A stretch of DNA of 64,000 nt, from NCBI GenBank assembly GCA_020628935.1, contig JAHDEG010000005.1, positions 143,817 through 207,816 of the forward strand, read 5' to 3'. The notes under the pieces were generated by a model, which was not told the origin of the DNA, did not search any database, and saw only the letters and a list, made by a program, of their open reading frames with translations. The position numbers and the translations under genes were made by a program. Positions 1 through 64,000 of the stretch are shown one piece after another; the stretch's first letter is position 1; every line of letters starts with the position of its first letter. The DNA is from Flavobacteriales bacterium. Lineage in GTDB: Bacteria; Bacteroidota; Bacteroidia; Flavobacteriales_G; JALEGO01.

Positions 1-66
1 AGATATAAAACGATTAATAATAAATTATATTCCTTTACTTATCTTTAATTCAGTAAAAGTAAGAAT

Positions 67-1554
67 ATGAATAAAATACTAGTTGCCAATAGAGGGGAGA
101 TCGCATTAAGAATTATGCGTACGGCTAAAGAAATGGATATAAAAACGGTAGCTGTTTTTTCTGATCCTGATCGTAATGCTCCGCATGTTTTATTTGCTGA
201 TGAGAGTGTAGCGATAGGTGGCACCACTTCTGCAGAGTCATATTTAATAATGGATAAAATTATTGAAGTGGCGAAAGAGAGAGGTTGTGACAGTATTCAT
301 CCAGGATACGGGTTTTTATCAGAAAACCCCGAATTTGTAAAAAAAGTAGAAGGCAATAATATTACATTCATTGGCCCTTCAGCTGAGGCAATATTTCTCA
401 TGGGAAGTAAGCTAGAAGCTAAAAAATTGGCTAAAAAGCATAACATTCCATTAGTTCCGGGCACTGAATCTGCAATAGAATCAGTTTCAGAAGCTAAAGA
501 AATTGCTAGTAAAATTGGGTTTCCTATCTTAATTAAAGCCTCTGCTGGAGGTGGAGGAAAAGGAATGCGTGTTGTAAAAAATGCCGATGAACTTGAGTCT
601 CAAATGGAACGAGCAGTAAGTGAGGCTGTTTCATCATTTGGTGATGGATCTGTATTTATTGAAAGATATGTGTTAAATCCTAGACATATAGAGATTCAAG
701 TACTTTTAGATAAACATGGCAATGGTGTTCATTTATTTGAGCGTGAATGTTCTATTCAAAGAAGACATCAAAAAGTAGTAGAAGAAGCACCTTCAGTTGT
801 TCTTTCTGAAGAATTGAGAAAAGAAATGGGGGAGTGTGCTCTAAGAATATCTAGGGCATGTAATTATGTAGGAGTAGGTACAGTTGAGTTTCTACTAGAT
901 GATAAAAACAGATATTATTTTTTAGAAATGAATACTCGCTTACAAGTTGAGCATCCTGTAACAGAATTAATTACAGGAGTTGACTTAGTGAGACAACAAA
1001 TTAATGTTGCAAGAAATGAAAAATTAGCTTTTTCGCAAAACGATTTATCTATAAATGGTCATGCAATTGAGTTTAGAGTGTATGCCGAAGATTCTAATAA
1101 TGGTTTTTTACCTTCAACAGGAACACTTAAAACATATGTTGAACCCAATGGAAATGGAGTAAGAGTAGATAGTGGTTATAAAGAGGGAATGGAAATTCCT
1201 ATCTATTATGATCCAATGATATCTAAACTAGTTTGTTATGGCGCTACCAGAGAAGAAGCAATAGCTAAAAGTAAACGTGCGATTGCGGAGTACAAAATTA
1301 ATGGTGTTGAAACCACGCTTCCTTTTTGTGAGTTTGTTTTAAATCATAATAGTTTTAAAAAAGGAGACTTTGATACCAACTTTGTAAATAATTATTTTGA
1401 GGGGAAAATTCCTGAATTGTTGTTAACAGAACAAGAAAGAAATATTGTTGCTGTAATTACTTCGGGTGATCTTTTAGAAAAAAAAGTTGTTCAAATACAA
1501 CCTGAACTAGAAAACAGCGTATCAAACTGGAAAAGGAACCGTAGTACTCCGTAA
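67..1554 (+). CDS. accC: Biotin carboxylase subunit of an acyl-CoA carboxylase
   Basis: The 495-residue product carboxylates biotin on a carrier protein using ATP and bicarbonate. It begins with the biotin-carboxylase N-domain (ILVANRGEIALR), has HPGYGFLSEN near residues 78-87, the ATP-grasp glycine loop KASAGGGGKGMR near 157-168, and the catalytic/biotin-site segment EMNTRLQVEHPVTE near 288-301. There is no biotinyl domain, so it must work with a separate carrier and carboxyltransferase. Those genes are not in the window and could lie just to the left. The last 45 residues extend past the usual AccC end, as I remember for the propionyl-CoA carboxylase type in Bacteroidota, so acetyl-CoA and propionyl-CoA are both possible substrates. 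Only 66 bases precede it; they hold a purine-rich stretch (AGTAAAAGTAAG) before the ATG and nothing else I can name. The carboxylase class is certain; the substrate is not. Confidence 0.92.
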   Translation: MNKILVANRGEIALRIMRTAKEMDIKTVAVFSDPDRNAPHVLFADESVAIGGTTSAESYLIMDKIIEVAKERGCDSIHPGYGFLSENPEFVKKVEGNNITFIGPSAEAIFLMGSKLEAKKLAKKHNIPLVPGTESAIESVSEAKEIASKIGFPILIKASAGGGGKGMRVVKNADELESQMERAVSEAVSSFGDGSVFIERYVLNPRHIEIQVLLDKHGNGVHLFERECSIQRRHQKVVEEAPSVVLSEELRKEMGECALRISRACNYVGVGTVEFLLDDKNRYYFLEMNTRLQVEHPVTELITGVDLVRQQINVARNEKLAFSQNDLSINGHAIEFRVYAEDSNNGFLPSTGTLKTYVEPNGNGVRVDSGYKEGMEIPIYYDPMISKLVCYGATREEAIAKSKRAIAEYKINGVETTLPFCEFVLNHNSFKKGDFDTNFVNNYFEGKIPELLLTEQERNIVAVITSGDLLEKKVVQIQPELENSVSNWKRNRSTP

Positions 1555-1599
1555 TTTTTATTGAAATTACTTTGGTGCTATTTTTGTAGTACTGCTAAT

Positions 1600-2265
1600 A
1601 TGATAATGAAAACAATAAATAGTTTTATTTTATGTGTGCTACTTTCTGTTTTTAATGCAGTTAGCTCTCAAACGATTGCTCAATTAAATACAAATTCTAT
1701 GAGTCAGAGCGAGTATGAGGCTAATAGAGATGAGTTGCTTAAAAAAGGCAAGGTAGTTCCACTTAAAGTTGTTGGAGGAGATTCTATGGCATACGTTCAG
1801 TTGAATTCTTGCAGAATTGAATCAGCTCCTATTTTTGAAAGTAAAAAAGCATTGAGAAGATATAGAACTTTAGAGCGAAGAGTTAGAAAAGTATATCCTT
1901 ACGCTCAGGAAGCAGGAAAACGTTTAAAATTATATAATGATACTTTGAGTACCATGAAAATTGAGCTTGTTAGAAAGGCTTACATGAAAAAAACGGAGAA
2001 AGAGATTAAGAAGGAGTTTTTTAATGATTTAAAAAATCTAACAATGTCTGAAGGTAAAATTCTAATTCGATTAATTGATAGACAAACCGGAGATACATCT
2101 TATGAATTGCTCAGAGAGCTAAGAGGCACTATGTCAGCAGCTTTCTGGCAAACATTAGCAAAAGTTTGGGGGAATGACCTAAAAAAAGGTTTCGATGCGA
2201 GTACTGGTGAGGATAAAATTATAGAGCAAATAATCAACAATATTGAAAACGGTGCTTACAACTAG
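1600..2265 (+). CDS. DUF4294 family secreted protein
   Basis: A Bacteroidota-specific protein of unknown function, recognised by its C-terminal half: VYPYAQEAGKRL, then a charged segment, then LIRLIDRQTGDTSYELL and LRGTMSAAFWQ. The reading frame opens at a TTG at 1561, but the signal peptide (MKTINSFILCVLLSVFNAVSSQ) begins at ATG 1600 or 1606, so I place the start there. It is about 220 residues long, with a mature part that is mostly basic helix. It follows the biotin carboxylase by about 45 bp on the same strand. Its stop codon overlaps the stop of the convergent S74 gene (2262-2264), so no separate terminator fits between them. I know of no demonstrated function for this family. Confidence 0.8.
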   Translation: MIMKTINSFILCVLLSVFNAVSSQTIAQLNTNSMSQSEYEANRDELLKKGKVVPLKVVGGDSMAYVQLNSCRIESAPIFESKKALRRYRTLERRVRKVYPYAQEAGKRLKLYNDTLSTMKIELVRKAYMKKTEKEIKKEFFNDLKNLTMSEGKILIRLIDRQTGDTSYELLRELRGTMSAAFWQTLAKVWGNDLKKGFDASTGEDKIIEQIINNIENGAYN

Positions 2266-3593
2266 CGATTAATTTGCTTAAGTAATTTTTTGTTTTCTTT
2301 TTCAAGTGCATCAACTTTTTCTGATAAAGCTTTTATAGCTTCAATAATCATAGCGTCTAAACTACCATATTGGGTCATTAAGTATCCGAAGTCATCTGTT
2401 TTTACAAGCTCTGGAAATACTTCTTCTAAGTTCTGAGCTGTAAAGCCGTATTGTTTAACAGTGGGGCGAATTAAGCTTGTTTTGTTATCATTCCAATAGT
2501 ATGTTATACCGTTAAGCTTCTTTATTTTTTGCAAAATTTCTTCTGATTCTAATTGGGTGATGTCTGTTTTAAGCCTTTTGTCTGAGGTAGACCACATGTT
2601 TCCTCCAGCCGACTTAAATGCATCTCCATTTACATTTAAAGACTGCGTCATAGCAACATTATAATCCCAATTAATCCCAACTCTGTCTGTGCTAAAATCA
2701 CCGTATATTAAGGTATTAGCATTACTTGATGTTTCAATGTACAGTTTGTCATTTTCGGTTGTGGCATCAACTCCAGCTGAGTAACCAATAAAAACATTTC
2801 CACTTCCAGTATTTGCAAAACCTGAGCTATAACCAAGCGCAACATTTTTTGTGCCGGCACCATTGCTATTTAATGACCATTGACCAACTGCAACGTTATC
2901 GCTACCTGTTGTATTTAAATTCATTGAAGCAAAGCCTAATGCAGTGTTTCTCCTGCCTGTAGAATTTATTTGTAATGTATATGCTCCAATACCAACATTA
3001 GTGTTAGCAGCAGTTGCATCTCTTAAACTCTCAAAGCCAATACCAATGTTTTCTTTTCCCGAAACATTTTCTTTTCCGGCTTTATTTCCTACATATACGT
3101 TACTATTGCTTGTTTCATCATCATTTATTCCAGCTTCCTCCCCAATAAAAACACTTTGGCCATTATTTAGCGTTTCAATGGTGTGACCAGTAATTCTTAA
3201 TCTTTCAGTATTATTTGTTTTTATAGACAAATCTGTGTTATCAGTAGTTCCAATAAAATTTGTTCCAGCCGTTGTTCCTCCATTTCCTGATAATTCCCAT
3301 CCAGACCCACTTCCTCCAGATCCACCAGAAGAACCAGCTCCTATTTTGTTCCATTTAGTACCATCATAGTACCAAAAAGAACTTTGTGCATTCCAATATA
3401 CTAGCAATCCTGTAGCGGGTGTAGTAACAACACTTGTATCACTTAAGCGCGGTATAAGTACTCCTTGATCTGTAGAGCTAATCTCTAATGCAGCTGATGC
3501 ATCTGGTGTTGCAATACCAATACCAACATTATTTTGCGTAAATGCTACTTGAAAAATAGGTAATAAGGAAAATAAAGAGAGTAGATTTTTCAT
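2262..3593 (-). CDS. Cell-surface protein with YadA-like head repeats and C-terminal S74 (endosialidase-type) chaperone domain
   Basis: The frame opens at 3668, but the signal peptide (MKNLLSLFSLLPIFQVAFTQ) starts at ATG 3593, giving 443 residues. After a NVGIGIATPDASAALE opening, common in Bacteroidota surface proteins, comes a Gly/Ser linker (about residues 85-100). Next is a run of roughly 20-residue repeats of the type NVGIGAYTLQINSTGRRNTALG, which fit a YadA-like left-handed beta-roll head. The C-terminal 110 residues start with SDKRLKTDITQL, the classic S74 intramolecular chaperone, and end in a short coiled coil (ALSEKVDALEKENKKLL). In phage tail spikes S74 domains trimerise the fibre and cut themselves off; whether cleavage happens here is unknown. 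No type IX sorting domain is visible. Confidence 0.82.
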   Translation of the reverse strand: MKNLLSLFSLLPIFQVAFTQNNVGIGIATPDASAALEISSTDQGVLIPRLSDTSVVTTPATGLLVYWNAQSSFWYYDGTKWNKIGAGSSGGSGGSGSGWELSGNGGTTAGTNFIGTTDNTDLSIKTNNTERLRITGHTIETLNNGQSVFIGEEAGINDDETSNSNVYVGNKAGKENVSGKENIGIGFESLRDATAANTNVGIGAYTLQINSTGRRNTALGFASMNLNTTGSDNVAVGQWSLNSNGAGTKNVALGYSSGFANTGSGNVFIGYSAGVDATTENDKLYIETSSNANTLIYGDFSTDRVGINWDYNVAMTQSLNVNGDAFKSAGGNMWSTSDKRLKTDITQLESEEILQKIKKLNGITYYWNDNKTSLIRPTVKQYGFTAQNLEEVFPELVKTDDFGYLMTQYGSLDAMIIEAIKALSEKVDALEKENKKLLKQINR

Positions 3594-3683
3594 AAACGAA
3601 TTTATATGCCTTTCAAATGTACAAAAAACAGATTCAAAATGTAGGGATTCTGTTTTGGTTTCTTTCACTTCTGAAATAACTCT

Positions 3684-3691
3684 TATCTTTG
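3684..3691 (+). promoter_or_regulatory. Probable -7 promoter element for the thiolase gene
   Basis: TATCTTTG matches the Bacteroidota -7 consensus TAnnTTTG and lies 18 bp before the chosen thiolase ATG (3710). A TTG at 3655-3657 is 26 bp upstream, further than the usual 17-23, so the -33 half is weak. The implied mRNA leader is very short. Confidence 0.4.
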
Positions 3692-3709
3692 CATTATAAA
3701 ATGAATTTT

Positions 3710-4888
3710 ATGAGTAAAAAAGTATATATAGTATCGGCCGTTAGAACTCCTATGGGAAGTTTTTTAGGAAGTTTATCATCAGTTTCTGCTCCAAAATTAG
3801 GTGCAACGGCTATCAAGGGTGCTTTAGATAAAGCAAACTTAAAGCCCGGTAATGTGGATGAAGTTATAATGGGTAATGTTTTACAGGCCGGTTTAGGCCA
3901 GGCCCCAGCACGTCAGGCTTCTATGTTTGCTGGAATAGATAAAAATGTACCTTGTACAACAATAAATAAGGTTTGTGCATCGGGTATGAAAGCAATTTCA
4001 CTTGCTGCTCAGTCTATCATAGCAGGCGATAATAATATTGTTGTTGCTGGCGGTATGGAAAATATGAGTGCAGTACCACATTACATGGAAGGAAGGTCAG
4101 GCAAGAAGTTTGGTGATATTAAAGTTAAAGATGGTATGTTACTTGATGGATTAACAGATGTTTATAACGATTACCATATGGGTAATGCGGCTGAACTTTG
4201 TGCAAACGAATGTAGTATTTCAAGAGAGGAGCAAGATGAATTTGCTATTGAGTCGTACAAAAGAGCTGCAAAAGCATGGAGTGATGGTAAATTTAACGAT
4301 GAGGTTGTACCGGTAGAAATTCCTCAAAGAAAAGGTGATCCTATTATGTTTTCTGAGGATGAAGAATACAAATCTGTAAATTTTGAAAAGTTAAAAAAAT
4401 TGCGCCCAGCTTTTGTTAAGGAAGGATCTGTAACAGCTGCTAACGCTTCTACTTTAAACGATGGAGCATCGGCATTAATTTTAGCGAGTGAAGAAGCTGT
4501 TTCAAAATACAATTTAAAGCCAATAGCCAGGATAGTTTCTTATGCTGATGCTGCGCAAGAGCCTGAATGGTTTACTACAGCACCTTCAAAGGCATTGCCA
4601 ATAGCTTTAGGAAAAGCAGATTTGAAAAATGCCGATATCGACTTTTGGGAGTTAAATCAAGCTTTTTCAGTAGTAGGATTAGCTAATATTAAAAAATTAG
4701 GTTTAGATGCTAGTAAGGTTGATGTTAATGGAGGAGCTGTTGCCCTTGGTCATCCTTTAGGTAATTCTGGTTCAAGAATTATTGTAACACTTATTAATGT
4801 ATTAAAACAAAACGGAGGTAAGTTTGGTGCTGCCGGTATATGTAATGGTGGAGGTGGTGCTTCTGCTATGGTTATTGAAAATATTTAA
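3710..4888 (+). CDS. Acetyl-CoA C-acetyltransferase (thiolase)
   Basis: This thiolase condenses two acetyl-CoA or cleaves acetoacetyl-CoA. The frame also contains an ATG at 3701, but starting at 3710 (MSKKVYIVSAVRTPMGSF) matches the usual family start and gives the standard 392 residues. Visible residues are the nucleophilic Cys89 in NKVCASGMKA, the GGMENMS loop, NEAF-like motif LNQAFSVV, the catalytic His in GGAVALGHPLGNSG, and the second Cys in CNGGGGAS near the C-terminus. It stands alone: the next gene converges on it across a strong hairpin. With CoA-transferase subunit B (11108-11764) it could serve ketone-body or short acyl-CoA metabolism, but the two are 6 kb apart, so that link is inference. 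Confidence 0.92.
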   Translation: MSKKVYIVSAVRTPMGSFLGSLSSVSAPKLGATAIKGALDKANLKPGNVDEVIMGNVLQAGLGQAPARQASMFAGIDKNVPCTTINKVCASGMKAISLAAQSIIAGDNNIVVAGGMENMSAVPHYMEGRSGKKFGDIKVKDGMLLDGLTDVYNDYHMGNAAELCANECSISREEQDEFAIESYKRAAKAWSDGKFNDEVVPVEIPQRKGDPIMFSEDEEYKSVNFEKLKKLRPAFVKEGSVTAANASTLNDGASALILASEEAVSKYNLKPIARIVSYADAAQEPEWFTTAPSKALPIALGKADLKNADIDFWELNQAFSVVGLANIKKLGLDASKVDVNGGAVALGHPLGNSGSRIIVTLINVLKQNGGKFGAAGICNGGGGASAMVIENI

Positions 4889-4890
4889 AA

Positions 4891-4940
4891 TTTAATTAAA
4901 CTACTAGGTTTATAATTATAAGTCTAGTAGTTTAATTAAA
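4891..4940. terminator. Bidirectional terminator hairpin between convergent genes
   Basis: Perfect 17-bp arms, TTTAATTAAACTACTAG (4891-4907) and its complement (4924-4940), enclose a 16-nt middle that can pair further. The A/T-rich outer ends supply U-runs in both directions. It starts 2 bp after the thiolase stop and ends 2 bp before the stop of the convergent repeat protein. Confidence 0.85.
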
Positions 4941-4942
4941 AA

Positions 4943-7570
4943 CTAGAATACATTAACATTAAATGTGCACCCTCCAGAGCCGTTGCTACCACTAATTGTA
5001 AAGTTATTTGTTTGAGGACCGTTTGATGGGGTCCCACTACTTAGTAGATCTACATATTGAGTTCCTGTGCTAGCAAAACTACCTGTTGCAGAAAAGGAGT
5101 AGCCGTTAACTGTGTTTGTTGAAATAGTGAATGGACCAGTTTCGGTCACTGAAACTTGAATTCTTATATAATGTGTAGCGTTTAATGAGTTCCCGCTTTG
5201 GTAGTTCCCGTTAACTGATATTGCTCCGCAAGTACCTCCATTTCCAACACTGTATATTGCTGTGCCATCGAAAACTTCAACTAAAGTAGCACAGGTTTCA
5301 CCATTGTCAGCGCTTATTGTTAATATGTCGAGTTGATGTCCATTAATTGGTGTACCATTGGCTTGTAACACCACACTTTGTTCTCCAGTTGTTGTGAAAA
5401 CTCCTGAGCTGCTTAGGTTATAGCCGTTAACAGTATTAGAGTTCATGTTGTAAGGTCCAAGTTTATTTACATTTACTGTTGCTACAACAACTTCATCAGA
5501 GGTTAAAGCCTCCCCGCCTTCAAAAAATCCATATTGATTTGTTAAACATCCAAGTCCGAATGTATAATCAAAAAAGTCAATTGTCATTTGGCAAGATCCA
5601 AAATACCCGTTACTCAAATTATATGTGAAACTACCATCACTAACAGGTGTTCCATATGCATATATTTTTTGTGAAGTAGCTATGTAAGATCCCCCAGTAC
5701 TACCTTGCGTATAAAAATAAATTCCATTAACAGTATCACTTATTATTTCATAGTTATTTAAGTTGGGGTTGCTAAAGTTTAGCGCTACATTTATATAGTT
5801 TTCGGAGGTCATTTCTACTCCTGCAGAGTAGCTGCCATGTGCTTTTTTGTTCGACCCTGTAGTTCCAAAGCAATTTATACTATAATTTGTGTTAACGAAT
5901 ACTTGTTTATTACATGTTCCGGATCCATTACCATATGTTGTTAAGCTAAACTCTCCAGGATTACTTGGTGTTACACTTGGACAGTATAATCTAACGTTTT
6001 GGGCTCCAGCGGAGTTGAAAATGCCTGATGCTTCGAAATGGATACCATTCACAGTGTCAGTTCTAATTTGATAAGAACCAGGAGAATTAACCAAAACTCT
6101 TAAATCAAAGTATGCATCATTTTTGCTTTCACCTACGATGAAATTTACATCTTTACTTGTACTTGCGTTACAATCGTAGTCTATTTGATAGTTCGCTGCA
6201 GGTGGTAAACCATTTGTTACATAGTTGGTGAAAAAACACTCTCCAGTTCCTGATAATTCATTTTCAACCTTAATTTTTAAAGTGTTTGTTACGTCCGAAA
6301 CAATAGCTTTGCCTCTAGGGTACAATCTTACTTGAACATATGGAGACATTCCAACTGATAAATATTTGATGTCAGACACAAAATAGTAGCCATTAACAGT
6401 ATCTGTTCTAAATTTTACATATCCAGCCTGTGTAACATTTATGTTACTAATTGTTATATGTCTACCATAATTTTGTTGACTGGTATATGTCAAGTCACCG
6501 TAAAATGTTCCGCTACTATAATTAGTGCAATTGGAGGTCCCCAGTTCTACTATGGCGCTATTGTATCTATAATATGGAACGAAGCAGCTGCCAAGATTTT
6601 CTGAACCATAAACGTAAAAACTATTACTTGTCCAACCTGTGTTTTCGTCTTCACCTACAGGATACAATCTTACAGCACGAATATTTGTATCGATAAAAAT
6701 ACCATCATTTATAAATGTGATCCCGCTTCTGGTGCTGGACTTAATGCTGTAAGGACCTGGTTGCTCAGGCTTAACTTTAACTTCAATGAAGTTTTCAAAT
6801 GAAATTGGAACATCAATAAACATTGATTTACCGGTAAGTGCATCTGTACATTTATTATCAGACTCTTCAACAATTGTATATTTAGTTGTAATTTCCGATT
6901 TATGGGAACTTATTATAGTGTAAGAATAGCCATCATGTTTGAATATAAATGATTTGTGCCCATCAATTACATCTATAATAATACAGGTATCATTGTAATT
7001 TATAAACCCACCATTTTCTACTTTGATTTTTACTGTACCTGATCCAAATTTTCGAGTTATTGATACTGGATGTTCTAGTGCTGGTATAGGCAGAGTTATG
7101 GTTGCTGATCCAGTAACAAATATATAACCAACAGAATCACCAACGGTGTAATCGCTTTCAGTTTCTATGGTTTGTAATTTACTATCTGAATCCCAAATTA
7201 CATTAGATCCGTTATATTTTAAAACTTTAACTCCTTGCGGAGCGGTAGTAGGTAACGAATACTGATCATTTATTTCTAATTCTGTTGTTGTTACTTTACC
7301 ATTTACATCAAGTTTCGATTGTGGGTTTTCTGTTCCAATGCCAACATTCCCGTCTATAACAGTGTTTCCTGCTTCATCTACTGAAAAAACATTTTCATCC
7401 GAATTGGTTCCTACGTTTAGCAAAATTTCATTAGGGGTTGCTGATGATTTATGTATGTCGAGCAATGAATTTGGCGCATGATTGGCATCATCACTTATAG
7501 AGACTTTTTGTGCACATATTTTTATTGTGACAAATGATGTTATTAGAATTAAAGATAAATGTTTAACCAT
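4943..7570 (-). CDS. Large secreted repeat protein (six NTVNGY-type repeats)
   Basis: An 875-residue protein with a clear signal peptide (MVKHLSLILITSFVTIKICAQ). Residues 20-110 resemble the start of the S74 protein next door (NVGIGTENPQSKLDVNG), a motif typical of adhesin-like Bacteroidota surface proteins. From about residue 270 there are six repeats of 85-110 residues, each with a (D/N)TVNGYxF core (first copy degenerate: STRSGITF), then xxGxFxxxGxQxVxL and a single conserved Cys near the repeat end (GTCNKQVF, GGCTFNVNVF). It ends within a repeat; no CHU_C or Por-type sorting domain and no anchor is visible. Either it is exported another way, the repeat itself serves for surface retention, or it depends on a partner. 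The nearest candidate partner is the S74 protein on the same strand beyond the thiolase gene. I recognise the repeat but know no function. Confidence 0.75.
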   Translation of the reverse strand: MVKHLSLILITSFVTIKICAQKVSISDDANHAPNSLLDIHKSSATPNEILLNVGTNSDENVFSVDEAGNTVIDGNVGIGTENPQSKLDVNGKVTTTELEINDQYSLPTTAPQGVKVLKYNGSNVIWDSDSKLQTIETESDYTVGDSVGYIFVTGSATITLPIPALEHPVSITRKFGSGTVKIKVENGGFINYNDTCIIIDVIDGHKSFIFKHDGYSYTIISSHKSEITTKYTIVEESDNKCTDALTGKSMFIDVPISFENFIEVKVKPEQPGPYSIKSSTRSGITFINDGIFIDTNIRAVRLYPVGEDENTGWTSNSFYVYGSENLGSCFVPYYRYNSAIVELGTSNCTNYSSGTFYGDLTYTSQQNYGRHITISNINVTQAGYVKFRTDTVNGYYFVSDIKYLSVGMSPYVQVRLYPRGKAIVSDVTNTLKIKVENELSGTGECFFTNYVTNGLPPAANYQIDYDCNASTSKDVNFIVGESKNDAYFDLRVLVNSPGSYQIRTDTVNGIHFEASGIFNSAGAQNVRLYCPSVTPSNPGEFSLTTYGNGSGTCNKQVFVNTNYSINCFGTTGSNKKAHGSYSAGVEMTSENYINVALNFSNPNLNNYEIISDTVNGIYFYTQGSTGGSYIATSQKIYAYGTPVSDGSFTYNLSNGYFGSCQMTIDFFDYTFGLGCLTNQYGFFEGGEALTSDEVVVATVNVNKLGPYNMNSNTVNGYNLSSSGVFTTTGEQSVVLQANGTPINGHQLDILTISADNGETCATLVEVFDGTAIYSVGNGGTCGAISVNGNYQSGNSLNATHYIRIQVSVTETGPFTISTNTVNGYSFSATGSFASTGTQYVDLLSSGTPSNGPQTNNFTISGSNGSGGCTFNVNVF

Positions 7571-7804
7571 TATATTTCGTTTGATTAGGTATATATGGTA
7601 AATAATTTAAAATGTTTCGTTTTTAAGGTGTTTTTTTGACTAAGTATTATTTGATTTTTTAGTTATTGTTATTCATACTTAATATCTGTGTAGTAAAACT
7701 TTACTTAGCATTAAAAATGCTGAGTTTGTATTTACTAAATCTTTGGTTTAAAATTGTATTTTAGTTAAGTGAATGCCTGTTATTCACATTAAATTATTAA
7801 TTAC

Positions 7805-8590
7805 ATGAAAAAAGGTATTTGCTTGTTATCTGCTATCCCCTGTCGCAGAGACCCTTCTCATAAAAGTGAAATGGTAACTCAACTTTTATGGGGTGATTTA
7901 TTTCAAGTACAAGAAGATAAAGGTGACTGGTTTAACATCATCATATCAGCGGATGGTTATGAAACTTGGGTGGATAAAAAGCAAGTAAATATTATATCTG
8001 AAGCTCAATATGAAGTTTATAATACGGGGAATAAAGAGTTGGTTGTTAATTTATTATCGTATGTTAACTTTAGAGATGATAAAATGCCTTTGGTGCTTGG
8101 CTCTACATTAAGAAGAGTGGATAAAGTTTCTTTCCAAGGAGAGTGTTCTGGAGTTGATGACAGCCCCTCACATTTAATGGAGATTGCTATGCAGTACTTA
8201 AATGCGCCATATTTGTGGGGAGGAAAAACTCCTTTTGGTATTGATTGTTCTGGTTTTACTCAAATGGTTTTTAAGCATTGCGGAGTACAACTTAAAAGAG
8301 ATGCCTCACAGCAGGCTGAGCAAGGCGAAATGATTCCGTTTATTGAGCAAGCTCAGTTTGGTGATTTGGCTTTTTTTGAGGATTATAATACAGATAGTGG
8401 TGTGCTAACAGATAATGAAGGTAGGCCTGAGTCAAGAAGAATAACTCATGTAGGAATAATTTTAGATAACAGAACTATTATACATGCATCTGGAAAAGTA
8501 AAGGGTGACACCCTTGATCATGAAGGTATTTTTAGTAAATCAACTGGTGGCTATACGCATAAACTTAGATTTATTAAGAGGGTACTTTAA
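7805..8590 (+). CDS. NlpC/P60 family cell-wall peptidase with SH3-like N-terminal domain
   Basis: A 261-residue member of the C40 cysteine peptidases, which typically cut the gamma-D-Glu to diamino acid bond of peptidoglycan stem peptides. Residues 1-120 look like one or two bacterial SH3 folds (WGDLFQVQEDKGDWFNI). The catalytic domain starts near residue 125: YLWGGKTPFGIDCSGF with the nucleophile Cys near 148, ITHVGIIL with the catalytic His near 215, and a polar third residue around IIHASG. No signal peptide or lipobox is visible, which is usual for this subfamily in Bacteroidota. So its compartment is uncertain; a role in cytoplasmic recycling of muropeptides is a plausible inference. It is a single gene ended by a strong terminator. 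Confidence 0.88.
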   Translation: MKKGICLLSAIPCRRDPSHKSEMVTQLLWGDLFQVQEDKGDWFNIIISADGYETWVDKKQVNIISEAQYEVYNTGNKELVVNLLSYVNFRDDKMPLVLGSTLRRVDKVSFQGECSGVDDSPSHLMEIAMQYLNAPYLWGGKTPFGIDCSGFTQMVFKHCGVQLKRDASQQAEQGEMIPFIEQAQFGDLAFFEDYNTDSGVLTDNEGRPESRRITHVGIILDNRTIIHASGKVKGDTLDHEGIFSKSTGGYTHKLRFIKRVL

Positions 8591-8615
8591 ATAAAATTAT
8601 AAACGTTGTATAAAC

Positions 8616-8651
8616 AAAAAGCGGCTGAATTATTTAATTCTGCCGCTTTTT
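8616..8651. terminator. Bidirectional intrinsic terminator
   Basis: AAAAAGCGGC (8616-8625) pairs with GCCGCTTTTT (8642-8651), with inner GAATT/AATTC pairing around an ATTT loop. A T-run follows on the plus strand and an A-run precedes, so it can end the NlpC/P60 transcript and the minus-strand transcript coming from the antiporter side. Confidence 0.88.
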
Positions 8652-8657
8652 GTTTTT

Positions 8658-8819
8658 TTAATTCTTAAAAATTATTGCTTCACCTATTGTTTTGGTATTA
8701 CACATTTGAATAGTAGCAGAATATGCCGTTAAAAATTCAATAGTATTTGCTTTGGGAAGCAACTTGCTGTTAAAGCGTTTGTTTTTAAGTATGTTTTGTA
8801 GGGTGTAGAGTTTATCCAT
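8658..8819 (-). CDS. Possible small protein of 53 residues
   Basis: A short reading frame (MDKLYTLQNILKNKRF... ending in GEAIIFKN) lies between the antiporter gene and the bidirectional terminator. It begins 71 bp after the antiporter stop on the same strand and its stop sits 7 bp before the terminator stem, which is what a last small cistron would look like. The composition is basic, with a hydrophobic C-terminal half. It has no signal peptide or motif that I recognise. Short proteins of this general build occur in flavobacterial genomes, but I cannot name a family. It may also be untranslated 3' sequence. Confidence 0.4.
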   Translation of the reverse strand: MDKLYTLQNILKNKRFNSKLLPKANTIEFLTAYSATIQMCNTKTIGEAIIFKN

Positions 8820-8889
8820 ATAATATAATTTGTGTTATTCATTTTACAAATAACGCCTTCATATAATTTATATTGTTTTGGATTAGAAA

Positions 8890-11094
8890 TTACTGATTAG
8901 CTATAGATTTTCTGCTTCGGTAATCTAAGTTGCTTTTCATCTTCTGAGAAGCTTGTGCATCAATAATTCCCTTTTGTTCCATTTCTGAAATTAGCTTTGC
9001 TTCTTTGTTAACTAATAATCGTGTTGCTTGTCGAGTATTAATTTCGCTGTAAATTTTAGGATGGTTTCTTCTTAGGTTTCTTATAAATGTATTGGCTTGT
9101 ATAATATTATCTTGAATTTCTTCCTGAAGAGTTTCAAATTCCTTTTGGTTAATTGATTCACTCTTTTTCATTTCTTCTAGTAGCTCAATACATTCATTTT
9201 GGGAAAAGGCAAAACTTACTGCTGCATCATAACTATCAAAAAGTCGATTTAAAATCGTGTTGTGAGCAAACTTTTTCGTGATAAAAAAGTTTGTTAGTTT
9301 ATTAAGAAACTGAGGTGGAGTCCATGAAATTTCCAAGTCTTTGCGGTCTGATAGTGGAGTTAGCCCCTCTTGATCAATAATGTTATTAATAGTATCTGTA
9401 AGCTGATTAATTGCCCCTTGACCTATTAATCCGGATTTAAACTGATGCCAATAACTGCCTTTCTCTTTTTCTAACAGTCTAATTCTTGCTTCTGCTAATT
9501 TGCCAGAGTAGCTGGGGTTTTCTTTTATTAAAGCAGTTTTATCTTGCTTTGGTAAGTAGTTTTCAACATCCTCCCAGTCTGCTTTTTTTAAATATCGGTT
9601 TGTCTTTATTTCATCTACATAAGATTTTAAGTTATCATACAAATAGTTACCCGCTCTTTGGTTAATTAGTTTTTTAGCGGTTGATAATTGAGTTAAACCT
9701 AATTTTTCAATTATGATTTTTACAGTAGTAGCATTTACCAACAGGGTTAGTGTAACTGTGCCTGAGATTAGAAAAAAGAAATCGCTTTTAATTTCTGGTG
9801 ATAAAAATTGATCATCTACCCCTAAAACAATTAAGCCCAGTGAAAGGGCTAGAGCACCCCTTAAACCTCCATACCATAAAACAATAGCTTCCTTTTTATT
9901 AATTCCATATCCTACTTTCCTCATAAGTGGATAAAAAAGTGTAATCATTAAGCCTCTAGAGATATGGATGATAACATAAATTGCTCCTAAAAGAATGAAC
10001 CTATCTACTGTAAATTCTGTTTTAACTGCAATAATTACACCCACAATTAAGAAAATAATACAGTTAGCTATAAAACCAGCCAGTTCCCAAAATTCTTCCA
10101 TAAAGTGTTCAACTACGGGGCTGATACGAGATTTTCCGAAGCCGCCAATCATAAGGCCCAAGGCTACTAAAGCTAATACACCTGAAACTCCTAATACGAT
10201 TTCTGCAATAAAATAAGTTAAATAAGCTGCTGCAATTACGGCACTAATTTCAATAAGTGCATCGTTATATACTTTTTGAATCCACCTTAAAAATAGCCAG
10301 CCTAAAACTAAGCCTACTAAAGTACCGCCTGCTGATACTTGTAAAAATTTAAAAATTGCATTTTCGTCAGATGATCCTTCCATAATAAGAGAACCTAGAA
10401 ATACCATAAAAATAACAATAGATGTACCGTCATTTAAAAGTGATTCACCTTCAATTAAGGTGCCTAGTTTTTTACTTGCTCCAAGGTCTTTTAATATAGC
10501 AACTACCGCTACCGGATCTGTCGCACTAATAACCGCTCCAAACATAAGTGCTATGCTCCATGTCCATGTATTAAAACCCAAGCCTAAAAACTTAATAAGC
10601 ATGACACAACAACCAGTAATAATTAGCGCCATTACAATTCCAGGTATTGCCAATATAACGGAGTTTAAGCCCGTTTTTTTAAACGTATGCAAATCCATAT
10701 TAAAGGCAGCTTCAAAAATTAAAATGGGGAGAAATACAAAAAGTAATAGGTGGGGATCGATATCTGAAGCCCATGATAGTGATTCATGTAATGTTAGACC
10801 AATTGATCCTCCGAAAGCATCTAACAATTCGGTTCGGTTTATAAAACCAAGAAAAATACCAAAAAGAAGTAAGAGTACCGTAAACGGAATTGCAGATTTA
10901 CTGAAAAAATAACGTGTGCTGGCACCAATTAAAACCGCTAATATCACGAATACTAGGCCGTATACTGCCTCATTGTTATGGTGTGCGTTACTATGAGCTG
11001 TTTCTTCCGCAAAACCAAGTACAGGAAAGAAGGTAAATAACAGGAGTAATAAAAAATGAACGTACTTAGCTGATTTTTGTAGAATGTACATCAA
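8890..11094 (-). CDS. Cation:proton antiporter, CPA1 (NhaP-like) family, with cytoplasmic C-terminal domain
   Basis: A 734-residue inner-membrane protein that exchanges Na+ (or K+) for H+. After a hydrophobic N-terminal leader and a His-rich short loop (AHSNAHHNN) come about twelve membrane spans up to residue ~430. Family motifs visible are FLPILIFEAAFNMD, the ion-site segment FGAVISATDPVAVVAIL near residues 185-200, GESLLNDGTSIVIF, and GGLRGALALSLGL near 405-417. Residues 440-734 are a long charged, helical cytoplasmic tail likely to regulate transport. It starts 13 bp after the CoA-transferase gene, so they probably share a transcript. That pairing makes no obvious metabolic sense except coupling to pH or acid stress, which is inference. 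Confidence 0.88.
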   Translation of the reverse strand: MMYILQKSAKYVHFLLLLLFTFFPVLGFAEETAHSNAHHNNEAVYGLVFVILAVLIGASTRYFFSKSAIPFTVLLLLFGIFLGFINRTELLDAFGGSIGLTLHESLSWASDIDPHLLLFVFLPILIFEAAFNMDLHTFKKTGLNSVILAIPGIVMALIITGCCVMLIKFLGLGFNTWTWSIALMFGAVISATDPVAVVAILKDLGASKKLGTLIEGESLLNDGTSIVIFMVFLGSLIMEGSSDENAIFKFLQVSAGGTLVGLVLGWLFLRWIQKVYNDALIEISAVIAAAYLTYFIAEIVLGVSGVLALVALGLMIGGFGKSRISPVVEHFMEEFWELAGFIANCIIFLIVGVIIAVKTEFTVDRFILLGAIYVIIHISRGLMITLFYPLMRKVGYGINKKEAIVLWYGGLRGALALSLGLIVLGVDDQFLSPEIKSDFFFLISGTVTLTLLVNATTVKIIIEKLGLTQLSTAKKLINQRAGNYLYDNLKSYVDEIKTNRYLKKADWEDVENYLPKQDKTALIKENPSYSGKLAEARIRLLEKEKGSYWHQFKSGLIGQGAINQLTDTINNIIDQEGLTPLSDRKDLEISWTPPQFLNKLTNFFITKKFAHNTILNRLFDSYDAAVSFAFSQNECIELLEEMKKSESINQKEFETLQEEIQDNIIQANTFIRNLRRNHPKIYSEINTRQATRLLVNKEAKLISEMEQKGIIDAQASQKMKSNLDYRSRKSIANQ

Positions 11095-11107
11095 AAATTA
11101 TTGTTGT

Positions 11108-11764
11108 TTAAAATTTCATTTCTGGGATATCTCCTTCCACTATAAGTTGACCTTCTGTTTTCGCTTTAATTTCCTCCACACTAACTCCCGGAGCTCTTTC
11201 AAGTAGTTTAAATCCTTTATCGGTAACATCTAATACAGCGAGATTAGTTACTATTTTTTTGACACATCCAACACCTGTTAAAGGTAAGCTACATTTTTTC
11301 AGAATTTTAGATTCTCCTTTTTTGTTGGTGTGCATCATAGCGACAATAATGTTTTCTGCAGAGGCAACTAAATCCATAGCTCCTCCCATACCTTTAACCA
11401 TTTTACCTGGTATTTTCCAATTTGCAATATCTCCATTTTCTGCAACTTCCATAGCGCCTAGTACAGTTAGTTGAACATGACCACCTCTTATCATAGCAAA
11501 GCTAGTTGCTGAGTCAAAAAAGGATGCGCCCGGAAGTGTAGTTATTGTTTGTTTACCTGCATTAATAAGATCTGCATCAATATTATCTTCGGTAGGGAAA
11601 GGTCCCATACCTAGTAAGCCATTTTCTGACTGAAATTCAACACTTATACCATCAGGAATATAGTTAGCCACTAAGGTAGGTATACCAATACCTAAGTTTA
11701 CATACCATCCGTCTTTTAATTCTTGAGCTATTCTTTGAGCAATTTGTGTTTTATCTAAGGCCAT
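11108..11764 (-). CDS. scoB: 3-oxoacid CoA-transferase subunit B
   Basis: A 218-residue subunit of a CoA-transferase that moves CoA between succinyl-CoA or acetyl-CoA and acetoacetate. It has [25 protein letters not shown] at the start (residues 7-31, quoted here only as the opening GIGIPTLV), the active-site glutamate motif [10 protein letters not shown] near residues 45-54, and [23 protein letters not shown] typical of the B subunit (key part LGAMEV). The partner A subunit is not adjacent: the next gene upstream is a divergent TonB receptor, so scoA must be elsewhere. It is the first gene of a probable two-gene unit with the antiporter. Confidence 0.9.
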
Positions 11765-11927
11765 AGTTGTTAAATTAACGTGACAATGTTACAAAATATA
11801 GAGCACATAGTTTATATGTAGTAGGGCTTTATTGTTTGCGATAAAGTAGCAAGTTTATCTGTTTTTGTATACTTTATTTCGTTTGTCTACGTTTGCATCC
11901 TTTCAGCCAACTATTTATTATTTTTTG

Positions 11928-11960
11928 TTGTCTTAGTTGTAATGTATAATGATAAATTTG
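11928..11960 (+). promoter_or_regulatory. Bacteroidota-type promoter for the TonB receptor gene
   Basis: TTG at 11928-11930 and TAAATTTG at 11953-11960, a match to TAnnTTTG, are separated by 22 bp, inside the known 17-23 range. The element ends 17 bp before the receptor ATG. Confidence 0.6.
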
Positions 11961-11977
11961 CTTAATATTTATATAAA

Positions 11978-14380
11978 ATGAATTCATATCCTCCCAAAAT
12001 TTTAGTGCTTATTCTCACTTTTTTTTCATTATCACTAACCGCTCAAAAATTTACGCTTTCGGGTTATTTAAGTGATTCAGAAACGGGTGAAAAGCTAATT
12101 GGAGCAAGTGTTTATGATAAAAAATCCTTAAAAGGGACCAGTGCTAATATATATGGCTATTATAGTATAACATTACCTACAGATACCTACAATATTGTTT
12201 TTTCTTACGTTGGTTATTCTAAAATAGAAAAGAAGGTTGTGCTTACTTCAGATACAGAGTTAAATATTGATTTGAGTTCTAGCTCAACTTTAGATGAGGT
12301 TAAAATAGTAGGGGATAAAATGGAAAAGATAACTGAAACCACAAAAATGGGGAGTATAAATATACCCATGAAGCAAATTGAAAAAATGCCTACTTTTTTG
12401 GGAGAGCGTGATTTAATTAAGGTGGCACAAATGTTACCGGGTGTACAGAGTTCTGAAGGATCTAGTGGAATGTATGTTAGAGGGGGAGGACCAGATCAAA
12501 ACTTAATATTATTGGATGGCGTTCCTGTTTACAATGTGAGCCATTTGTTTGGGTTTTTCTCGGTGTTTAACTCAGATGCTGTTAGTAATGTTGAACTTAT
12601 AAAGGGTGGTTTCCCGGCTCGTTATGGAGGAAGATTATCATCTGTACTTGACATACGAATGAAAGAAGGGAATACAAAAAAATTATCAGGTACTGCATCT
12701 ATCGGATTGATATCATCTAAATTAACCCTAGAAGGCCCTCTAGGTTCAGAAAATACTTCTTTCATTATATCTGGTAGAAGAACATACATTGATATATTGG
12801 CTCAACCTTTTATAAAAATCGCAGCAAGAAATGATGGGTTAGAGAGTTTAAGTGCCGGCTACTATTTTTATGATTTTAACGCTAAAATAAATCATAAGTT
12901 TTCAAATAAAAGCCGATTGTATTTAAGTGCATATACTGGTAAAGACAAGGCATATATTCGGTCGAAAGATAAATATTCTAATTCTTTTGAGTCTGGTTAT
13001 GAAGAACAGAATAACAAATTGGGTTGGGGAAACTTAACGACAGCTTTACGATGGAATTATTTATTGACACCTAAATTGTTTTCTAATGTTACATTAACTT
13101 ACAGCCAATATAAATTTGATGTTGGTATTGGTTATGAATCTGAATATACAAACAGTAATGATGAGACCAATTTTGAAGAATTTTCTAGTGAGTATATTTC
13201 TGGTATTGATGATATAGGCTTACGTTGGGATATTGATTATTTGCCCTCTCCTAATCATTTTATTAGGTTTGGGGTTTCTAATATCTTTCACAAATTTACT
13301 CCAGGAATATCATCTACTAAAATTGCATATGATGATTTTGGTGAAAGTATTGATACAACTTTATCTGTCGGTTCGGATCCATTACGTACAAGCGAACTGG
13401 GTCTTTATTTGGAGGACGATATGAAAATTGGAGACAAGCTAAAAGTAAATGCCGGAATACATCTGGCTGCTTTTGCAGTTGATAATCAGTTTTATTTTAA
13501 TCCTCAACCCAGACTTGCAGCAAACTACCAGGTTGCTAGTAACACCTCAGTTAAGGCAGGATACTCACGAATGAATCAATATATACATTTACTAACAAAT
13601 GTTGGGATTGGTTTGCCAACCGACTTGTGGGTGCCCGTAACTGATAGTATTGAACCAATGATTGGAAACCAATACTCAATTGGTTTGGCACAAAATTTAA
13701 ATAATGGTTTTGAATTGAGTGTTGAAGGATACTATAAAACCATGCAAAATATTATTGAATATAAAGATGGAGTAAGCTTTTTGTTGCAAGCAGATGATTG
13801 GCAAAACAAGGTAGAAAGTGGTGATGGTTGGGCATATGGTGCAGAAGTGTTTTTACAGAAAAAAACAGGTAAAACTACTGGTTGGTTGGGCTATACTTTG
13901 TCATGGACGAACCGTCAGTTTGAAAATATAAACTTTGGAGAAAAGTTTCCATATCGCTACGATAGGCGTCATGACGTTTCTTTTGCTATAGTGCACGATT
14001 TTAGCAAAAAGTTTAATATGGGGCTAACATGGGTGTTTGGTACAGGTAATTCTGTAACTTTACCAGTTGCTCAGTATGGTGTGGCTGATAATCCTGTTAG
14101 CTTAAGTAATAACTCTTTTTTCGGTGGAAACACGATTAAACATTATGAAGGCCGTAATGCGTATAGAATGCCATCTTATCATAGAATGGATGTCTCGTTT
14201 AATTTTGTTAAGCAGAAAAAAAGGGGAGAAGCCATTTGGAATATAAGTTTCTACAATGCATATAACAGGCAAAATCCTTTTGCACTCTATTTTGGAATAG
14301 ACGATCGTGGAGGACAGGTTTTAAAACAAATTAGCTTATTTCCACTTATTCCATCTTTTGCCTACACATTTAAATTTTAA
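11978..14380 (+). CDS. TonB-dependent outer-membrane receptor with N-terminal carboxypeptidase-regulatory-like domain
   Basis: An 800-residue outer-membrane transporter. It has a signal peptide ending near SLTAQ (residue ~22), a CarboxypepD_reg-like beta-sandwich (about 25-105: LSGYLSDSETGEKLIGASV ... GYYSITLP ... VSYVGY-like FSYVGYSKIE), then the plug domain (about 125-240: LPGVQSSEGSSGMYVRGGGP, LLDGVPVYNVSHLFGFFS, ELIKGGFPARYGGRLSSVLD) and a beta-barrel to the C-terminal Phe (FAYTFKF). The gene after it (3 bp later) encodes a DUF4249 lipoprotein, the common two-gene arrangement in this phylum. There is no SusD-like partner, which argues against classical polysaccharide import. The substrate cannot be told from sequence. 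A matching promoter sits directly upstream. Confidence 0.9.
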   Translation: MNSYPPKILVLILTFFSLSLTAQKFTLSGYLSDSETGEKLIGASVYDKKSLKGTSANIYGYYSITLPTDTYNIVFSYVGYSKIEKKVVLTSDTELNIDLSSSSTLDEVKIVGDKMEKITETTKMGSINIPMKQIEKMPTFLGERDLIKVAQMLPGVQSSEGSSGMYVRGGGPDQNLILLDGVPVYNVSHLFGFFSVFNSDAVSNVELIKGGFPARYGGRLSSVLDIRMKEGNTKKLSGTASIGLISSKLTLEGPLGSENTSFIISGRRTYIDILAQPFIKIAARNDGLESLSAGYYFYDFNAKINHKFSNKSRLYLSAYTGKDKAYIRSKDKYSNSFESGYEEQNNKLGWGNLTTALRWNYLLTPKLFSNVTLTYSQYKFDVGIGYESEYTNSNDETNFEEFSSEYISGIDDIGLRWDIDYLPSPNHFIRFGVSNIFHKFTPGISSTKIAYDDFGESIDTTLSVGSDPLRTSELGLYLEDDMKIGDKLKVNAGIHLAAFAVDNQFYFNPQPRLAANYQVASNTSVKAGYSRMNQYIHLLTNVGIGLPTDLWVPVTDSIEPMIGNQYSIGLAQNLNNGFELSVEGYYKTMQNIIEYKDGVSFLLQADDWQNKVESGDGWAYGAEVFLQKKTGKTTGWLGYTLSWTNRQFENINFGEKFPYRYDRRHDVSFAIVHDFSKKFNMGLTWVFGTGNSVTLPVAQYGVADNPVSLSNNSFFGGNTIKHYEGRNAYRMPSYHRMDVSFNFVKQKKRGEAIWNISFYNAYNRQNPFALYFGIDDRGGQVLKQISLFPLIPSFAYTFKF

Positions 14381-14382
14381 TA

Positions 14383-15303
14383 ATGATAAAGAGTAAAGTC
14401 GTTCAACTAGCAGTATGTATAATTTTATCTGCAATTGTGTTCTCTTGTGAGAAAGAAATAGAAATGAAACTTGATGAAAGTAATTCGTATGTGATTAACA
14501 GTTTGTTTTCGGCAGATTCTATAATGTCATTTGATATTACAGAGTCTAAGTCAGTTTTGTCAAATAGGTTTGATTATGACACAATTACTAATGCTGAAGT
14601 TATTGTTACCAAAAATGGATCTCCAATTAGTTTGAATCAACAAGGCGGAAAATATTTTAGTTCTGATGTTATAGAGGCTGGAGCGACTTACGCTATCGAA
14701 GCTAAAATTAGCGGTTTAACTTTATCTGCAGAAACAAAAATTCCTTCAAAGGTTCAAAACTTAAGTATTGATACGTCCAGTGCTATTATAGGTGATTATG
14801 GATTTAGAGAGAAAAAAATACGTATAACATTTGATGATGGGGAAGGTAAAAGTTATTACAAAGTTTCATTAGTGCAAAAATCGATAAGTTATTATACGGA
14901 TTACAATGGCATAGAAACATCTAGTGAAAATGAGTACAACGAATACTTTACTGTTGATGGTAGCAGGTTAGATCTTATAAATTCAACAGATGACTTTGGT
15001 ACAGTTTTCGGAGATGATTTCTACTACAATGAGCTATATTTTTCTGATTTAGGTTTTGAAAACCAAACTATAAATTTGGTGATATCTTTCCCCATTTATT
15101 CTTATGAATATTCTTATGAAGATAAATTTTATTCAGTTATTGTAAGTAAAGTTTCAGAAGACTATTTGTTGTATAATCAAACCAAAAATCAACAGCAGTA
15201 CACATCTGGTGATCCCTTTGCTCAGCCTACTTTGGTTTACTCAAATATCAATAATGGCTTAGGTATTTTTGCTGGCATATCATCTGAATTTGTGACCTTC
15301 TAA
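14383..15303 (+). CDS. DUF4249 outer-membrane-associated lipoprotein
   Basis: A 306-residue protein with a type II signal peptide: hydrophobic stretch then IVFSC with the lipid-modified Cys at position 22, followed by EKEIEM. After that comes a beta-rich domain (SYVINSLFSADSIMSFDITESKSV begins the family pattern; a short key part is VINSLFSADS). It starts 2 bases after the stop of the TonB receptor, so the two are co-transcribed and presumably act together at the outer membrane. The acidic residues right after the lipidated Cys resemble a surface-export signal for lipoproteins in this phylum, so it may face outward. The function of DUF4249 is not established. Confidence 0.85.
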   Translation: MIKSKVVQLAVCIILSAIVFSCEKEIEMKLDESNSYVINSLFSADSIMSFDITESKSVLSNRFDYDTITNAEVIVTKNGSPISLNQQGGKYFSSDVIEAGATYAIEAKISGLTLSAETKIPSKVQNLSIDTSSAIIGDYGFREKKIRITFDDGEGKSYYKVSLVQKSISYYTDYNGIETSSENEYNEYFTVDGSRLDLINSTDDFGTVFGDDFYYNELYFSDLGFENQTINLVISFPIYSYEYSYEDKFYSVIVSKVSEDYLLYNQTKNQQQYTSGDPFAQPTLVYSNINNGLGIFAGISSEFVTF

Positions 15304-15361
15304 GAGTCAGAATATACTCCGTAAGTGTTTTAAAGGAAGTAAAATTGTAATTTCGTGCTAA

Positions 15362-16678
15362 ATGAAATTATCTAGACTTTTATTTGCAGTAACTTTCTTT
15401 GTAGCGTTTATTGCTTTTGCATACTTTATTACTCCTGATTTTTTTAGATTGTTTGATAGTGAAGCAAACTTTCTATATTTCTTTAACAAAGGAAATAGAA
15501 TGGGGCATTTATATGATGCAGTTAGGGCACATCAAGATCATGGTCCTGATTTAATTCGTTATGTAGATTTTGTTGATGCCAATGGCTTGCAAAGTAAAAT
15601 TGTTGTACCTATGGAAACTACTGGAGACGATTTAGGTATGTATTATTTTGTGCCTAAATTATTAGATTTTTTTCCCGTTTTAAGCTATCTACAAGGGTAC
15701 TATATAGTTTTTTCCTCAATTATTATCTTAGGTTTTATACTTGCAGTTCAGGGTTTCAATTTACTTTTTGTTAAAACAAAAGATTTTGTATTGGCAACGT
15801 TAGCCTACTCGTTATTATCATTTATATGCTTTTACGCGATGGATGTTTATGTAGCTGCTTTTTTAGCATGTTCAATCATTCCTATTTCACTCTATTTTTT
15901 TTGCAAAAAGCCATCTCTTGTTTCTACTTTTGTCTTTGTTTTTTTCGGAGCTTTACTAGCTGTATGTACTTATTTTAGAGCACATTCATCAACAGGTGTC
16001 GTGTTTTTCTTGTTTATTGCATTTATTACTGTTTCAGGTGAAGGAAAAGGTTTGAAACTTTTGTCTACAATAATTCCTTTCATACTGGGAGTTGCTATGT
16101 GGTCGTTATATTCAAGCTCCATAATTAATAAAAGAAACGATCAATTAATGAGTGATAAGTATGACAATCGTTTGTTGGAAGGATTTCAAAGCAGTCATAT
16201 TTTTTGGCATGGTGCTTATTTAGGTTTGGGCTATCAATCGAATAATAAATACCGTATTAAATGGCAGGATCAATATGGGTATAAAGTGGCTAATAATTAC
16301 GCAAAAGCACATTCTGAGCTTAACTTACCAAGGTTTACGCCTTTAAATATGACAGAGGAGTATGAGGATATTTTAAAGGGAGAATATATGGATATACTTA
16401 AAAACGATATTGGTTTTATATTTAAAACGTATTCATTAAAGTTTTTAAGATTACTTATATTTATTTTTCCGTTTTTATTACTTGGCTTTGTAGTGTTTAA
16501 ATTTAATATGAGAGGATCTAAGCAGCTTTGGTTGCCAGCAGGATTATCAATCTTGTTTTATTGTTTACCAGGAGTAATTGTTTGGCCACATGCCATATAT
16601 GTTACTGGTGCAATAACTATTGGGTTGCTTTTAGGGATACTTTCTCGTGTTGATTGGAAGAATAATAAACTTACCTAG
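15362..16678 (+). CDS. Polytopic membrane protein of unknown function, GT-C-like layout
   Basis: A 438-residue inner-membrane protein with about ten hydrophobic segments. A large extracytoplasmic loop (residues 30-110) follows the first span and carries charged residues (DSEANFLYFF, HQDHGPDLIRYVD). A second long loop (about 255-345) sits before the last spans. This layout, one span then a big acidic loop and then a helical bundle, is like GT-C glycosyltransferases and O-antigen-type enzymes, but I see no decisive catalytic motif. It follows the DUF4249 gene by 58 bp; a degenerate -7 element (TAATTTCG, 15348-15355) lies just before its ATG. Its stop overlaps the stop of the convergent cmk. Confidence 0.6.
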   Translation: MKLSRLLFAVTFFVAFIAFAYFITPDFFRLFDSEANFLYFFNKGNRMGHLYDAVRAHQDHGPDLIRYVDFVDANGLQSKIVVPMETTGDDLGMYYFVPKLLDFFPVLSYLQGYYIVFSSIIILGFILAVQGFNLLFVKTKDFVLATLAYSLLSFICFYAMDVYVAAFLACSIIPISLYFFCKKPSLVSTFVFVFFGALLAVCTYFRAHSSTGVVFFLFIAFITVSGEGKGLKLLSTIIPFILGVAMWSLYSSSIINKRNDQLMSDKYDNRLLEGFQSSHIFWHGAYLGLGYQSNNKYRIKWQDQYGYKVANNYAKAHSELNLPRFTPLNMTEEYEDILKGEYMDILKNDIGFIFKTYSLKFLRLLIFIFPFLLLGFVVFKFNMRGSKQLWLPAGLSILFYCLPGVIVWPHAIYVTGAITIGLLLGILSRVDWKNNKLT

Positions 16679-17388
16679 GATACCTTTTGATTTAAGTAAG
16701 TTATTTTATCCTCAGCTATTTTACCTAACTTAATTAATAGTTCATCCATTTCAACTTCAGAGTTGTCAATTACTATAGCATCTTCAACTTGGATGAGAGG
16801 GCTCTCTTCTCTGTTACTATCAATATAATCTCTTTTTCTAAGGTTTTCTTTTACCTCAGTTTTACTAATTTTATCTCCTCTTTGGGTTAACTCTTGATGT
16901 CTTCGCTCAACTCTAACATCAATATCAGAAATCATAAAAAACTTTAATTCGGCATCAGGGAAAACGGTAGAGCCAATATCTCTTCCATCCATAACAACTC
17001 CTTTCTTTTCACCCATTGATTGTTGAAGTGACACAAGCTTTTCTCTAACCTCTTTAATAGCACTGATAGGACTTACGTATTTAGCAATTTCAAGTGTTCT
17101 AATCTTTTTTTCAACATTAATCTCATTTAGAAAGGTTTCTGCGTAGTTTTTGCTTTCTTTTTTGAACTCAATATTTAGTTGTGGAAGTATCTCTAACAAA
17201 CTAGGCTTATAAATATTACCTTCTTTAATAATGCCTCTTTCTAAGGCGAATAATGTGACAGCTCTATACATTGCGCCACTATCGATATAAGTGTACCCTA
17301 ATTTATTGGCGAGTAACTTAGCTAAGGTGCTTTTTCCGCTTGCCGAGTAACCGTCAATTGCAATATTAATTTTATCCTTGGGGCTCAC
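16675..17388 (-). CDS. cmk: (d)CMP kinase
   Basis: A 237-residue cytidylate kinase that phosphorylates CMP and dCMP with ATP. It has the P-loop GYSASGKST at residues 13-21, the CMP-binding segment DSGAMYRAVTLFAL near 37-50, and VVMDGRDIGSTVFPDAELKFF near 134-154 (core DGRDIGSTVFP). The lid region has RRHQEL. It lies 9 bp downstream of porQ on the same strand. The porQ-cmk pairing is conserved in many Bacteroidota, including Porphyromonas gingivalis to my knowledge, which supports both calls. Confidence 0.95.
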   Translation of the reverse strand: MSPKDKINIAIDGYSASGKSTLAKLLANKLGYTYIDSGAMYRAVTLFALERGIIKEGNIYKPSLLEILPQLNIEFKKESKNYAETFLNEINVEKKIRTLEIAKYVSPISAIKEVREKLVSLQQSMGEKKGVVMDGRDIGSTVFPDAELKFFMISDIDVRVERRHQELTQRGDKISKTEVKENLRKRDYIDSNREESPLIQVEDAIVIDNSEVEMDELLIKLGKIAEDKITYLNQKVS

Positions 17389-17397
17389 TTTTTTCTT

Positions 17398-18420
17398 TTA
17401 ATATTTAGACTTTCCTAAAGATATAAAAGATAATGTAAAGTAGTTAGAATTTAATCCAGAACCATTTCCATATAAGCTATAATTAATGATTATTTTTTTT
17501 AATTTAATATTTATACCAAAGGAAAATCCTGCTAGTTTTTTGCGATCAATAAATCCTGATTCTTTTCCTCTCCTAACATCATATCCTATATTAAGGGCAA
17601 ATGCTTTTGATGGCGACAGTGTTGCTGCAAACGCCAAATGCCTTGAAAAATTATCTAGTGTGAGAGTTTTCTTTTTAACTTCTCCCGTAAAAGGGTCTAC
17701 TGTTTGGTTTGTCTCGTTTGGAGGAACTAAATCCCATCTGTTTAAGTTGTTAAACGCTCCATGCAAGCGTATTGGAGCTTTTTTTAATTTTAGAGAACCC
17801 GCTAATCTTACCTGTAATGGTAAAAACTCGTAGTTACTTTTGCTGTATGTAAAAAGCTGAGTTCCAAGATTTTCAATTGCAAGGGTTGTACCCCACTGCT
17901 CAGAGTTGGTCGAATAGTATATATAATAATCTGTACTTAGACCAGCTGCATTATTATACAACAATTGAGAGTAAATTGCATTAACATTAATTCCATATCT
18001 AAAATGAGTAAAAAATTCTTTTGATATACTAGTTCCAACAGCTAAATCTGTTGCAGTGAAGTTTCTAATTTGTTGACCGGTTTCATCTGTTTCAACAAAA
18101 TTCCCGTAGTGTAAGTATTTAACAAATGGGGCTATTGTTATTTTTTTATTTGTGTTTATTACATAGGTTAAGTAACCCGCATGAATATCGGCCAAATAAC
18201 TTGTGTAATTAATCAGAATGTTTTTTTCGTTCGTTTTTGAAAGTAAGCTAGGGTTTGAACTCGCATATTCGATAGAAGAGTCGTTGTGAGTTGGAATTAC
18301 ACCGCCTAAACTTGCTGCTCTAGCGTTATTTGGTATATCCATAAACTTAAATACACCAGAATTCTGAGCATTAAGTTTAATGCAAAGTGAAATTAGAGTT
18401 AATATAGAAAAAAACTTCAT
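17398..18420 (-). CDS. porQ: Type IX secretion system protein PorQ
   Basis: A 340-residue outer-membrane beta-barrel protein with a signal peptide ending at LNAQ (residue 19). The conserved N-terminal motif of the PorV/PorQ/FadL-like family is clear: FKFMDIPNNARAASLGG (residues 24-40), followed by NPSLL and an alternating beta-strand pattern to the end. PorQ belongs to the PorQ-PorU-PorV-PorZ attachment complex that cleaves the sorting domain of secreted proteins and anchors them. The immediate neighbour cmk is its usual partner. The CHU_C-bearing protein at 28566-31856 is a likely client of the same machinery. Confidence 0.88.
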   Translation of the reverse strand: MKFFSILTLISLCIKLNAQNSGVFKFMDIPNNARAASLGGVIPTHNDSSIEYASSNPSLLSKTNEKNILINYTSYLADIHAGYLTYVINTNKKITIAPFVKYLHYGNFVETDETGQQIRNFTATDLAVGTSISKEFFTHFRYGINVNAIYSQLLYNNAAGLSTDYYIYYSTNSEQWGTTLAIENLGTQLFTYSKSNYEFLPLQVRLAGSLKLKKAPIRLHGAFNNLNRWDLVPPNETNQTVDPFTGEVKKKTLTLDNFSRHLAFAATLSPSKAFALNIGYDVRRGKESGFIDRKKLAGFSFGINIKLKKIIINYSLYGNGSGLNSNYFTLSFISLGKSKY

Positions 18421-18445
18421 TAAACAGGTAATGATAGTTTAACGT

Positions 18446-18478
18446 GCCTACCAGCAAAACATTGTTTTGCTGGTAGGC
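18446..18478 (+). terminator. Strong hairpin with T-run on the plus strand
   Basis: GCCTACCAGCAAAACA (18446-18461) pairs with its exact complement (18463-18478). The run of T's follows on the plus strand (18479-18485), although both flanking genes, DPP III and porQ, are on the minus strand. It is therefore built to stop antisense transcription, or acts as a processing or partial termination hairpin in the sense direction, where no U-run follows. Confidence 0.7.
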
Positions 18479-18483
18479 TTTTT

Positions 18484-20583
18484 TTAATTGTAAGTTGGTA
18501 GAAAAGAATAGTCACGAGCATATTCCATCATTTGCTCTGTAAATCCGTAAGGATATTCAATTTTAACATCAACAATTTTGTCTTCATCGTTTTTAATTGG
18601 AACCAGTCTTGGGTTAATAAAACCTGAGTACGGTGCTATATGAAGTTTTTCGTAACGTTCAAGAATTTCAGCATGTAAATTTGCGTCAACCTGAACTCCA
18701 TAGTTTTCTACAAGAGCTTTTCCAGCTTCTCCATCACCTTCAGATTTTATTCTTTGCACTTCAGTTAATAACTCTCCAAAAAGGCTTCTTAGTTTATCGT
18801 AGTCATTTATTACAAAGAATGTTTTTCCTTCTTTTTTTATTTTTTCAATTACGTTGTCTTCTTTTCCTTTTTCATAAGCCCACATTGCAATCATTTGGCG
18901 ATTACGCATGTGATCCTCCTCTAAAACTTCACCTTTTTTTAATCTTGTAAGTTGAGTTAGTAATCCGTTTCTAATATAATCGTCATAAGCTGCTTTACCG
19001 TATTCTAAAGACTCCATTACACCAAGATCAATTAATTTTTTATCCATTAAGTAATAAAGTGCTACTAAATCGGCTCTAGCTTCTTCTAGTGTAGAAGCAT
19101 AGTTCTTTAGAGTTTGATCTGGCGTGCCAACACCATCATTAATTTTACCAGAGGCATGACCAATTACTTCATGCATATCGGTATGTAAGATATCGGCATA
19201 GTTTCCGTATTTTTTGGTTCTTTCCAATTCCTCTTTAGAAGATGTAAACTCTTTTAAAAATCCAGAGCCAGACTTAGACATGTCATAAGCATGAACAATA
19301 TTTCCAAGTTGTACTGACTTAGAACCATGGTTAGACCTAATCCAATTTGAATTTGGTAAATTTATACCAATTGGTGTGCTAGGTGAAGCATCTCCAGCCT
19401 CAACTACAACTGTAATAACTTTTGCAGAAATACCTTTTACATTTTTCTTTTTGTGCTCGTCCATTATAGGAGAGTTATCTTCAAACCACTGTGCTTCATT
19501 ACCAATGGTAGATATTCTTTTTGATGCCTCTTTATCTTTTATAGAAACTACAGACTCAAATGATCCTCTTTTTCCGATAGGATCGTTGTAAACTTCAATA
19601 AAGCCATTTACTACGTCAATTGTTGAATTTACATCATTAACCCAAGCGATGTTGTATTCATCAAATGTTCTTAAATCTCCTGTTTCATAATACTCAATTA
19701 ATTTTTCTAAAGCTCTGGCTTGAGCTGGCTCCTTAGTTATTGCTTGAGCTTTTTCTAGCCAAAAAACTATTTTTTCGATTGCTTCAGTATACATACCATC
19801 AACCTTCCAAACTTTTTCAATTATTTTACCATCCTCTTTAACAAGCTTACTATTTAAACCATAAGAAATAGGTTTGTTGTCATTTCTATCTCTTAGGTTT
19901 TCGTAAAATGCTTCAACTTCGTTTTGAGTAACTCCTTCATAAAAGTTTACTGCAGAGTTTGTAATCACATCAATATCCGGACTTTTATTCACCTTCTTAA
20001 AATTGCTATCCATATTAAAAATAACATCAGTGATTTTTGCAATAAATTCTGCTTTAGATTCTCCTTTTACCATTGGAAAACCTTCCTCTGATGAATTCGC
20101 TAATAACTCATCTGTAAAAAACTCTTTTGAGAATTCTGGTTCAATTTTAGTGTTCTGGTAATGGTGATGAATACCGTTAGAAAACCAAACTCTTTTTAAA
20201 TAAATCATAAAGTTTTTGTATTGGTCTGTATTTTTGTCGCCAGTATATGTGGATGCAATATTCTCTAGCGTTCTTCTTAGAGCTAAATTATGCTTAAAAT
20301 TTTGATCCCATAAAATGTCTCTGCCGCTTAAGGCAGCTTGGTATAGGTAATAAAGTCTTACTTTTTCATTTTTGGTTAATTCTTCAAAACCAGGAACATC
20401 ATAACGTAAAACTCTTAAGTCAGCAAATTGCTCTGTTTGATATGCAAAGCCCGAATCATTACCTTGTTCAGTAATTTCAGCTTCTGTTACTGTTGCCGTT
20501 TTATCGTTTTTACTATTTGAGCAACTAATAATTGCTAGTGAAAACATAAATGAACTTAATACTACTTTAGGGAAACTATTCAT
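18484..20583 (-). CDS. Dipeptidyl-peptidase III (M49 zinc metallopeptidase), lipoprotein
   Basis: A 699-residue enzyme that removes dipeptides from peptide N-termini. The M49 zinc motif is present as HEVIGH (residues 471-476) with the downstream glutamate motif EEARAD near 500-505. The signal peptide ends in a lipobox with the acceptor Cys at residue 21 (IISCSN), so it should be anchored in a membrane, unlike the cytosolic eukaryotic DPP III. Length is typical for the bacterial family, and the C-terminal half (NGLLTQLTRL, YGFTEQMMEYARDYSFLP) is characteristic. It has its own upstream region of about 150 bp shared with the divergent small ORF at 20734. Confidence 0.92.
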   Translation of the reverse strand: MNSFPKVVLSSFMFSLAIISCSNSKNDKTATVTEAEITEQGNDSGFAYQTEQFADLRVLRYDVPGFEELTKNEKVRLYYLYQAALSGRDILWDQNFKHNLALRRTLENIASTYTGDKNTDQYKNFMIYLKRVWFSNGIHHHYQNTKIEPEFSKEFFTDELLANSSEEGFPMVKGESKAEFIAKITDVIFNMDSNFKKVNKSPDIDVITNSAVNFYEGVTQNEVEAFYENLRDRNDNKPISYGLNSKLVKEDGKIIEKVWKVDGMYTEAIEKIVFWLEKAQAITKEPAQARALEKLIEYYETGDLRTFDEYNIAWVNDVNSTIDVVNGFIEVYNDPIGKRGSFESVVSIKDKEASKRISTIGNEAQWFEDNSPIMDEHKKKNVKGISAKVITVVVEAGDASPSTPIGINLPNSNWIRSNHGSKSVQLGNIVHAYDMSKSGSGFLKEFTSSKEELERTKKYGNYADILHTDMHEVIGHASGKINDGVGTPDQTLKNYASTLEEARADLVALYYLMDKKLIDLGVMESLEYGKAAYDDYIRNGLLTQLTRLKKGEVLEEDHMRNRQMIAMWAYEKGKEDNVIEKIKKEGKTFFVINDYDKLRSLFGELLTEVQRIKSEGDGEAGKALVENYGVQVDANLHAEILERYEKLHIAPYSGFINPRLVPIKNDEDKIVDVKIEYPYGFTEQMMEYARDYSFLPTYN

Positions 20584-20733
20584 TATAATTTATTTTAATA
20601 TGCGAATATACATATTTTACCTCTTATCTTTATTTTAACACCGTTTAGTAATTGTTAAGTTACATTATCTAAGTGTTTTACTGATTGGGTGTAATAATTG
20701 TTGATATTTATTAGAACTACAAAAACTATTACT

Positions 20734-20862
20734 ATGATGAACAAAAAACTTGTATCTAAAGTAGAAGAGGTATTTAAAGCGAACACTAATAAAATTTGCA
20801 ATATGTTAATTTTAACCACTACCAAATCAGAAAAAGTTGCTTTTAAGGTATATTTAAATTAA
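20734..20862 (+). CDS. Possible small protein of 42 residues
   Basis: A short reading frame, MMNKKLVSKVEEVFKAN... ending FKVYLN, lies alone between DPP III (divergent) and the START-like pair. It has a basic amphipathic N-terminal half and a short hydrophobic patch (CNMLILTTT). An ATG doublet and an A-rich leader precede it, and 40 bp separate it from the next gene on the same strand. No motif or export signal is visible. Its last residues loosely resemble the end of the 53-residue frame at 8658-8819, but not enough to call a family. Confidence 0.4.
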   Translation: MMNKKLVSKVEEVFKANTNKICNMLILTTTKSEKVAFKVYLN

Positions 20863-20902
20863 TACCATTTAAGTATGCTCTTTTCTTTATTATAATTGTA
20901 GC

Positions 20903-21559
20903 ATGTATTATTCACTGCTTGTATTATTTATTTTTTTAGGTGTTAATAACTTAGGTGCTCAAGAAATATTTGAGAATCTTGCGGATAAAAAGTGGGTAAA
21001 GAAATATGATGCAGAAGGCTTATTAATTTTTGTAAATGAAAACTGCCCTAAGGGTAAAACAGAATTAAAAGCAGAGATTGTAATTGATAAAGACTGTAGT
21101 TTAGCTATAAATGAACTAAAGCCAAAATCTTCTAATGCTTATTGGATGTATATGATTGAAGAAGCAAAGGTTTTAAATAGTCCCTCCTCAACTAAAACAA
21201 TTATGTGGTACGAAATTGATATGCCTTGGCCAATTTCTAACCAAGATATTGTTACTACATCTGTTTTTTCTGTCAAAAAAAATGGAGATGTTATTTTGTA
21301 TTCTAAAGCAACACCTAATGCTTATCAAAGTAAAGGTTTTGAGCGGATAAATTATTCTGAAGATTACTACTTATTTACTTTTGTTAATGATAATAAGTGT
21401 AAGATTGAATACGGATCAAGAGCTGGTAATGATGGTTATCCTGAATGGATGATTAACCTTTTTATAACTGATTTACCTAAAAAAAACCTTAATAATTTAA
21501 AAGATAGATGTCTTAATATGGAGACTAAACAACAAGATTTAAACTGGCTTTATAAATGA
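20903..21559 (+). CDS. Secreted START-like (SRPBCC fold) protein, first of a tandem pair
   Basis: A 218-residue protein with an N-terminal signal peptide (MYYSLLVLFIFLGVNNLGAQ). The rest matches the outline of a START lipid-binding domain: KWVKKYDAEGLLIFV, a central WYEIDMPWPISNQDIV, which is the position of the WPxxxRD motif, and YPEWMINLFITDLPKK leading to the C-terminal helix that closes the pocket. START-like folds hold a hydrophobic ligand, so a periplasmic lipid or sterol-like ligand is possible, but none is known. The gene's TGA overlaps the ATG of the next gene (ATGA at 21556-21559), so the two are translated together. Confidence 0.75.
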   Translation: MYYSLLVLFIFLGVNNLGAQEIFENLADKKWVKKYDAEGLLIFVNENCPKGKTELKAEIVIDKDCSLAINELKPKSSNAYWMYMIEEAKVLNSPSSTKTIMWYEIDMPWPISNQDIVTTSVFSVKKNGDVILYSKATPNAYQSKGFERINYSEDYYLFTFVNDNKCKIEYGSRAGNDGYPEWMINLFITDLPKKNLNNLKDRCLNMETKQQDLNWLYK

Positions 21560-22230
21560 TTAGATTAACTTTACTGCTTTGTTTTGTATTAATTAATTCT
21601 AATACATTTTCTCAAAATATAATTCCTCAAGAAACCACTAAGAAGTGGGAGGAAAAATTCAAAAAGAACGGTGTTCTAGGCTGGGTAAATACAACCTGTC
21701 CTGATGATCATTTAGAAGTAAAAGCAACTGTAACTATACCAAGGCATTGTAGTGTTGTTTTAAATGAATTGAATAATGTTACAACACATTCTGATTGGAT
21801 GTTTATGATTTCAGAGTCAAAAGTAATTAAATCTATATCATCTTTAAAAACGATAAATTGGTATTATTTAGATTTTCCTTGGCCAGTTTCAAACCAAGAT
21901 ATTGTGTCTGAAATTTCCTTCTCAAAGTACTCTTCTAATCAATTATTGTTTAAAACAGTAGCTTCTCCAGATTCATACGTTGATAAAGGATTGAAGAGAG
22001 TCAAATACTCTGATAACTATTATTTACTTACTCAAGTAGAAAGTAATTCTAGTTCTTGTCTAGTAGAGTTTGGAGCTAAAACTCGTAAAATTGGTATTCC
22101 CGATTGGTTGACTTTTACCTTTACAAATGAGGTGCCCGAGTCTAATTTAACTGGGTTAAAAAAGCAGTGCGAAAATTCAAATGAAGACTACTATAACTAC
22201 GATTGGTTAGGCTTTACATTGGACTGGTAA
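21556..22230 (+). CDS. Secreted START-like protein, second of a tandem pair
   Basis: A 224-residue paralogue of the preceding gene, with its own signal peptide (ending NTFSQ) and the same landmarks in the same order: KKWEEKFKKNGVLGWVN, a Cys near residue 50 (NTTCPD), WYYLDFPWPVSNQDIV, and IPDWLTFTFTNEVPESNL. Both copies keep two conserved cysteines in the N-terminal part (NENCPK/NTTCPD and KDCSLAINEL/RHCSVVLNEL) that could form a disulfide. The two copies are diverged, so this is an old duplication. Its stop faces the stop of hemB across 11 bp with no hairpin. Confidence 0.75.
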   Translation: MIRLTLLLCFVLINSNTFSQNIIPQETTKKWEEKFKKNGVLGWVNTTCPDDHLEVKATVTIPRHCSVVLNELNNVTTHSDWMFMISESKVIKSISSLKTINWYYLDFPWPVSNQDIVSEISFSKYSSNQLLFKTVASPDSYVDKGLKRVKYSDNYYLLTQVESNSSSCLVEFGAKTRKIGIPDWLTFTFTNEVPESNLTGLKKQCENSNEDYYNYDWLGFTLDW

Positions 22231-22241
22231 TTCTTTAAAAG

Positions 22242-23213
22242 CTATTTTCTTAAATTTTGCAAGTATTGTTTGGCAAAATAAGTTATAATAGCATCTGCAC
22301 CAGCTCTTTTTATGCAAGTTAAAGACTCACTAATTCCTTGTTCTAAATTTATCCAGCCATTATTGGCTGAAGCTGAAATCATGGCGCACTCACCGCTAAC
22401 TTGATAAGCAGATACAGGTAAGGTGGTTTCATTCTTCACTTCTCTTATAATATCTAAATATAGCATTGCGGGTTTTACCATTAAAAAATCTGCGCCTTCT
22501 TGCTCATCTAAAAGGGCTTCTTTAATAGCTTCTAATCTATTAGAAGGGTCCATTTGGTACGTTTTTTTATCTCCTGCTTTTGGAGCGGACTCTAAGGCGT
22601 CTCTAAATGGTCCGTACAAGGCACTTGCGTACTTTGCCGAGTATGACATTATAGATGTTTCAGTAAACCCTTCATTATCTAATGCTTCTCTAATAAACTG
22701 TACTCTCCCATCCATCATGTCTGATGGGCCAATCATATCAATACCTGCGTTTGCTTGAGCAATACTCATCTTGCCTAATATATCAAGTGTTTCATCATTT
22801 AAGATTTTTCCATTCTCCACAAATCCATCATGCCCATCGGAGCTATAAGGATCCATAGCAACGTCACTAATTAAGTTTACTTCAGGAAATGTTTCTTTAA
22901 TTTTTCTGATATATTGTAAATAGAAGTTTTTATCTGAATAACTATAACTAGCTATTTTGTCTTTTAAATTTTCTTGAACTGCCGGAAACAGTATAAAAGA
23001 TTGTAAGCCCAACTCAATACATTCTTCAATTTCTTTAAGTGCTGTGTCAATAGAGTAGCGGTATGTTCCTTGCAAGGATTTTATTTCGCGTTTAATATTA
23101 TTTCCATCCTCTAAAAATAAAGGGAAGATTAAATCATTTGCTGTAACTTGAGTTTCTTTAACAAGAGAACGTATTGCCTTTGATTTTCTATTTCTTCTTG
23201 GTCTAATTAACAT
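22242..23213 (-). CDS. hemB: Delta-aminolevulinic acid dehydratase (porphobilinogen synthase)
   Basis: A 323-residue cytoplasmic enzyme that joins two 5-aminolevulinate molecules in haem synthesis. The two active-site lysines are visible: Lys194 in YSAKYAS and Lys247 in MVKPAML. The metal-site segment is DVAMDPYSSDGHDG (117-130), with Asp in place of the Cys triad of zinc enzymes, so it should belong to the magnesium-type subgroup. MIGPSDMMDGR (160-170) is a hallmark. Its start lies inside the end of the upstream epimerase gene (11-bp overlap), so the epimerase and hemB, and probably the SDR, form one transcript. Confidence 0.96.
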   Translation of the reverse strand: MLIRPRRNRKSKAIRSLVKETQVTANDLIFPLFLEDGNNIKREIKSLQGTYRYSIDTALKEIEECIELGLQSFILFPAVQENLKDKIASYSYSDKNFYLQYIRKIKETFPEVNLISDVAMDPYSSDGHDGFVENGKILNDETLDILGKMSIAQANAGIDMIGPSDMMDGRVQFIREALDNEGFTETSIMSYSAKYASALYGPFRDALESAPKAGDKKTYQMDPSNRLEAIKEALLDEQEGADFLMVKPAMLYLDIIREVKNETTLPVSAYQVSGECAMISASANNGWINLEQGISESLTCIKRAGADAIITYFAKQYLQNLRK

Positions 23214-24171
23214 AATCTTTGTTTTGCTCTATGAAGTAGTCAAAGGTTTCTTTAGTAGTTTTTTGTGGGGTGTAAGCAAATTCATTCTTTAATTTATCGT
23301 TTAATAAAACAGGTCTGTACTGTATAAATGAAATAGCTATTGGTCCATGTTTACTTAGTTTTAGAGGATGAAGGATTGTGAATGCTCCTTTAAGTAACCC
23401 AGGAGGTATGCTCATTGTTTTTTTACCTAAAATTTTTGCTACCTCTTGCATAGAGAGTGAACCGTCTCCTGCTATATTATACACTCCTTTTTTCCCATCC
23501 TTACAAGCCTTTAATAAAATTTGGCTCAGGTCTTGATCCCAAATAAATACAAACGGACTTTTATACCCTTTTAAACAAAGAATTTTCTTTTTGGTGAATA
23601 AGTCTGTTATTAAATTTCTTGTTGTACTTCCTAAAATGGTGCCTGTTCTAAAAACATATACTTCGAAATTGGGGTTTTTAGCTTGAATATCTTGTAGGTA
23701 TTCGTCCACTAATTTTTTATGATAAGCATATGGTACTTCACGATTTCCGTTTGTAGGATCGGTTTCTACTAACCATTTATCTACATTTTCAGGGTAGTAT
23801 CCATAGGCTGCACCGCTTGAAGTGGTAATAAACTTTTTGCAACCATGTTTTAAGGCGTATTCAACCAATTTCTTGCTTCCGTTTACATCAACATCGTATT
23901 CTAAATCTCTATCGGCATTATCTGCCGAACTCAATATAGCAGCTAGGTGTACAATAATGTTGATGTTATTGTTTTTAATAATGTTCTCTACTTCGTTAGA
24001 TCTAATATCGCATGCATAGTAGGTTACCCCAGAAATCTTATTATTTGCTTCCCTTAAATCCATCGCTACAATTTTATCAAAGGTTTTTCCTTGTTCTTGT
24101 AGGCAAGTTTTTAAAAAGAGGCTGCCAATATAACCTTGGGCTCCTGTAATTAGTACGTTTTTTAATTCCAT
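23203..24171 (-). CDS. NAD-dependent epimerase/dehydratase family protein
   Basis: A 322-residue extended SDR protein. The Rossmann motif TGAQGYIGSLF is at residues 10-20, the catalytic Ser lies in FITTSSGAAYG (near 115-125), and the YxxxK pair is in YAYHKKLVDEYL (near 148-159). The substrate is likely a nucleotide sugar or a hydroxy-acid derivative, but nothing in the sequence fixes it. It starts 6 bp after the stop of the SDR gene upstream and overlaps hemB downstream. Confidence 0.85.
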   Translation of the reverse strand: MELKNVLITGAQGYIGSLFLKTCLQEQGKTFDKIVAMDLREANNKISGVTYYACDIRSNEVENIIKNNNINIIVHLAAILSSADNADRDLEYDVDVNGSKKLVEYALKHGCKKFITTSSGAAYGYYPENVDKWLVETDPTNGNREVPYAYHKKLVDEYLQDIQAKNPNFEVYVFRTGTILGSTTRNLITDLFTKKKILCLKGYKSPFVFIWDQDLSQILLKACKDGKKGVYNIAGDGSLSMQEVAKILGKKTMSIPPGLLKGAFTILHPLKLSKHGPIAISFIQYRPVLLNDKLKNEFAYTPQKTTKETFDYFIEQNKDYVN

Positions 24172-24177
24172 AATCGT

Positions 24178-24963
24178 TTATAAACAAACAGTTCTGCCCC
24201 CATCAACAGGTACATTAATTCCTGTAATATAACTTGCAGCTGGTGAGGCTAAAAAAGCGACTGCATTTGCTATTTCTTCAGGCTCAGCAAATCGAGCCAA
24301 CGGGATTTGACTTTTCATTTGATCTGCAACTTTAGTTTCCTCCACATTAAGTTTTTTAGACTTATTTTCAATAATTGAGGTTAAACGTTCTGTGCCGGTA
24401 GCTCCAGGTAATACATTATTAACTGTGATTTGGTGCTTACCAACTTCATTAGCTAATGTTTTTGCCCAATTAGCAACAGCGCCTCTAATGGTATTTGAAA
24501 CCCCTAAACCTTTTAATGGTGCTTTAACTGAGGTAGAAATTATATTTATTATCCTTCCATAGCCTTCTTTTTTCATGCTTTCTAAAGTGAGTAGGGCTAA
24601 TTTATGGTTGCATATTAAATGACTATTAAATGCATTCAAAAATTCAATCTCTTTAGCTGAAGATATTTCACCAGCCGGAGGACCACCTGTATTATTTATT
24701 AAAATATGAATTGGATTTGTTTTTAAGAGCTTACTTACTTCTTTGTCAATAGTTTCTGGCTTTGAGAAATCGCAAACTATATAACTGTGTCTTTGATCTT
24801 TGGTACAAGGTATTTGTGTAAGTGCTTCCCTAAGCTTGTTCTCATTTCGAGCACAAAGCACAATATTAGCACCTAAATTGGCTAATGCCTTTGCGCTAGC
24901 AAAGCCTATACCTTGGTTGCTACCACAAACAAGAGCCGTTTTATTTGAAAGATTTAAGTTCAT
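24178..24963 (-). CDS. SDR-family oxidoreductase-like protein lacking the YxxxK pair
   Basis: The frame opens at 24996, but the Rossmann strand starts right after ATG 24963 (MNLNLSNKTALVCGSNQGIG), giving 261 residues. The cofactor motif GSNQGIG (14-20), the NNTGG segment (90-94) and the C-terminal PVDGG are normal. At the place of the catalytic Tyr-x-x-x-Lys the sequence is SNTIR (Ser156, Arg160), so the usual proton relay is missing. A subfamily with LSNTLR-type motifs exists among proteins labelled 3-oxoacyl-ACP reductase; I recall it without a firm function. The gene is divergent from 3-hydroxyanthranilate dioxygenase, and such SDRs often accompany kynurenine-pathway genes in Bacteroidota, so a role there is a reasonable inference. 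Confidence 0.78.
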   Translation of the reverse strand: MNLNLSNKTALVCGSNQGIGFASAKALANLGANIVLCARNENKLREALTQIPCTKDQRHSYIVCDFSKPETIDKEVSKLLKTNPIHILINNTGGPPAGEISSAKEIEFLNAFNSHLICNHKLALLTLESMKKEGYGRIINIISTSVKAPLKGLGVSNTIRGAVANWAKTLANEVGKHQITVNNVLPGATGTERLTSIIENKSKKLNVEETKVADQMKSQIPLARFAEPEEIANAVAFLASPAASYITGINVPVDGGRTVCL

Positions 24964-25081
24964 TTGGCAAAAATCGATAAATGCTTTTACTTTCAAAAAT
25001 TTATTTGATTTAATAACATATTCAATCGATGGGGATTGTTTACTATTTGATATGTACTTAACTTTAATCTAAAATTTTTCT

Positions 25082-25606
25082 ATGCCCATTCAAAAGCCTT
25101 TTAATTTTAAAAAATGGATAGATGATCATCGAGATGTGCTAAAACCACCAGTTGGTAATAAACAGGTGTTTTACGACACTGATTTTATAATAATGGTGGT
25201 TGGAGGGCCAAATGCACGAAAAGATTATCATTATAATGAAGGAGAGGAATTTTTTTATCAATTAGAAGGAGATATAATAGTCAAAATTCAAGAGGAAGGA
25301 AAAGCAGTTGAAGTACCAATTAACGAGGGTGATATTTTTTTGCTTCCTCCTAATATTCCTCACTCACCTATTCGTTCTGAAAATTCTATAGGATTAGTAA
25401 TTGAACGAAAAAGAAAAGTAGGGGAGAAGGATGGATTGATGTGGTTTTGTGATTTGTGCAACAATAAGTTACATGAAGTGTTTTTTCCGTTAACAAGTAT
25501 TGAAAATGATTTTATTCTGGAGTTTAAAAAGTTTTACGCTTCAAAAGATTTAAGAACTTGTGATAAGTGTAATACAGTAATGGAGGTCGATAAACGGTTT
25601 GTATAA
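25082..25606 (+). CDS. 3-hydroxyanthranilate 3,4-dioxygenase
   Basis: A 174-residue non-haem Fe(II) dioxygenase that opens the ring of 3-hydroxyanthranilate in the kynurenine route from tryptophan to quinolinate and NAD. The cupin metal ligands His50, Glu56 and His94 are in place ([20 protein letters not shown]). The bacterial form carries a second, rubredoxin-like iron site at the C-terminus, here Cys123/Cys126 (WFCDLC) and Cys160/Cys163 (RTCDKC). No other kynurenine-pathway enzyme is in the window. It is followed 11 bp later by glyA on the same strand. Confidence 0.95.
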
Positions 25607-25617
25607 AAATAGATTTT

Positions 25618-26886
25618 ATGAAAGATCAAATAATCTTTGATTTAATTAATCAAGAAAAAAAACGTCAGGTTGAAGGTATCGAGTTGATAGCTTCCGAAAA
25701 TTTTGTAAGCGATCAAGTTATGCAGGCTATGGGCTCTGTTTTAACGAATAAATATGCGGAAGGATTGCCTAATAAAAGGTACTACGGAGGATGTGAATTT
25801 GTTGATCAGATTGAACAATTGGCTATCGATAGATTAAAAGAATTGTTTGGGGCTGAATGGGTAAATGTGCAACCACATTCAGGTGCTCAAGCTAATGCCG
25901 CAGTAATGTTAGCTTGTTTAAAGCCAGGAGATACTATTTTAGGCTTTGATCTTTCACATGGAGGACATTTAACGCATGGATCAACGGTAAATTTTTCTGG
26001 TAAATTATATAAACCAACATTTTATGGTGTCAGTCAAGAAACAGGGCTCATTGATTACGATGCTTTTGAAGTAACTGCACGTAAAGAAAAACCTAAAATG
26101 ATTATTTGTGGAGCTTCTGCGTATTCTAGAGATTGGGATTATGCACGTATGCGAAAAGTATCAGATGAAGTTGGTGCATTGTTACTAGCCGATATCTCTC
26201 ACCCTGCAGGTTTAATTGCAAAGGGATTATTAAACGATCCGTTATTTCATTGTCATATAGTTACTTCCACTACACACAAAACACTGCGTGGTCCGAGAGG
26301 TGGAATAATAATGATAGGAAAAGATTTTTTAAACCCTTTCGGAATTACTACCAAAAAAGGAGCAGTTCGAAAAATGAGCTCACTGTTAGACTCAGCAGTG
26401 TTTCCAGGGACTCAAGGAGGACCTTTAGAACATATAATAGCAGCAAAGGCAGTTGCATTTGGCGAAGCATTAACACCTGATTTTAAAAAGTATAGTAATC
26501 AGGTTATCAAAAATGCTCAGGTAATGGCTAATGAATTCGTAAATAGAGGTTATAAAGTTATTTCAGGTGGAACTGATAACCACTCAATGCTGATTGATTT
26601 GCGAAGTAAATCAGTTACTGGTAAGCAGGCAGAGTTTGCTTTGGGACTAGCAGATATTACGGTTAATAAAAACATGGTGCCCTTTGATACTGAAACACCA
26701 ACGATTACTTCAGGTATGCGTTTAGGTACTCCAGCCATTACTACAAGAGGTATTAATGAGAGCGAAGTTTCAATAATGGTAGAATTAATTGATCGTGTAC
26801 TTTCAAATTTTGATTCAAAAAACGTACTTTTGGAGGTAAAAGGGAATGTAAATAATATGATGCAAAATTTACCGCTATTTATATAA
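25618..26886 (+). CDS. glyA: Serine hydroxymethyltransferase
   Basis: A 422-residue PLP enzyme that converts serine and tetrahydrofolate to glycine and methylene-tetrahydrofolate. Visible landmarks are [12 protein letters not shown] (20-31), [15 protein letters not shown] (43-57), [10 protein letters not shown] with the PLP-stacking region, and [15 protein letters not shown] with the PLP lysine in THKTLRGP near residue 222. The C-terminus is normal (GTPAITTRG). It sits 11 bp behind the dioxygenase gene. I see no glycine riboswitch or other structured leader in front. Confidence 0.96.
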
Positions 26887-26895
26887 TTTTTTACT

Positions 26896-27399
26896 ATGAG
26901 ACTTAATATTATTGTTGTTTTATTTGTTTTTTTTGGTTCAATTTCTTCCTTTTTTGCTTCAGATTTTATTTTCAGAGATGATAAAATAGTTCTAAAGCTT
27001 GGAGATAATGAGGAGTATATAGGTGGGCTTTCTTTCGCTCCTAGTGTAAGCGAAATTTCTCAGGCAGTTAATCAAGCTCTCTGGAATGAGGATAGCACAG
27101 CTGTTATACTAAGCATTATTGGCAAAAATGAAACAAGTGTAGTTGGTTTTGTGAAATCAAACGAAGATGATATTTTTTTGTTTTTTGATGCCAGTGATGT
27201 TGAAATTTCCAACCTTAAAAAAATCGGACACTCAAGGACTTACTTTAATAAAGTAGAAACTTTAGGTATTAGTTGGGATGCCAGATATCCGGGTAAAATA
27301 ATTCAAATAAGAACTCAAGCGTGGGACAAGGCTGGTCAAAGATTTACTATGTACAATGAGCGAAAATTTGACGTAAGAGGAAACATGGTAGAATACTAA
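26896..27399 (+). CDS. Hypothetical secreted protein
   Basis: A 167-residue protein with an N-terminal signal peptide (hydrophobic up to about residue 22, FFAS). The mature part is beta-rich and acidic, with conserved-looking stretches GGLSFAPSVSEISQAVNQAL and WDARYPGKIIQIRTQAWDKAG (short keys: WDARYPGKII, AWDKAGQRF). I recognise no family. It begins 9 bp after glyA on the same strand and could be read from the same transcript. A role cannot be suggested from context. Confidence 0.6.
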   Translation: MRLNIIVVLFVFFGSISSFFASDFIFRDDKIVLKLGDNEEYIGGLSFAPSVSEISQAVNQALWNEDSTAVILSIIGKNETSVVGFVKSNEDDIFLFFDASDVEISNLKKIGHSRTYFNKVETLGISWDARYPGKIIQIRTQAWDKAGQRFTMYNERKFDVRGNMVEY

Positions 27400-27493
27400 C
27401 ATGCTATCTCGTCTTACTTAACATTAATTTGGAAGTTAGGTGTTTAAGACCTACTTACAATCTAACTAATTTTGAACTTCAATTAATCCTAAA

Positions 27494-28336
27494 ATGAGAT
27501 TATATACATCTATTTTTGTTATACTAGTTTCTACCTCCTGTGTGGGTAAAAAAAAATATTTATCTCTTCAAAAAATGCATGAGGCTAAGCAAGCTGAGGT
27601 TTCTAGATGTTATGATGAGAAAGGGACACTTCAACAAGAAGTGAATGTAAAAAATGACAAAATAAAAAGTTTAGAAGCTCAATTAAACGACTGTAAGACA
27701 TTGAGGGATAAACAACTAGATCAAGTTGGAGACTTAGCTGTATTGTCTAAATCAGCCAATGATAACATTAATAAAACTCTTGCTCAGTTAGAGCAAAAAG
27801 ATAAGTATATTAAGTACTTGCAGTCAGCACGAAGTAAATCAGACTCTATAAATTTAGCCTTAGCATTTAACTTAAAAGGAGTCTTAAAGGATGGATTAGA
27901 TGATAAAGATGTTAATATTGAAGTTGATAAAACGGTTGTTATGATAAATCTATCAGACAAAATGCTTTATGAAACTGGTAGCGCACAATTAACTACTAGA
28001 GCCGAAGAAGTTCTTGGAAAAATTGCTCAAATAATATCAACTAAACCTGATTTAGAAGTGATGGTTGAAGGATATACCGATAATGCTCCAATTAGTACAT
28101 CTTGTATTAAAGATAACTGGGATTTAAGTGTTCAACGAGCAACATCAGTTGTTAGAGTATTGCAAGAAAAATATAATGTAAACCCCAATAAGTTAATTGC
28201 TGCTGGTAGAGGAGAATATAATGCATTGTCAACAAACACGACTGATGCTGGAAGGTCTATGAATAGAAGAACCAGAATTATTTTAATGCCTAAATTGGGT
28301 CAGTTCTATGATTTGTTAGATCCATCAAAGCAGTAG
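27494..28336 (+). CDS. OmpA-family lipoprotein with coiled-coil stalk
   Basis: A 280-residue outer-membrane lipoprotein. The lipobox Cys is residue 16 (VSTSCVG). Residues 25-115 form a coiled coil (LEAQLNDCKTLRDKQLDQVG and neighbours; short key KIKSLEAQLNDC). The C-terminal OmpA domain (about 145-275) binds peptidoglycan: MLYETGSAQLTTRAEEVL, then VEGYTDNAPIS and the arginine region SMNRRTRIILMP. The layout resembles MotB/Pal-type anchors. A -7-like element TAATTTTG (27467-27474) lies 20 bp before the ATG without a good -33. It stands between glyA's unit and the large T9SS client gene. Confidence 0.85.
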   Translation: MRLYTSIFVILVSTSCVGKKKYLSLQKMHEAKQAEVSRCYDEKGTLQQEVNVKNDKIKSLEAQLNDCKTLRDKQLDQVGDLAVLSKSANDNINKTLAQLEQKDKYIKYLQSARSKSDSINLALAFNLKGVLKDGLDDKDVNIEVDKTVVMINLSDKMLYETGSAQLTTRAEEVLGKIAQIISTKPDLEVMVEGYTDNAPISTSCIKDNWDLSVQRATSVVRVLQEKYNVNPNKLIAAGRGEYNALSTNTTDAGRSMNRRTRIILMPKLGQFYDLLDPSKQ

Positions 28337-28565
28337 AGATAACCGTGTGTAACCTAAGTGTTAATTGATTAATGTAATTTAGCTTATCAAAAGCAGAATT
28401 AAAGCCTTAATGTGGTAGTTTTTTTGGGGTGTTAGGTTTCGCTTCGTTTATTTGATTAAGCTTTAATAGTAGTTTGCAACACTTAGTTGCTAATACTAGG
28501 CAACCTAATTTAATTTATTTCCGTTTAATGAGTGTAACAACTAAGGTGTTACTCAAAAATTTAGC

Positions 28566-31500
28566 ATGAGATATAAATTACATATCATATTTTTTGTGAT
28601 TTGGCAGCTTTCAAGCCTTAACTTATTCACTCAAAATCCTACATCAATATTAGCTTCAAGTGGAGGTACAATTTCTAATGGATCAACGATTGAGTATGAA
28701 ATAGGTGATGTAGTTCAGTTTGTATTGTTTGGATTTATTTGTCCTATTGATGATGGTCCATACAGCTTTGGTATTAATGCTCCAGGAAACGATTTGGCTC
28801 AAGATGATGTTAATATGTTTACAATTTCATTTAACACTTGTGGTACCTACCAAGTAACAGCTGTAAGACCGTGCCAATCAAATACTCCTAGTACATTTAC
28901 AATAGTTGTAACTGGGCCTGAGTTGGATCCTCCAACAGCTGGGCCAGATGCATCTGTTTGTTATAATCAGTCCACAAATATTACTGCATCAGGTTGTGTA
29001 GATGCAAAAACAGTCTGGTATAGAGATGCCTGTGGCTCGAACAAAATTGGCGAAGGAGAAAATATTAATACAGGTAATTTAACGGAGACTACTGATTTTT
29101 ACGTACGTTGCGAAAATGATTGCGATACTTCTGATTGTGAAAAGATCACAGTTACAGTTTTACCGCCTTTAGATGCAGATTTTACCTTAGATGACTTTTG
29201 CGGATCAAGCTCACTAGTTGCATATGATTTAGGTACTACTGGTATTTTTAGTTTTGATAATAACCCGAATGGGGCCACTATTAATTCCCAGACGGGCCAG
29301 ATAACAAATGCTACTCCGCCTGCTACATACAGTGTTTTATTCACAACAGATGATGCCTGTCCAAAAACTAAAATAATTGATGTTGCAGCTCTTGAAGAAA
29401 TAGACGCTAGCTTTACGATACAAGACTTTTGTGAGGATGCAACCAATAATATTGTAACGGAAGAACCAGGAGGTATTTTTTCATTTAGCACTTCGCCAAC
29501 AGATGGAGCATCAATTAATAGCAATACAGGTTTAATATCTGACCATACGGCAGGAAGTACTTATTTAGTGAAATATGAGTTTTTGGGAGATTGCCCAACT
29601 TCTGAAATTAATTCAGTTTCTGTATCTGAAATAGTAGATCCAACATTTGATATCGCAGATTTTTGCTTTGGATCAGATAATGAGGTTATTTTTGCATCTG
29701 CTACTTCTATAGATGGAACCTTTAGTATAACTTCTTTCTCCGAGCCAGGAGCAACTATTAATGCGAACACGGGAGAGTTATCAAATGTAACTGCAAGCGC
29801 TATATACACTGTAGAATTTGTTACTGATGATGCTTGTGAACGTACTTTTTCAGATGAGGTAACTGTGTTATTCCAACCGAATGCAGATTTTACTATTGAT
29901 GATTTTTGTGCGAGTTCGGTAAATACAGTATCTACATTTGATGATGGAGGCGTATTTTCTTTTGAAACCCCGCCAATTGATGCAGCCACAATTGATGCTA
30001 ACTCTGGTGAAATTGCAAATGCTACTCCAAGTAGTACATATAATGTAATGTATTCCTTTTCTGGTGACTGTCCAGCATCAAGTGTAGAAGAGGTAAGCAC
30101 CCTTTTAGAGCAAGATGCTACCTTTAATATTGCAGATTTTTGTTTTACTAATGAAGAATCTTCAGCTGCCGATAATCAATTAGGTACATTTACTTTTTAC
30201 CCAGTTCATCCGCATCCTGATGGAGCTTTAATTGATGAAAACACAGGTGTTATATCAAATGTTAATTCAGGTATAATTTATCAAGTGATACAAAATGTAG
30301 GAGAGGACTGTCCTACATCATTTATTGATGATATATTAGTTATTGATGAACCAAATGCAAATTTTACAATTGCTAATAATTGTGTAGGTGACATTGAAAT
30401 ACCAGTAGTTGAACAAGGTGGCGGAACGTTTAGCTTTGCCACAGCTCCATTAGATATGGCAACAATTAATCCTGCTACAGGTGAGCTGTCAAACATAAAT
30501 CAGAATACCACTTATGAAATAACGTATTCATTTAATCAGCCTTGTGCTGCTTCACAAACTAATGAGTTGGTTGTTTATGCACAGCCGCAAGCAAACTTCT
30601 CGATTGAAAATTTGTGTCTTGGTCAAATTTCAAACTTTACTAGTGAGGCTACTATTTCAGAGGGTACTATTGAAGAACATTCTTGGAATTTAGGTGAATC
30701 TCCTGTATTAGTAAGTGGTGAAACTGTTACCAATGAATATAATTCAGACGGTACTTATACAATTAACTATGTAGCTACTTCAAATAACAATTGTGTGAGT
30801 ACTTTAGAGCAAGAAATAACAATACATCCAACACCTGAGGCAAACTTTAGTTTTACTACTGCTTGTTTAAACCAAGAAGAGACGGAGTTTTCTGATTTAT
30901 CTAGCATTACTTCAGGTTCAATAGTTAGTTGGGAATGGGATTTTGGAGATGGAAATTCTTCAAGCTCACAAAATATATCTCACTCATACGGATCTGTTAA
31001 TATTTTCAATGCATCGTTAATGGTTACTTCAGATATGGGCTGTGAGAACACTATTAACAAACCTGTAGAAGTACTTTCTTCACCAACAGGAGCTATACTA
31101 TCAACATTACAAGAAGATTGTGATAGATTATGTACAGACTTATCTTTTGAAAGTATGGATAATATAGTTTCTTACGACTGGGTAGTGAGTAACCAATATA
31201 CATTTGCAATTGAAAACCCCATATTTTGTATAGACAATGAAGGAACTTATGATGTTAGTTTAAAAGTGACTAATGATAATGGATGTGTTTTAGAGTTAGA
31301 AGAATTGGCCTATTTTAATGTTTTTCCCAGTGCTGAAGCAGGATTTTCAATTGTTGATCCTGTGTTGGAGATATTAAACCCTACAACTCAGTTTATTGAC
31401 CAATCAATAAATGCTATTCAGTGGAATTGGTATGTAAGCGATCAGACTTCATCTGTAGAGCAAAGTCCTGTTTACTCTTTTTCAGATACCGGAGAATATG

Positions 31501-31856
31501 TAGTGTTACAGGTAGTTAGAACCGAAAATGGTTGTGTAGATTCTTTATCTAAAACCCTTCAAGTAAACGATGTTTTTAATGTGTTTATACCTAATACATT
31601 TATTCCTAATGGAGATTTAAAAAATGATATTTTTAATTTAAAAGCGAGTGGTTATAAAGAAGAAGGATTCGTATTAAGAATTTTTAATAGGTGGGGCGAA
31701 GAAATATTTGTTACTGAAGATATTTTGGAAGGATGGAATGGCATATTGAGTAACAACCAAATAGCCAAGCAGGATGTTTATGTTTACGATATCGAAATTT
31801 ATGATAAACTAAATCGAATGCATCCATTCAAGGGGCATTTTAACTTACTTAGGTAG
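28566..31856 (+). CDS. Large secreted protein: six internal repeats, PKD domains and CHU_C (T9SS type B) C-terminal domain
   Basis: A 1096-residue protein with a signal peptide ending near LFTQ. An N-terminal PKD-like region and a Cys-containing Ig-like segment (residues 100-200) lead into six repeats of about 75-80 residues (200-665), each with an opening xxADFTIDDFC, a central GGxFSFxTxPxxxAxI, xxxTGxIxN, and a closing GDCPxS. Three or four PKD domains follow (WEWDFGDGNSSS near 795). The end is a complete gliding-type sorting domain: FIPNTFIPNGDLKNDIFNL, FNRWGEEIF, GWNG and VYVYDIEIYD, finishing in LLR. Type IX secretion with surface attachment or release is expected, in line with porQ here. 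It is probably an adhesin or matrix protein; the ligand is unknown. The 229-bp upstream gap holds only a weak GTAAC/GTTAC inverted repeat. Confidence 0.85.
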   Translation: MRYKLHIIFFVIWQLSSLNLFTQNPTSILASSGGTISNGSTIEYEIGDVVQFVLFGFICPIDDGPYSFGINAPGNDLAQDDVNMFTISFNTCGTYQVTAVRPCQSNTPSTFTIVVTGPELDPPTAGPDASVCYNQSTNITASGCVDAKTVWYRDACGSNKIGEGENINTGNLTETTDFYVRCENDCDTSDCEKITVTVLPPLDADFTLDDFCGSSSLVAYDLGTTGIFSFDNNPNGATINSQTGQITNATPPATYSVLFTTDDACPKTKIIDVAALEEIDASFTIQDFCEDATNNIVTEEPGGIFSFSTSPTDGASINSNTGLISDHTAGSTYLVKYEFLGDCPTSEINSVSVSEIVDPTFDIADFCFGSDNEVIFASATSIDGTFSITSFSEPGATINANTGELSNVTASAIYTVEFVTDDACERTFSDEVTVLFQPNADFTIDDFCASSVNTVSTFDDGGVFSFETPPIDAATIDANSGEIANATPSSTYNVMYSFSGDCPASSVEEVSTLLEQDATFNIADFCFTNEESSAADNQLGTFTFYPVHPHPDGALIDENTGVISNVNSGIIYQVIQNVGEDCPTSFIDDILVIDEPNANFTIANNCVGDIEIPVVEQGGGTFSFATAPLDMATINPATGELSNINQNTTYEITYSFNQPCAASQTNELVVYAQPQANFSIENLCLGQISNFTSEATISEGTIEEHSWNLGESPVLVSGETVTNEYNSDGTYTINYVATSNNNCVSTLEQEITIHPTPEANFSFTTACLNQEETEFSDLSSITSGSIVSWEWDFGDGNSSSSQNISHSYGSVNIFNASLMVTSDMGCENTINKPVEVLSSPTGAILSTLQEDCDRLCTDLSFESMDNIVSYDWVVSNQYTFAIENPIFCIDNEGTYDVSLKVTNDNGCVLELEELAYFNVFPSAEAGFSIVDPVLEILNPTTQFIDQSINAIQWNWYVSDQTSSVEQSPVYSFSDTGEYVVLQVVRTENGCVDSLSKTLQVNDVFNVFIPNTFIPNGDLKNDIFNLKASGYKEEGFVLRIFNRWGEEIFVTEDILEGWNGILSNNQIAKQDVYVYDIEIYDKLNRMHPFKGHFNLLR

Positions 31857-32175
31857 TATTAACTTTTTAATTTGCTTTGGTCTAAATCTCTGCAACAAAT
31901 GTTAAGAGTCTTTCTTAGTCAGCTTTTTAATTAACATTTGAATACCAAATTTACAATTCCCAACAAAAATGCAATTAACATTTAGCCTTGGTTGCAGCGG
32001 TTAGCCTTTAAGTAATTTTATTGCTGGTTGAATACGTTTTGTTGAGCGATTTTATGAGCTACCACAAAATGTAATGAAACCCAAATAAATGCTAAAAGCT
32101 AGTAGCGGAAAACGAGATTAGCTTCAGGTTATGTAAGCCAACTTTGTAAGTTCATGAAAAACCATTCGTCTATAC
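31857..32175. other. Intergenic stretch without a recognisable gene
   Basis: About 320 bases between the CHU_C protein and the trxB promoter. I find no credible frame above 40 residues and no tRNA-like or riboswitch-like fold. The only structure seen is an exact 11-bp direct repeat, AATTAACATTT, at 31929-31939 and 31973-31983. A small RNA cannot be excluded. Confidence 0.5.
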
Positions 32176-32207
32176 TGTTGTTTTAGATAATGTAATGATT
32201 AATTTTG
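32176..32207 (+). promoter_or_regulatory. Promoter of trxB
   Basis: TGTTG (32176-32180, with the -33 TTG at 32178-32180) and TAATTTTG (32200-32207) form a full Bacteroidota-type promoter with a 19-bp spacer. It ends 20 bp before the trxB ATG. This is the best promoter match in the window. Confidence 0.75.
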
Positions 32208-32227
32208 CGATATAATTTTAAGCTACC

Positions 32228-33178
32228 ATGGAACAAGAAAGAGTAAAGTGTTTGATAATAGGTTCAGGACCAGCAGGTTATACGGCTGCTATTTATGCCG
32301 CAAGGGCAGATATGAAACCAGTAATTTATCAGGGTATGCAGCCAGGTGGGCAGTTAATGCTTACTACAGATGTAGATAATTTTCCGGGCTATGCCAACGG
32401 AATAGGTGGTCCGCAAATGATGACTGACTTGCAAAAGCAGGCTGAGCGTTTTGGAACAGATATTCGTAATGGTTGGGTAACAAAAGTTGATTTTAGTGCC
32501 ACCCCACACAAGGTTGAGGTTAACGATGGCGAAAAAGAAATTTTGGCCGACAGTGTAATAATTTCTACTGGTGCATCTGCAAAGTGGCTGGGCTTAGAGT
32601 CTGAAGCACGTTTGAGAGATAATGGTGGCGGGGTTTCGGCTTGTGCTGTTTGTGATGGATTCTTTTATAAAGGTAAAGATGTTGCTATAGTTGGTGCCGG
32701 TGATACTGCTGCTGAAGAGGCAACTTACTTAGCTAAGTTGTGTAATAAAGTATACATGATTGTGCGTAGAGACGAGTTTAGAGCTTCTAAGGCTATGCAA
32801 CATAGAGTAAATAATACCGAAAATATTGAAGTTTTATTTAATACCGAAACTGTTGAAATTCTAGGTGATGAAGGCGTAACTGGAGCTAAACTTATTAATA
32901 ATAAAACTAAAGAAGAGTTTACCATTGATGTGTCTGGATTTTTTGTGGCTATTGGCCATAAACCAAATACCGATGTTTTTAAAGGTTGGTTAGATATGGA
33001 TGCTACCGGCTATATTAATCATGCAATTCCGGGGACTTCTAAGACAAATGTTGAGGGTGTTTTTGTATCAGGTGATGCCGCTGATAAGGTTTACAGACAG
33101 GCTATTACAGCTGCCGGAACAGGTTGCATGGCTGCTTTGGATGCTGAGCGATATTTAGCAGAAAAAGGTCTTCATTAA
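32228..33178 (+). CDS. trxB: Thioredoxin-disulfide reductase
   Basis: A 316-residue flavoprotein that reduces thioredoxin with NADPH. FAD-binding GSGPAGYTAAIYAARA is near the N-terminus (13-28), the redox pair is Cys139-Ala-Val-Cys142 (SACAVCDGFF), the NADPH motif is VGAGDTAAEEA (about 157-167), and VEGVFVSGDA closes the FAD site near 277-286. Length and order are standard for the low-molecular-weight bacterial enzyme. It is a single gene with its own promoter and a terminator just after it. Confidence 0.96.
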   Translation: MEQERVKCLIIGSGPAGYTAAIYAARADMKPVIYQGMQPGGQLMLTTDVDNFPGYANGIGGPQMMTDLQKQAERFGTDIRNGWVTKVDFSATPHKVEVNDGEKEILADSVIISTGASAKWLGLESEARLRDNGGGVSACAVCDGFFYKGKDVAIVGAGDTAAEEATYLAKLCNKVYMIVRRDEFRASKAMQHRVNNTENIEVLFNTETVEILGDEGVTGAKLINNKTKEEFTIDVSGFFVAIGHKPNTDVFKGWLDMDATGYINHAIPGTSKTNVEGVFVSGDAADKVYRQAITAAGTGCMAALDAERYLAEKGLH

Positions 33179-33195
33179 TACTTTTAATTTTTTTT

Positions 33196-33230
33196 AACCC
33201 TGCTAAGTTTTGAGATTTAGCGGGGTTTTT
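33196..33230 (+). terminator. Intrinsic terminator of trxB
   Basis: AACCCTGCTAA (33196-33206) pairs with TTAGCGGGGTT (33217-33227, one G-T pair), followed by a T-rich tail. It starts 17 bp after the trxB stop. Confidence 0.85.
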
Positions 33231-33357
33231 GGTTTTTGGACGTTTCCTTTCAGGTCAGGCTATCACTCATACGCTTCATTTCGCAAAGGCTTCATTGCAG
33301 GGTATCCATTCTATCCTTAACGTGAGAAAGTAGTAAGATTATTTTGAGAGAATTCTA

Positions 33358-36300
33358 TTATAACGAAGCTGATTTTTCAGCCAAACTAGATTTATTGACG
33401 TTATTAGATTTGGTAAAAATTCTTTCGAGTAACCCAAGCACTTTTTTAAATAGGTCGAAGTATAAAGTTATTCCTAACACAATAGACATTGCCCATATGA
33501 CTAGTAAATTAGCCCAGTATGTATCTAATCTTTTACCGAAAACAACTTTTGTTGGAGCGTAAAAATGGGCTCTGAATCCGTCAGGATCGATAAAAATAGG
33601 ATCGGTTCTTTGAATTAATTTATTATCTAGCTCTAAAATAAATTTTAAGTCTTTTTTGTTTGTAACGAGATCTGTGAGTGCTAGATTTTCGTATCTTCTT
33701 TTTAGGATATTAAATTTTTCTTTTCCGTCTTTTTGTGATTGAAACTTTTGAATTAACTTATCTTTTTTGGCTGCTGCTAAATTAAATGCTTTAATGTAGA
33801 ACTTATTTAAATCGCTTACTTCATTTTTAACTTCATTTAAGGTTTCAGAATTGATATTAATAGGCTTTAACTTGTTACCAATTTCATATTTGAAATTTCT
33901 ATTTTTGGCTTTTTCTGCGTTTAGTTCGCTTTCTAATAAGCGTAAGTTGTGTTTTGTTTTTTCGGTAATATCACCTTTTAACAAATCGTTTTCAATTAGT
34001 CCTATTTTAGCACTTATCTTAGGCAGCAAAAAGTTCTTCTTGTATTTTGAGATACTCATTATTTTATCATCCTTATAAAACATTTTTTCGAACTTATTGT
34101 CTTTAAATTGTTTTACCGAGAGTGCTTCAAACGCCCATCTTGAAGCCATTACATCACCAATTAAAGGTACTTCGCTTTGTGAGGTAGCAGCAGGATTTAG
34201 CTTATCAAATCTTACAATAATACCGCTAAAAAGTAATTGAGGAATTATTAAAATAGGTATTAATATATATATAGTTACTGCAGAATTAAATGTTGCTGAA
34301 ATGTTTAAACCAACCATATTAGCAAAGCAAGAAACCGTAAATATGGCAAACCAATACCATAAAGTCATATCAGGTATTTGTAGTAATGTATTACCGACTA
34401 TCACAAAAAGTAAGCTTTGTATTGAGCTCACAGTAAACATGAGTATTATTTTAGATATCAAATATGTACCATTACTTAAGTTTAAAAACGATTCTCTTTT
34501 TCTTAATTTTTGATCTCTAATAATTTCTTCCGCACTAACAGTCATACCAACAAATAGGGCTACGACTACGGCCATAAATAGATATACCGGTATATTGTCG
34601 TTTTCTAAATAATTATAACCAATTATATTTTTTACATCAGAATCATAGTATCTGGTAAAGTAGGCTAAAATAAATGCTAAAAGTGGTGTCTCTAAAAGAT
34701 TAACGTACATGTATTGCTTATTGGTAAGCTTTGACAGTAAGTCTCTTGTTAAGAATATTTTTAGTTGTTTAAGTTTTCCAGGGACGTTAAAGGTACTTTT
34801 AGGTAATTTTTCTTTCTTATTTGAAGGTGTACCAATAGCCTTTTGGAGTAAATTTTCCTTGTAATACTCGTTCCATTTTGCAGGCGTTATTTTTCTGTTA
34901 TCAGTAACATTTCCAAATTCGTCAAGTACTCTTGATTCAAGAGTGTTAAATATTTGTTCAGGGTTAACATTACCACAACGAATACATTCACTCTCACTGG
35001 CATTAACGTGATTAACAATTGTTTTAAAGTAAACAACAGAATCTACCGGATTTCCATAATAAACAGGGTATCCACCAACATCTAAAATTAATAGCTGATC
35101 AAACATTTTAAATATATCCGATGATGGTTGGTGAATTACAACAAAAATGAGTTTGCCCTTGAGAGTGAGCTCTTTTAGCAAATCCATTATATTTTCTGAA
35201 TCTCTTGAAGATAGACCAGATGTTGGTTCATCAGCAAATAAAACAGATGGTTCTCTGAGTAGCTCTAATCCAATATTAACTCTTTTTCTCTGTCCTCCAC
35301 TAATAGTTTTTTCAAGAGGACTTCCAACTTTCAGATGTTGTATTTCATGTAACCCTAAGCTATAAAGTGTATCTTGAACTTTTTTATCAATTTCTTCATC
35401 ACTTAACTTTTTAAAGCAAAGCTTAGCGTTATAATATAAGTTTTGGTAAACGGTAAGCTCTTCAATAAGTAAATCATCTTGAGAAACATAACCTATAATT
35501 CCATCAATTTTATCTTTTTCAGTATGTATGTTGTAACCATTAATAGTTACTTTTCCAGATGTGGGTTTTAAATTTCCGTTGAGTACATTAAGAAGAGTAG
35601 ATTTTCCGGTTCCACTTCCTCCCATTAATGCGATAAGTTTTCCAGACTCTTCTTGAAACGATAAATTATTGAGACCTATATTTCCTTTTTTGAATTTATA
35701 TATAACCTTATCTACCTGAAAGCTTATTTTACTAAAACCCTTTTCGCTCAGGAATGATTTTTGAATATCGCTATAATAAGTGGCGGGTAATTTTGCACTT
35801 TTAATTGATGAACCTGATTGAAGTATATAACTTCTTTGCGGTCTTATTGCTTGCCCATTTAGGTAAATTTCACTTGTTCCATAGTATTTAAAAAAGTACA
35901 GGTTTACGCTGTCAATTCTTAATATAACTACTGGTGAATCTAGCTCTTCATAAATTATTTTTTTGTTGTTATTGTTTTCAAATTCTTTCCCACCAATAAT
36001 TAAGATTGAGCTGTCTTCTGGTACAAATGTGGCATTTGCAGTAATAAATTTATAGCATCGTTCATACTCTTCTTTAGAGATGTTAAATGTACTACTTATA
36101 GTTACTGTAATTTCTTTCTCTAATTCAGATATTTCCGCTTTTTCAAAATTTATGTACTCGAAAATTCTGAGAAGAACAATTATTTTTTGAATCTGCGTAA
36201 GGTCTGCATTAATTTCTGTGCAGATTCTTAAAATTTTGACAGAGCTAAGAGAGGTTTTCTTCTTAGATGAGTTACCTCCTTTACCTAAAGTATGTTCTTT

Positions 36301-36462
36301 AAAAAATTCTTCGTAAAGGTTAAGGTAATGAACTACAAGGTCTTCATTGAGTTGCTGGTTTAAAAATAACTCAACAATTTTTTTGTTCTTATTGTTTTCA
36401 GAGTCTGGGTCTGATACAATAGCAAACAATTTCATTAAGGCTTTGAGAATTCTTTCGCTCAT
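33358..36462 (-). CDS. ABCG-type ABC transporter fusion (N-terminal helical and FHA-like regions, ATPase, ABC-2 permease)
   Basis: A 1034-residue half-transporter with the ATPase before the membrane part, the ABCG order. Residues 1-165 are helical and acidic and look like a TerB-type fold. Residues 170-245 (VVILRIDSVNLYFFKYYG, YLNGQAIRPQRSYIL) look like an FHA-like beta-sandwich. The ATPase has Walker A GGSGTGKST near 275-283, signature SGGQRKRVN near 387-395 and Walker B FADEPTSGL near 408-416. About six membrane spans lie between 590 and 790. A lysine-rich cytoplasmic or periplasmic stretch (about 800-960) precedes a last span. Substrate unknown; related proteins are widespread in Bacteroidota. 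Single gene, with a 75-bp gap to the next gene upstream on the same strand. Confidence 0.85.
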   Translation of the reverse strand: MSERILKALMKLFAIVSDPDSENNKNKKIVELFLNQQLNEDLVVHYLNLYEEFFKEHTLGKGGNSSKKKTSLSSVKILRICTEINADLTQIQKIIVLLRIFEYINFEKAEISELEKEITVTISSTFNISKEEYERCYKFITANATFVPEDSSILIIGGKEFENNNNKKIIYEELDSPVVILRIDSVNLYFFKYYGTSEIYLNGQAIRPQRSYILQSGSSIKSAKLPATYYSDIQKSFLSEKGFSKISFQVDKVIYKFKKGNIGLNNLSFQEESGKLIALMGGSGTGKSTLLNVLNGNLKPTSGKVTINGYNIHTEKDKIDGIIGYVSQDDLLIEELTVYQNLYYNAKLCFKKLSDEEIDKKVQDTLYSLGLHEIQHLKVGSPLEKTISGGQRKRVNIGLELLREPSVLFADEPTSGLSSRDSENIMDLLKELTLKGKLIFVVIHQPSSDIFKMFDQLLILDVGGYPVYYGNPVDSVVYFKTIVNHVNASESECIRCGNVNPEQIFNTLESRVLDEFGNVTDNRKITPAKWNEYYKENLLQKAIGTPSNKKEKLPKSTFNVPGKLKQLKIFLTRDLLSKLTNKQYMYVNLLETPLLAFILAYFTRYYDSDVKNIIGYNYLENDNIPVYLFMAVVVALFVGMTVSAEEIIRDQKLRKRESFLNLSNGTYLISKIILMFTVSSIQSLLFVIVGNTLLQIPDMTLWYWFAIFTVSCFANMVGLNISATFNSAVTIYILIPILIIPQLLFSGIIVRFDKLNPAATSQSEVPLIGDVMASRWAFEALSVKQFKDNKFEKMFYKDDKIMSISKYKKNFLLPKISAKIGLIENDLLKGDITEKTKHNLRLLESELNAEKAKNRNFKYEIGNKLKPININSETLNEVKNEVSDLNKFYIKAFNLAAAKKDKLIQKFQSQKDGKEKFNILKRRYENLALTDLVTNKKDLKFILELDNKLIQRTDPIFIDPDGFRAHFYAPTKVVFGKRLDTYWANLLVIWAMSIVLGITLYFDLFKKVLGLLERIFTKSNNVNKSSLAEKSASL

Positions 36463-36537
36463 TTACTGAATTAGATTTCAAAACCTGTTTACGAAAAATG
36501 ATATTTTGGGTTACTGAAAATTAAATAAAAATTGATT

Positions 36538-36951
36538 TTAATCGTTCTTTTTAAATGCGATATGCATAACTGCACAGCCTGAGCCTAGGTCATTTAGTTC
36601 TGCTTCGATTATTGCATCTATTGTAGAAGAGAGCTTAAAATCCCAGTAAGGTGCGCTGCTATGGTCTTTATTAGAGAATAATAAGTTTCTATCATTATCA
36701 TAAAGGCTAAATAATAGATTGCCGTCCGTTAATCCGCTACACGCAGAGACTCTGTAGGTAGATCCTCCATAAAGTGTTGCTCGGAATTCTGCGATATCTT
36801 CTCCGACTAGCAAAGCTCTATATTGTTGACCATCTGATATGAATTCGCCAGTTATATTTTTTGATGAACAAATACTTGCAATTGTATCACATTGTGCATT
36901 TAAACTAACAGTTAAAACAGCGATGAATGATATTAAAATAAATTTTTTCAT
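36538..36951 (-). CDS. Small secreted hypothetical protein
   Basis: A 137-residue protein with a signal peptide cut after LNAQ (residue 19) and four or five cysteines in the mature part (CDTIASIC, SACSG, GSGCAVMH), which suggests disulfides and export. The rest is beta-rich (RATLYGGSTYRVSACSG), like a small jelly-roll or pre-peptidase-type domain, but I cannot assign a family. It follows the lipoprotein gene at 36979-37881 by 27 bp on the same strand, so the two are likely co-expressed. Confidence 0.6.
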   Translation of the reverse strand: MKKFILISFIAVLTVSLNAQCDTIASICSSKNITGEFISDGQQYRALLVGEDIAEFRATLYGGSTYRVSACSGLTDGNLLFSLYDNDRNLLFSNKDHSSAPYWDFKLSSTIDAIIEAELNDLGSGCAVMHIAFKKND

Positions 36952-36978
36952 GATAATGAATTTGTATTGATGTACTTG

Positions 36979-37881
36979 TTATTCTGTTATATTTTTGCGA
37001 ATACTACTAACTTTAGAAGTAATTTCAGCTATTTGTTCATCACTAATTTGTATTGATGTTGTACTATTAATGATAGCTATTTTGTTTTCTTCATCGATTT
37101 CTGGTTTTGCATACTCATAATTAACGTCTAGCTTTTCGAAAATTTCGCTCAATTCAGTTAATGATGCTATTAAATCACCATAATCTTCGCCATTTGAATA
37201 CATTTCAAGTAACTTAACTAAATTGTTGATAGAGAATTTTTGCTCGGCTATTCTCTGCTTCAATTCTTCTGTAGGGTTATTTTTGTATACTTCTGTAGAA
37301 AAGTAAAGAGCTTCTAACCATCCTCCGGCTAGCACTAAACTTCCTACATCGTTGTTTTCATTACTTTGTAGGTATTCATCAGTTAATTGAAAGGCTGAGG
37401 ATGCTAAATGAAGAAGAGAATCAGTATTACCTAAGTTTTTTTCAAATTTCTTTAATAGATCTTCTGTAAAAGCGCCTGATACGCCTAAGTCTTCTGCTAG
37501 CTTTTTACAACATCCTAAAAACGCTATTGCATCTTGTGTTTGTGAGTATAAATTAACATAGGCTAAATCAGCTCCATAAACACCAAGGTTTAGACCTTTT
37601 TGAATTCTAGTAGAATATTTACTTACCTCATTTGGGTTATGTAAATACTCATTATTGTATTGAGCTCCACTATTCTGAATTAATTGAGCTGTTTGAATTG
37701 GAGAGGGGATGCTGAATGTTCTACCATTAATCTTGGTTACATGAGCTTTGTCAGTTTCTTCTTGAACTAATTTATTGATGTCGTTATTTACATCGTCTTT
37801 TACTGAATCACCGCAGCTAGTCATCGTTGCTATAATTAAGCAAGTTGTAACAGCTATAAAATTAATTTTTGAATTTTTCAT
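36979..37881 (-). CDS. Conserved hypothetical lipoprotein
   Basis: A 300-residue protein with a type II signal peptide and the acceptor Cys at residue 23 (TMTSCGDS). The mature protein is almost all helical. A stretch IPSPIQTAQLIQNSG (about 57-71) and NLGVYGADLAYVNLYSQ (96-112) look strongly conserved, as in a lipoprotein family common in Bacteroidota with no known function. It lies between the symporter gene and the small secreted protein on the same strand, separated from the symporter by 60 bp. I cannot suggest a substrate or partner beyond this neighbourhood. Confidence 0.65.
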   Translation of the reverse strand: MKNSKINFIAVTTCLIIATMTSCGDSVKDDVNNDINKLVQEETDKAHVTKINGRTFSIPSPIQTAQLIQNSGAQYNNEYLHNPNEVSKYSTRIQKGLNLGVYGADLAYVNLYSQTQDAIAFLGCCKKLAEDLGVSGAFTEDLLKKFEKNLGNTDSLLHLASSAFQLTDEYLQSNENNDVGSLVLAGGWLEALYFSTEVYKNNPTEELKQRIAEQKFSINNLVKLLEMYSNGEDYGDLIASLTELSEIFEKLDVNYEYAKPEIDEENKIAIINSTTSIQISDEQIAEITSKVSSIRKNITE

Positions 37882-37941
37882 ATTGACGAAATAATTTAAC
37901 TAATATATGCAAAGATAAAATTTACTAACTACTAACAAAGG

Positions 37942-39699
37942 TTAGTTTTTCTTTTCTTGTTTAAGTGATAAAAATAAAAAATATCCACTTACTAACGAAA
38001 TTAATCCTAATATGATACACAATTTTGTTTTTCCGAATATTAAATAACCAATAAAGAACAGTATGCTATATACAAATATGATAGATTGTAACCAGGAAAT
38101 TAAGGGTTTATGAAGACCTCTATTTGGACTATCATATTTATATAATTTGTTGTTTTCTCCCAATTTACTTAATGGGATATTCCACCAGCCATCTGGCTTC
38201 ACTTTATTATAGTAATTTACTAACGTTTCTGTTTTTGTTGATTTAGTTAAAAAGGTAATCGATATCCATATAATAGTGGTTAATAGAGTTGTAATATAAA
38301 TTGAATCTGTATGTGAGTATTCACCCAAATATATAAGACTTGGATATATAGTAAATGGGGCCAAGCTAGCTGCAATTTCACTCCAAACATTAATTCTCCA
38401 CCAATACCATCGTAACATAAGTACCATTCCTAAGCCTGTTCCACATCCTATTAAGATTTTCCAAGTATTTTCAATTGACTTTATTTGAGTACAAGCTGCT
38501 ATAGATAACAGCATTAAAATAATGGTTAGTATTCTTCCGTATTGAATGAGTTTATTGTTGCTTAGGTTAGGTTTAATCGATTTTACGAAATCATTAATGA
38601 TTAAACTTGATCCCCAGTTTAACTGCGTGGAAATTGTACTCATGTATGCTGATAAAAATGTAACAAATAGCAATCCCCTTGCTCCATTTGGTAAATGATC
38701 TCTCATTGCGAGTACAAACCCTTGTTTAGGGTCTGCTAAGTTAGGGTACAATACTAAGGTACACAATGCAGCTAATATCCATGGCCATGGTCTTAAGCAG
38801 TAATTAGCAACTTGAAAAAACATTGTTGCCCACATAGAGTGCTGTTCATTTTTGGTACTCATCATACGTTGTGCAACGTAACCTCCTCCTCCAGGCTCTG
38901 CACCAGGGTACCAACTAGCCCACCATTGTAAGCCTATGAATGTAAAAAAGGTTCCAATACTTATACCATATTGTTTTACATTTCCAGTATCACCGATTTT
39001 AGGAAAAAATTCAAAGGTTTGTGCAGGTAATTTTTCTTGTAAACCAGCTATACCACCTACTTCATCTAAATTTAACAATACAACCGCTAATAAAATGCAG
39101 CCAAATATGGCTACGAAAAATTGTATTGAATCAGTAAAAATTACTCCCTTTAGTCCTGACAGGCTACTATATAGAAGTGTAATTATTAAAATTCCAAATA
39201 ACCACGTATACGCTTCTTGGGTTGGTATACTGAAAAATGAGGTTAAAATTGTTAGCATGGCTAAATTCACCCAGGCCATAATTAACAAATTCATTATTAA
39301 ACCCAAATAAACAGCTTTAAAGTGCTTAAGTGCTTGCGCTTCTTTTCCTAATCCGTATCTTAAATTTATAAATTCTAATTCGGTATTTACGCCAGATCTT
39401 CTCCACAGTTTGGCAAAGAAAAAAGTGGTTAACATCCCTCCAATAGCCATGTTCCACCAAATCCAGTTACCAGAAATACCATTATTAGCTACTAGTTCTG
39501 TAACGGCCAAGGGGGTGTCTGCAGCAAATGTTGTTGCTACCATTGATAATCCTGCAAGATACCAAGGCATTTTTCTTCCTCCCACAAAAAAGTCTGCAAA
39601 GCTTTTAGAGCCTGAGTTTTTAAAGTAAAATCCAATTCCAATAATTACTAAAAAGTAAATGATTATTAAAGTCCAATCTAAAGTTGAGAGAATGTCCAT
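37942..39699 (-). CDS. Sodium:solute symporter (SSS family)
   Basis: A 585-residue inner-membrane transporter with about 13-14 hydrophobic segments. SSS features are visible: LDWTLIIIYFLVIIGIG at the start, FFVGGRKMPWYLAGLSMVATTFAADTPL around residues 38-65 (core GGRKMPWYLAGLSM), SLSGLKGVIFTDSIQF in the middle, and FLSAYMSTISTQLNWGSSLIIND where Na+ and substrate bind (core YMSTISTQLNWG). The substrate could be a sugar, amino acid or organic acid; sequence alone does not tell. It is transcribed away from pfkA, with only 65 bp between the two starts. Confidence 0.88.
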   Translation of the reverse strand: MDILSTLDWTLIIIYFLVIIGIGFYFKNSGSKSFADFFVGGRKMPWYLAGLSMVATTFAADTPLAVTELVANNGISGNWIWWNMAIGGMLTTFFFAKLWRRSGVNTELEFINLRYGLGKEAQALKHFKAVYLGLIMNLLIMAWVNLAMLTILTSFFSIPTQEAYTWLFGILIITLLYSSLSGLKGVIFTDSIQFFVAIFGCILLAVVLLNLDEVGGIAGLQEKLPAQTFEFFPKIGDTGNVKQYGISIGTFFTFIGLQWWASWYPGAEPGGGGYVAQRMMSTKNEQHSMWATMFFQVANYCLRPWPWILAALCTLVLYPNLADPKQGFVLAMRDHLPNGARGLLFVTFLSAYMSTISTQLNWGSSLIINDFVKSIKPNLSNNKLIQYGRILTIILMLLSIAACTQIKSIENTWKILIGCGTGLGMVLMLRWYWWRINVWSEIAASLAPFTIYPSLIYLGEYSHTDSIYITTLLTTIIWISITFLTKSTKTETLVNYYNKVKPDGWWNIPLSKLGENNKLYKYDSPNRGLHKPLISWLQSIIFVYSILFFIGYLIFGKTKLCIILGLISLVSGYFLFLSLKQEKKN

Positions 39700-39764
39700 A
39701 CATTTGTAATTGTTAACAATATTAGGTCATTTCTTTCTATTGTAATTAAATTCAATTATCGATT

Positions 39765-40736
39765 ATGAAAAGTTTAGCTGTTTTTACTTCAGGTGGTGAT
39801 TCTCCGGGAATGAATGCTACTATTAGAGCTGTCGTTCGTACTGCAATATCAAAAGAGATTAAGGTTTATGGTATTTACGATGGTTATGAGGGGATGATAA
39901 ATAACTCTATTGTTGAATTAAATACTAAATCGGTCGCAAATATTATTCATAAGGGAGGAACTTTTTTACGTTCATCTAGAAGTGAAGCTTTTAAAACAAA
40001 AGAGGGAAGGAGAAAAGCTTTTGATAATTTAAATACACTTAACATTAAACATATTGTGGCTATTGGTGGTGATGGAACCTTTGCTGGTGCACTTGAGTTT
40101 TCAAAAGAGTATCCTATCTCCGTGGTAGGTTTGCCTGGTACTATTGATAATGACTTGATGGGTACTGACTATACTATAGGATATGATACGGCACTAAATA
40201 CTGTTGTTGATGCTGTAGATAAAATAAGAGATACAGCTAATTCACATAATCGTTTATTTATTGTGGAAGTTATGGGGAAAGACGCTGGTTTTGTAGCTTT
40301 AAGGAGTGGAATTGCCAGTGGAGCTGAAGCAGCATTAGTGCCTGAAACCAATATTTATACTGATACACTTTTTAAAAAGCTTAAGTCAGGTAGAAGGGAG
40401 GATAAAACTTCGGGCATTGTAATTGTTGCTGAAGGAAATAACAGCGGTGGTGCTTACCAAATCGCAGATAAAATTACACAAAACTATCCTAATTATGAGG
40501 TTAGAGTAACTGTTTTGGGACACATACAAAGGGGAGGTAACCCCAGTGCTTATGATAGAGTATTAGCTAGCCGTCTGGGCTTTGGGGCTGTAAACGCACT
40601 TCTTGATGGTAAAAAGAATATTATGCTAGGTATTCTTAAAGGTGAATACAAATATACACCATTTGAAAAATCATTGAAGCATCACGACAAACTAAGTCCA
40701 TATTTACTTGAGTTAATTTCTGTTTTATCTAGTTAG
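39765..40736 (+). CDS. pfkA: ATP-dependent 6-phosphofructokinase
   Basis: A 323-residue glycolytic enzyme that phosphorylates fructose 6-phosphate. ATP loop GGDSPGMN is at residues 10-17, GGDGT is near 105-109, the catalytic segment PGTIDNDL is near 125-132, and the substrate residues MGKDAGF and GHIQRGG follow. Gly (not Asp) after GGDGT-type positions agrees with the ATP rather than pyrophosphate type, and the length fits group A bacterial PFK. A single gene; its stop is followed at once by a hairpin shared with the convergent neighbour. Confidence 0.95.
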   Translation: MKSLAVFTSGGDSPGMNATIRAVVRTAISKEIKVYGIYDGYEGMINNSIVELNTKSVANIIHKGGTFLRSSRSEAFKTKEGRRKAFDNLNTLNIKHIVAIGGDGTFAGALEFSKEYPISVVGLPGTIDNDLMGTDYTIGYDTALNTVVDAVDKIRDTANSHNRLFIVEVMGKDAGFVALRSGIASGAEAALVPETNIYTDTLFKKLKSGRREDKTSGIVIVAEGNNSGGAYQIADKITQNYPNYEVRVTVLGHIQRGGNPSAYDRVLASRLGFGAVNALLDGKKNIMLGILKGEYKYTPFEKSLKHHDKLSPYLLELISVLSS

Positions 40737-40759
40737 TGTTAAAGTTTTAATCTTTAACA
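40737..40759. terminator. Short hairpin between convergent genes
   Basis: TGTTAAAG (40737-40744) pairs with CTTTAACA (40752-40759) around a 7-nt T/A loop, directly after the pfkA stop and overlapping the end of the convergent gene. It is A/T-rich, so it is a weaker terminator than those at 4891 and 8616. Confidence 0.5.
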
Positions 40760-42501
40760 TTTACTATGCCATTTTTTTGTTCCTCTTTTCCTGAACATAT
40801 TGGTTTATAGGTAGCTTCCCAGTTATATATACCAGGCTTAACTTGATTTCCATTTTTGTCTCTACCTATCCATTTCACTTTTGGATCGGAGGATGTGAAG
40901 ATTTCTTTGCCATTTTCTTTAGATATTGTAAGCTTAAAATCTTTAACATCGTTTATAGTAAACGCAAAATAATTATTAAAAGTAGCTTTAGGGTTGAACT
41001 CAGCTAAATAATTGAGTTGGGTAGGTTTTGACTTTATATTGACATATACTTTTTTAGTTGTTTTACAAGATTTACCGGTAAGGGTAACGGAATAATAATT
41101 TGAGGAGTTTACATTTATTTGTTTAGTTCTTTCACCAGTGGACCATTTGTAACTTACGTTTTTACCACCTGCATCTAACGTAATATCAGTTATACATTCA
41201 ACGGAAACATCTTCTAATATAGACTCACAATTCTCTACTAAATTATTTTTAAGCTTAGTGTCGCGAGGTTCATTATTAACAGCCGTACTAGCTTTACTGA
41301 TAGTATTTTTAGGTAATTTGTTTGGTATTACTACGATAGGTTTGGAAGGTAAGCCATATACAGAAAATTTATTATTTAGATTAACTGCTGAAAGCATATA
41401 GTTACATAACTTCCCAGGATTATTAGGATTGTTAATTACATCAATATAAGTGTTGGTTTTTGCAATGTATATTTTATTATTTGGCGCAAGTTGCATAGAA
41501 CCGTAAAAAATCTCTTCATTTAGATTTTTAAAAATGGTAGTTTTGTTTTTGTTGATTAAGTCATACTGAACAATGGTATTTAGACCCTCGAGGTAAGATA
41601 CGTATAGCTTGGAATTATCAGGTGAGAATTCAACTCCGTAAGCTAACCCTGTTGAATTAAAACTTTCTTTAAGCGTAAGCTTACCTGTTTTATTATCAAA
41701 ATCAAATAACTCAACTGGAGCGTTATTTCTATAACATATTACCGATGCTAAGAGCTTACCACTAGGACTAAATTTCATTTGGCCAATACTTTCGCTATTA
41801 TTGTTTTTGGATTTGTTAGAATGAATTGCTCCTGCAGATGAGAGAACTTTTTCCTCAATAATTCCTCTTTCACTTATTCTAAGTGCGCAAAATTTATTTG
41901 AATTCCATAAGTGAGCCAAAACCCATATTTGCTTACCATCCGCATGAAGTGTTGCAGTAAGTTTTTCAGTTACATTATCAAGAATTCTTGAATCAAGTTT
42001 AACAAGTGTAGGATTGTACTCTTTTAATAGCATATCAGGAGTGTAATACGCCCCATCCTTGCTAATCTTTTTTTTATTATTGAGCGATTTTGCTAAGTTT
42101 AGTTTTGAGTACCTTAATCCGTTTCCACCAGCTTTTTCATCAACAGTGAAAATGAAGAAACTTCCGTACTCTTTTGGGTTGCCTACTATAAGAGCACCTT
42201 GTGTTGATGATTTGTTTCCAGAAAGCTTAGTATATGGATTCAAAATTTCATGGTTTTTATCCCAAATATCTATACCATTGGTATAGAATAGTAGGTCACC
42301 ATTCTCATCTGAGACTGTTGCACACGCTTCATCACTATATGACTCACCATTAGAGAGTGATGATACTTTACTTTTGTTAAAGTTTAAACCTGCTCCGTTA
42401 CCAAAATACCAAGTGTTAAAACTGTTATTTTGGGCTTGTGAGGCAAAAGAAAATATTAGCAGGAAAAATAGTGTATTGTAAAGTTTTTTAGGAGGATTCA
42501 T
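40747..42501 (-). CDS. Secreted beta-propeller protein with degenerate CHU_C-like end
   Basis: A 584-residue protein with a signal peptide (ending ASQAQ). The opening NTWYFGNGAGLNF and the following GDLLFYTNGIDIWDKNHEIL are typical of a beta-propeller family seen in Bacteroidota proteins with type B sorting domains. Propeller blades run to about residue 400 (KFSPSGKLLASVICY, VEFSPDNSKLYVSY). A Cys-containing region (ESILEDVSVECITDITLDAG) and an Ig/CHU_C-like end follow (FKLTISKENGKEIFTS, KWIGRDKNGNQVKPGIYNWEA), shorter than a complete CHU_C domain. It sits 23 bp after the PD40-OmpA gene on the same strand, so both are probably made together. Confidence 0.72.
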   Translation of the reverse strand: MNPPKKLYNTLFFLLIFSFASQAQNNSFNTWYFGNGAGLNFNKSKVSSLSNGESYSDEACATVSDENGDLLFYTNGIDIWDKNHEILNPYTKLSGNKSSTQGALIVGNPKEYGSFFIFTVDEKAGGNGLRYSKLNLAKSLNNKKKISKDGAYYTPDMLLKEYNPTLVKLDSRILDNVTEKLTATLHADGKQIWVLAHLWNSNKFCALRISERGIIEEKVLSSAGAIHSNKSKNNNSESIGQMKFSPSGKLLASVICYRNNAPVELFDFDNKTGKLTLKESFNSTGLAYGVEFSPDNSKLYVSYLEGLNTIVQYDLINKNKTTIFKNLNEEIFYGSMQLAPNNKIYIAKTNTYIDVINNPNNPGKLCNYMLSAVNLNNKFSVYGLPSKPIVVIPNKLPKNTISKASTAVNNEPRDTKLKNNLVENCESILEDVSVECITDITLDAGGKNVSYKWSTGERTKQINVNSSNYYSVTLTGKSCKTTKKVYVNIKSKPTQLNYLAEFNPKATFNNYFAFTINDVKDFKLTISKENGKEIFTSSDPKVKWIGRDKNGNQVKPGIYNWEATYKPICSGKEEQKNGIVNVKD

Positions 42502-42524
42502 TTATGTTTAACTCAACAATAGCT

Positions 42525-45023
42525 TTATCTAAACATTTTAATTTCAGCTCTTCTATTTAAGCTCCTACCTTCAACATTATCAGAACCATCAGGTTTAGTG
42601 TTAGGAGCAGCTGGTCTGTCTTCACCGTAATATTTCACTTCAATTCTGTTTTTAGATACTCCTTGTGAATTAAGATATCTAACTACTGAATTAGCTCTTC
42701 TTTCGGAAAGCTGTCTATTGTATGTAGAATTACCTTTACTGTCTGTATGCGCTTCAACTTTAAGTTTAACAGAATTGTCTTTTTTGTATCCTTTAATAAT
42801 GGGGTCTAACCCTTTTTTATAGCTGTTTTTAACTTCAGACTTGTTAAAGTCAAAGTAAACCATAGCATTTTTTAATTCGGCACCGTTGTACGGTGGAGAG
42901 TCTTCTACTTTTGTAGTAGTCTCTTTTGTGGTTTCTGTCGTAGAATTTTGATTTGTATTGCCATTTTTTTCGGAGTCCAATGTAGAATTTACATCTTTGT
43001 TATCAGCTACGAGATCTTGATCTTTTAAATCTGTATCCGTAAATTCTTCAAAAGGTATAAAGTTTATAGTGTCATCGTTTAGTACTAAAGATTTCATTTT
43101 AGCGTCTCTTGCATAGTTTGACCGGTATGTATAAGCATCTGAAAAAGCATCATTATCTACTACTCGATTAAAGTTGTCAGAAACATCATTGGTAATATCA
43201 TTAACTTGGGTTAATTTTTTCTTTAGTAAATTGTCTGCTTCCGATCCTGGACTAATATTTGAATCTTCTAATAAAACTATATCTTCAATTAGTTCTTTTA
43301 AATAGTCAGGATCTGGTTGATTAAATGATGGATCAAATGAATCGTTATTTCTCAAATCTTCAAATGAATTCACAACAGTAATTTCTTTAGCAAAAGTTGA
43401 GTCTGATTCTTGTCCTATTTTTCTTAAAGTGATTTCTTGATAAAATTCATGAAATTCAACAAGATTAGGTATATCAAGTGTTAATTCGTAAGTTTCGTAA
43501 CCTATTGCAGACACAAGCATTTTATAGCTTTTTCCTGGAGGTAATATCATAAGATACTTTCCGGTTACATTATCTGGTTTGTAAATGTAGTCTTGTTTTT
43601 TCATTGTTGCCCCATCGTAAATATCTATGTTTACATCTGCTAAGGCCTCTTTGTCTGCATTAACTATACCTTTTACAAGAACAAGGGGTTTTACTTTTTC
43701 ATTCAGTTTGACTCTATATATATCCTCTCCACCAGACCCACCATCTCTACCGGAGCTAAAGTATCCTTTTTTACCATCTGCAGTTAGGACAAAATGTACA
43801 TCATTATATACACTATTGATAGGGTAACCTATGTTCACAGGTTCAGTCCATTTTCCATTTACTAGCAAAGATTTGAAAATATCAAATCCTCCCATATTAT
43901 TGTGACCTCTTGATGAAAAATATAGTGTTTTACCATCTGGGTGAATGAATGGGGATTCTTCATCATACTCAGTATTAATTAGGCCGCCAAGATTTACTGG
44001 GGTAGTCCATTCACCGTCAGAATTTTTATCTGACTTATATAGGTCCAATCCTCCAAAACCATTTTTCCTTTGACTACTAAAATAAATGGTGTTTTCATCC
44101 AAAGTTAAACAAGCACTAGTCTCATAACTTTTCTTAGTATTTATTGTCTTATTGTCGTCAATTGATTCGGGGACACTCCACTGTTCTCCTTCTTTTTTAG
44201 ACAACATAATATTGCCTGAATTTTCGTCTCCTTTATAAACCAGTAAGTGTCTACCATCAGCCGATAAACCAATACTAGCTTCATGATCGTTTGTGTTAAT
44301 GTTTGGACTAATTCCGGTTGAATTTATCCAGTACCCTAAATTATTTCTTTGACTTACATAGATGTCTTCAAAATATTTGCCATCAATATCAATTAATTGT
44401 CCTGTCGATTTGTCATTTCTTGAAGTAAATATTAGAACACTTTCGTCAGAAGAAATAACAGGTTTATAATCGTCAAAAGAAGTATTAACCCCTGTTCCTA
44501 TATTTTTTACTTTGTGGTCAGTAACTTCAGAGATTATTTTCTTAGCATTTTCAGCCTGTTCTTTTCTATACTCAATTTCTTCTTGAATTTCACTACTCGC
44601 TCCTCCTTTTTCGGTTAACGATTGATTGTAATAATAAATTGCACTATCAAATTTAGAGTTCATATGATATGCTCTACCTAAATAGTAATTTATTTCGGGG
44701 TGCATATATTGAAAAACATCATGAGTAGGTCCATCTCCATATGCTTCATCGTGTGCTTTTTTGATATATTTAAGAGCTAAGTTTGAGTTTTTGCTCATTA
44801 ATACAAGCGCACTACCTTTTTTAAAGTTGAAATAGGTTTCATCTTCTGGGTGTCTTTTGCTTAGATCGTCATATATATTATATGCTTCTTGAAATGCTTC
44901 GTTATAAATTTTCTCTTGCGCTTTTTCAATTAACTTATGAGTCTCTTTTTGGTCGTTTTGTGCGCCCAAAAGTACTGTTGTAAGGGTAAAAATTAAAAAA
45001 CTGAGTATTTTTCTAATGCTCAT
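42525..45023 (-). CDS. TPR - PD40 beta-propeller - OmpA domain envelope protein (PorE-like architecture)
   Basis: An 832-residue protein with a type I signal peptide (ending LLGAQ). Residues 25-170 are TPR-like helices. Residues 185-455 contain PD40 propeller strands (TIYFSSQRKNGFGGLDLY, TLYFSSRGHNNMGGFDIF, KGYFSSGRDGGSGGEDIY). A carboxypeptidase-regulatory-like domain lies at 460-550, an acidic linker at 550-700, and an OmpA peptidoglycan-binding domain at 715-832 (VYFDFNKSEVK, VEAHTDSKGNSTYN, SLNRRAEIKM). The same domain order occurs in PorE of the type IX system, but PorE is described as a lipoprotein and no lipobox Cys is visible here, so PorE-like is as far as I go. It links the outer membrane to peptidoglycan. 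Upstream partner of the propeller gene. Confidence 0.82.
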   Translation of the reverse strand: MSIRKILSFLIFTLTTVLLGAQNDQKETHKLIEKAQEKIYNEAFQEAYNIYDDLSKRHPEDETYFNFKKGSALVLMSKNSNLALKYIKKAHDEAYGDGPTHDVFQYMHPEINYYLGRAYHMNSKFDSAIYYYNQSLTEKGGASSEIQEEIEYRKEQAENAKKIISEVTDHKVKNIGTGVNTSFDDYKPVISSDESVLIFTSRNDKSTGQLIDIDGKYFEDIYVSQRNNLGYWINSTGISPNINTNDHEASIGLSADGRHLLVYKGDENSGNIMLSKKEGEQWSVPESIDDNKTINTKKSYETSACLTLDENTIYFSSQRKNGFGGLDLYKSDKNSDGEWTTPVNLGGLINTEYDEESPFIHPDGKTLYFSSRGHNNMGGFDIFKSLLVNGKWTEPVNIGYPINSVYNDVHFVLTADGKKGYFSSGRDGGSGGEDIYRVKLNEKVKPLVLVKGIVNADKEALADVNIDIYDGATMKKQDYIYKPDNVTGKYLMILPPGKSYKMLVSAIGYETYELTLDIPNLVEFHEFYQEITLRKIGQESDSTFAKEITVVNSFEDLRNNDSFDPSFNQPDPDYLKELIEDIVLLEDSNISPGSEADNLLKKKLTQVNDITNDVSDNFNRVVDNDAFSDAYTYRSNYARDAKMKSLVLNDDTINFIPFEEFTDTDLKDQDLVADNKDVNSTLDSEKNGNTNQNSTTETTKETTTKVEDSPPYNGAELKNAMVYFDFNKSEVKNSYKKGLDPIIKGYKKDNSVKLKVEAHTDSKGNSTYNRQLSERRANSVVRYLNSQGVSKNRIEVKYYGEDRPAAPNTKPDGSDNVEGRSLNRRAEIKMFR

Positions 45024-45135
45024 AATATTTCATTGTAAGCCAAATGTAATATAAATACGACTGTATTTCCAAAAAATGCTAAAACCTTTTATCAGTTTAT
45101 ATGTAATTTCCTCTAATATTTTTCTGTCTTAAAAA

Positions 45136-45165
45136 TTTGTTGTGTGATTATTACTCTTATTTTTG
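45136..45165 (+). promoter_or_regulatory. Probable promoter of the pyruvate carboxylase gene
   Basis: TTTG at 45136-45139 and TATTTTTG (45158-45165), separated by 18 bp, fit the Bacteroidota promoter. The element ends 21 bp before the chosen ATG at 45187. Confidence 0.6.
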
Positions 45166-45186
45166 AGAAATTTTGTTTTAACAATT

Positions 45187-48100
45187 ATGATTAATATTAA
45201 AAAGGTACTAGTAGCAAACAGGGGAGAAATTGCAATTAGAGTATTTCGTGCTTGTGTAGAATTAGGGATTAAAACTGTTGGTATTTATACCTTTGAAGAC
45301 CGTTATTCTCAGCATAGGTATAAAGCTGATGAATCATATCAGGTTGGTAAAGACAATGATCCACTAAAGCCTTATTTAAATATTGATGAAATAATTTCAT
45401 TGGCTAAATCAAAAGATGTTGATGCTATTCATCCAGGGTATGGCTTTCTTTCTGAAAACCCTGAGTTTGCTAGAAAATGTAAGAAAAATGGAATAATCTT
45501 TATTGGTCCTAGTGCTTCCGTGATGGAATCTTTAGGTAATAAAGTAGAGGCTAAAAAAATAGCTGTAAAGATGAACGTTCCCATAATTGAAAGTAATAAA
45601 GATTTATTAAGTACTTCTCAAGATGCTTTAAATGCTGCTAACAAGATCGGATATCCGGTAATGTTAAAAGCAGCTTCTGGAGGTGGCGGTAGAGGAATGC
45701 GTGTAGTTCGTACTGATGATCAATTGGAAAAGCAATTTAATAGTGCTCAACGTGAAGCAGAAAATGCTTTTGGTGATAAAACTATTTTTATTGAAAAGTA
45801 TGTTGAAAATCCTAAGCATATAGAAGTTCAAATAGTTGCTGATCATTATGGGAATATTGTTCACCTATTTGAGAGAGATTGCTCAGTTCAGAGGCGCTTT
45901 CAAAAAGTAGTTGAAATTGCTCCTGCATTTAGCATTAAAAATAAAACTCGAAAGAAGCTATATGAATATGCAATTTCAATAACAAAGGCTGTTAACTATA
46001 ATAACGTTGGCACAGTTGAATTTTTGGTTGACAAGGAGGAAAAAATATACTTTATAGAGGTAAATCCCCGTATTCAGGTTGAGCATACTGTGACAGAAAT
46101 GGTAACCGGTGTAGATTTGATTAAATCTCAGTTATATATTGCTTCAGGACAAAGATTATCTGATCATGCAAGTATTGCCAATCAAGAATCTATCACTGTT
46201 AATGGCTTCGCTATGCAGTGTCGTATTACAACAGAAGATCCGGAGAATAACTTTACTCCTGACTATGGCACAATTACTACTTATAGACCTGCTTCAGGCT
46301 TTGGTATTAGGATTGACGAGGGTAGTTTGTATCAAGGAGTTAAAATTAGTCCGTTTTTTGACTCGCTTTTAGTGAAAATGTCTTCACATTCGGGTTCATT
46401 TGATGGTACGATTCGAAAAATGACCAGAGCTCTTAAAGAAATAAGAATAAGGGGTGTAAAAACGAATACTCAATTTGTCATGAACATTATCAATCATGAA
46501 CTTTTTAAAAGTGGTGATATAGATGTTAATTTTATTGAGAACCATCCAGAACTATTTAAACTTGATCAGCGGTTAGATAGAGCTACAAAGATTGTAAAAT
46601 ATTTAGGTAATGTTGTAGTGAACGGAAATCCCGATGTTAAACAAATTAACCCTACTAAAAAACTACCAAATCCTTCCGTACCTGAATTTGATAAATATGT
46701 AAGTTACCCAAAGGGAACAAAAGATTTATTGACAGAGCTTGGCCCGGATAAATTTTCTGAGTGGTTAGGGAAAGAAAAAAAGATTCATTATACAGACACA
46801 ACTTTTAGAGATGCTCACCAATCTTTATTGGCAACTAGAATGCGATCTTACGATATGTTGAAAGTTGCCGAGTCATTTGCTAAAAATCACTCTAATGTAT
46901 TTAGCATGGAAGTTTGGGGTGGTGCTACTTTTGATGTGTGTTTGCGCTTTTTATATGAAAATCCTTGGGTAAGATTGGCTGAAATTCGAAAAGCTGTACC
47001 TAACATCTTGCTTCAGATGCTAATTAGAGGGTCGAATGCTGTGGGGTATAAATCCTATCCTGACAATTTAATTGAGACATTCATTGAAAAATCGTGGGAT
47101 ACAGGAGTTGATGTTTTTAGAATTTTTGATTCATTAAACTGGTTACAAGCTATGGAAACTAGTATTAATGCAGTTAGAAATAAAACAGGAGGATTAGCCG
47201 AAGTAGCACTCTGTTATACAGGCGATATTCTTGATCCTACAAAAACTAAATATACTCTTAAGTATTACCTAGATTTAGCTAAAAATATAGAAAGTGCTGG
47301 TGCTCATATTTTGGCAATAAAAGATATGGCTGGTTTGCTAAAACCCCAAGCTGCTACAGAGTTAGTAACAGCACTAAAGGAAACAGTTAAAATACCTGTT
47401 CATTTGCATACCCACGATACTTCTTCGTTACAATCTGCAACTTATTTAAAAGCAATTGAGGCAGGAGTAGATGTTGTAGATGTTGCTTTAGGAGGATTGT
47501 CAGGTTTAACTTCTCAACCTAATTTTAATGCAATAGTTGAAATGATGAAATTCAATGAGCGAGAGAATAAATTTGATGGTCGAAAGTTAAATAAATATTC
47601 AAGTTATTGGGAGGATGTAAGAGAATATTACTATCCTTTCGAATCAGGTTTAAAGGCATCAACTGCCGAGGTTTTTGAACATGAAATTCCTGGTGGACAA
47701 TATTCAAATCTGCGTCCGCAAGCTCAAGCACTAGGTTTAGGAGATAAATTTGAAAAAATTAAACAAACCTATGCAGAAGTAAATAAACTATTTGGAGATC
47801 TGGTGAAAGTGACACCAAGTTCAAAAGTAGTGGGTGATATGGCTCAGTTTATGGTTAGTAACGATTATACAGTACAAGATATTCTTGAAAAAGGTGACAC
47901 TATATCCTTCCCTGAATCCATACAAGCTTTTTTTATGGGGGATTTAGGTCAGCCAGTTGGCGGTTTCCCCAAAAATCTACAGAAAATTATTTTGAAGGAT
48001 AGAAAACCCTATACAGATAGACCAAATAGACACCTTGAGCCGATTAATTTTGATGTTGAATTTGCTTGTTTTGTAAAAGAATTTCAAAAGGGATTTGATC

Positions 48101-48639
48101 GTGAATTAGTCTTAACAGACTTCCTTTCATATAAGTTGTATCCAAAGGTTTGGGAGGAAGCATATAATCGGCACAAAAGGTTTGGTGATGTATCATTAAT
48201 TCCTACTAAAAACTTTTTTTACGGGATGGATTTAATGGAAGAAACCATTATTGAAATTGCACCAGGAAAAGCAATAATTGTTAAACTGCTATCGGTAGGT
48301 CCTGCCGATGCTGATGGTAATAGAACTGTTTTTTTTAAGGTTAACGGCCAAACAAGAAACGTTCAAATAAAGGATGAATCCTTAAACATTGAAGTTGTCG
48401 TTAACGAAAAAGTTGAGAGCGGAAATGCCAATCATGTTGGAGCCCCATTGCAAGGCTTACTTTCAAAGATTTTTGTCAAAAAAGGTGATGTTGTTAAAAA
48501 AAACCAGCCTCTGTTTGTTATTGAAGCTATGAAAATGGAAACAACAATTACTGCCAACTTTGCTAAAACAGTAGGTAGTATAACTTTAAAGGAAGGCTCA
48601 ATGGTAAATGCTGAAGATTTGGTTATAGAATTAGTGTAG
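45187..48639 (+). CDS. pyc: Pyruvate carboxylase
   Basis: A 1150-residue biotin enzyme that makes oxaloacetate from pyruvate, bicarbonate and ATP. The frame opens at 45163, but that lies in the promoter; ATG 45187 (MINIKKVLVANRGEIAIR) fits the family start. Order of domains: biotin carboxylase (1-455; ATP loop AASGGGGRGMR, EVNPRIQVEHTVTE), carboxyltransferase (about 530-810; DTTFRDAHQSLLATRMR with the metal/substrate Asp, KDMAGLL, HLHTHDTS), an allosteric linker, and the biotinyl domain with Lys1116 in EAMKMETT. The full single-chain form is typical. Anaplerosis of the TCA cycle or gluconeogenesis is its role. The biotin carboxylase at 67-1554 is a separate system. Confidence 0.96.
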   Translation: MINIKKVLVANRGEIAIRVFRACVELGIKTVGIYTFEDRYSQHRYKADESYQVGKDNDPLKPYLNIDEIISLAKSKDVDAIHPGYGFLSENPEFARKCKKNGIIFIGPSASVMESLGNKVEAKKIAVKMNVPIIESNKDLLSTSQDALNAANKIGYPVMLKAASGGGGRGMRVVRTDDQLEKQFNSAQREAENAFGDKTIFIEKYVENPKHIEVQIVADHYGNIVHLFERDCSVQRRFQKVVEIAPAFSIKNKTRKKLYEYAISITKAVNYNNVGTVEFLVDKEEKIYFIEVNPRIQVEHTVTEMVTGVDLIKSQLYIASGQRLSDHASIANQESITVNGFAMQCRITTEDPENNFTPDYGTITTYRPASGFGIRIDEGSLYQGVKISPFFDSLLVKMSSHSGSFDGTIRKMTRALKEIRIRGVKTNTQFVMNIINHELFKSGDIDVNFIENHPELFKLDQRLDRATKIVKYLGNVVVNGNPDVKQINPTKKLPNPSVPEFDKYVSYPKGTKDLLTELGPDKFSEWLGKEKKIHYTDTTFRDAHQSLLATRMRSYDMLKVAESFAKNHSNVFSMEVWGGATFDVCLRFLYENPWVRLAEIRKAVPNILLQMLIRGSNAVGYKSYPDNLIETFIEKSWDTGVDVFRIFDSLNWLQAMETSINAVRNKTGGLAEVALCYTGDILDPTKTKYTLKYYLDLAKNIESAGAHILAIKDMAGLLKPQAATELVTALKETVKIPVHLHTHDTSSLQSATYLKAIEAGVDVVDVALGGLSGLTSQPNFNAIVEMMKFNERENKFDGRKLNKYSSYWEDVREYYYPFESGLKASTAEVFEHEIPGGQYSNLRPQAQALGLGDKFEKIKQTYAEVNKLFGDLVKVTPSSKVVGDMAQFMVSNDYTVQDILEKGDTISFPESIQAFFMGDLGQPVGGFPKNLQKIILKDRKPYTDRPNRHLEPINFDVEFACFVKEFQKGFDRELVLTDFLSYKLYPKVWEEAYNRHKRFGDVSLIPTKNFFYGMDLMEETIIEIAPGKAIIVKLLSVGPADADGNRTVFFKVNGQTRNVQIKDESLNIEVVVNEKVESGNANHVGAPLQGLLSKIFVKKGDVVKKNQPLFVIEAMKMETTITANFAKTVGSITLKEGSMVNAEDLVIELV

Positions 48640-48698
48640 TTACAGTTAATTTATTGATCAATAACAAAGCATTATTTAAACTTAGAAAACGTAAAAAA

Positions 48699-50408
48699 AT
48701 GAAATACAAAATATCGTATCAAAATCCGCAAAAGCATCTCATTGATATTGAGTTAACAATAGATGATTTATCCTCCCCCAAAACAATAATTAATTTACCC
48801 TCATGGAGACCTGGTAGATACGAATTAGCCAATTTTGCAAAAAACATTGTAAAATTTTCGGTTTCAAATAATAACAATGAGATACTTAATTATCAAAAGC
48901 TAACAAAAGATAGTTGGGAAATTGAAAATGGTTCAGCAGAATCAATAACTATTAAGTATTCTTATTATGCCAATCAACTAAATGCAGGTGCAACTTTTTT
49001 AGATGAAAATCAGCTCTATATTAACCCTGTTAACTGTTTTATTTATCATTCCGAAAGCATCGCAAAAGATCATGTAGTTGATTTAGTAATTCCGGCTGAT
49101 TATAAAATTGCAACATCTTTATCTAGAACAGGGCATAAGATGACCGCCAAAAATTTTGATGAACTAGCAGATTCACCATTTATAGCTTCTTCTGGCTTAA
49201 AACACCATTCCTTTAGCCAAAATGGAGCTAAATTTCATTTGTGGTTTATGGGAGAGTGTAAACCTGACTTTGAAAAACTTGAGAAAACTTTCAAGCCATT
49301 TATTGAAGTTCAGTTTAATATGATGAAAGGTTTTCCGTTCAAAGAATATCATTTCATGTATCAAATTATGCCTTACTTTTTTTATCATGGAGTTGAGCAT
49401 TTAGAATCTACAGTTTGTGCATTGGGCCCGTCATATGAAATAATGGAAGACAAAATGTATGATGAGTTAATGGGGGTAAGTTCCCATGAGTTATTTCACA
49501 GCTGGAATATAAAATCGATTCGACCGACTGAAATGATGCCTTATGATTTTTCTAAAGAAAATTATTCGAAGCTGGGTTATGTTGCTGAGGGAGTTACAAC
49601 TTACTACGGGGATTTGTTTCTTTACAGATCTAAATTTTTTAATGATACTCAATATTTTGCACTGCTTTCAAAGTCTGTGAATAAATATATATCTAATGAA
49701 GGAAGAAATAATATGTCAGTTTCCGAAGCTTCATTTGATACCTGGTTAGATGGGTATGAGAAGGGGGTCCCTAACAGAAAAGTTTCTATTTATAATGAAG
49801 GAAGTATGATCGCTTTTATACTAGATCAACTTATTAGGGAAGGATCATCAAACAAGTATTCTTTAGATGATGTAATGCTAGACTTGTATGAAAATTTTGG
49901 AAAGACTAAAAAAGGGTATTCAGAGTCTGACTATAAAAAGCTAGCCGAAAAGTATGGAAACAGATCTTTTACTGATTTTTTTGAAGATTATGTTTGGGGG
50001 ACAAAAAACTTATTGCCTTCATTTGAATATTCTTTAAGTTATTTCGGCCTTAAACTTGATCTTAAAGCATCTGAGTTTGCTCATCAAAGCATTATTGGAA
50101 TTAAAGTGAACAAAAACTTAGAGGTAACTGATATTTCACCTAACTCTGCTGCTGAAACTGCCGGTATTACATTTGAAGATAAAATACTGTCTATTAATAG
50201 ATATGAAGTACAATTACTAGAGGTGTTAGATAAATGGTTAAATTATTTTTCAGGTGATGTAGTTACACTTCATGTATTAAGGAAAGGTATAGCAACAGAA
50301 TTAAGTCCAATTAATATAGGCGAAGAATTATTGAATGGATTTAAATCTGCAACAATTACTCTTAATCAAAAAAATGAAAACTATACTTACTGGTCTGGTA
50401 TTGAGTGA
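48699..50408 (+). CDS. M61 family (glycyl aminopeptidase-like) metallopeptidase with PDZ domain
   Basis: The frame opens at 48654 with a basic stretch (MINNKALFKLRKRKK); ATG 48699 (MKYKISYQNPQKHLIDIE) matches the family start and gives 569 residues. An N-terminal beta domain (1-170) is followed by the zinc site HELFH (263-267) in a catalytic domain with GVAEGVTTYYGDLFLYR-type Glu ligand region (core YVAEGVTTYYGD). A C-terminal PDZ domain (about 460-545; DISPNSAAETAGI, DKILSINRYEV) likely binds substrate ends. No signal peptide is visible, so it is probably cytoplasmic. It starts 59 bp after pyc and may share its transcript. Confidence 0.88.
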   Translation: MKYKISYQNPQKHLIDIELTIDDLSSPKTIINLPSWRPGRYELANFAKNIVKFSVSNNNNEILNYQKLTKDSWEIENGSAESITIKYSYYANQLNAGATFLDENQLYINPVNCFIYHSESIAKDHVVDLVIPADYKIATSLSRTGHKMTAKNFDELADSPFIASSGLKHHSFSQNGAKFHLWFMGECKPDFEKLEKTFKPFIEVQFNMMKGFPFKEYHFMYQIMPYFFYHGVEHLESTVCALGPSYEIMEDKMYDELMGVSSHELFHSWNIKSIRPTEMMPYDFSKENYSKLGYVAEGVTTYYGDLFLYRSKFFNDTQYFALLSKSVNKYISNEGRNNMSVSEASFDTWLDGYEKGVPNRKVSIYNEGSMIAFILDQLIREGSSNKYSLDDVMLDLYENFGKTKKGYSESDYKKLAEKYGNRSFTDFFEDYVWGTKNLLPSFEYSLSYFGLKLDLKASEFAHQSIIGIKVNKNLEVTDISPNSAAETAGITFEDKILSINRYEVQLLEVLDKWLNYFSGDVVTLHVLRKGIATELSPINIGEELLNGFKSATITLNQKNENYTYWSGIE

Positions 50409-50524
50409 TTTACATATTACCTCTAATTTTTTGTTTAATTTTTTGTGAAAAAAGCTTAACAAAATTGTTTTCTGAGCCACTTTTTTGTAATATTGTTTAA
50501 CGAACAACTTAAAAAGTTAAACAA

Positions 50525-51031
50525 ATGACGGCAATAGAATTTAACAAAAGCTTGACTGACTTAAAACAAGTTATGCATTACTTTGCCTTAAGCTTAACCA
50601 GAAATAGTGCTGAGGCTGAGGATTTGACTCAAGAGACTTGTCTGAAGGCTTTAAAGTACAAAAAACAATTTAGGGCTAATACCAATTTCAAAGCTTGGTT
50701 ATTAACCATAATGAAGAATACTTTTATTAATCAATATAATCGTAAAGTTAGACATAGAGCATTGGTAGACTCTTCTGAGACTAACGAAGCTTTAATTGTA
50801 AATAAAGTAGATCACTTTGCATCACCTGAAAAGCATTATTATTATGATGAAATTAAACAAGGAATAAGTGATTTAAAAGATGATTATGGAGTTCCATTCC
50901 AGATGCATTTAGATGGATACAAATACAAAGAAATTGCAGAAGAACTTGATATACCAATTGGTACAGTTAAAAGTAGAATATATCTTGCAAAACAAATTTT
51001 AATAGATAAATTTAAAGATCACAGAAATTAA
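50525..51031 (+). CDS. ECF-type RNA polymerase sigma factor
   Basis: A 168-residue group IV sigma factor. Region 2 lies at about 10-75 (ALSLTRNSAEAEDLTQETCLKAL, with the -10-recognition helix FKAWLLTIMKNTFINQY), and region 4 is a helix-turn-helix at 110-165 (YKEIAEELDIPIGTVKSRIYLAKQIL). No anti-sigma gene is next to it. Its stop is 2 bases before the start of the photolyase gene, so it is produced together with a light-dependent DNA-repair enzyme. A near-consensus -7 motif (TAATATTG, about 50491-50498) lies upstream. Direct control of the photolyase by this factor is plausible but not shown. Confidence 0.9.
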   Translation: MTAIEFNKSLTDLKQVMHYFALSLTRNSAEAEDLTQETCLKALKYKKQFRANTNFKAWLLTIMKNTFINQYNRKVRHRALVDSSETNEALIVNKVDHFASPEKHYYYDEIKQGISDLKDDYGVPFQMHLDGYKYKEIAEELDIPIGTVKSRIYLAKQILIDKFKDHRN

Positions 51032-51033
51032 TT

Positions 51034-52350
51034 ATGGATAATACCAAAAAAGCTTTTTTTTGGTTTAGAAGAGACCTCAGATTAGATGATAATCGAGGTC
51101 TTTTTTTTGCTTTAAAAAGCCAACAAAACGTTCAGCCCATTTTCATTTTTGATAAAAATATTCTTGATAAGCTTTCAAACAAGAAAGATAAACGTGTTAA
51201 GTTTATTTATGAACAAGTTTCTGAATTAAAAAAAGAACTTAATAAACTTGGTTCAGATTTACAGGTGTATTATGGAAACCCAGAAACAGTGTTTAAAGAT
51301 GAAATTAAATCTATTTCTGCTGTATATTCCAATAAAGACTATGAACCATACGCTTTAAAAAGAGATAAGCAAATTCAAGTGTTATGTTCTCAAAATGACA
51401 TAATTTTTAAGCAATTTAAGGATCAGGTAATATTTGAAGAAAATGATATTCTAAAAAAAGATGGAAAACCATATACTGTTTATACTCCTTACAAAAATAA
51501 ATGGTTAGAGAAATTAACTGATCAAGACTTGGTGAATTATGATGTGATAACTCTAAAAAATAGTCTTAATAAAACAGGGAAAACAAGTAAGTTACTTAAG
51601 CTCTCAGAAATGGGTTTTGAGGATGTCAGCTATATAGCTCCTCAGAAAAAAATCAGTAAAGAATTATTGCTATCATATGCCGATAAACGTGATATTCCCT
51701 CATTGCCGGCAACAAGTAAATTAGGTATTCACCTTCGATTTGGTACAGTGTCTGTGAGGCAGTTAGCTAAAAAGGCTAAGGGTACGAGTGCGGTTTGGCT
51801 AAGCGAATTAATATGGAGAGAATTTTTTATGGCAATCTTATTTCATTTTCCCAAGGTTGTAAATAAGGCCTTTAAACCAGCTTATGATCATATTGAGTGG
51901 ATTAATAATGAAGATCATTTTAAAGCTTGGTGTGAGGGTAATACGGGTTACCCAATAGTAGATGCAGGCATGAGAGAATTAAACGAAACAGGCTTTATGC
52001 ATAACCGAGTAAGAATGGTTGCAGCTAGTTTTTTAACAAAACATCTACTTACTGATTGGCGATGGGGGGAAGCTTATTTTGCCGAAAAGTTATTAGATTA
52101 TGATTTGTCAGCAAACGTAGGTAATTGGCAATGGGCAGCTGGCTCAGGTTGTGATGCTTCTCCTTACTTTAGGGTGTTTAATCCAGAATTACAAACTAAA
52201 AAGTTTGATCCTAACTTGTTGTATGTTAAAAAATGGGTCCCTGAATTTGAAGACCCATTTACATATGTTAAGCCAATAGTAGAGCATTCATTTGCTCGTG
52301 ATAGAGCCATCAAAACCTACAAAAAGGGATTAGCTGAAGCAAGAAGTTAG
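51034..52350 (+). CDS. Deoxyribodipyrimidine photo-lyase (cryptochrome/photolyase family)
   Basis: A 438-residue flavoprotein that reverses UV-made pyrimidine dimers in blue light. The N-terminal alpha/beta antenna domain starts FFWFRRDLRLDDNRGLF (8-24). The FAD domain has LSELIWREFFMAI near 250-262, GNTGYPIVDAGMRELNETGFMHNRVRM (305-331; core GYPIVDAGMREL), DLSANVGNWQWAAGSGCDASPYFRVFNP (core NVGNWQWAAGSG) with the tryptophans of the electron chain, and the end is standard. It is the second gene of a two-gene unit with the ECF sigma factor. It is class I by length and motifs. Confidence 0.92.
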   Translation: MDNTKKAFFWFRRDLRLDDNRGLFFALKSQQNVQPIFIFDKNILDKLSNKKDKRVKFIYEQVSELKKELNKLGSDLQVYYGNPETVFKDEIKSISAVYSNKDYEPYALKRDKQIQVLCSQNDIIFKQFKDQVIFEENDILKKDGKPYTVYTPYKNKWLEKLTDQDLVNYDVITLKNSLNKTGKTSKLLKLSEMGFEDVSYIAPQKKISKELLLSYADKRDIPSLPATSKLGIHLRFGTVSVRQLAKKAKGTSAVWLSELIWREFFMAILFHFPKVVNKAFKPAYDHIEWINNEDHFKAWCEGNTGYPIVDAGMRELNETGFMHNRVRMVAASFLTKHLLTDWRWGEAYFAEKLLDYDLSANVGNWQWAAGSGCDASPYFRVFNPELQTKKFDPNLLYVKKWVPEFEDPFTYVKPIVEHSFARDRAIKTYKKGLAEARS

Positions 52351-52402
52351 GTCATTAGTTAATGAATATCTCATTTTAAAATAGAACAATTTTAATTGTA
52401 AC

Positions 52403-53143
52403 ATGAAGAAAATTTTAAAGATTATTGGTGGAGTAGTAGCCTCGTTAATATTAATTGTAGTAATAGTTGGTTTATTTATTCATGAACCTGAGCCGATTGG
52501 AGAGCCGTCACAAGAAGCCGAACGTTTAACTGATAAAATGTTTACTGCAATAAATAAATCCGCTTGGGATACCACTAAAGTTATTAGTTGGAGTTTTGCT
52601 GGTGTACATGATTTTATTTGGGATAAAAAGAGTCATTTGGTGCAGGTAAAATGGAGTAATAAAAAGGTGCTGCTTAATGTTAACAATATTACTGGTGTTG
52701 CATTTGAGAATGAAGTTAAAGTTGACGATGCCAATGATCTTGTAAAAACCGCTTGGGATTATTTTAATAACGATAGTTTTTGGCTTAATGCTCCAGCAAA
52801 AGCTAGAGACAACGGTACAATTAGAAGTGTAGTTGAGCTTAATGATGGAAGAAAAGGATTGAAAGTACAATATACCTCAGGGGGTACAACTCCAGGAGAC
52901 TCTTATGTTTGGATATTAAATGAAGCAGGTTTACCCACAAGTTATAAAATGTGGGTTAGTATTATTCCTGTAGGAGGATTAGAATTTAGTTGGTCGGATT
53001 ATTTTACTTTATATTCTGGGGCGAAAATATCTCAATTGCACAGTAGCAAAGTTTTTGATTTAAAAATAACTGATATTAAGGCAGGTAATAGTTTTGGTGA
53101 TATAGGAATAAAATCAGATCCATTTAAGACAAAAAGATTTTAG
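52403..53143 (+). CDS. Conserved hypothetical protein with N-terminal membrane anchor
   Basis: A 246-residue protein with one N-terminal hydrophobic segment (IIGGVVASLILIVVIVGLFI, residues 7-26) that should anchor it in the inner membrane, the rest outside. The mature domain is rich in Trp (WSFAGVHDFIWDKKSHLVQVKW, core HDFIWDKKSH) and ends in beta strands, which resembles a LolA-like or lipid-binding fold, but I cannot assign a family with certainty. It is separated from the photolyase by 52 bp and is the last intact chromosomal gene before the island. Its stop lies 1 bp from the end of the broken convergent gene. Confidence 0.62.
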   Translation: MKKILKIIGGVVASLILIVVIVGLFIHEPEPIGEPSQEAERLTDKMFTAINKSAWDTTKVISWSFAGVHDFIWDKKSHLVQVKWSNKKVLLNVNNITGVAFENEVKVDDANDLVKTAWDYFNNDSFWLNAPAKARDNGTIRSVVELNDGRKGLKVQYTSGGTTPGDSYVWILNEAGLPTSYKMWVSIIPVGGLEFSWSDYFTLYSGAKISQLHSSKVFDLKITDIKAGNSFGDIGIKSDPFKTKRF

Positions 53144-53144
53144 G

Positions 53145-53690
53145 TTATTTCTTAGTCTGTTTTATTTTTTTGAGTAGCCTATCAGCTAGGTTTTTTACAT
53201 AAAGTTTATCTAGTTGTATATAAATCAAATCAATAGTTTCTTTGAGTTCGTTACCAAGCTCAGGTATTTGATCAAAAACTGTAATTAAAAATTCAATTCC
53301 TCAGGCTCTATTATAGGAGACTTTACTTTGTTTACTGATGTGAAAAACGCAAACATCGATGATGTTTGCGTTTTCGCTCAGGTCAATGTTGTTGATGGAT
53401 AAAGCCTTAAAATATACTCCAGCAATATTATCAGGAGTTTTCAAATTTAAATTCTTGCAAATACTTTTGATAATTTCTTCGGAAAGCCAATACGATCTTT
53501 TTCTACTGCACTCTAAAATAACCCAAGCAGCTCTAAAAGATTGAGCTCCTAAATTCATAAACGAGATTTCCACTAAACGCTTAATTACAACATCATTGTG
53601 AGCAATGGAATGAGCAAGCTTTTTTGTTCTTTTATCCTTAACAGAGCTTAGGTAATCGATTAAAAATTCTGTCGAATAATTATCCTTCAT
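53145..53690 (-). pseudogene. HEAT-like repeat protein interrupted by one in-frame TGA
   Basis: The first 129 codons (MKDNYSTEFLIDYLSS..., with FRAAWVILECSRKR and LSEEIIKSICKNL) fit a short helical-repeat protein family of Bacteroidota, sometimes mislabelled adenylosuccinate lyase, usually about 180-190 residues as I recall. A TGA at 53301-53303 stops the frame after YNRA. The same frame then continues without shift for 51 more sensible codons (GIEFLITVFDQIPELGNELK, ending LLKKIKQTKK) to a TAA at 53145-53147. One base change, from TGG or CGA, would give a full-length 181-residue protein. So it is either a fresh nonsense mutation, a sequencing error, or readthrough. It is the chromosomal gene nearest the tRNA-based attachment site. 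Confidence 0.72.
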
Positions 53691-53783
53691 GTTTAAAATT
53701 AGGGAATAATATAATAACGTTAAATTTTATAATCGAAATACAAATCGGAAATTAACAGAAAGTACACTAATTAATGAAAATAG

Positions 53784-53828
53784 TCGGGATGAGAGGATTC
53801 GAACCTCCGATCTCGCGCCCCCCAGACG
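53784..53828 (-). other. 3' fragment of tRNA-Pro(GGG): attachment site (attL) of the integrated element
   Basis: On the minus strand the 45 bases correspond to tRNA positions 29-73: half of the anticodon stem, loop CTGGGGG with anticodon GGG, variable loop AGATC, T-arm GGAGG-TTCGAAT-CCTCT, and the acceptor strand CATCCCG plus discriminator A. Position 28 onward does not pair, and no D-arm or 5' acceptor strand follows. Tyrosine integrases often recombine in the anticodon loop and leave such a 3' copy at one end while the other end carries the rebuilt tRNA. An intact tRNA-Pro is expected at the right end of the element, outside the window. Confidence 0.82.
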
Positions 53829-53944
53829 TGTTATCTTGAATTTTCTAAAAAACTCAAACAGGCTCTAAAGGTGCTATGAATAAAGGCTTGCAAGAGATCG
53901 TTGATTTTTTAGAGTTCATGAAAAACTGTTAAAAAACGCGTTTT

Positions 53945-53966
53945 ACTAGCAAATTACTAGCAAATT
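53945..53966. repeat. Tandem 11-bp direct repeat, possible integrase arm site
   Basis: ACTAGCAAATT occurs twice back to back between the attachment fragment and the integrase start. Short direct repeats at this distance from the core are typical arm-binding sites of tyrosine integrases, which need an arm-binding domain like the one this integrase has. Sequence evidence is the repeat itself; the role is inferred. Confidence 0.5.
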
Positions 53967-54012
53967 TTCATGTCAATCGGATTTTAAAAATGAAATTTGT
54001 AAAGGTATTTTT

Positions 54013-55269
54013 ATGGCAACAATTAGAGTAAGATTAGACACAAGAAGGCAAAAAACGGATGGTACATATCCAATGAAGATGCGCATCATTCATCATGGTG
54101 TTTCTGCTGATATTCCATTAGGACTTTCTGTTGAGAAAAGTGAATGGAATACAACTAAAGAAGAATTGAATTCTACTTATCCCAATTCAAGAAGATATAA
54201 TGCAAGGCTATTTGAAAAGAAGGTCATTGCCAATAGGGTTATTATTGATTTTGAGAATGATTTGATGCGGCTTTCTGTTACGGACTTGAAATTAAAGATA
54301 GAGAAGGAAATTTTTAGAACTACTGAAGAACGTAATGAAAGAGATAAAGGCCCAAAGCTGGTAGAATACTATAACAAAATTGTTAAGGATTTTCAGAGCA
54401 ACGGAAAGCATGGCACTGCCGATCAATATGCAGGAGACCTGTATGCTATAAAGAAATACCTTAAAGAAATAAGAAAGAACGATATCTACATGAAGAGCAT
54501 CGACAAGGCATTCCTTGAGAAATTTAGACAGAGTTGTTTTAAAAGGGGTGTCAAAAATGGAGTCGTGCGTTACCTTAAAACCCTAAGAGCTGTTTTTAAT
54601 AAAGCAATTGCAGACATTGATACGAATTTAACGAGTGAGGATTATCCCTTCAATGGATTTGAGATAAAGAGAGTGGTGAAAACCAAGAAAAGAGCTGTAA
54701 GTAAAGATGTGATAACAACCTTTAGAAATCTGGAGTTGGAGAAAGAGAGTTTTGATTGGCACGTTCGTAATTTTTTCCTATTTCTGTATAATTCACGGGG
54801 AATGCAACTAGTAGACATGGCTCATTTAAGACCAATGGACTTTGATGGCGAGCGTTTCAAATATCTTAGAAGAAAGACTAAAAAGGAATATTGGATCAAG
54901 TTAACCGCAGAGTCTAAACAAATTCTTGAATATTATTTAGATGAAAAAGCTGAATCCACTGATTATATCTTTCCAATCATCCCGAAGTCAGTAAGAGGTA
55001 ATGCAGAGTTAGAGTTTAAAGCCTATACCAATTATAGGAAAAGGATGAATAACGCAGCCAATGAAATGGGTAAGCTTTGTGGTGTCAATAAAAGTTTTAC
55101 TACCTATGTTATGCGGCATGCTTGGGCCACTCAAGCGTTGAGTCTAGGAGTTGATGTTGTGAAGATTAAAGATGGTCTGGGGCATGAAAGTTTGGAAACA
55201 ACTCAACGCTATTTAGAGGAATTTGATGATGCTGTAATTGATGACTTGAATGACATGATTACGGCATAA
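54013..55269 (+). CDS. Tyrosine recombinase (island integrase)
   Basis: A 418-residue site-specific recombinase. Residues 1-100 are the arm-type DNA-binding domain (ATIRVRLDTRRQKTDGTYPM), residues 105-205 the SAM-like core-binding domain, and 230-410 the catalytic domain. Catalytic residues visible: Arg262 (NSRGMQL), Arg368 in YVMRHAWAT, the conserved His in GLGHESLETT, and the nucleophile Tyr in TQRYLEEF. In place of the His of the HxxR box is Tyr, as often in Bacteroidota enzymes. The gene reads into the element from the tRNA fragment. It ends 22 bp from the stop of the convergent unknown gene. Confidence 0.92.
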   Translation: MATIRVRLDTRRQKTDGTYPMKMRIIHHGVSADIPLGLSVEKSEWNTTKEELNSTYPNSRRYNARLFEKKVIANRVIIDFENDLMRLSVTDLKLKIEKEIFRTTEERNERDKGPKLVEYYNKIVKDFQSNGKHGTADQYAGDLYAIKKYLKEIRKNDIYMKSIDKAFLEKFRQSCFKRGVKNGVVRYLKTLRAVFNKAIADIDTNLTSEDYPFNGFEIKRVVKTKKRAVSKDVITTFRNLELEKESFDWHVRNFFLFLYNSRGMQLVDMAHLRPMDFDGERFKYLRRKTKKEYWIKLTAESKQILEYYLDEKAESTDYIFPIIPKSVRGNAELEFKAYTNYRKRMNNAANEMGKLCGVNKSFTTYVMRHAWATQALSLGVDVVKIKDGLGHESLETTQRYLEEFDDAVIDDLNDMITA

Positions 55270-55290
55270 TTTCTTCTGGAATTTAAGAAA

Positions 55291-56088
55291 CTACACTACT
55301 ACATTACTACAGATTTCGGATTTGTGTTTATTGTTCAAATACTCATCCTCACATTCAATTAATGGATCAATCCAATCTGCTTTCTTATTTGCCCATTCAA
55401 TCCATTCCAATAATTCAGGATTATTGGGCTCATCCTCGAATTCAATTCGTTTTAGAATGAATGCTCGGATTTCATTGGCCATTCTCAGTTTTGTGGAGCT
55501 TTCCAATAAATCTGAAAATGCTGTAAACTCTTGTCTTACCCTTTCCTTCTTAGCTTCTCTCGCTTCCTTTTCAATTCTTTGTTTTTCCCAGCCTTCTTCA
55601 AGTTTAATTTGATATAGCCTTAAGTATTCAATTCTGTCAACTAGGTAATTGAAAACAAGATCCATTTTCTCTTCTAAAGGCTTAAAAGGAGTATCTACAT
55701 ATTCCCTTGTGTCCCAATTGGACTTGGCTCTGATACATAAGTTACCTGAGGGTATTAACTTAGTAGAATCGTACGAAACACTTTCATCTTTGACTCTCTT
55801 TTGCCTTTCAATTAAAGCGAGCTCGATGGATTGGTCATGTTTCCAAATAGACATTGTATGCTCACTCTTGATTTCAAAACCTTCTTTTTCAATTACTTTC
55901 AGCAACGCATCCATAATTCGAAGAGCTCTAGGAATTAATTCTGGGCTAACATAAATATGAGCGCAACCATTGCCTGAGCTTACTAATGGATTCCATCTGT
56001 TTACCTTTATCTTTCTGGTATCAAAGGAAACCTTAGCCGATTGGACAAGAGGATGGGGAGAAGAAAGTCTTTTGGGTACTTTTATCAT
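55291..56088 (-). CDS. Unknown protein resembling the C-terminal half of a large HTH protein family
   Basis: A 265-residue basic protein with KVPKRLSSPHPLVQSAK at the start, SPELIPRALRIMDALLKVIEKEGFEI in the middle (core RALRIMDALLKV), a long charged helix (about 165-200, EKQRIEKEAREAKKERVRQ), and LLEWIEWANKKADWIDPL near the end. From memory these match the second half of a widespread family whose first half is a HTH followed by a VPPRGYWA motif; that first half is absent here, and the 90 bp upstream do not encode it. So it is either a shortened family member or a truncation that still has a start. It follows hsdR on the same strand, after a long inverted repeat. Role unknown; defence-related by position only. 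Confidence 0.55.
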   Translation of the reverse strand: MIKVPKRLSSPHPLVQSAKVSFDTRKIKVNRWNPLVSSGNGCAHIYVSPELIPRALRIMDALLKVIEKEGFEIKSEHTMSIWKHDQSIELALIERQKRVKDESVSYDSTKLIPSGNLCIRAKSNWDTREYVDTPFKPLEEKMDLVFNYLVDRIEYLRLYQIKLEEGWEKQRIEKEAREAKKERVRQEFTAFSDLLESSTKLRMANEIRAFILKRIEFEDEPNNPELLEWIEWANKKADWIDPLIECEDEYLNNKHKSEICSNVVV

Positions 56089-56105
56089 GCTAAAAACATC
56101 GAATT

Positions 56106-56145
56106 TATATTAGTTTGTTGTTAAAAATAACATCAAACTAATATA
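56106..56145. repeat. Long near-perfect inverted repeat between hsdR and the next gene
   Basis: Arms TATATTAGTTTG (56106-56117) and CAAACTAATATA (56134-56145) are exact complements; inside, TGTTA pairs with TAACA around AAAA, with one T-T mismatch at 56118/56133. It lies 18 bp before the ATG of the 55291-56088 gene and 32 bp after the hsdR stop. No U-run follows on either strand, so it is more likely an operator or RNA-processing hairpin than a classical terminator. Confidence 0.6.
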
Positions 56146-56177
56146 AAAAGACATTTATTGAGGCTAAGCAGTTATAG

Positions 56178-59150
56178 CTAATAATACTCCTTGATATAAG
56201 CATAAGCCCGATCAAAAAGCACTTGATCCTTATGTAATTTGTATTTCAATAACGCCTTTCTCAATGATTTTTGCACTTCTCTTTCTCCGGAGGTGGTTGT
56301 TTGCCAACCTGGAAAATTTACTACTCTAACAATGGCATCAATATCAGTAACGATCCTTTCAACAACTGCTGGCGTTTCATCATTCTTAAGTTCAAGAAAC
56401 AGTTCTGTTAAAGCGGCTATAGGTGACTTTTCTTGGATTTCTTCTTCCAATTCTTTTTCTGCTTGCACAGTCTCCTTTGCTATTTTGCAAAGATCCTTCA
56501 CAAATTCAATTGAAGTAATCAACCCTTTTTCAGCTTTATCTCTCAACTCCTCCAGACGTTCACTTAGTTTTTTGAAAGTAGGGTGTTCGCCATTTTTCTT
56601 GAACCGTTTAATTAGGATTTTTTCTAGCTTTTTAGCATTCTTAGGATCTGGATTATTAAAGATGTCCTCAATTACATCTGCATCCAACACGAACTCTTCT
56701 AAGTGATGAACTTTGCCAACATGAATGTTGTCATGTATCAATTGAGTAGTTTGAGCTCCCAAAGAGAACCACAGTAGCTTCCCAATATTATCGGAAGCAG
56801 GTCTCACTGATTCAAAGACTTGAGAAAGCCATTTATAATCTTCTTGATAAATATCTAATATTCTATCTGGTGAAAGAGATTCCCAAAGCTTTGCTAAGTA
56901 CTTAAAATCCTTGGCAAAAGCATCTTTCTTCTCATCAGTATTGATTGCATTTTGAGCAGCTTCGAGTCCTTCAAAGCCCTCTTTAGATCGATCTACACCT
57001 TGAAAATGAGAAAGTGCATCTTTCATGGCTTCTGGTAACTTCCCTCGCAACTCTGAAAGATTGGAAATGATTTGAGCCACAGACTTTTCATCAAACTCCA
57101 ATGCTTTTGCAGTATCATCAAATACTCCAAAATAATCCACAATTCTACCAAATGTTTTATTTGGATAAAGACGGTTTGTTCTACAAATAGCCTGCAATAG
57201 AGTATGGTCCTTCATGGACTTATCTAAATACATTGTTTGCAAAACTGGTGCATCAAAGCCAGTTAACAGTTTTGCTGTAACAATAATGAATTTTAAATTG
57301 CTTGAAGCATCGTTGAACTCATCTACAATTTTTTCTTGTTTTGATTTATCTACGCCCCATTTTTGCTTGAATTCGAAATCATCATTTGCAGTGATTGACA
57401 TTACTACCTTGCTGGCCTCCTCTGGGAAGTATTTATCCAATTCTTCTTTGTATTGAACACAAGCATACCGATCTGGAGTTACAATCATAGCTTTGAAACC
57501 TTGTGGTTCCACTTTTTCTTTAAAATGAGTGGCTATGTCTTCAACGATTTTAGATACTCTTTCTGGAGATTTAAGAAACGCGGCCATTTTTGCTGACTTT
57601 TTATTAAGTGCATCAGCTTCATCATCAGACAGTGCAGCTTGTTCTCTAAAATCTGCCATGGCTTTATCAATGGTCTCTTTATCCACATGAACATCTACTA
57701 ACCTTGGCTCAAAGTGTAAGGGCAAAGTAGCTTCATCTCTAATGGAGTCTTGAAATGTGTATCGCGACATATATCCACCCTCATCTTCTTCAGCACCAAA
57801 GGCCCAAAACGTGTTTTTATCAGCCTTGTTCACTGGTGTTCCTGTTAACCCAAACAAAAATGCATTTGGCAATGAAGCCCTCATTTGCCTACCTAAATCT
57901 CCTTCCTGTGTTCTATGTGCCTCATCTACTAAAACAATGATATTGTCTCTGGTATTCATACTAGGTTTGGCATCGCGAAACTTGTGGATCATGGAAATAA
58001 TGATTTTTCTGGTATCTCGCTCTAATAACTTTTGCAGTTCTCTTATACTGTCTGTGGTTTCAACATTGGCTATGTCCGCTGCATTAAATGTTTCCGAAAT
58101 TTGAGTATCTAAATCCGTTCTATCAACAAGTACAATGACCGTTGGGCTTTTTAATTGTTGGTTTTTTCTCAATTTTTGCGCTGCAAAAACCATTAATAAT
58201 GATTTTCCAGATCCTTGAAAGTGCCAAATCAATCCTTTTTTAATGCGACCATCTACAACTCTTTGAACTATTTTATTTGCGCCTTCATACTGTTGAAATC
58301 GCGGTATAATTTTCATTCTTTGCTTTTTCTTATTGGTAGTGAAAAGCGAAAAATTTTGAAGAATATCGAGTAGCCTTCTAGGACTCAATAGGTCTTTCAT
58401 TTCTTTGCCAATCTCTCCTAAACCCAATCGTTTTGCTAAAGCATCTTCTGAATCACTATCCAAGCGCCAAGGTGCCCAAAATTCTAATGGACAACGAATA
58501 GCACCATAAAACAACTCTTTACCCTCTGTTGCAAATGACAGAATATTTGGAACAAATAATAGAGGAATACTATTCTCATAAATATCATGCACTTCATGGG
58601 CTCCGTCTAGCCAACTAACGGATGGTCGAATTGGTGTTTTCGCTTCACCAACTACGACTGGTATACCATTAATATACAAAACAACATCAGGAATTTTGGT
58701 TTCACGGTGATGCACCCTTAGTTGATTGGTAACGACATAGGAATTTTGCAACTCATTTTCAAAGTCAATTAAACGCACGGGTACGTGACGATTGTTTTCT
58801 CCAAAAGGCATGGTTTTTTCTCCTGCCATCCATTTGAAAAACTCCTCATTGGCTTTTACTAAACCGATTTGATTGACTGCAATAAGTACCGCTCTTAGTT
58901 TGTAAATAACTTCATCCGATAATTCTGGCTTTGCAGCTATTTCAGGATTGAGTCGAATCAATGCATCTTTCAATTCATTTTCTAAGAGCACTTCGTTTAC
59001 GCCTCTTTTTAAGTCAGCTGACGACTGATAACTCCAAGTAGCTCCATAATTTACAGTAGGCTCGGAAACAATATCTTTTTTGTTAAGATCTACTCCTGCC
59101 AGTTGATGGATAATATAATGTTCTACGCTATTGAGTTCGTTAAATGCCAT
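56178..59150 (-). CDS. hsdR: Type I restriction enzyme, motor/endonuclease subunit HsdR
   Basis: A 990-residue subunit that pulls DNA and cuts it far from the recognition site. The PD-(D/E)xK nuclease is near residues 150-172 (PDVVLYINGIPVVVGEAKTP), Walker A is WHFQGSGKSLLM near 309-320, Walker B is VLVDEAHRTQEG near 405-416, and FGLTGTPV is motif III. The helical C-terminal region (about 800-990) contacts the methylase complex. Length is normal and no frameshift is visible. Its ATG (59148-59150) lies inside the end of the nucleotidyltransferase gene (11-bp overlap), an unusual neighbour. The matching hsdS is at the window edge; hsdM must lie beyond it. Confidence 0.95.
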   Translation of the reverse strand: MAFNELNSVEHYIIHQLAGVDLNKKDIVSEPTVNYGATWSYQSSADLKRGVNEVLLENELKDALIRLNPEIAAKPELSDEVIYKLRAVLIAVNQIGLVKANEEFFKWMAGEKTMPFGENNRHVPVRLIDFENELQNSYVVTNQLRVHHRETKIPDVVLYINGIPVVVGEAKTPIRPSVSWLDGAHEVHDIYENSIPLLFVPNILSFATEGKELFYGAIRCPLEFWAPWRLDSDSEDALAKRLGLGEIGKEMKDLLSPRRLLDILQNFSLFTTNKKKQRMKIIPRFQQYEGANKIVQRVVDGRIKKGLIWHFQGSGKSLLMVFAAQKLRKNQQLKSPTVIVLVDRTDLDTQISETFNAADIANVETTDSIRELQKLLERDTRKIIISMIHKFRDAKPSMNTRDNIIVLVDEAHRTQEGDLGRQMRASLPNAFLFGLTGTPVNKADKNTFWAFGAEEDEGGYMSRYTFQDSIRDEATLPLHFEPRLVDVHVDKETIDKAMADFREQAALSDDEADALNKKSAKMAAFLKSPERVSKIVEDIATHFKEKVEPQGFKAMIVTPDRYACVQYKEELDKYFPEEASKVVMSITANDDFEFKQKWGVDKSKQEKIVDEFNDASSNLKFIIVTAKLLTGFDAPVLQTMYLDKSMKDHTLLQAICRTNRLYPNKTFGRIVDYFGVFDDTAKALEFDEKSVAQIISNLSELRGKLPEAMKDALSHFQGVDRSKEGFEGLEAAQNAINTDEKKDAFAKDFKYLAKLWESLSPDRILDIYQEDYKWLSQVFESVRPASDNIGKLLWFSLGAQTTQLIHDNIHVGKVHHLEEFVLDADVIEDIFNNPDPKNAKKLEKILIKRFKKNGEHPTFKKLSERLEELRDKAEKGLITSIEFVKDLCKIAKETVQAEKELEEEIQEKSPIAALTELFLELKNDETPAVVERIVTDIDAIVRVVNFPGWQTTTSGEREVQKSLRKALLKYKLHKDQVLFDRAYAYIKEYY

Positions 59151-59835
59151 AAACTATTGCCTTTAATTTTGTTACGATCTTATCGAATCTTTGTTTCTGA
59201 TTTTCATAAAAAAGATTACCCAGAATGGCCTCTTGTTTAACTGCATCATTTAAAATATCAGCAAAGCATTTTTTCAAATAATCGCGAGCGTCATCTTCTG
59301 CGTGGAGAAGCTCTTCCTCTAGTTTTGAATCATGGTTTAACAAATACACTATATCCTCAAAATCTTTACTGGTTCTTGGGTCTTTTATGCCTCTATCATA
59401 AAATGCAGTGAATTTTGTACAGAGGTAATAAGGAAGAGATAAACACTTAATGGGTATGCCATCAATCTCGAAGTGAGTTAAATGCTTATAACCTGGAGCA
59501 AACCAAGGATTAGCAGGTGCCCAGCCAACTTGCTTTGTTGACATCACATCTACTTTAATATCTTCAAATCTAAAACGGCAAATAACATCATCTTCACTTG
59601 ATTGTTTAAACCCTTTTTTCGTAAGTTCTTCTCGAATATTTTCGAGTTCTGTAAGGCTTGCTATTTCCATGCTAATGTCAATATCTTGGGTAGGCCTAAC
59701 ATCATCAGCAGCAGGGTCATCAATGTATAAGCTTACCACAGCTCCACCAACATAAACCACTTTTTCGTTGAGTGCGCCCAATGCCAATGCAATTTTCTTG
59801 GTGGCATTACGATTAATTAAGGTGTTTTTTAGCAT
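59140..59835 (-). CDS. Nucleotidyltransferase (AbiEii-like, pol-beta fold)
   Basis: A 231-residue protein with the DNA polymerase beta-type nucleotidyltransferase core: YVGGAVVSLYIDD (28-40, with the GG turn), the acidic pair D51/D53 in QDIDIS, and a third acidic position in IKVDVMS near residue 97. Proteins of this group include type IV toxins such as AbiEii and the MNT antitoxins that modify partner proteins or tRNA. The start overlaps the winged-helix gene by 7 bp, the end overlaps hsdR by 11 bp, so the three are translated together. Whether it is the toxin, an antitoxin or a regulator of the restriction enzyme cannot be told from sequence. Confidence 0.82.
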   Translation of the reverse strand: MLKNTLINRNATKKIALALGALNEKVVYVGGAVVSLYIDDPAADDVRPTQDIDISMEIASLTELENIREELTKKGFKQSSEDDVICRFRFEDIKVDVMSTKQVGWAPANPWFAPGYKHLTHFEIDGIPIKCLSLPYYLCTKFTAFYDRGIKDPRTSKDFEDIVYLLNHDSKLEEELLHAEDDARDYLKKCFADILNDAVKQEAILGNLFYENQKQRFDKIVTKLKAIVYGI

Positions 59836-60341
59836 AGTCGTTTTTTCAGTTCTTCTATAGCAATTTGCTTTTCTCTAGCTCTACCCACCCGTAACGCATC
59901 GCATAAAGCCATTAGCTCATAAAATATAGAATCTTTCATGCACGCTTCAGGCACATTCGCATGCAGTGGTTCAATAGCTTCTCCGCGCACTGTACCTTCA
60001 AAGTAGGGCCAAACATAAGGTGCTTCACTTACTATTTGAGCATTAAGTGGAGGTGCAGCATGGGCGGTGGGTAAACCTCTTACCAAAGCACCTGGTTTTT
60101 GTGGATATACATAACGTAAGCCATTCTCCAAAAAATCGAGCAGTGCCATTTTCATCAATTGTTTTTTATCTTGAGTTATGAGACCTGCAATAGCCGAGCG
60201 GTTTAAGCTCTCACTTATTTCACTAGCACTTATCCCTAGCTCATAGGAAAGATCTTTCATATACCATGCAGTATTACCTTTGGCTGCTATTTTAAGCAAT
60301 ACAACAATATCATGGGGTCTCATTCCGCTGTGCTTCTTCAT
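59829..60341 (-). CDS. Winged-helix (MarR-like) protein partnered with the nucleotidyltransferase
   Basis: A 170-residue protein. Residues 7-75 form a winged helix-turn-helix (MRPHDIVVLLKIAAKG, LSYELGISASEISESLNRSAIAGLI), followed by a distinctive conserved block GLPTAHAAPPLNAQI (93-107), YVWPYFEGTVRGEAIEPLH (112-130) and a C-terminal helix (ALRVGRAREKQIAIEELKKRL). I recognise this second part from a widespread family often found beside nucleotidyltransferases. It is not canonical AbiEi by its C-terminal domain, but the two-gene arrangement (wHTH first, nucleotidyltransferase second) is the AbiE order. It is the first gene of the unit with hsdR, and the palindromes upstream (60548-60621) are likely operator sites. 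Confidence 0.75.
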   Translation of the reverse strand: MKKHSGMRPHDIVVLLKIAAKGNTAWYMKDLSYELGISASEISESLNRSAIAGLITQDKKQLMKMALLDFLENGLRYVYPQKPGALVRGLPTAHAAPPLNAQIVSEAPYVWPYFEGTVRGEAIEPLHANVPEACMKDSIFYELMALCDALRVGRAREKQIAIEELKKRLC

Positions 60342-60547
60342 TATTTCTTTTTTTATTGGGCAGCTGCGGGCTTTTCGCTGTAGTTATAAATCGCTAAACG
60401 GTGTTTTACTAAGCTTTCAAAGAGCTCAATAATCGCTTTTTCCAGCTAATTGCAACATCTGTTTATCATTTTATAAGCTACACACTTCAATCCCTGCTGC
60501 TTCCTTCTTCCTTTATACTTATCTTACTTTCATAAAGATACAGAATT

Positions 60548-60573
60548 AATTCGCGATTCGCGAATCGCGAATT
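60548..60573. promoter_or_regulatory. Perfect 26-bp palindrome (probable operator)
   Basis: Reading outward from the centre at 60560/60561 both halves are identical: each half is AATTCGCGATTCG. It contains two TCGCGA hexamers and a central CGCG-free TTCGCGAA core. In an A/T-rich region such a CG-dense palindrome is very unlikely by chance. It lies about 210 bp before the winged-helix gene, and 139 bp after the helicase stop. Confidence 0.72.
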
Positions 60574-60602
60574 GAAAATTAAGATCATTACTATAATATT
60601 GC

Positions 60603-60621
60603 GTATCGCGATATGCGATAC
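60603..60621. promoter_or_regulatory. Second inverted repeat with the same CGCGAT theme
   Basis: GTATCGC (60603-60609) and GCGATAC (60615-60621) are exact complements around GATAT. It shares TCGCGAT-type sequence with the 26-bp palindrome 30 bp away, so the two look like sites for the same dimeric protein. Confidence 0.6.
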
Positions 60622-60711
60622 TGATGATAATCTATCGCTTAAGCTATGCGTTTTTAATGCATGCATGATTGTCCGTGATAGGCTTTGGCATTGAAGTCAT
60701 CAAATTCTATT

Positions 60712-61746
60712 CTAAATTAACCTATAGTTTTTTAGCAGTTCTTCAGAAACAATGTATAAATTTCTATTTGCCCTCGAAAAGGCAACATACAGCTTATTCT
60801 TGGTTAAAGAGTTAGAATTAAATAACTGTCCTTTTTTGTATAAACTATATGATGTTTTATTCAATACAACACAGACATCTTTAAAATGATTAATACCTTT
60901 TACACTTCCCCAGTTTCCTGAAAAACAGGTATATTTCCTGTGATTCTGATAGAATAATTTCACAATATTATTATCTCGTATAATTGCATCTACATCTTCA
61001 GGTTTTCTTAGAATAGTAATGATTGTTTCTTCCTTCTTGAATGTATCAACTTGTATTTCAAGATTGTTTTTGATAAAAGATGCTATGGTTTCACTAAACC
61101 TATAGCTTTTATTTAAAGTTGAATTATCTATCCTTATTCCATTATCAACAAACCTTTTAGTAAAGCTTTCTATAGAACTGTATAGCCTTTTATTTTTATT
61201 CGCATCCCTACTTGTATCATAAGTATGCTGATAATAATCTCCGACCCAAATTAAATTCATGCTAGTTTGTGTAAGAGACATCAACAATTCAAAATCATAA
61301 CCACCAAAATCTTGAATCTCATCGATAAAGAAACTATCAAAATATTTATTAACTCTTTCATTTACTCTCTTAAGTAAGTCTTTATTAATTAAATATTTAG
61401 ACAAACGATTATGATATACTCTACCATCTTTTGAAAAAAAATGTAGAGGATTGGTTTGCTGCATTTTGAGAGTAAATTGTAATGGCATATCCCAAAATAT
61501 TCCCCTTGGCTTATCAATTCTTTTTCTAAAAGGAATAAAGCAAAAGGAGTATAAAAATTCAAAAAAAGAATAAAGTGTTATATTATCTGGAAAATACCCG
61601 AATCTCTTCTGAATAGCCTGCCGTAAATTTTTTGTATTCTCTCGTGTATAGGTAACAATTAAATACCTTTTTTCAACATCTAATTGATTTATTATATAGG
61701 TAGTTTTACCTGATCCAGCGACAGCAAGTATTAGTCTTTTATCCAT
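60712..61746 (-). CDS. Short UvrD-like helicase (GajB-like)
   Basis: A 344-residue superfamily I helicase-type protein. It starts straight at the Walker A strand (LILAVAGSGKTTYI, residues 5-18), has Walker B as FIDEIQDFGG (about 140-149), motif III-like VGDYYQHTYD, motif IV NKSYRFSETIASFI, motif V SVKGINHFKDVCVVL, and motif VI YVAFSRANRNLYIV at the C-terminus. All core motifs are there, but it lacks the N-terminal Q region and most of the 1B/2B insertions; known GajB proteins are about 490 residues. It overlaps the GajA-like gene by 16 bp. In Gabija, GajB senses or feeds DNA ends to GajA; a minimal version of that role is inferred here. Confidence 0.82.
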   Translation of the reverse strand: MDKRLILAVAGSGKTTYIINQLDVEKRYLIVTYTRENTKNLRQAIQKRFGYFPDNITLYSFFEFLYSFCFIPFRKRIDKPRGIFWDMPLQFTLKMQQTNPLHFFSKDGRVYHNRLSKYLINKDLLKRVNERVNKYFDSFFIDEIQDFGGYDFELLMSLTQTSMNLIWVGDYYQHTYDTSRDANKNKRLYSSIESFTKRFVDNGIRIDNSTLNKSYRFSETIASFIKNNLEIQVDTFKKEETIITILRKPEDVDAIIRDNNIVKLFYQNHRKYTCFSGNWGSVKGINHFKDVCVVLNKTSYSLYKKGQLFNSNSLTKNKLYVAFSRANRNLYIVSEELLKNYRLI

Positions 61747-63284
61747 TCGATTGCTGATCTTATGTAGTCAGGGATTTTAATTTCCTCAATTTTATCTTCA
61801 AGAATCCTAAAAGAGCATTCAGCTTTATTCTGAAGCATATATTCCAAAACACTCAATTTTTTTCGCCCTCCAAATAATTCGTCACAAATGCTTTGGTTGT
61901 CATTATACATACAAACTTCAAACGTATATCTATCATCATTTTCATCAGCAAATATTTTCCAATTTGTATTCTCGTAATCTTCATAATTATTCATTACGTT
62001 TTTGACATAAGATTTATCATTATCAGTAATTACAACTACCCTGATATCAAGATCTCGAGCAAGGTCTAAGTATCTCTTAAAAGTTTTTCCTCCAACAGAA
62101 ATTATATGAATATTACTTTCATAGGGAGTGCAGCCTGCAATTTTCCCAAAAAAAGCCTCAATCAAAATAAACTCTGCGTCTCCTTCAACCAGAATAACCT
62201 TTGGAGACATAATGAACTGTAAGACATTATTATCAGGAGCCTTCATAAAGAACCTAGAAGAACTATCATCTATATCACTTAATTTGGTGCTTTGTTTACC
62301 AGAGCTATTAAGCATAATACATTGCTTTAAACCTAGTCTTGAAGAAATCATATTACTATGTGTACTTATAAATATTTGTTTATTTCCAGAGTTTTTGATC
62401 TTCTCTAGGAGCTGTAGCGTATAATTCTGGCTTAAATGGTTTTCAGGTTCTTCAAGTAAAACAGTGTCAATCGTTGACTCATTTCTGCTAAGGGCAAAGT
62501 CTGTTTTTATAAAGCACTGACGACCCTTTCCTCTGTTTTCTATTTCAATTGCATCTTCAGTAATTGTAAGGTCATTTTCCAAATTTGACTTTGAGTTTGA
62601 TTTTAATGAAAATTGATAATCCAATCCTTTGTTTATCACTTTTAATGAGTTTTCTTTAAATCCCTCCTTTAATCCCCTATATGAGTTTTCCAAACTACTT
62701 CTTTGACCGGAATCGGCCTTGCCGTAATAAAGCTTCTGAATATACTTTTTTGTAGCATAATCATTATTTATTTGTGTATTATCTATAAACAGATGGTTAA
62801 AATACCTATTAAATGAGCTATATGATCGGCCAGAAAATGTATTAAATTGAATTGAATAAAATTCAAATGGAAAGTTTTCTCCCTCTTGTTGAAGCACAGA
62901 ACGAATATCACTGCTATATTCATCGGAAGGCATGCATATCAAACAAAGCCCATCTGAGTTTATACCTAATGAATTATTGTCTCCGTTCAATTCAGGGTTG
63001 CCAGAATCATCAATAAAGACTTCTATTTCTAACCGTGGTATTTTATTATAGCTCTTTCCTTCGGAAAAAAAATCTTCAATTACTGATTTGTTTATTAGAT
63101 TTGACAATCCTAAGGATTCAACCTTACTCCGACTCCCGGATAAAACAATATCTAAGGCTTCTAAAATTGTACTTTTACCTGATTCATTATCACCGATAAA
63201 TATATTTAGTTCTTCATTTAACTTTACGTCAAAGGAGTCAAAACGCTTAAAGTTCTTCAGAATTATTCGGTTTATTGTTTTCAT
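61731..63284 (-). CDS. OLD-family ATPase/TOPRIM nuclease (GajA-like)
   Basis: A 517-residue protein with an ABC/SMC-like ATPase and a C-terminal TOPRIM domain. Walker A GDNESGKST is at 31-39, Walker B VLLEEPENHL near 274-283, the switch His in ISTHSNMISSRL near 305-315, then the TOPRIM glutamate in VILVEGDAEF near 361-370 and the acidic pair in VVITDNDKSY near 418-427. This is the class 2 OLD layout (OLD gene next to a UvrD-like helicase), which is the Gabija anti-phage system, where GajA nicks DNA when nucleotides fall. Its ATG shares one base with the hsdS stop (TAATG), so it is translated together with the restriction specificity subunit. Confidence 0.85.
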   Translation of the reverse strand: MKTINRIILKNFKRFDSFDVKLNEELNIFIGDNESGKSTILEALDIVLSGSRSKVESLGLSNLINKSVIEDFFSEGKSYNKIPRLEIEVFIDDSGNPELNGDNNSLGINSDGLCLICMPSDEYSSDIRSVLQQEGENFPFEFYSIQFNTFSGRSYSSFNRYFNHLFIDNTQINNDYATKKYIQKLYYGKADSGQRSSLENSYRGLKEGFKENSLKVINKGLDYQFSLKSNSKSNLENDLTITEDAIEIENRGKGRQCFIKTDFALSRNESTIDTVLLEEPENHLSQNYTLQLLEKIKNSGNKQIFISTHSNMISSRLGLKQCIMLNSSGKQSTKLSDIDDSSSRFFMKAPDNNVLQFIMSPKVILVEGDAEFILIEAFFGKIAGCTPYESNIHIISVGGKTFKRYLDLARDLDIRVVVITDNDKSYVKNVMNNYEDYENTNWKIFADENDDRYTFEVCMYNDNQSICDELFGGRKKLSVLEYMLQNKAECSFRILEDKIEEIKIPDYIRSAIEWIKD

Positions 63285-64000
63285 TAGAACATCCGGTTAA
63301 TTAAACTTTTTTGAAGGGCCTTGGAGCTTACGATTTTAGATTTTACAGCCATACTTGATTTCTCTAACAGATCTAATTCCATTCCAACTTGCTCAATTAG
63401 ACTTTTATCTTTGGGAATTGAAATATTATATTCTTCAACATCTTTTGGAGTAATTGCAGGATAACTGGTTCCAGTCATTCTATCTTCACAATATCTTGTG
63501 AATCTCATTGAGAAAAACTGATGGAAGACGAATCTGTTTAGATGTTTATCATCCATGTTGACAACTGCAGTGCCTGTTGAAGCGATAATGTCTTTTCCAT
63601 TTTCAACATAAGCAAATGCTTTTTGATATGGCCTAACCATTGCCAATACAATAGAATCGTCTTTTACTATTCTTTTTGCCCTACTGGGAGCGCTACTAAA
63701 TTGAATAGTTTTCAATTCTCCAATAATTTTAGGCTCGATAATACTGGCTAAATCTAAATACTTAAACACATAGTTAGATTCTGTTTTTGAGTTTAAAGAC
63801 TGACTATTGATAGAGGCAATTTTTCCCAACCTCACAAAGTCCCAATCATTCATTCTTTTAGAAAATAGATTGTCAACTTTTGCCTGATAAGTATTATCCA
63901 AATTCTCCAACAATTCAATACCCCTCTCAATCACATCGTCCATCGCCCATAGCAATTTCGCTAAACGGGCTTGTTGGTCTTTGGGTGGGAGGAGAAATTC
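63284..64000 (-). CDS. hsdS: Type I restriction specificity subunit HsdS, 3' part (open at window edge)
   Basis: The open frame runs to the last base of the window without a start; the TTG at 63955 is internal. From the edge it reads EFLLPPKDQQARLAKLLW, the central conserved coiled-coil region, then VIERGIELLENLDNTYQAKV. The second target-recognition domain follows (WDFVRLGKIASINSQSL, GTAVVNM, YPAITPKDVEEYNISIP) and a final conserved coiled coil (QVGMELDLLEKSSMAV). The first recognition domain and hsdM should be upstream, outside the window. The specificity cannot be read from sequence. The stop overlaps the ATG of the GajA-like gene. Confidence 0.88.
   Translation of the reverse strand, partial: EFLLPPKDQQARLAKLLWAMDDVIERGIELLENLDNTYQAKVDNLFSKRMNDWDFVRLGKIASINSQSLNSKTESNYVFKYLDLASIIEPKIIGELKTIQFSSAPSRAKRIVKDDSIVLAMVRPYQKAFAYVENGKDIIASTGTAVVNMDDKHLNRFVFHQFFSMRFTRYCEDRMTGTSYPAITPKDVEEYNISIPKDKSLIEQVGMELDLLEKSSMAVKSKIVSSKALQKSLINRMF

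Follow-up and report, generated by a model that had tools for sequence, protein, structure and literature searches.

A short-form Gabija gene pair in the hsdS-hsdR slot of a Bacteroidota type I restriction operon

Defence genes within type I loci and the layout of this one

Defence systems located between hsdS and hsdR have already been published, and the gajAB locus described here adds Gabija to them. DarTG2 lies between hsdS and hsdR in the RRDM island of EPEC, a site that its authors regard as a potential recombination hotspot (PMC12255303). As with gajAB here, a complete defence system fills the same hsdS-hsdR slot. However, the cargo is a different one, and the repressor RptR precedes that whole island, whereas here a candidate AbiE-like operator region precedes hsdR only. 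In Vibrio cholerae, TgvAB is embedded in a type I operon, and its protection does not depend on restriction by HsdR (PMC11411939). It is also a two-gene cassette in a type I cluster, but it is a modification-dependent nuclease of the GmrSD type, unlike gajAB. Further accessory genes within type I loci are PrrC (EcoPrrI), a tRNA nuclease that is switched on when the type I enzyme is inhibited, and the Campylobacter Rlo genes (PMC12707154, PMC11411939). Defences embedded in other immune systems are the subject of a 2024 preprint by Payne et al., and as cited in PMC11411939 and PMC12255303 it describes a general embedding principle that the gajAB locus shares. No description of Gabija in the hsdS-hsdR slot was found in the literature searched, which did not extend to the text of that key preprint.

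The locus lies on the minus strand of contig G000:C20, partly in the window (the whole stretch of 64,000 nucleotides that was analysed) and partly in the remainder of the contig. Its gene content and junctions were read directly, and the order is hsdM2-hsdM1-hsdS-gajA-gajB-M21A-M21B-hsdR. The window holds the 3' part of hsdS (63284 to 64000), an intact gene for a 389-aa type I specificity subunit (PADLOC Specificity_I, 8.7e-23; Pfam Methylase_S, 3.8e-6). The 5' end of hsdS is outside the window, at C20:208269 (the equivalent of window position 64453), and the full ORF is at L004 9270 to 8101. The gajA-like gene (61731 to 63284) and the gajB-like gene (60712 to 61746) follow in the same orientation, so that the pair is placed between type I core genes. 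Next come the two genes of the candidate defence pair PDC-M21. M21A (59829 to 60341; PDC-M21A, 8.8e-48) encodes a winged-helix protein, and M21B (59140 to 59835; PDC-M21B, 1.4e-47; Pfam AbiEii, 1.1e-10) encodes an AbiEii-like nucleotidyltransferase. The last gene is an intact hsdR (56178 to 59150; TIGR00348 hsdR, 1.2e-167) for a restriction and translocase subunit of 990 aa. The GC content is 28 to 32% in gajB and gajA, compared with 35 to 37% in the hsd genes.

An earlier note on this DNA had placed a Gabija-like pair inside a type I operon directly behind hsdS, and the full locus from hsdM2 to hsdR on the contig bears this out. The hsdS stop and the gajA start do share a base in TAATG, as the note had said, with gajA beginning at base 63284 (TTCTAATGAAAAC), and gajB does overlap gajA by 16 bp. 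However, TAATG is not peculiar to the hsdS-gajA junction. Upstream of hsdS are two full-length, adjacent hsdM genes. The junctions measure 0 and -1 bp, and TAATG is therefore found at the hsdM1-hsdS junction as well. Further down, gajB and M21A are 370 bp apart, M21A and M21B overlap by 7 bp, and M21B and hsdR overlap by 11 bp.

The tandem full-length hsdM genes with their one hsdS lie just outside the window on C20 (L004:9270-12212). A tandem or near-tandem hsdM pair was also seen in L127, L130, L132, L133 and L134. This recurrence suggests that the type I methylase is built with two distinct kinds of M subunit.

Identity and spread of the gene pair

The first gene of the pair encodes a 517-aa OLD-family protein, an ABC ATPase with a TOPRIM nuclease domain, and the second a minimal superfamily-1 UvrD-like helicase of 344 aa. 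The best PADLOC models were GajA PDLC00102 (532 positions, 8.1e-114) and GajB PDLC00148 (369 positions, 1.1e-47). Their lengths match those of the two proteins, so PADLOC already covers short Gabija clusters. Pfam found AAA_15 (4.8e-18) and OLD-like_TOPRIM (1.2e-20) in GajA, the former in an N-terminal ABC ATPase and the latter in a C-terminal TOPRIM domain, and UvrD-helicase in GajB, the product of the adjacent UvrD/PcrA/Rep-like helicase gene. Among 39 relatives, the Walker A, EGD and DND residues of GajA are invariant or nearly so; the G31-S38 region, E278/E279, E367 and D421/D423 are invariant. The helicase motifs of GajB are likewise invariant or nearly so. The strong PADLOC matches and conservation in 80 loci show that these ORFs did not arise by chance.

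AlphaFold models were built from 39 (GajA) and 38 (GajB) sequences and reached pLDDT values of 89.4 and 91.1. In Foldseek, the top matches of the GajA model were the Gabija structures 8x5i (E 4.4e-17) and 8sm3; TsOLD (6p74) was nearly as close as the Gabija structures, at a TM of about 0.5. The best match of the GajB model was the GajB of 8tk1 (E 4.5e-11). A PDB sequence search with the GajB protein gave no match, and a PDB profile search gave mainly UvrD/PcrA-type helicases. Neither search singled out Gabija, so it was the fold search that recognised GajB. Class 2 OLD proteins, to which the GajA of Gabija belongs, carry a helical insert in TOPRIM that adds about 50 aa relative to class 1 (PMC10568477). 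At 517 aa, GajA is no larger than the class 1 protein TsOLD (528 aa). Its model has helices after the DND motif.

On the PADLOC models and the predicted fold, we call the pair a short-form Gabija, in keeping with the earlier note. It has the gene pair, gene order, ABC-ATPase and TOPRIM domains and SF1 helicase of Gabija, and its best PADLOC and PDB fold matches are to Gabija. Gabija is also marked by a 4:4 GajA-GajB complex, by site-specific nicking that ATP inhibits and by anti-phage activity, whereas the comparison here is one of genes, sequences and predicted folds. It differs from Gabija of the solved structures in three respects. The chains there have about 550 to 630 and 493 residues, compared with 517 and 344 aa here, sequence identity to them is only about 14 to 18%, and the pair here is embedded in a type I operon. 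The short proteins, the low GC content and the many shortened plasmid copies in other hosts might be taken to mean that the pair is a relic and not a working Gabija. We consider this highly improbable, because both ORFs are intact, all catalytic motifs are present, and the confident models match Gabija proteins.

We scanned genomes for relatives of the pair and found 360, and we took neighbourhoods from the best 80 of them. The 16-bp overlap of gajA and gajB was present in 71 of 75 pairs. It therefore belongs to the gajAB cassette and not to the type I locus. Among the best 80 of 360 relatives, only 6 loci had a matched restriction-modification (RM) gene within 10 kb, in a census based on protein matches to the Hsd proteins of this locus and of a few relatives, which may miss very divergent RM genes, and on contigs many of which are short MAG fragments. 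In the same sample, 79 of 80 loci were without an adjacent hsdS; the exception was L011, where the gap to gajA is +30 bp. L006, whose pair is the nearest one in the genomes sampled from the phylum, also lacks hsdS. PLSDB has 2170 records with a match to GajA, at identities of up to about 47%. Most of them are enterobacterial and most are conjugative, and both plasmid copies of gajAB that we inspected sit behind vapBC. These comparisons show that gajAB is a transferable cassette that moves independently of hsdS.

Several other occurrences were recorded. Short Gabija occurs widely on plasmids of Klebsiella and E. coli (H1-H92, L009, L010), and many of the PLSDB copies are shortened to about 225 residues. 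On an Arcobacter contig (L053:2795-9752), gajAB follows 12 bp after a Rad50/SbcC-like gene that is itself behind an SbcD-like gene, both named from their sequence start only. Identical gajA genes in MAGs labelled Spirochaetes, Firmicutes and Sphaerochaeta (L052, L054, L055) probably come from one organism binned under differing names. An unannotated Listeria phage record (LM 4-11-1; OR846759.1, 4533 to 6107) encodes a GajA that is 35% identical.

A GajA tree groups the window with L011 in a single clade (100/100), which sits on a long stem and is not joined to the other RM-adjacent loci. This support and the common order hsdS-gajAB-M21-hsdR indicate that the association has been kept for some time. 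In the other RM-adjacent loci, a methylase-specificity fusion directly precedes gajA (L028, gap 4), a type IIG gene directly precedes it (L051 and L062, gap 5), or gajA is preceded by a type IIG and an HNH gene (L111 and L112). The recurrence of RM genes ahead of gajA could mean a functional link. One such account would be that short Gabija recurs behind the recognition and methylation genes of unrelated RM systems because the two cooperate, with Gabija attacking, for instance, DNA cut or marked as foreign by the RM system. It would cover the type I loci (here and L011), the L028 fusion, the type IIG loci and the HNH-spaced loci, and we think it distinctly unlikely to hold.

A related proposal came from the earlier note. 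It took fusion into one coupled unit to suggest layered defence, in which Gabija might, for example, work on ends left by the restriction enzyme or step in once the enzyme is blocked; under this reading, the coupled gene order would be selected for that role. In its favour, modification or specificity genes of RM systems directly precede gajAB in no fewer than three settings (type I, methylase-specificity fusion, type IIG), and PrrC is published as a sensor of a blocked enzyme within a type I locus (PMC12707154). In addition, a 2025 preprint proposes that Gabija acts on linear DNA free of RecBCD (PMC12407980), which type I cleavage could supply. However, nearly all relatives among the best 80 of 360 are without an RM neighbour, the hsdS-gajA spacing varies between a 1-bp overlap here and +30 bp in L011, hsdR, the maker of the ends, is set apart by M21 with its own operator-like sites, and the slot also takes unrelated systems. 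We judge this proposal unlikely.

The hsdS-hsdR slot in related operons

We found related type I operons through HsdR (54 to 66% identical) and compared what lies between their hsdS and hsdR genes. L125, L128, L130, L131 and L133 have little or nothing in the slot, and in L125 hsdS even overlaps hsdR. The slot holds a macro-domain (DarG-like) gene and PDC-M29AB in L126, PDC-M11AB in L127 and, by gene order and sequence starts, likewise in L129 and L134, and genes for a retron III-A reverse transcriptase and a PRTase in L132 (3895 to 6480). Other cargo, PDC-S06 and PDC-S02, lies between hsdM and hsdS of related operons. The alternative cargos are thus a direct observation.

L105 resembles an isolated M21 pair at first sight but is a sister operon in decay. 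A mutated hsdR start lies only a few bases after the 3' end of its hsdS (SLQKSLINQIF, stop), with no gajAB between them. After that start come M21AB and then a second remnant of an hsdR start. The core operon without the insert therefore exists in decayed form as well as in the five operons with an empty slot. Filled, differently filled, empty and decayed sites together show that the slot works as an interchangeable cargo position, and the hsdS-hsdR junction in this type I family is a slot for unrelated, interchangeable defence cassettes. The lack of gajAB in L105 and the hsdS-hsdR overlap in L125 indicate that gajAB was gained in this slot.

The window and L011 are 82% identical in HsdR, 70% in HsdM1, 69% in GajA and 61% in GajB, compared with 54% in M21A and 39% in M21B. 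From these sequences, gajAB was probably present in their common ancestor. The 39% in M21B against the 82% in HsdR points to a separate M21 insertion or replacement, so that M21 probably entered separately or was replaced. The M21 pairs of L011 and L105 are 91/84% identical (M21A/M21B). In L011, a fragment of the hsdR 5' end lies between gajB and M21A, and repeats of that end stand ahead of the real hsdR; both indicate recombination at the gajB/M21/hsdR boundary. At L011:5890-6160, the hsdR 5' end occurs three times with copies of the CACCACAGATAACRCAGATACACACAGAG element between.

The duplicated hsdR 5' ends around M21 in L011 and L105, together with the many different cargos, would also fit a slot that is nothing but a hot spot for insertion and recombination. 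In this scenario, gajAB would be opportunistic cargo that borrows the hsdMS promoter, with neither cooperation nor useful co-regulation. We regard this as possible but doubtful, because the inserts are closely joined to their neighbours and run in operon orientation, a pattern that suggests co-expression is selected.

Transcription units, carrier element and a working explanation

AbiE systems have an autoregulated promoter. Before M21A is an operator-like palindrome (60597 to 60620; TATTGCGTATCGCGATATGCGATA), and sequence comparison showed that a 17-bp stretch of it is identical in L011, though the M21A proteins are only 54% identical. A second palindrome (60548 to 60573; AATTCGCGATTCGCGAATCGCGAATT) scored as a terminator-like hairpin and resembles operators before M21A elsewhere. 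Given this resemblance, an operator is the likelier reading, and we dropped that of a terminator. CGCGA-type palindromes upstream of M21A exceed the local expectation in 8 of 11 loci checked, and at this locus 6 were found versus 0.3 expected. They occur before M21A in the window (60548 to 60620) and in L011, L102-L104, L106, L108 and L109. A CGCGA-type motif before M21A in L105 was seen by eye; the automated count did not register it, as the ORF start there had been placed too far upstream. By analogy with AbiE, these palindromes are probably a candidate operator of an autoregulated promoter, with M21A as the putative autoregulator and antitoxin.

No separate promoter was found directly before gajA; consensus promoter hits were at chance (33 found, 32.7 expected), and a scan for the Bacteroidetes-type pattern gave matches below the shuffled control, so such scans have no discriminating power here. 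We infer that gajAB is very probably co-transcribed with hsdM and hsdS. Because of the palindromic operator-like repeats upstream of M21A, hsdR is probably in a transcription unit with M21, apart from gajAB.

The earlier note had joined hsdS, the OLD nuclease and the helicase into one translationally coupled unit, a reading that these results support only in part. The order hsdS-OLD-UvrD did recur in another genome, L011, but the zero distance did not, since the gap there is 30 bp. The idea of fusion is further weakened by the gajA/gajB overlap, a property of the cassette, and by the M21 module with its operator-like sequence, which parts hsdR from gajAB. Nor is the pair tied to hsdS, given the relatives without an adjacent hsdS, the plasmid copies behind vapBC and the decayed operon without gajAB; such independent movement is one of the two observations that the note had named as refuting its reading.

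The locus is likely carried by an integrative element in a Bacteroidota genome that resembles a satellite or a provirus. Its genes were recorded from window position 54013 to C20:224000 (about window-equivalent 80200). A tyrosine integrase gene lies at one end (54013 to 55269, plus strand; Phage_integrase, Phage_int_SAM_5 and Arm-DNA-bind_5). About 25 kb further, on the other side, are genes for a CI-like S24 repressor, a helix-turn-helix (HTH_17) protein and a VapE-like replication protein. Between the integrase and these genes, the element carries endolysin, transglutaminase/LPD1 and AbiTii genes. A search for att repeats of the element gave only 13 bp in common, no better than the control; an Rfam search gave no match and a tRNA search found none. 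Relatives of three element-cluster proteins adjoin another gajAB pair in L056, and an uncharacterised Bacteroidota element may therefore carry Gabija repeatedly.

We suggest that gajAB is an independent cassette in a type I slot, co-expressed with hsdM and hsdS as a second line of defence, and we hold this to be likely. In this model, a self-contained short Gabija cassette with its own 16-bp coupling would have entered a two-hsdM type I operon of an integrative element at the point where hsdS meets hsdR, and it would be expressed along with the modification genes. An AbiE-like M21 pair with its own operator, inserted ahead of hsdR, would split hsdR off into a second transcription unit. GajAB would be an ATP-controlled nuclease-helicase that hits phage DNA missed by the type I enzyme, at modified sites or under antirestriction. 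It would act independently and not as a partner subunit of the restriction enzyme, with a function that complements it. The precedents of TgvAB and DarTG2 make an autonomous second line the most likely role for GajAB. Two observations weigh against the model: the window and L011 have kept the association for some time, and RM genes recur ahead of gajA.

The arrangement is interesting but not unprecedented, since gajAB is one of several defence cassettes at this slot. It also calls for caution in taking tight gene overlaps as functional fusion; here, the conserved overlap is the cassette's own. If Gabija and the restriction enzyme cooperate, the locus would be a natural test bed, with both halves intact and probably separately regulated. 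Gabija thus joins the systems known from the hsdS-hsdR slot, and the comparison gives direct evidence that the slot of one type I family is an interchangeable cargo position.
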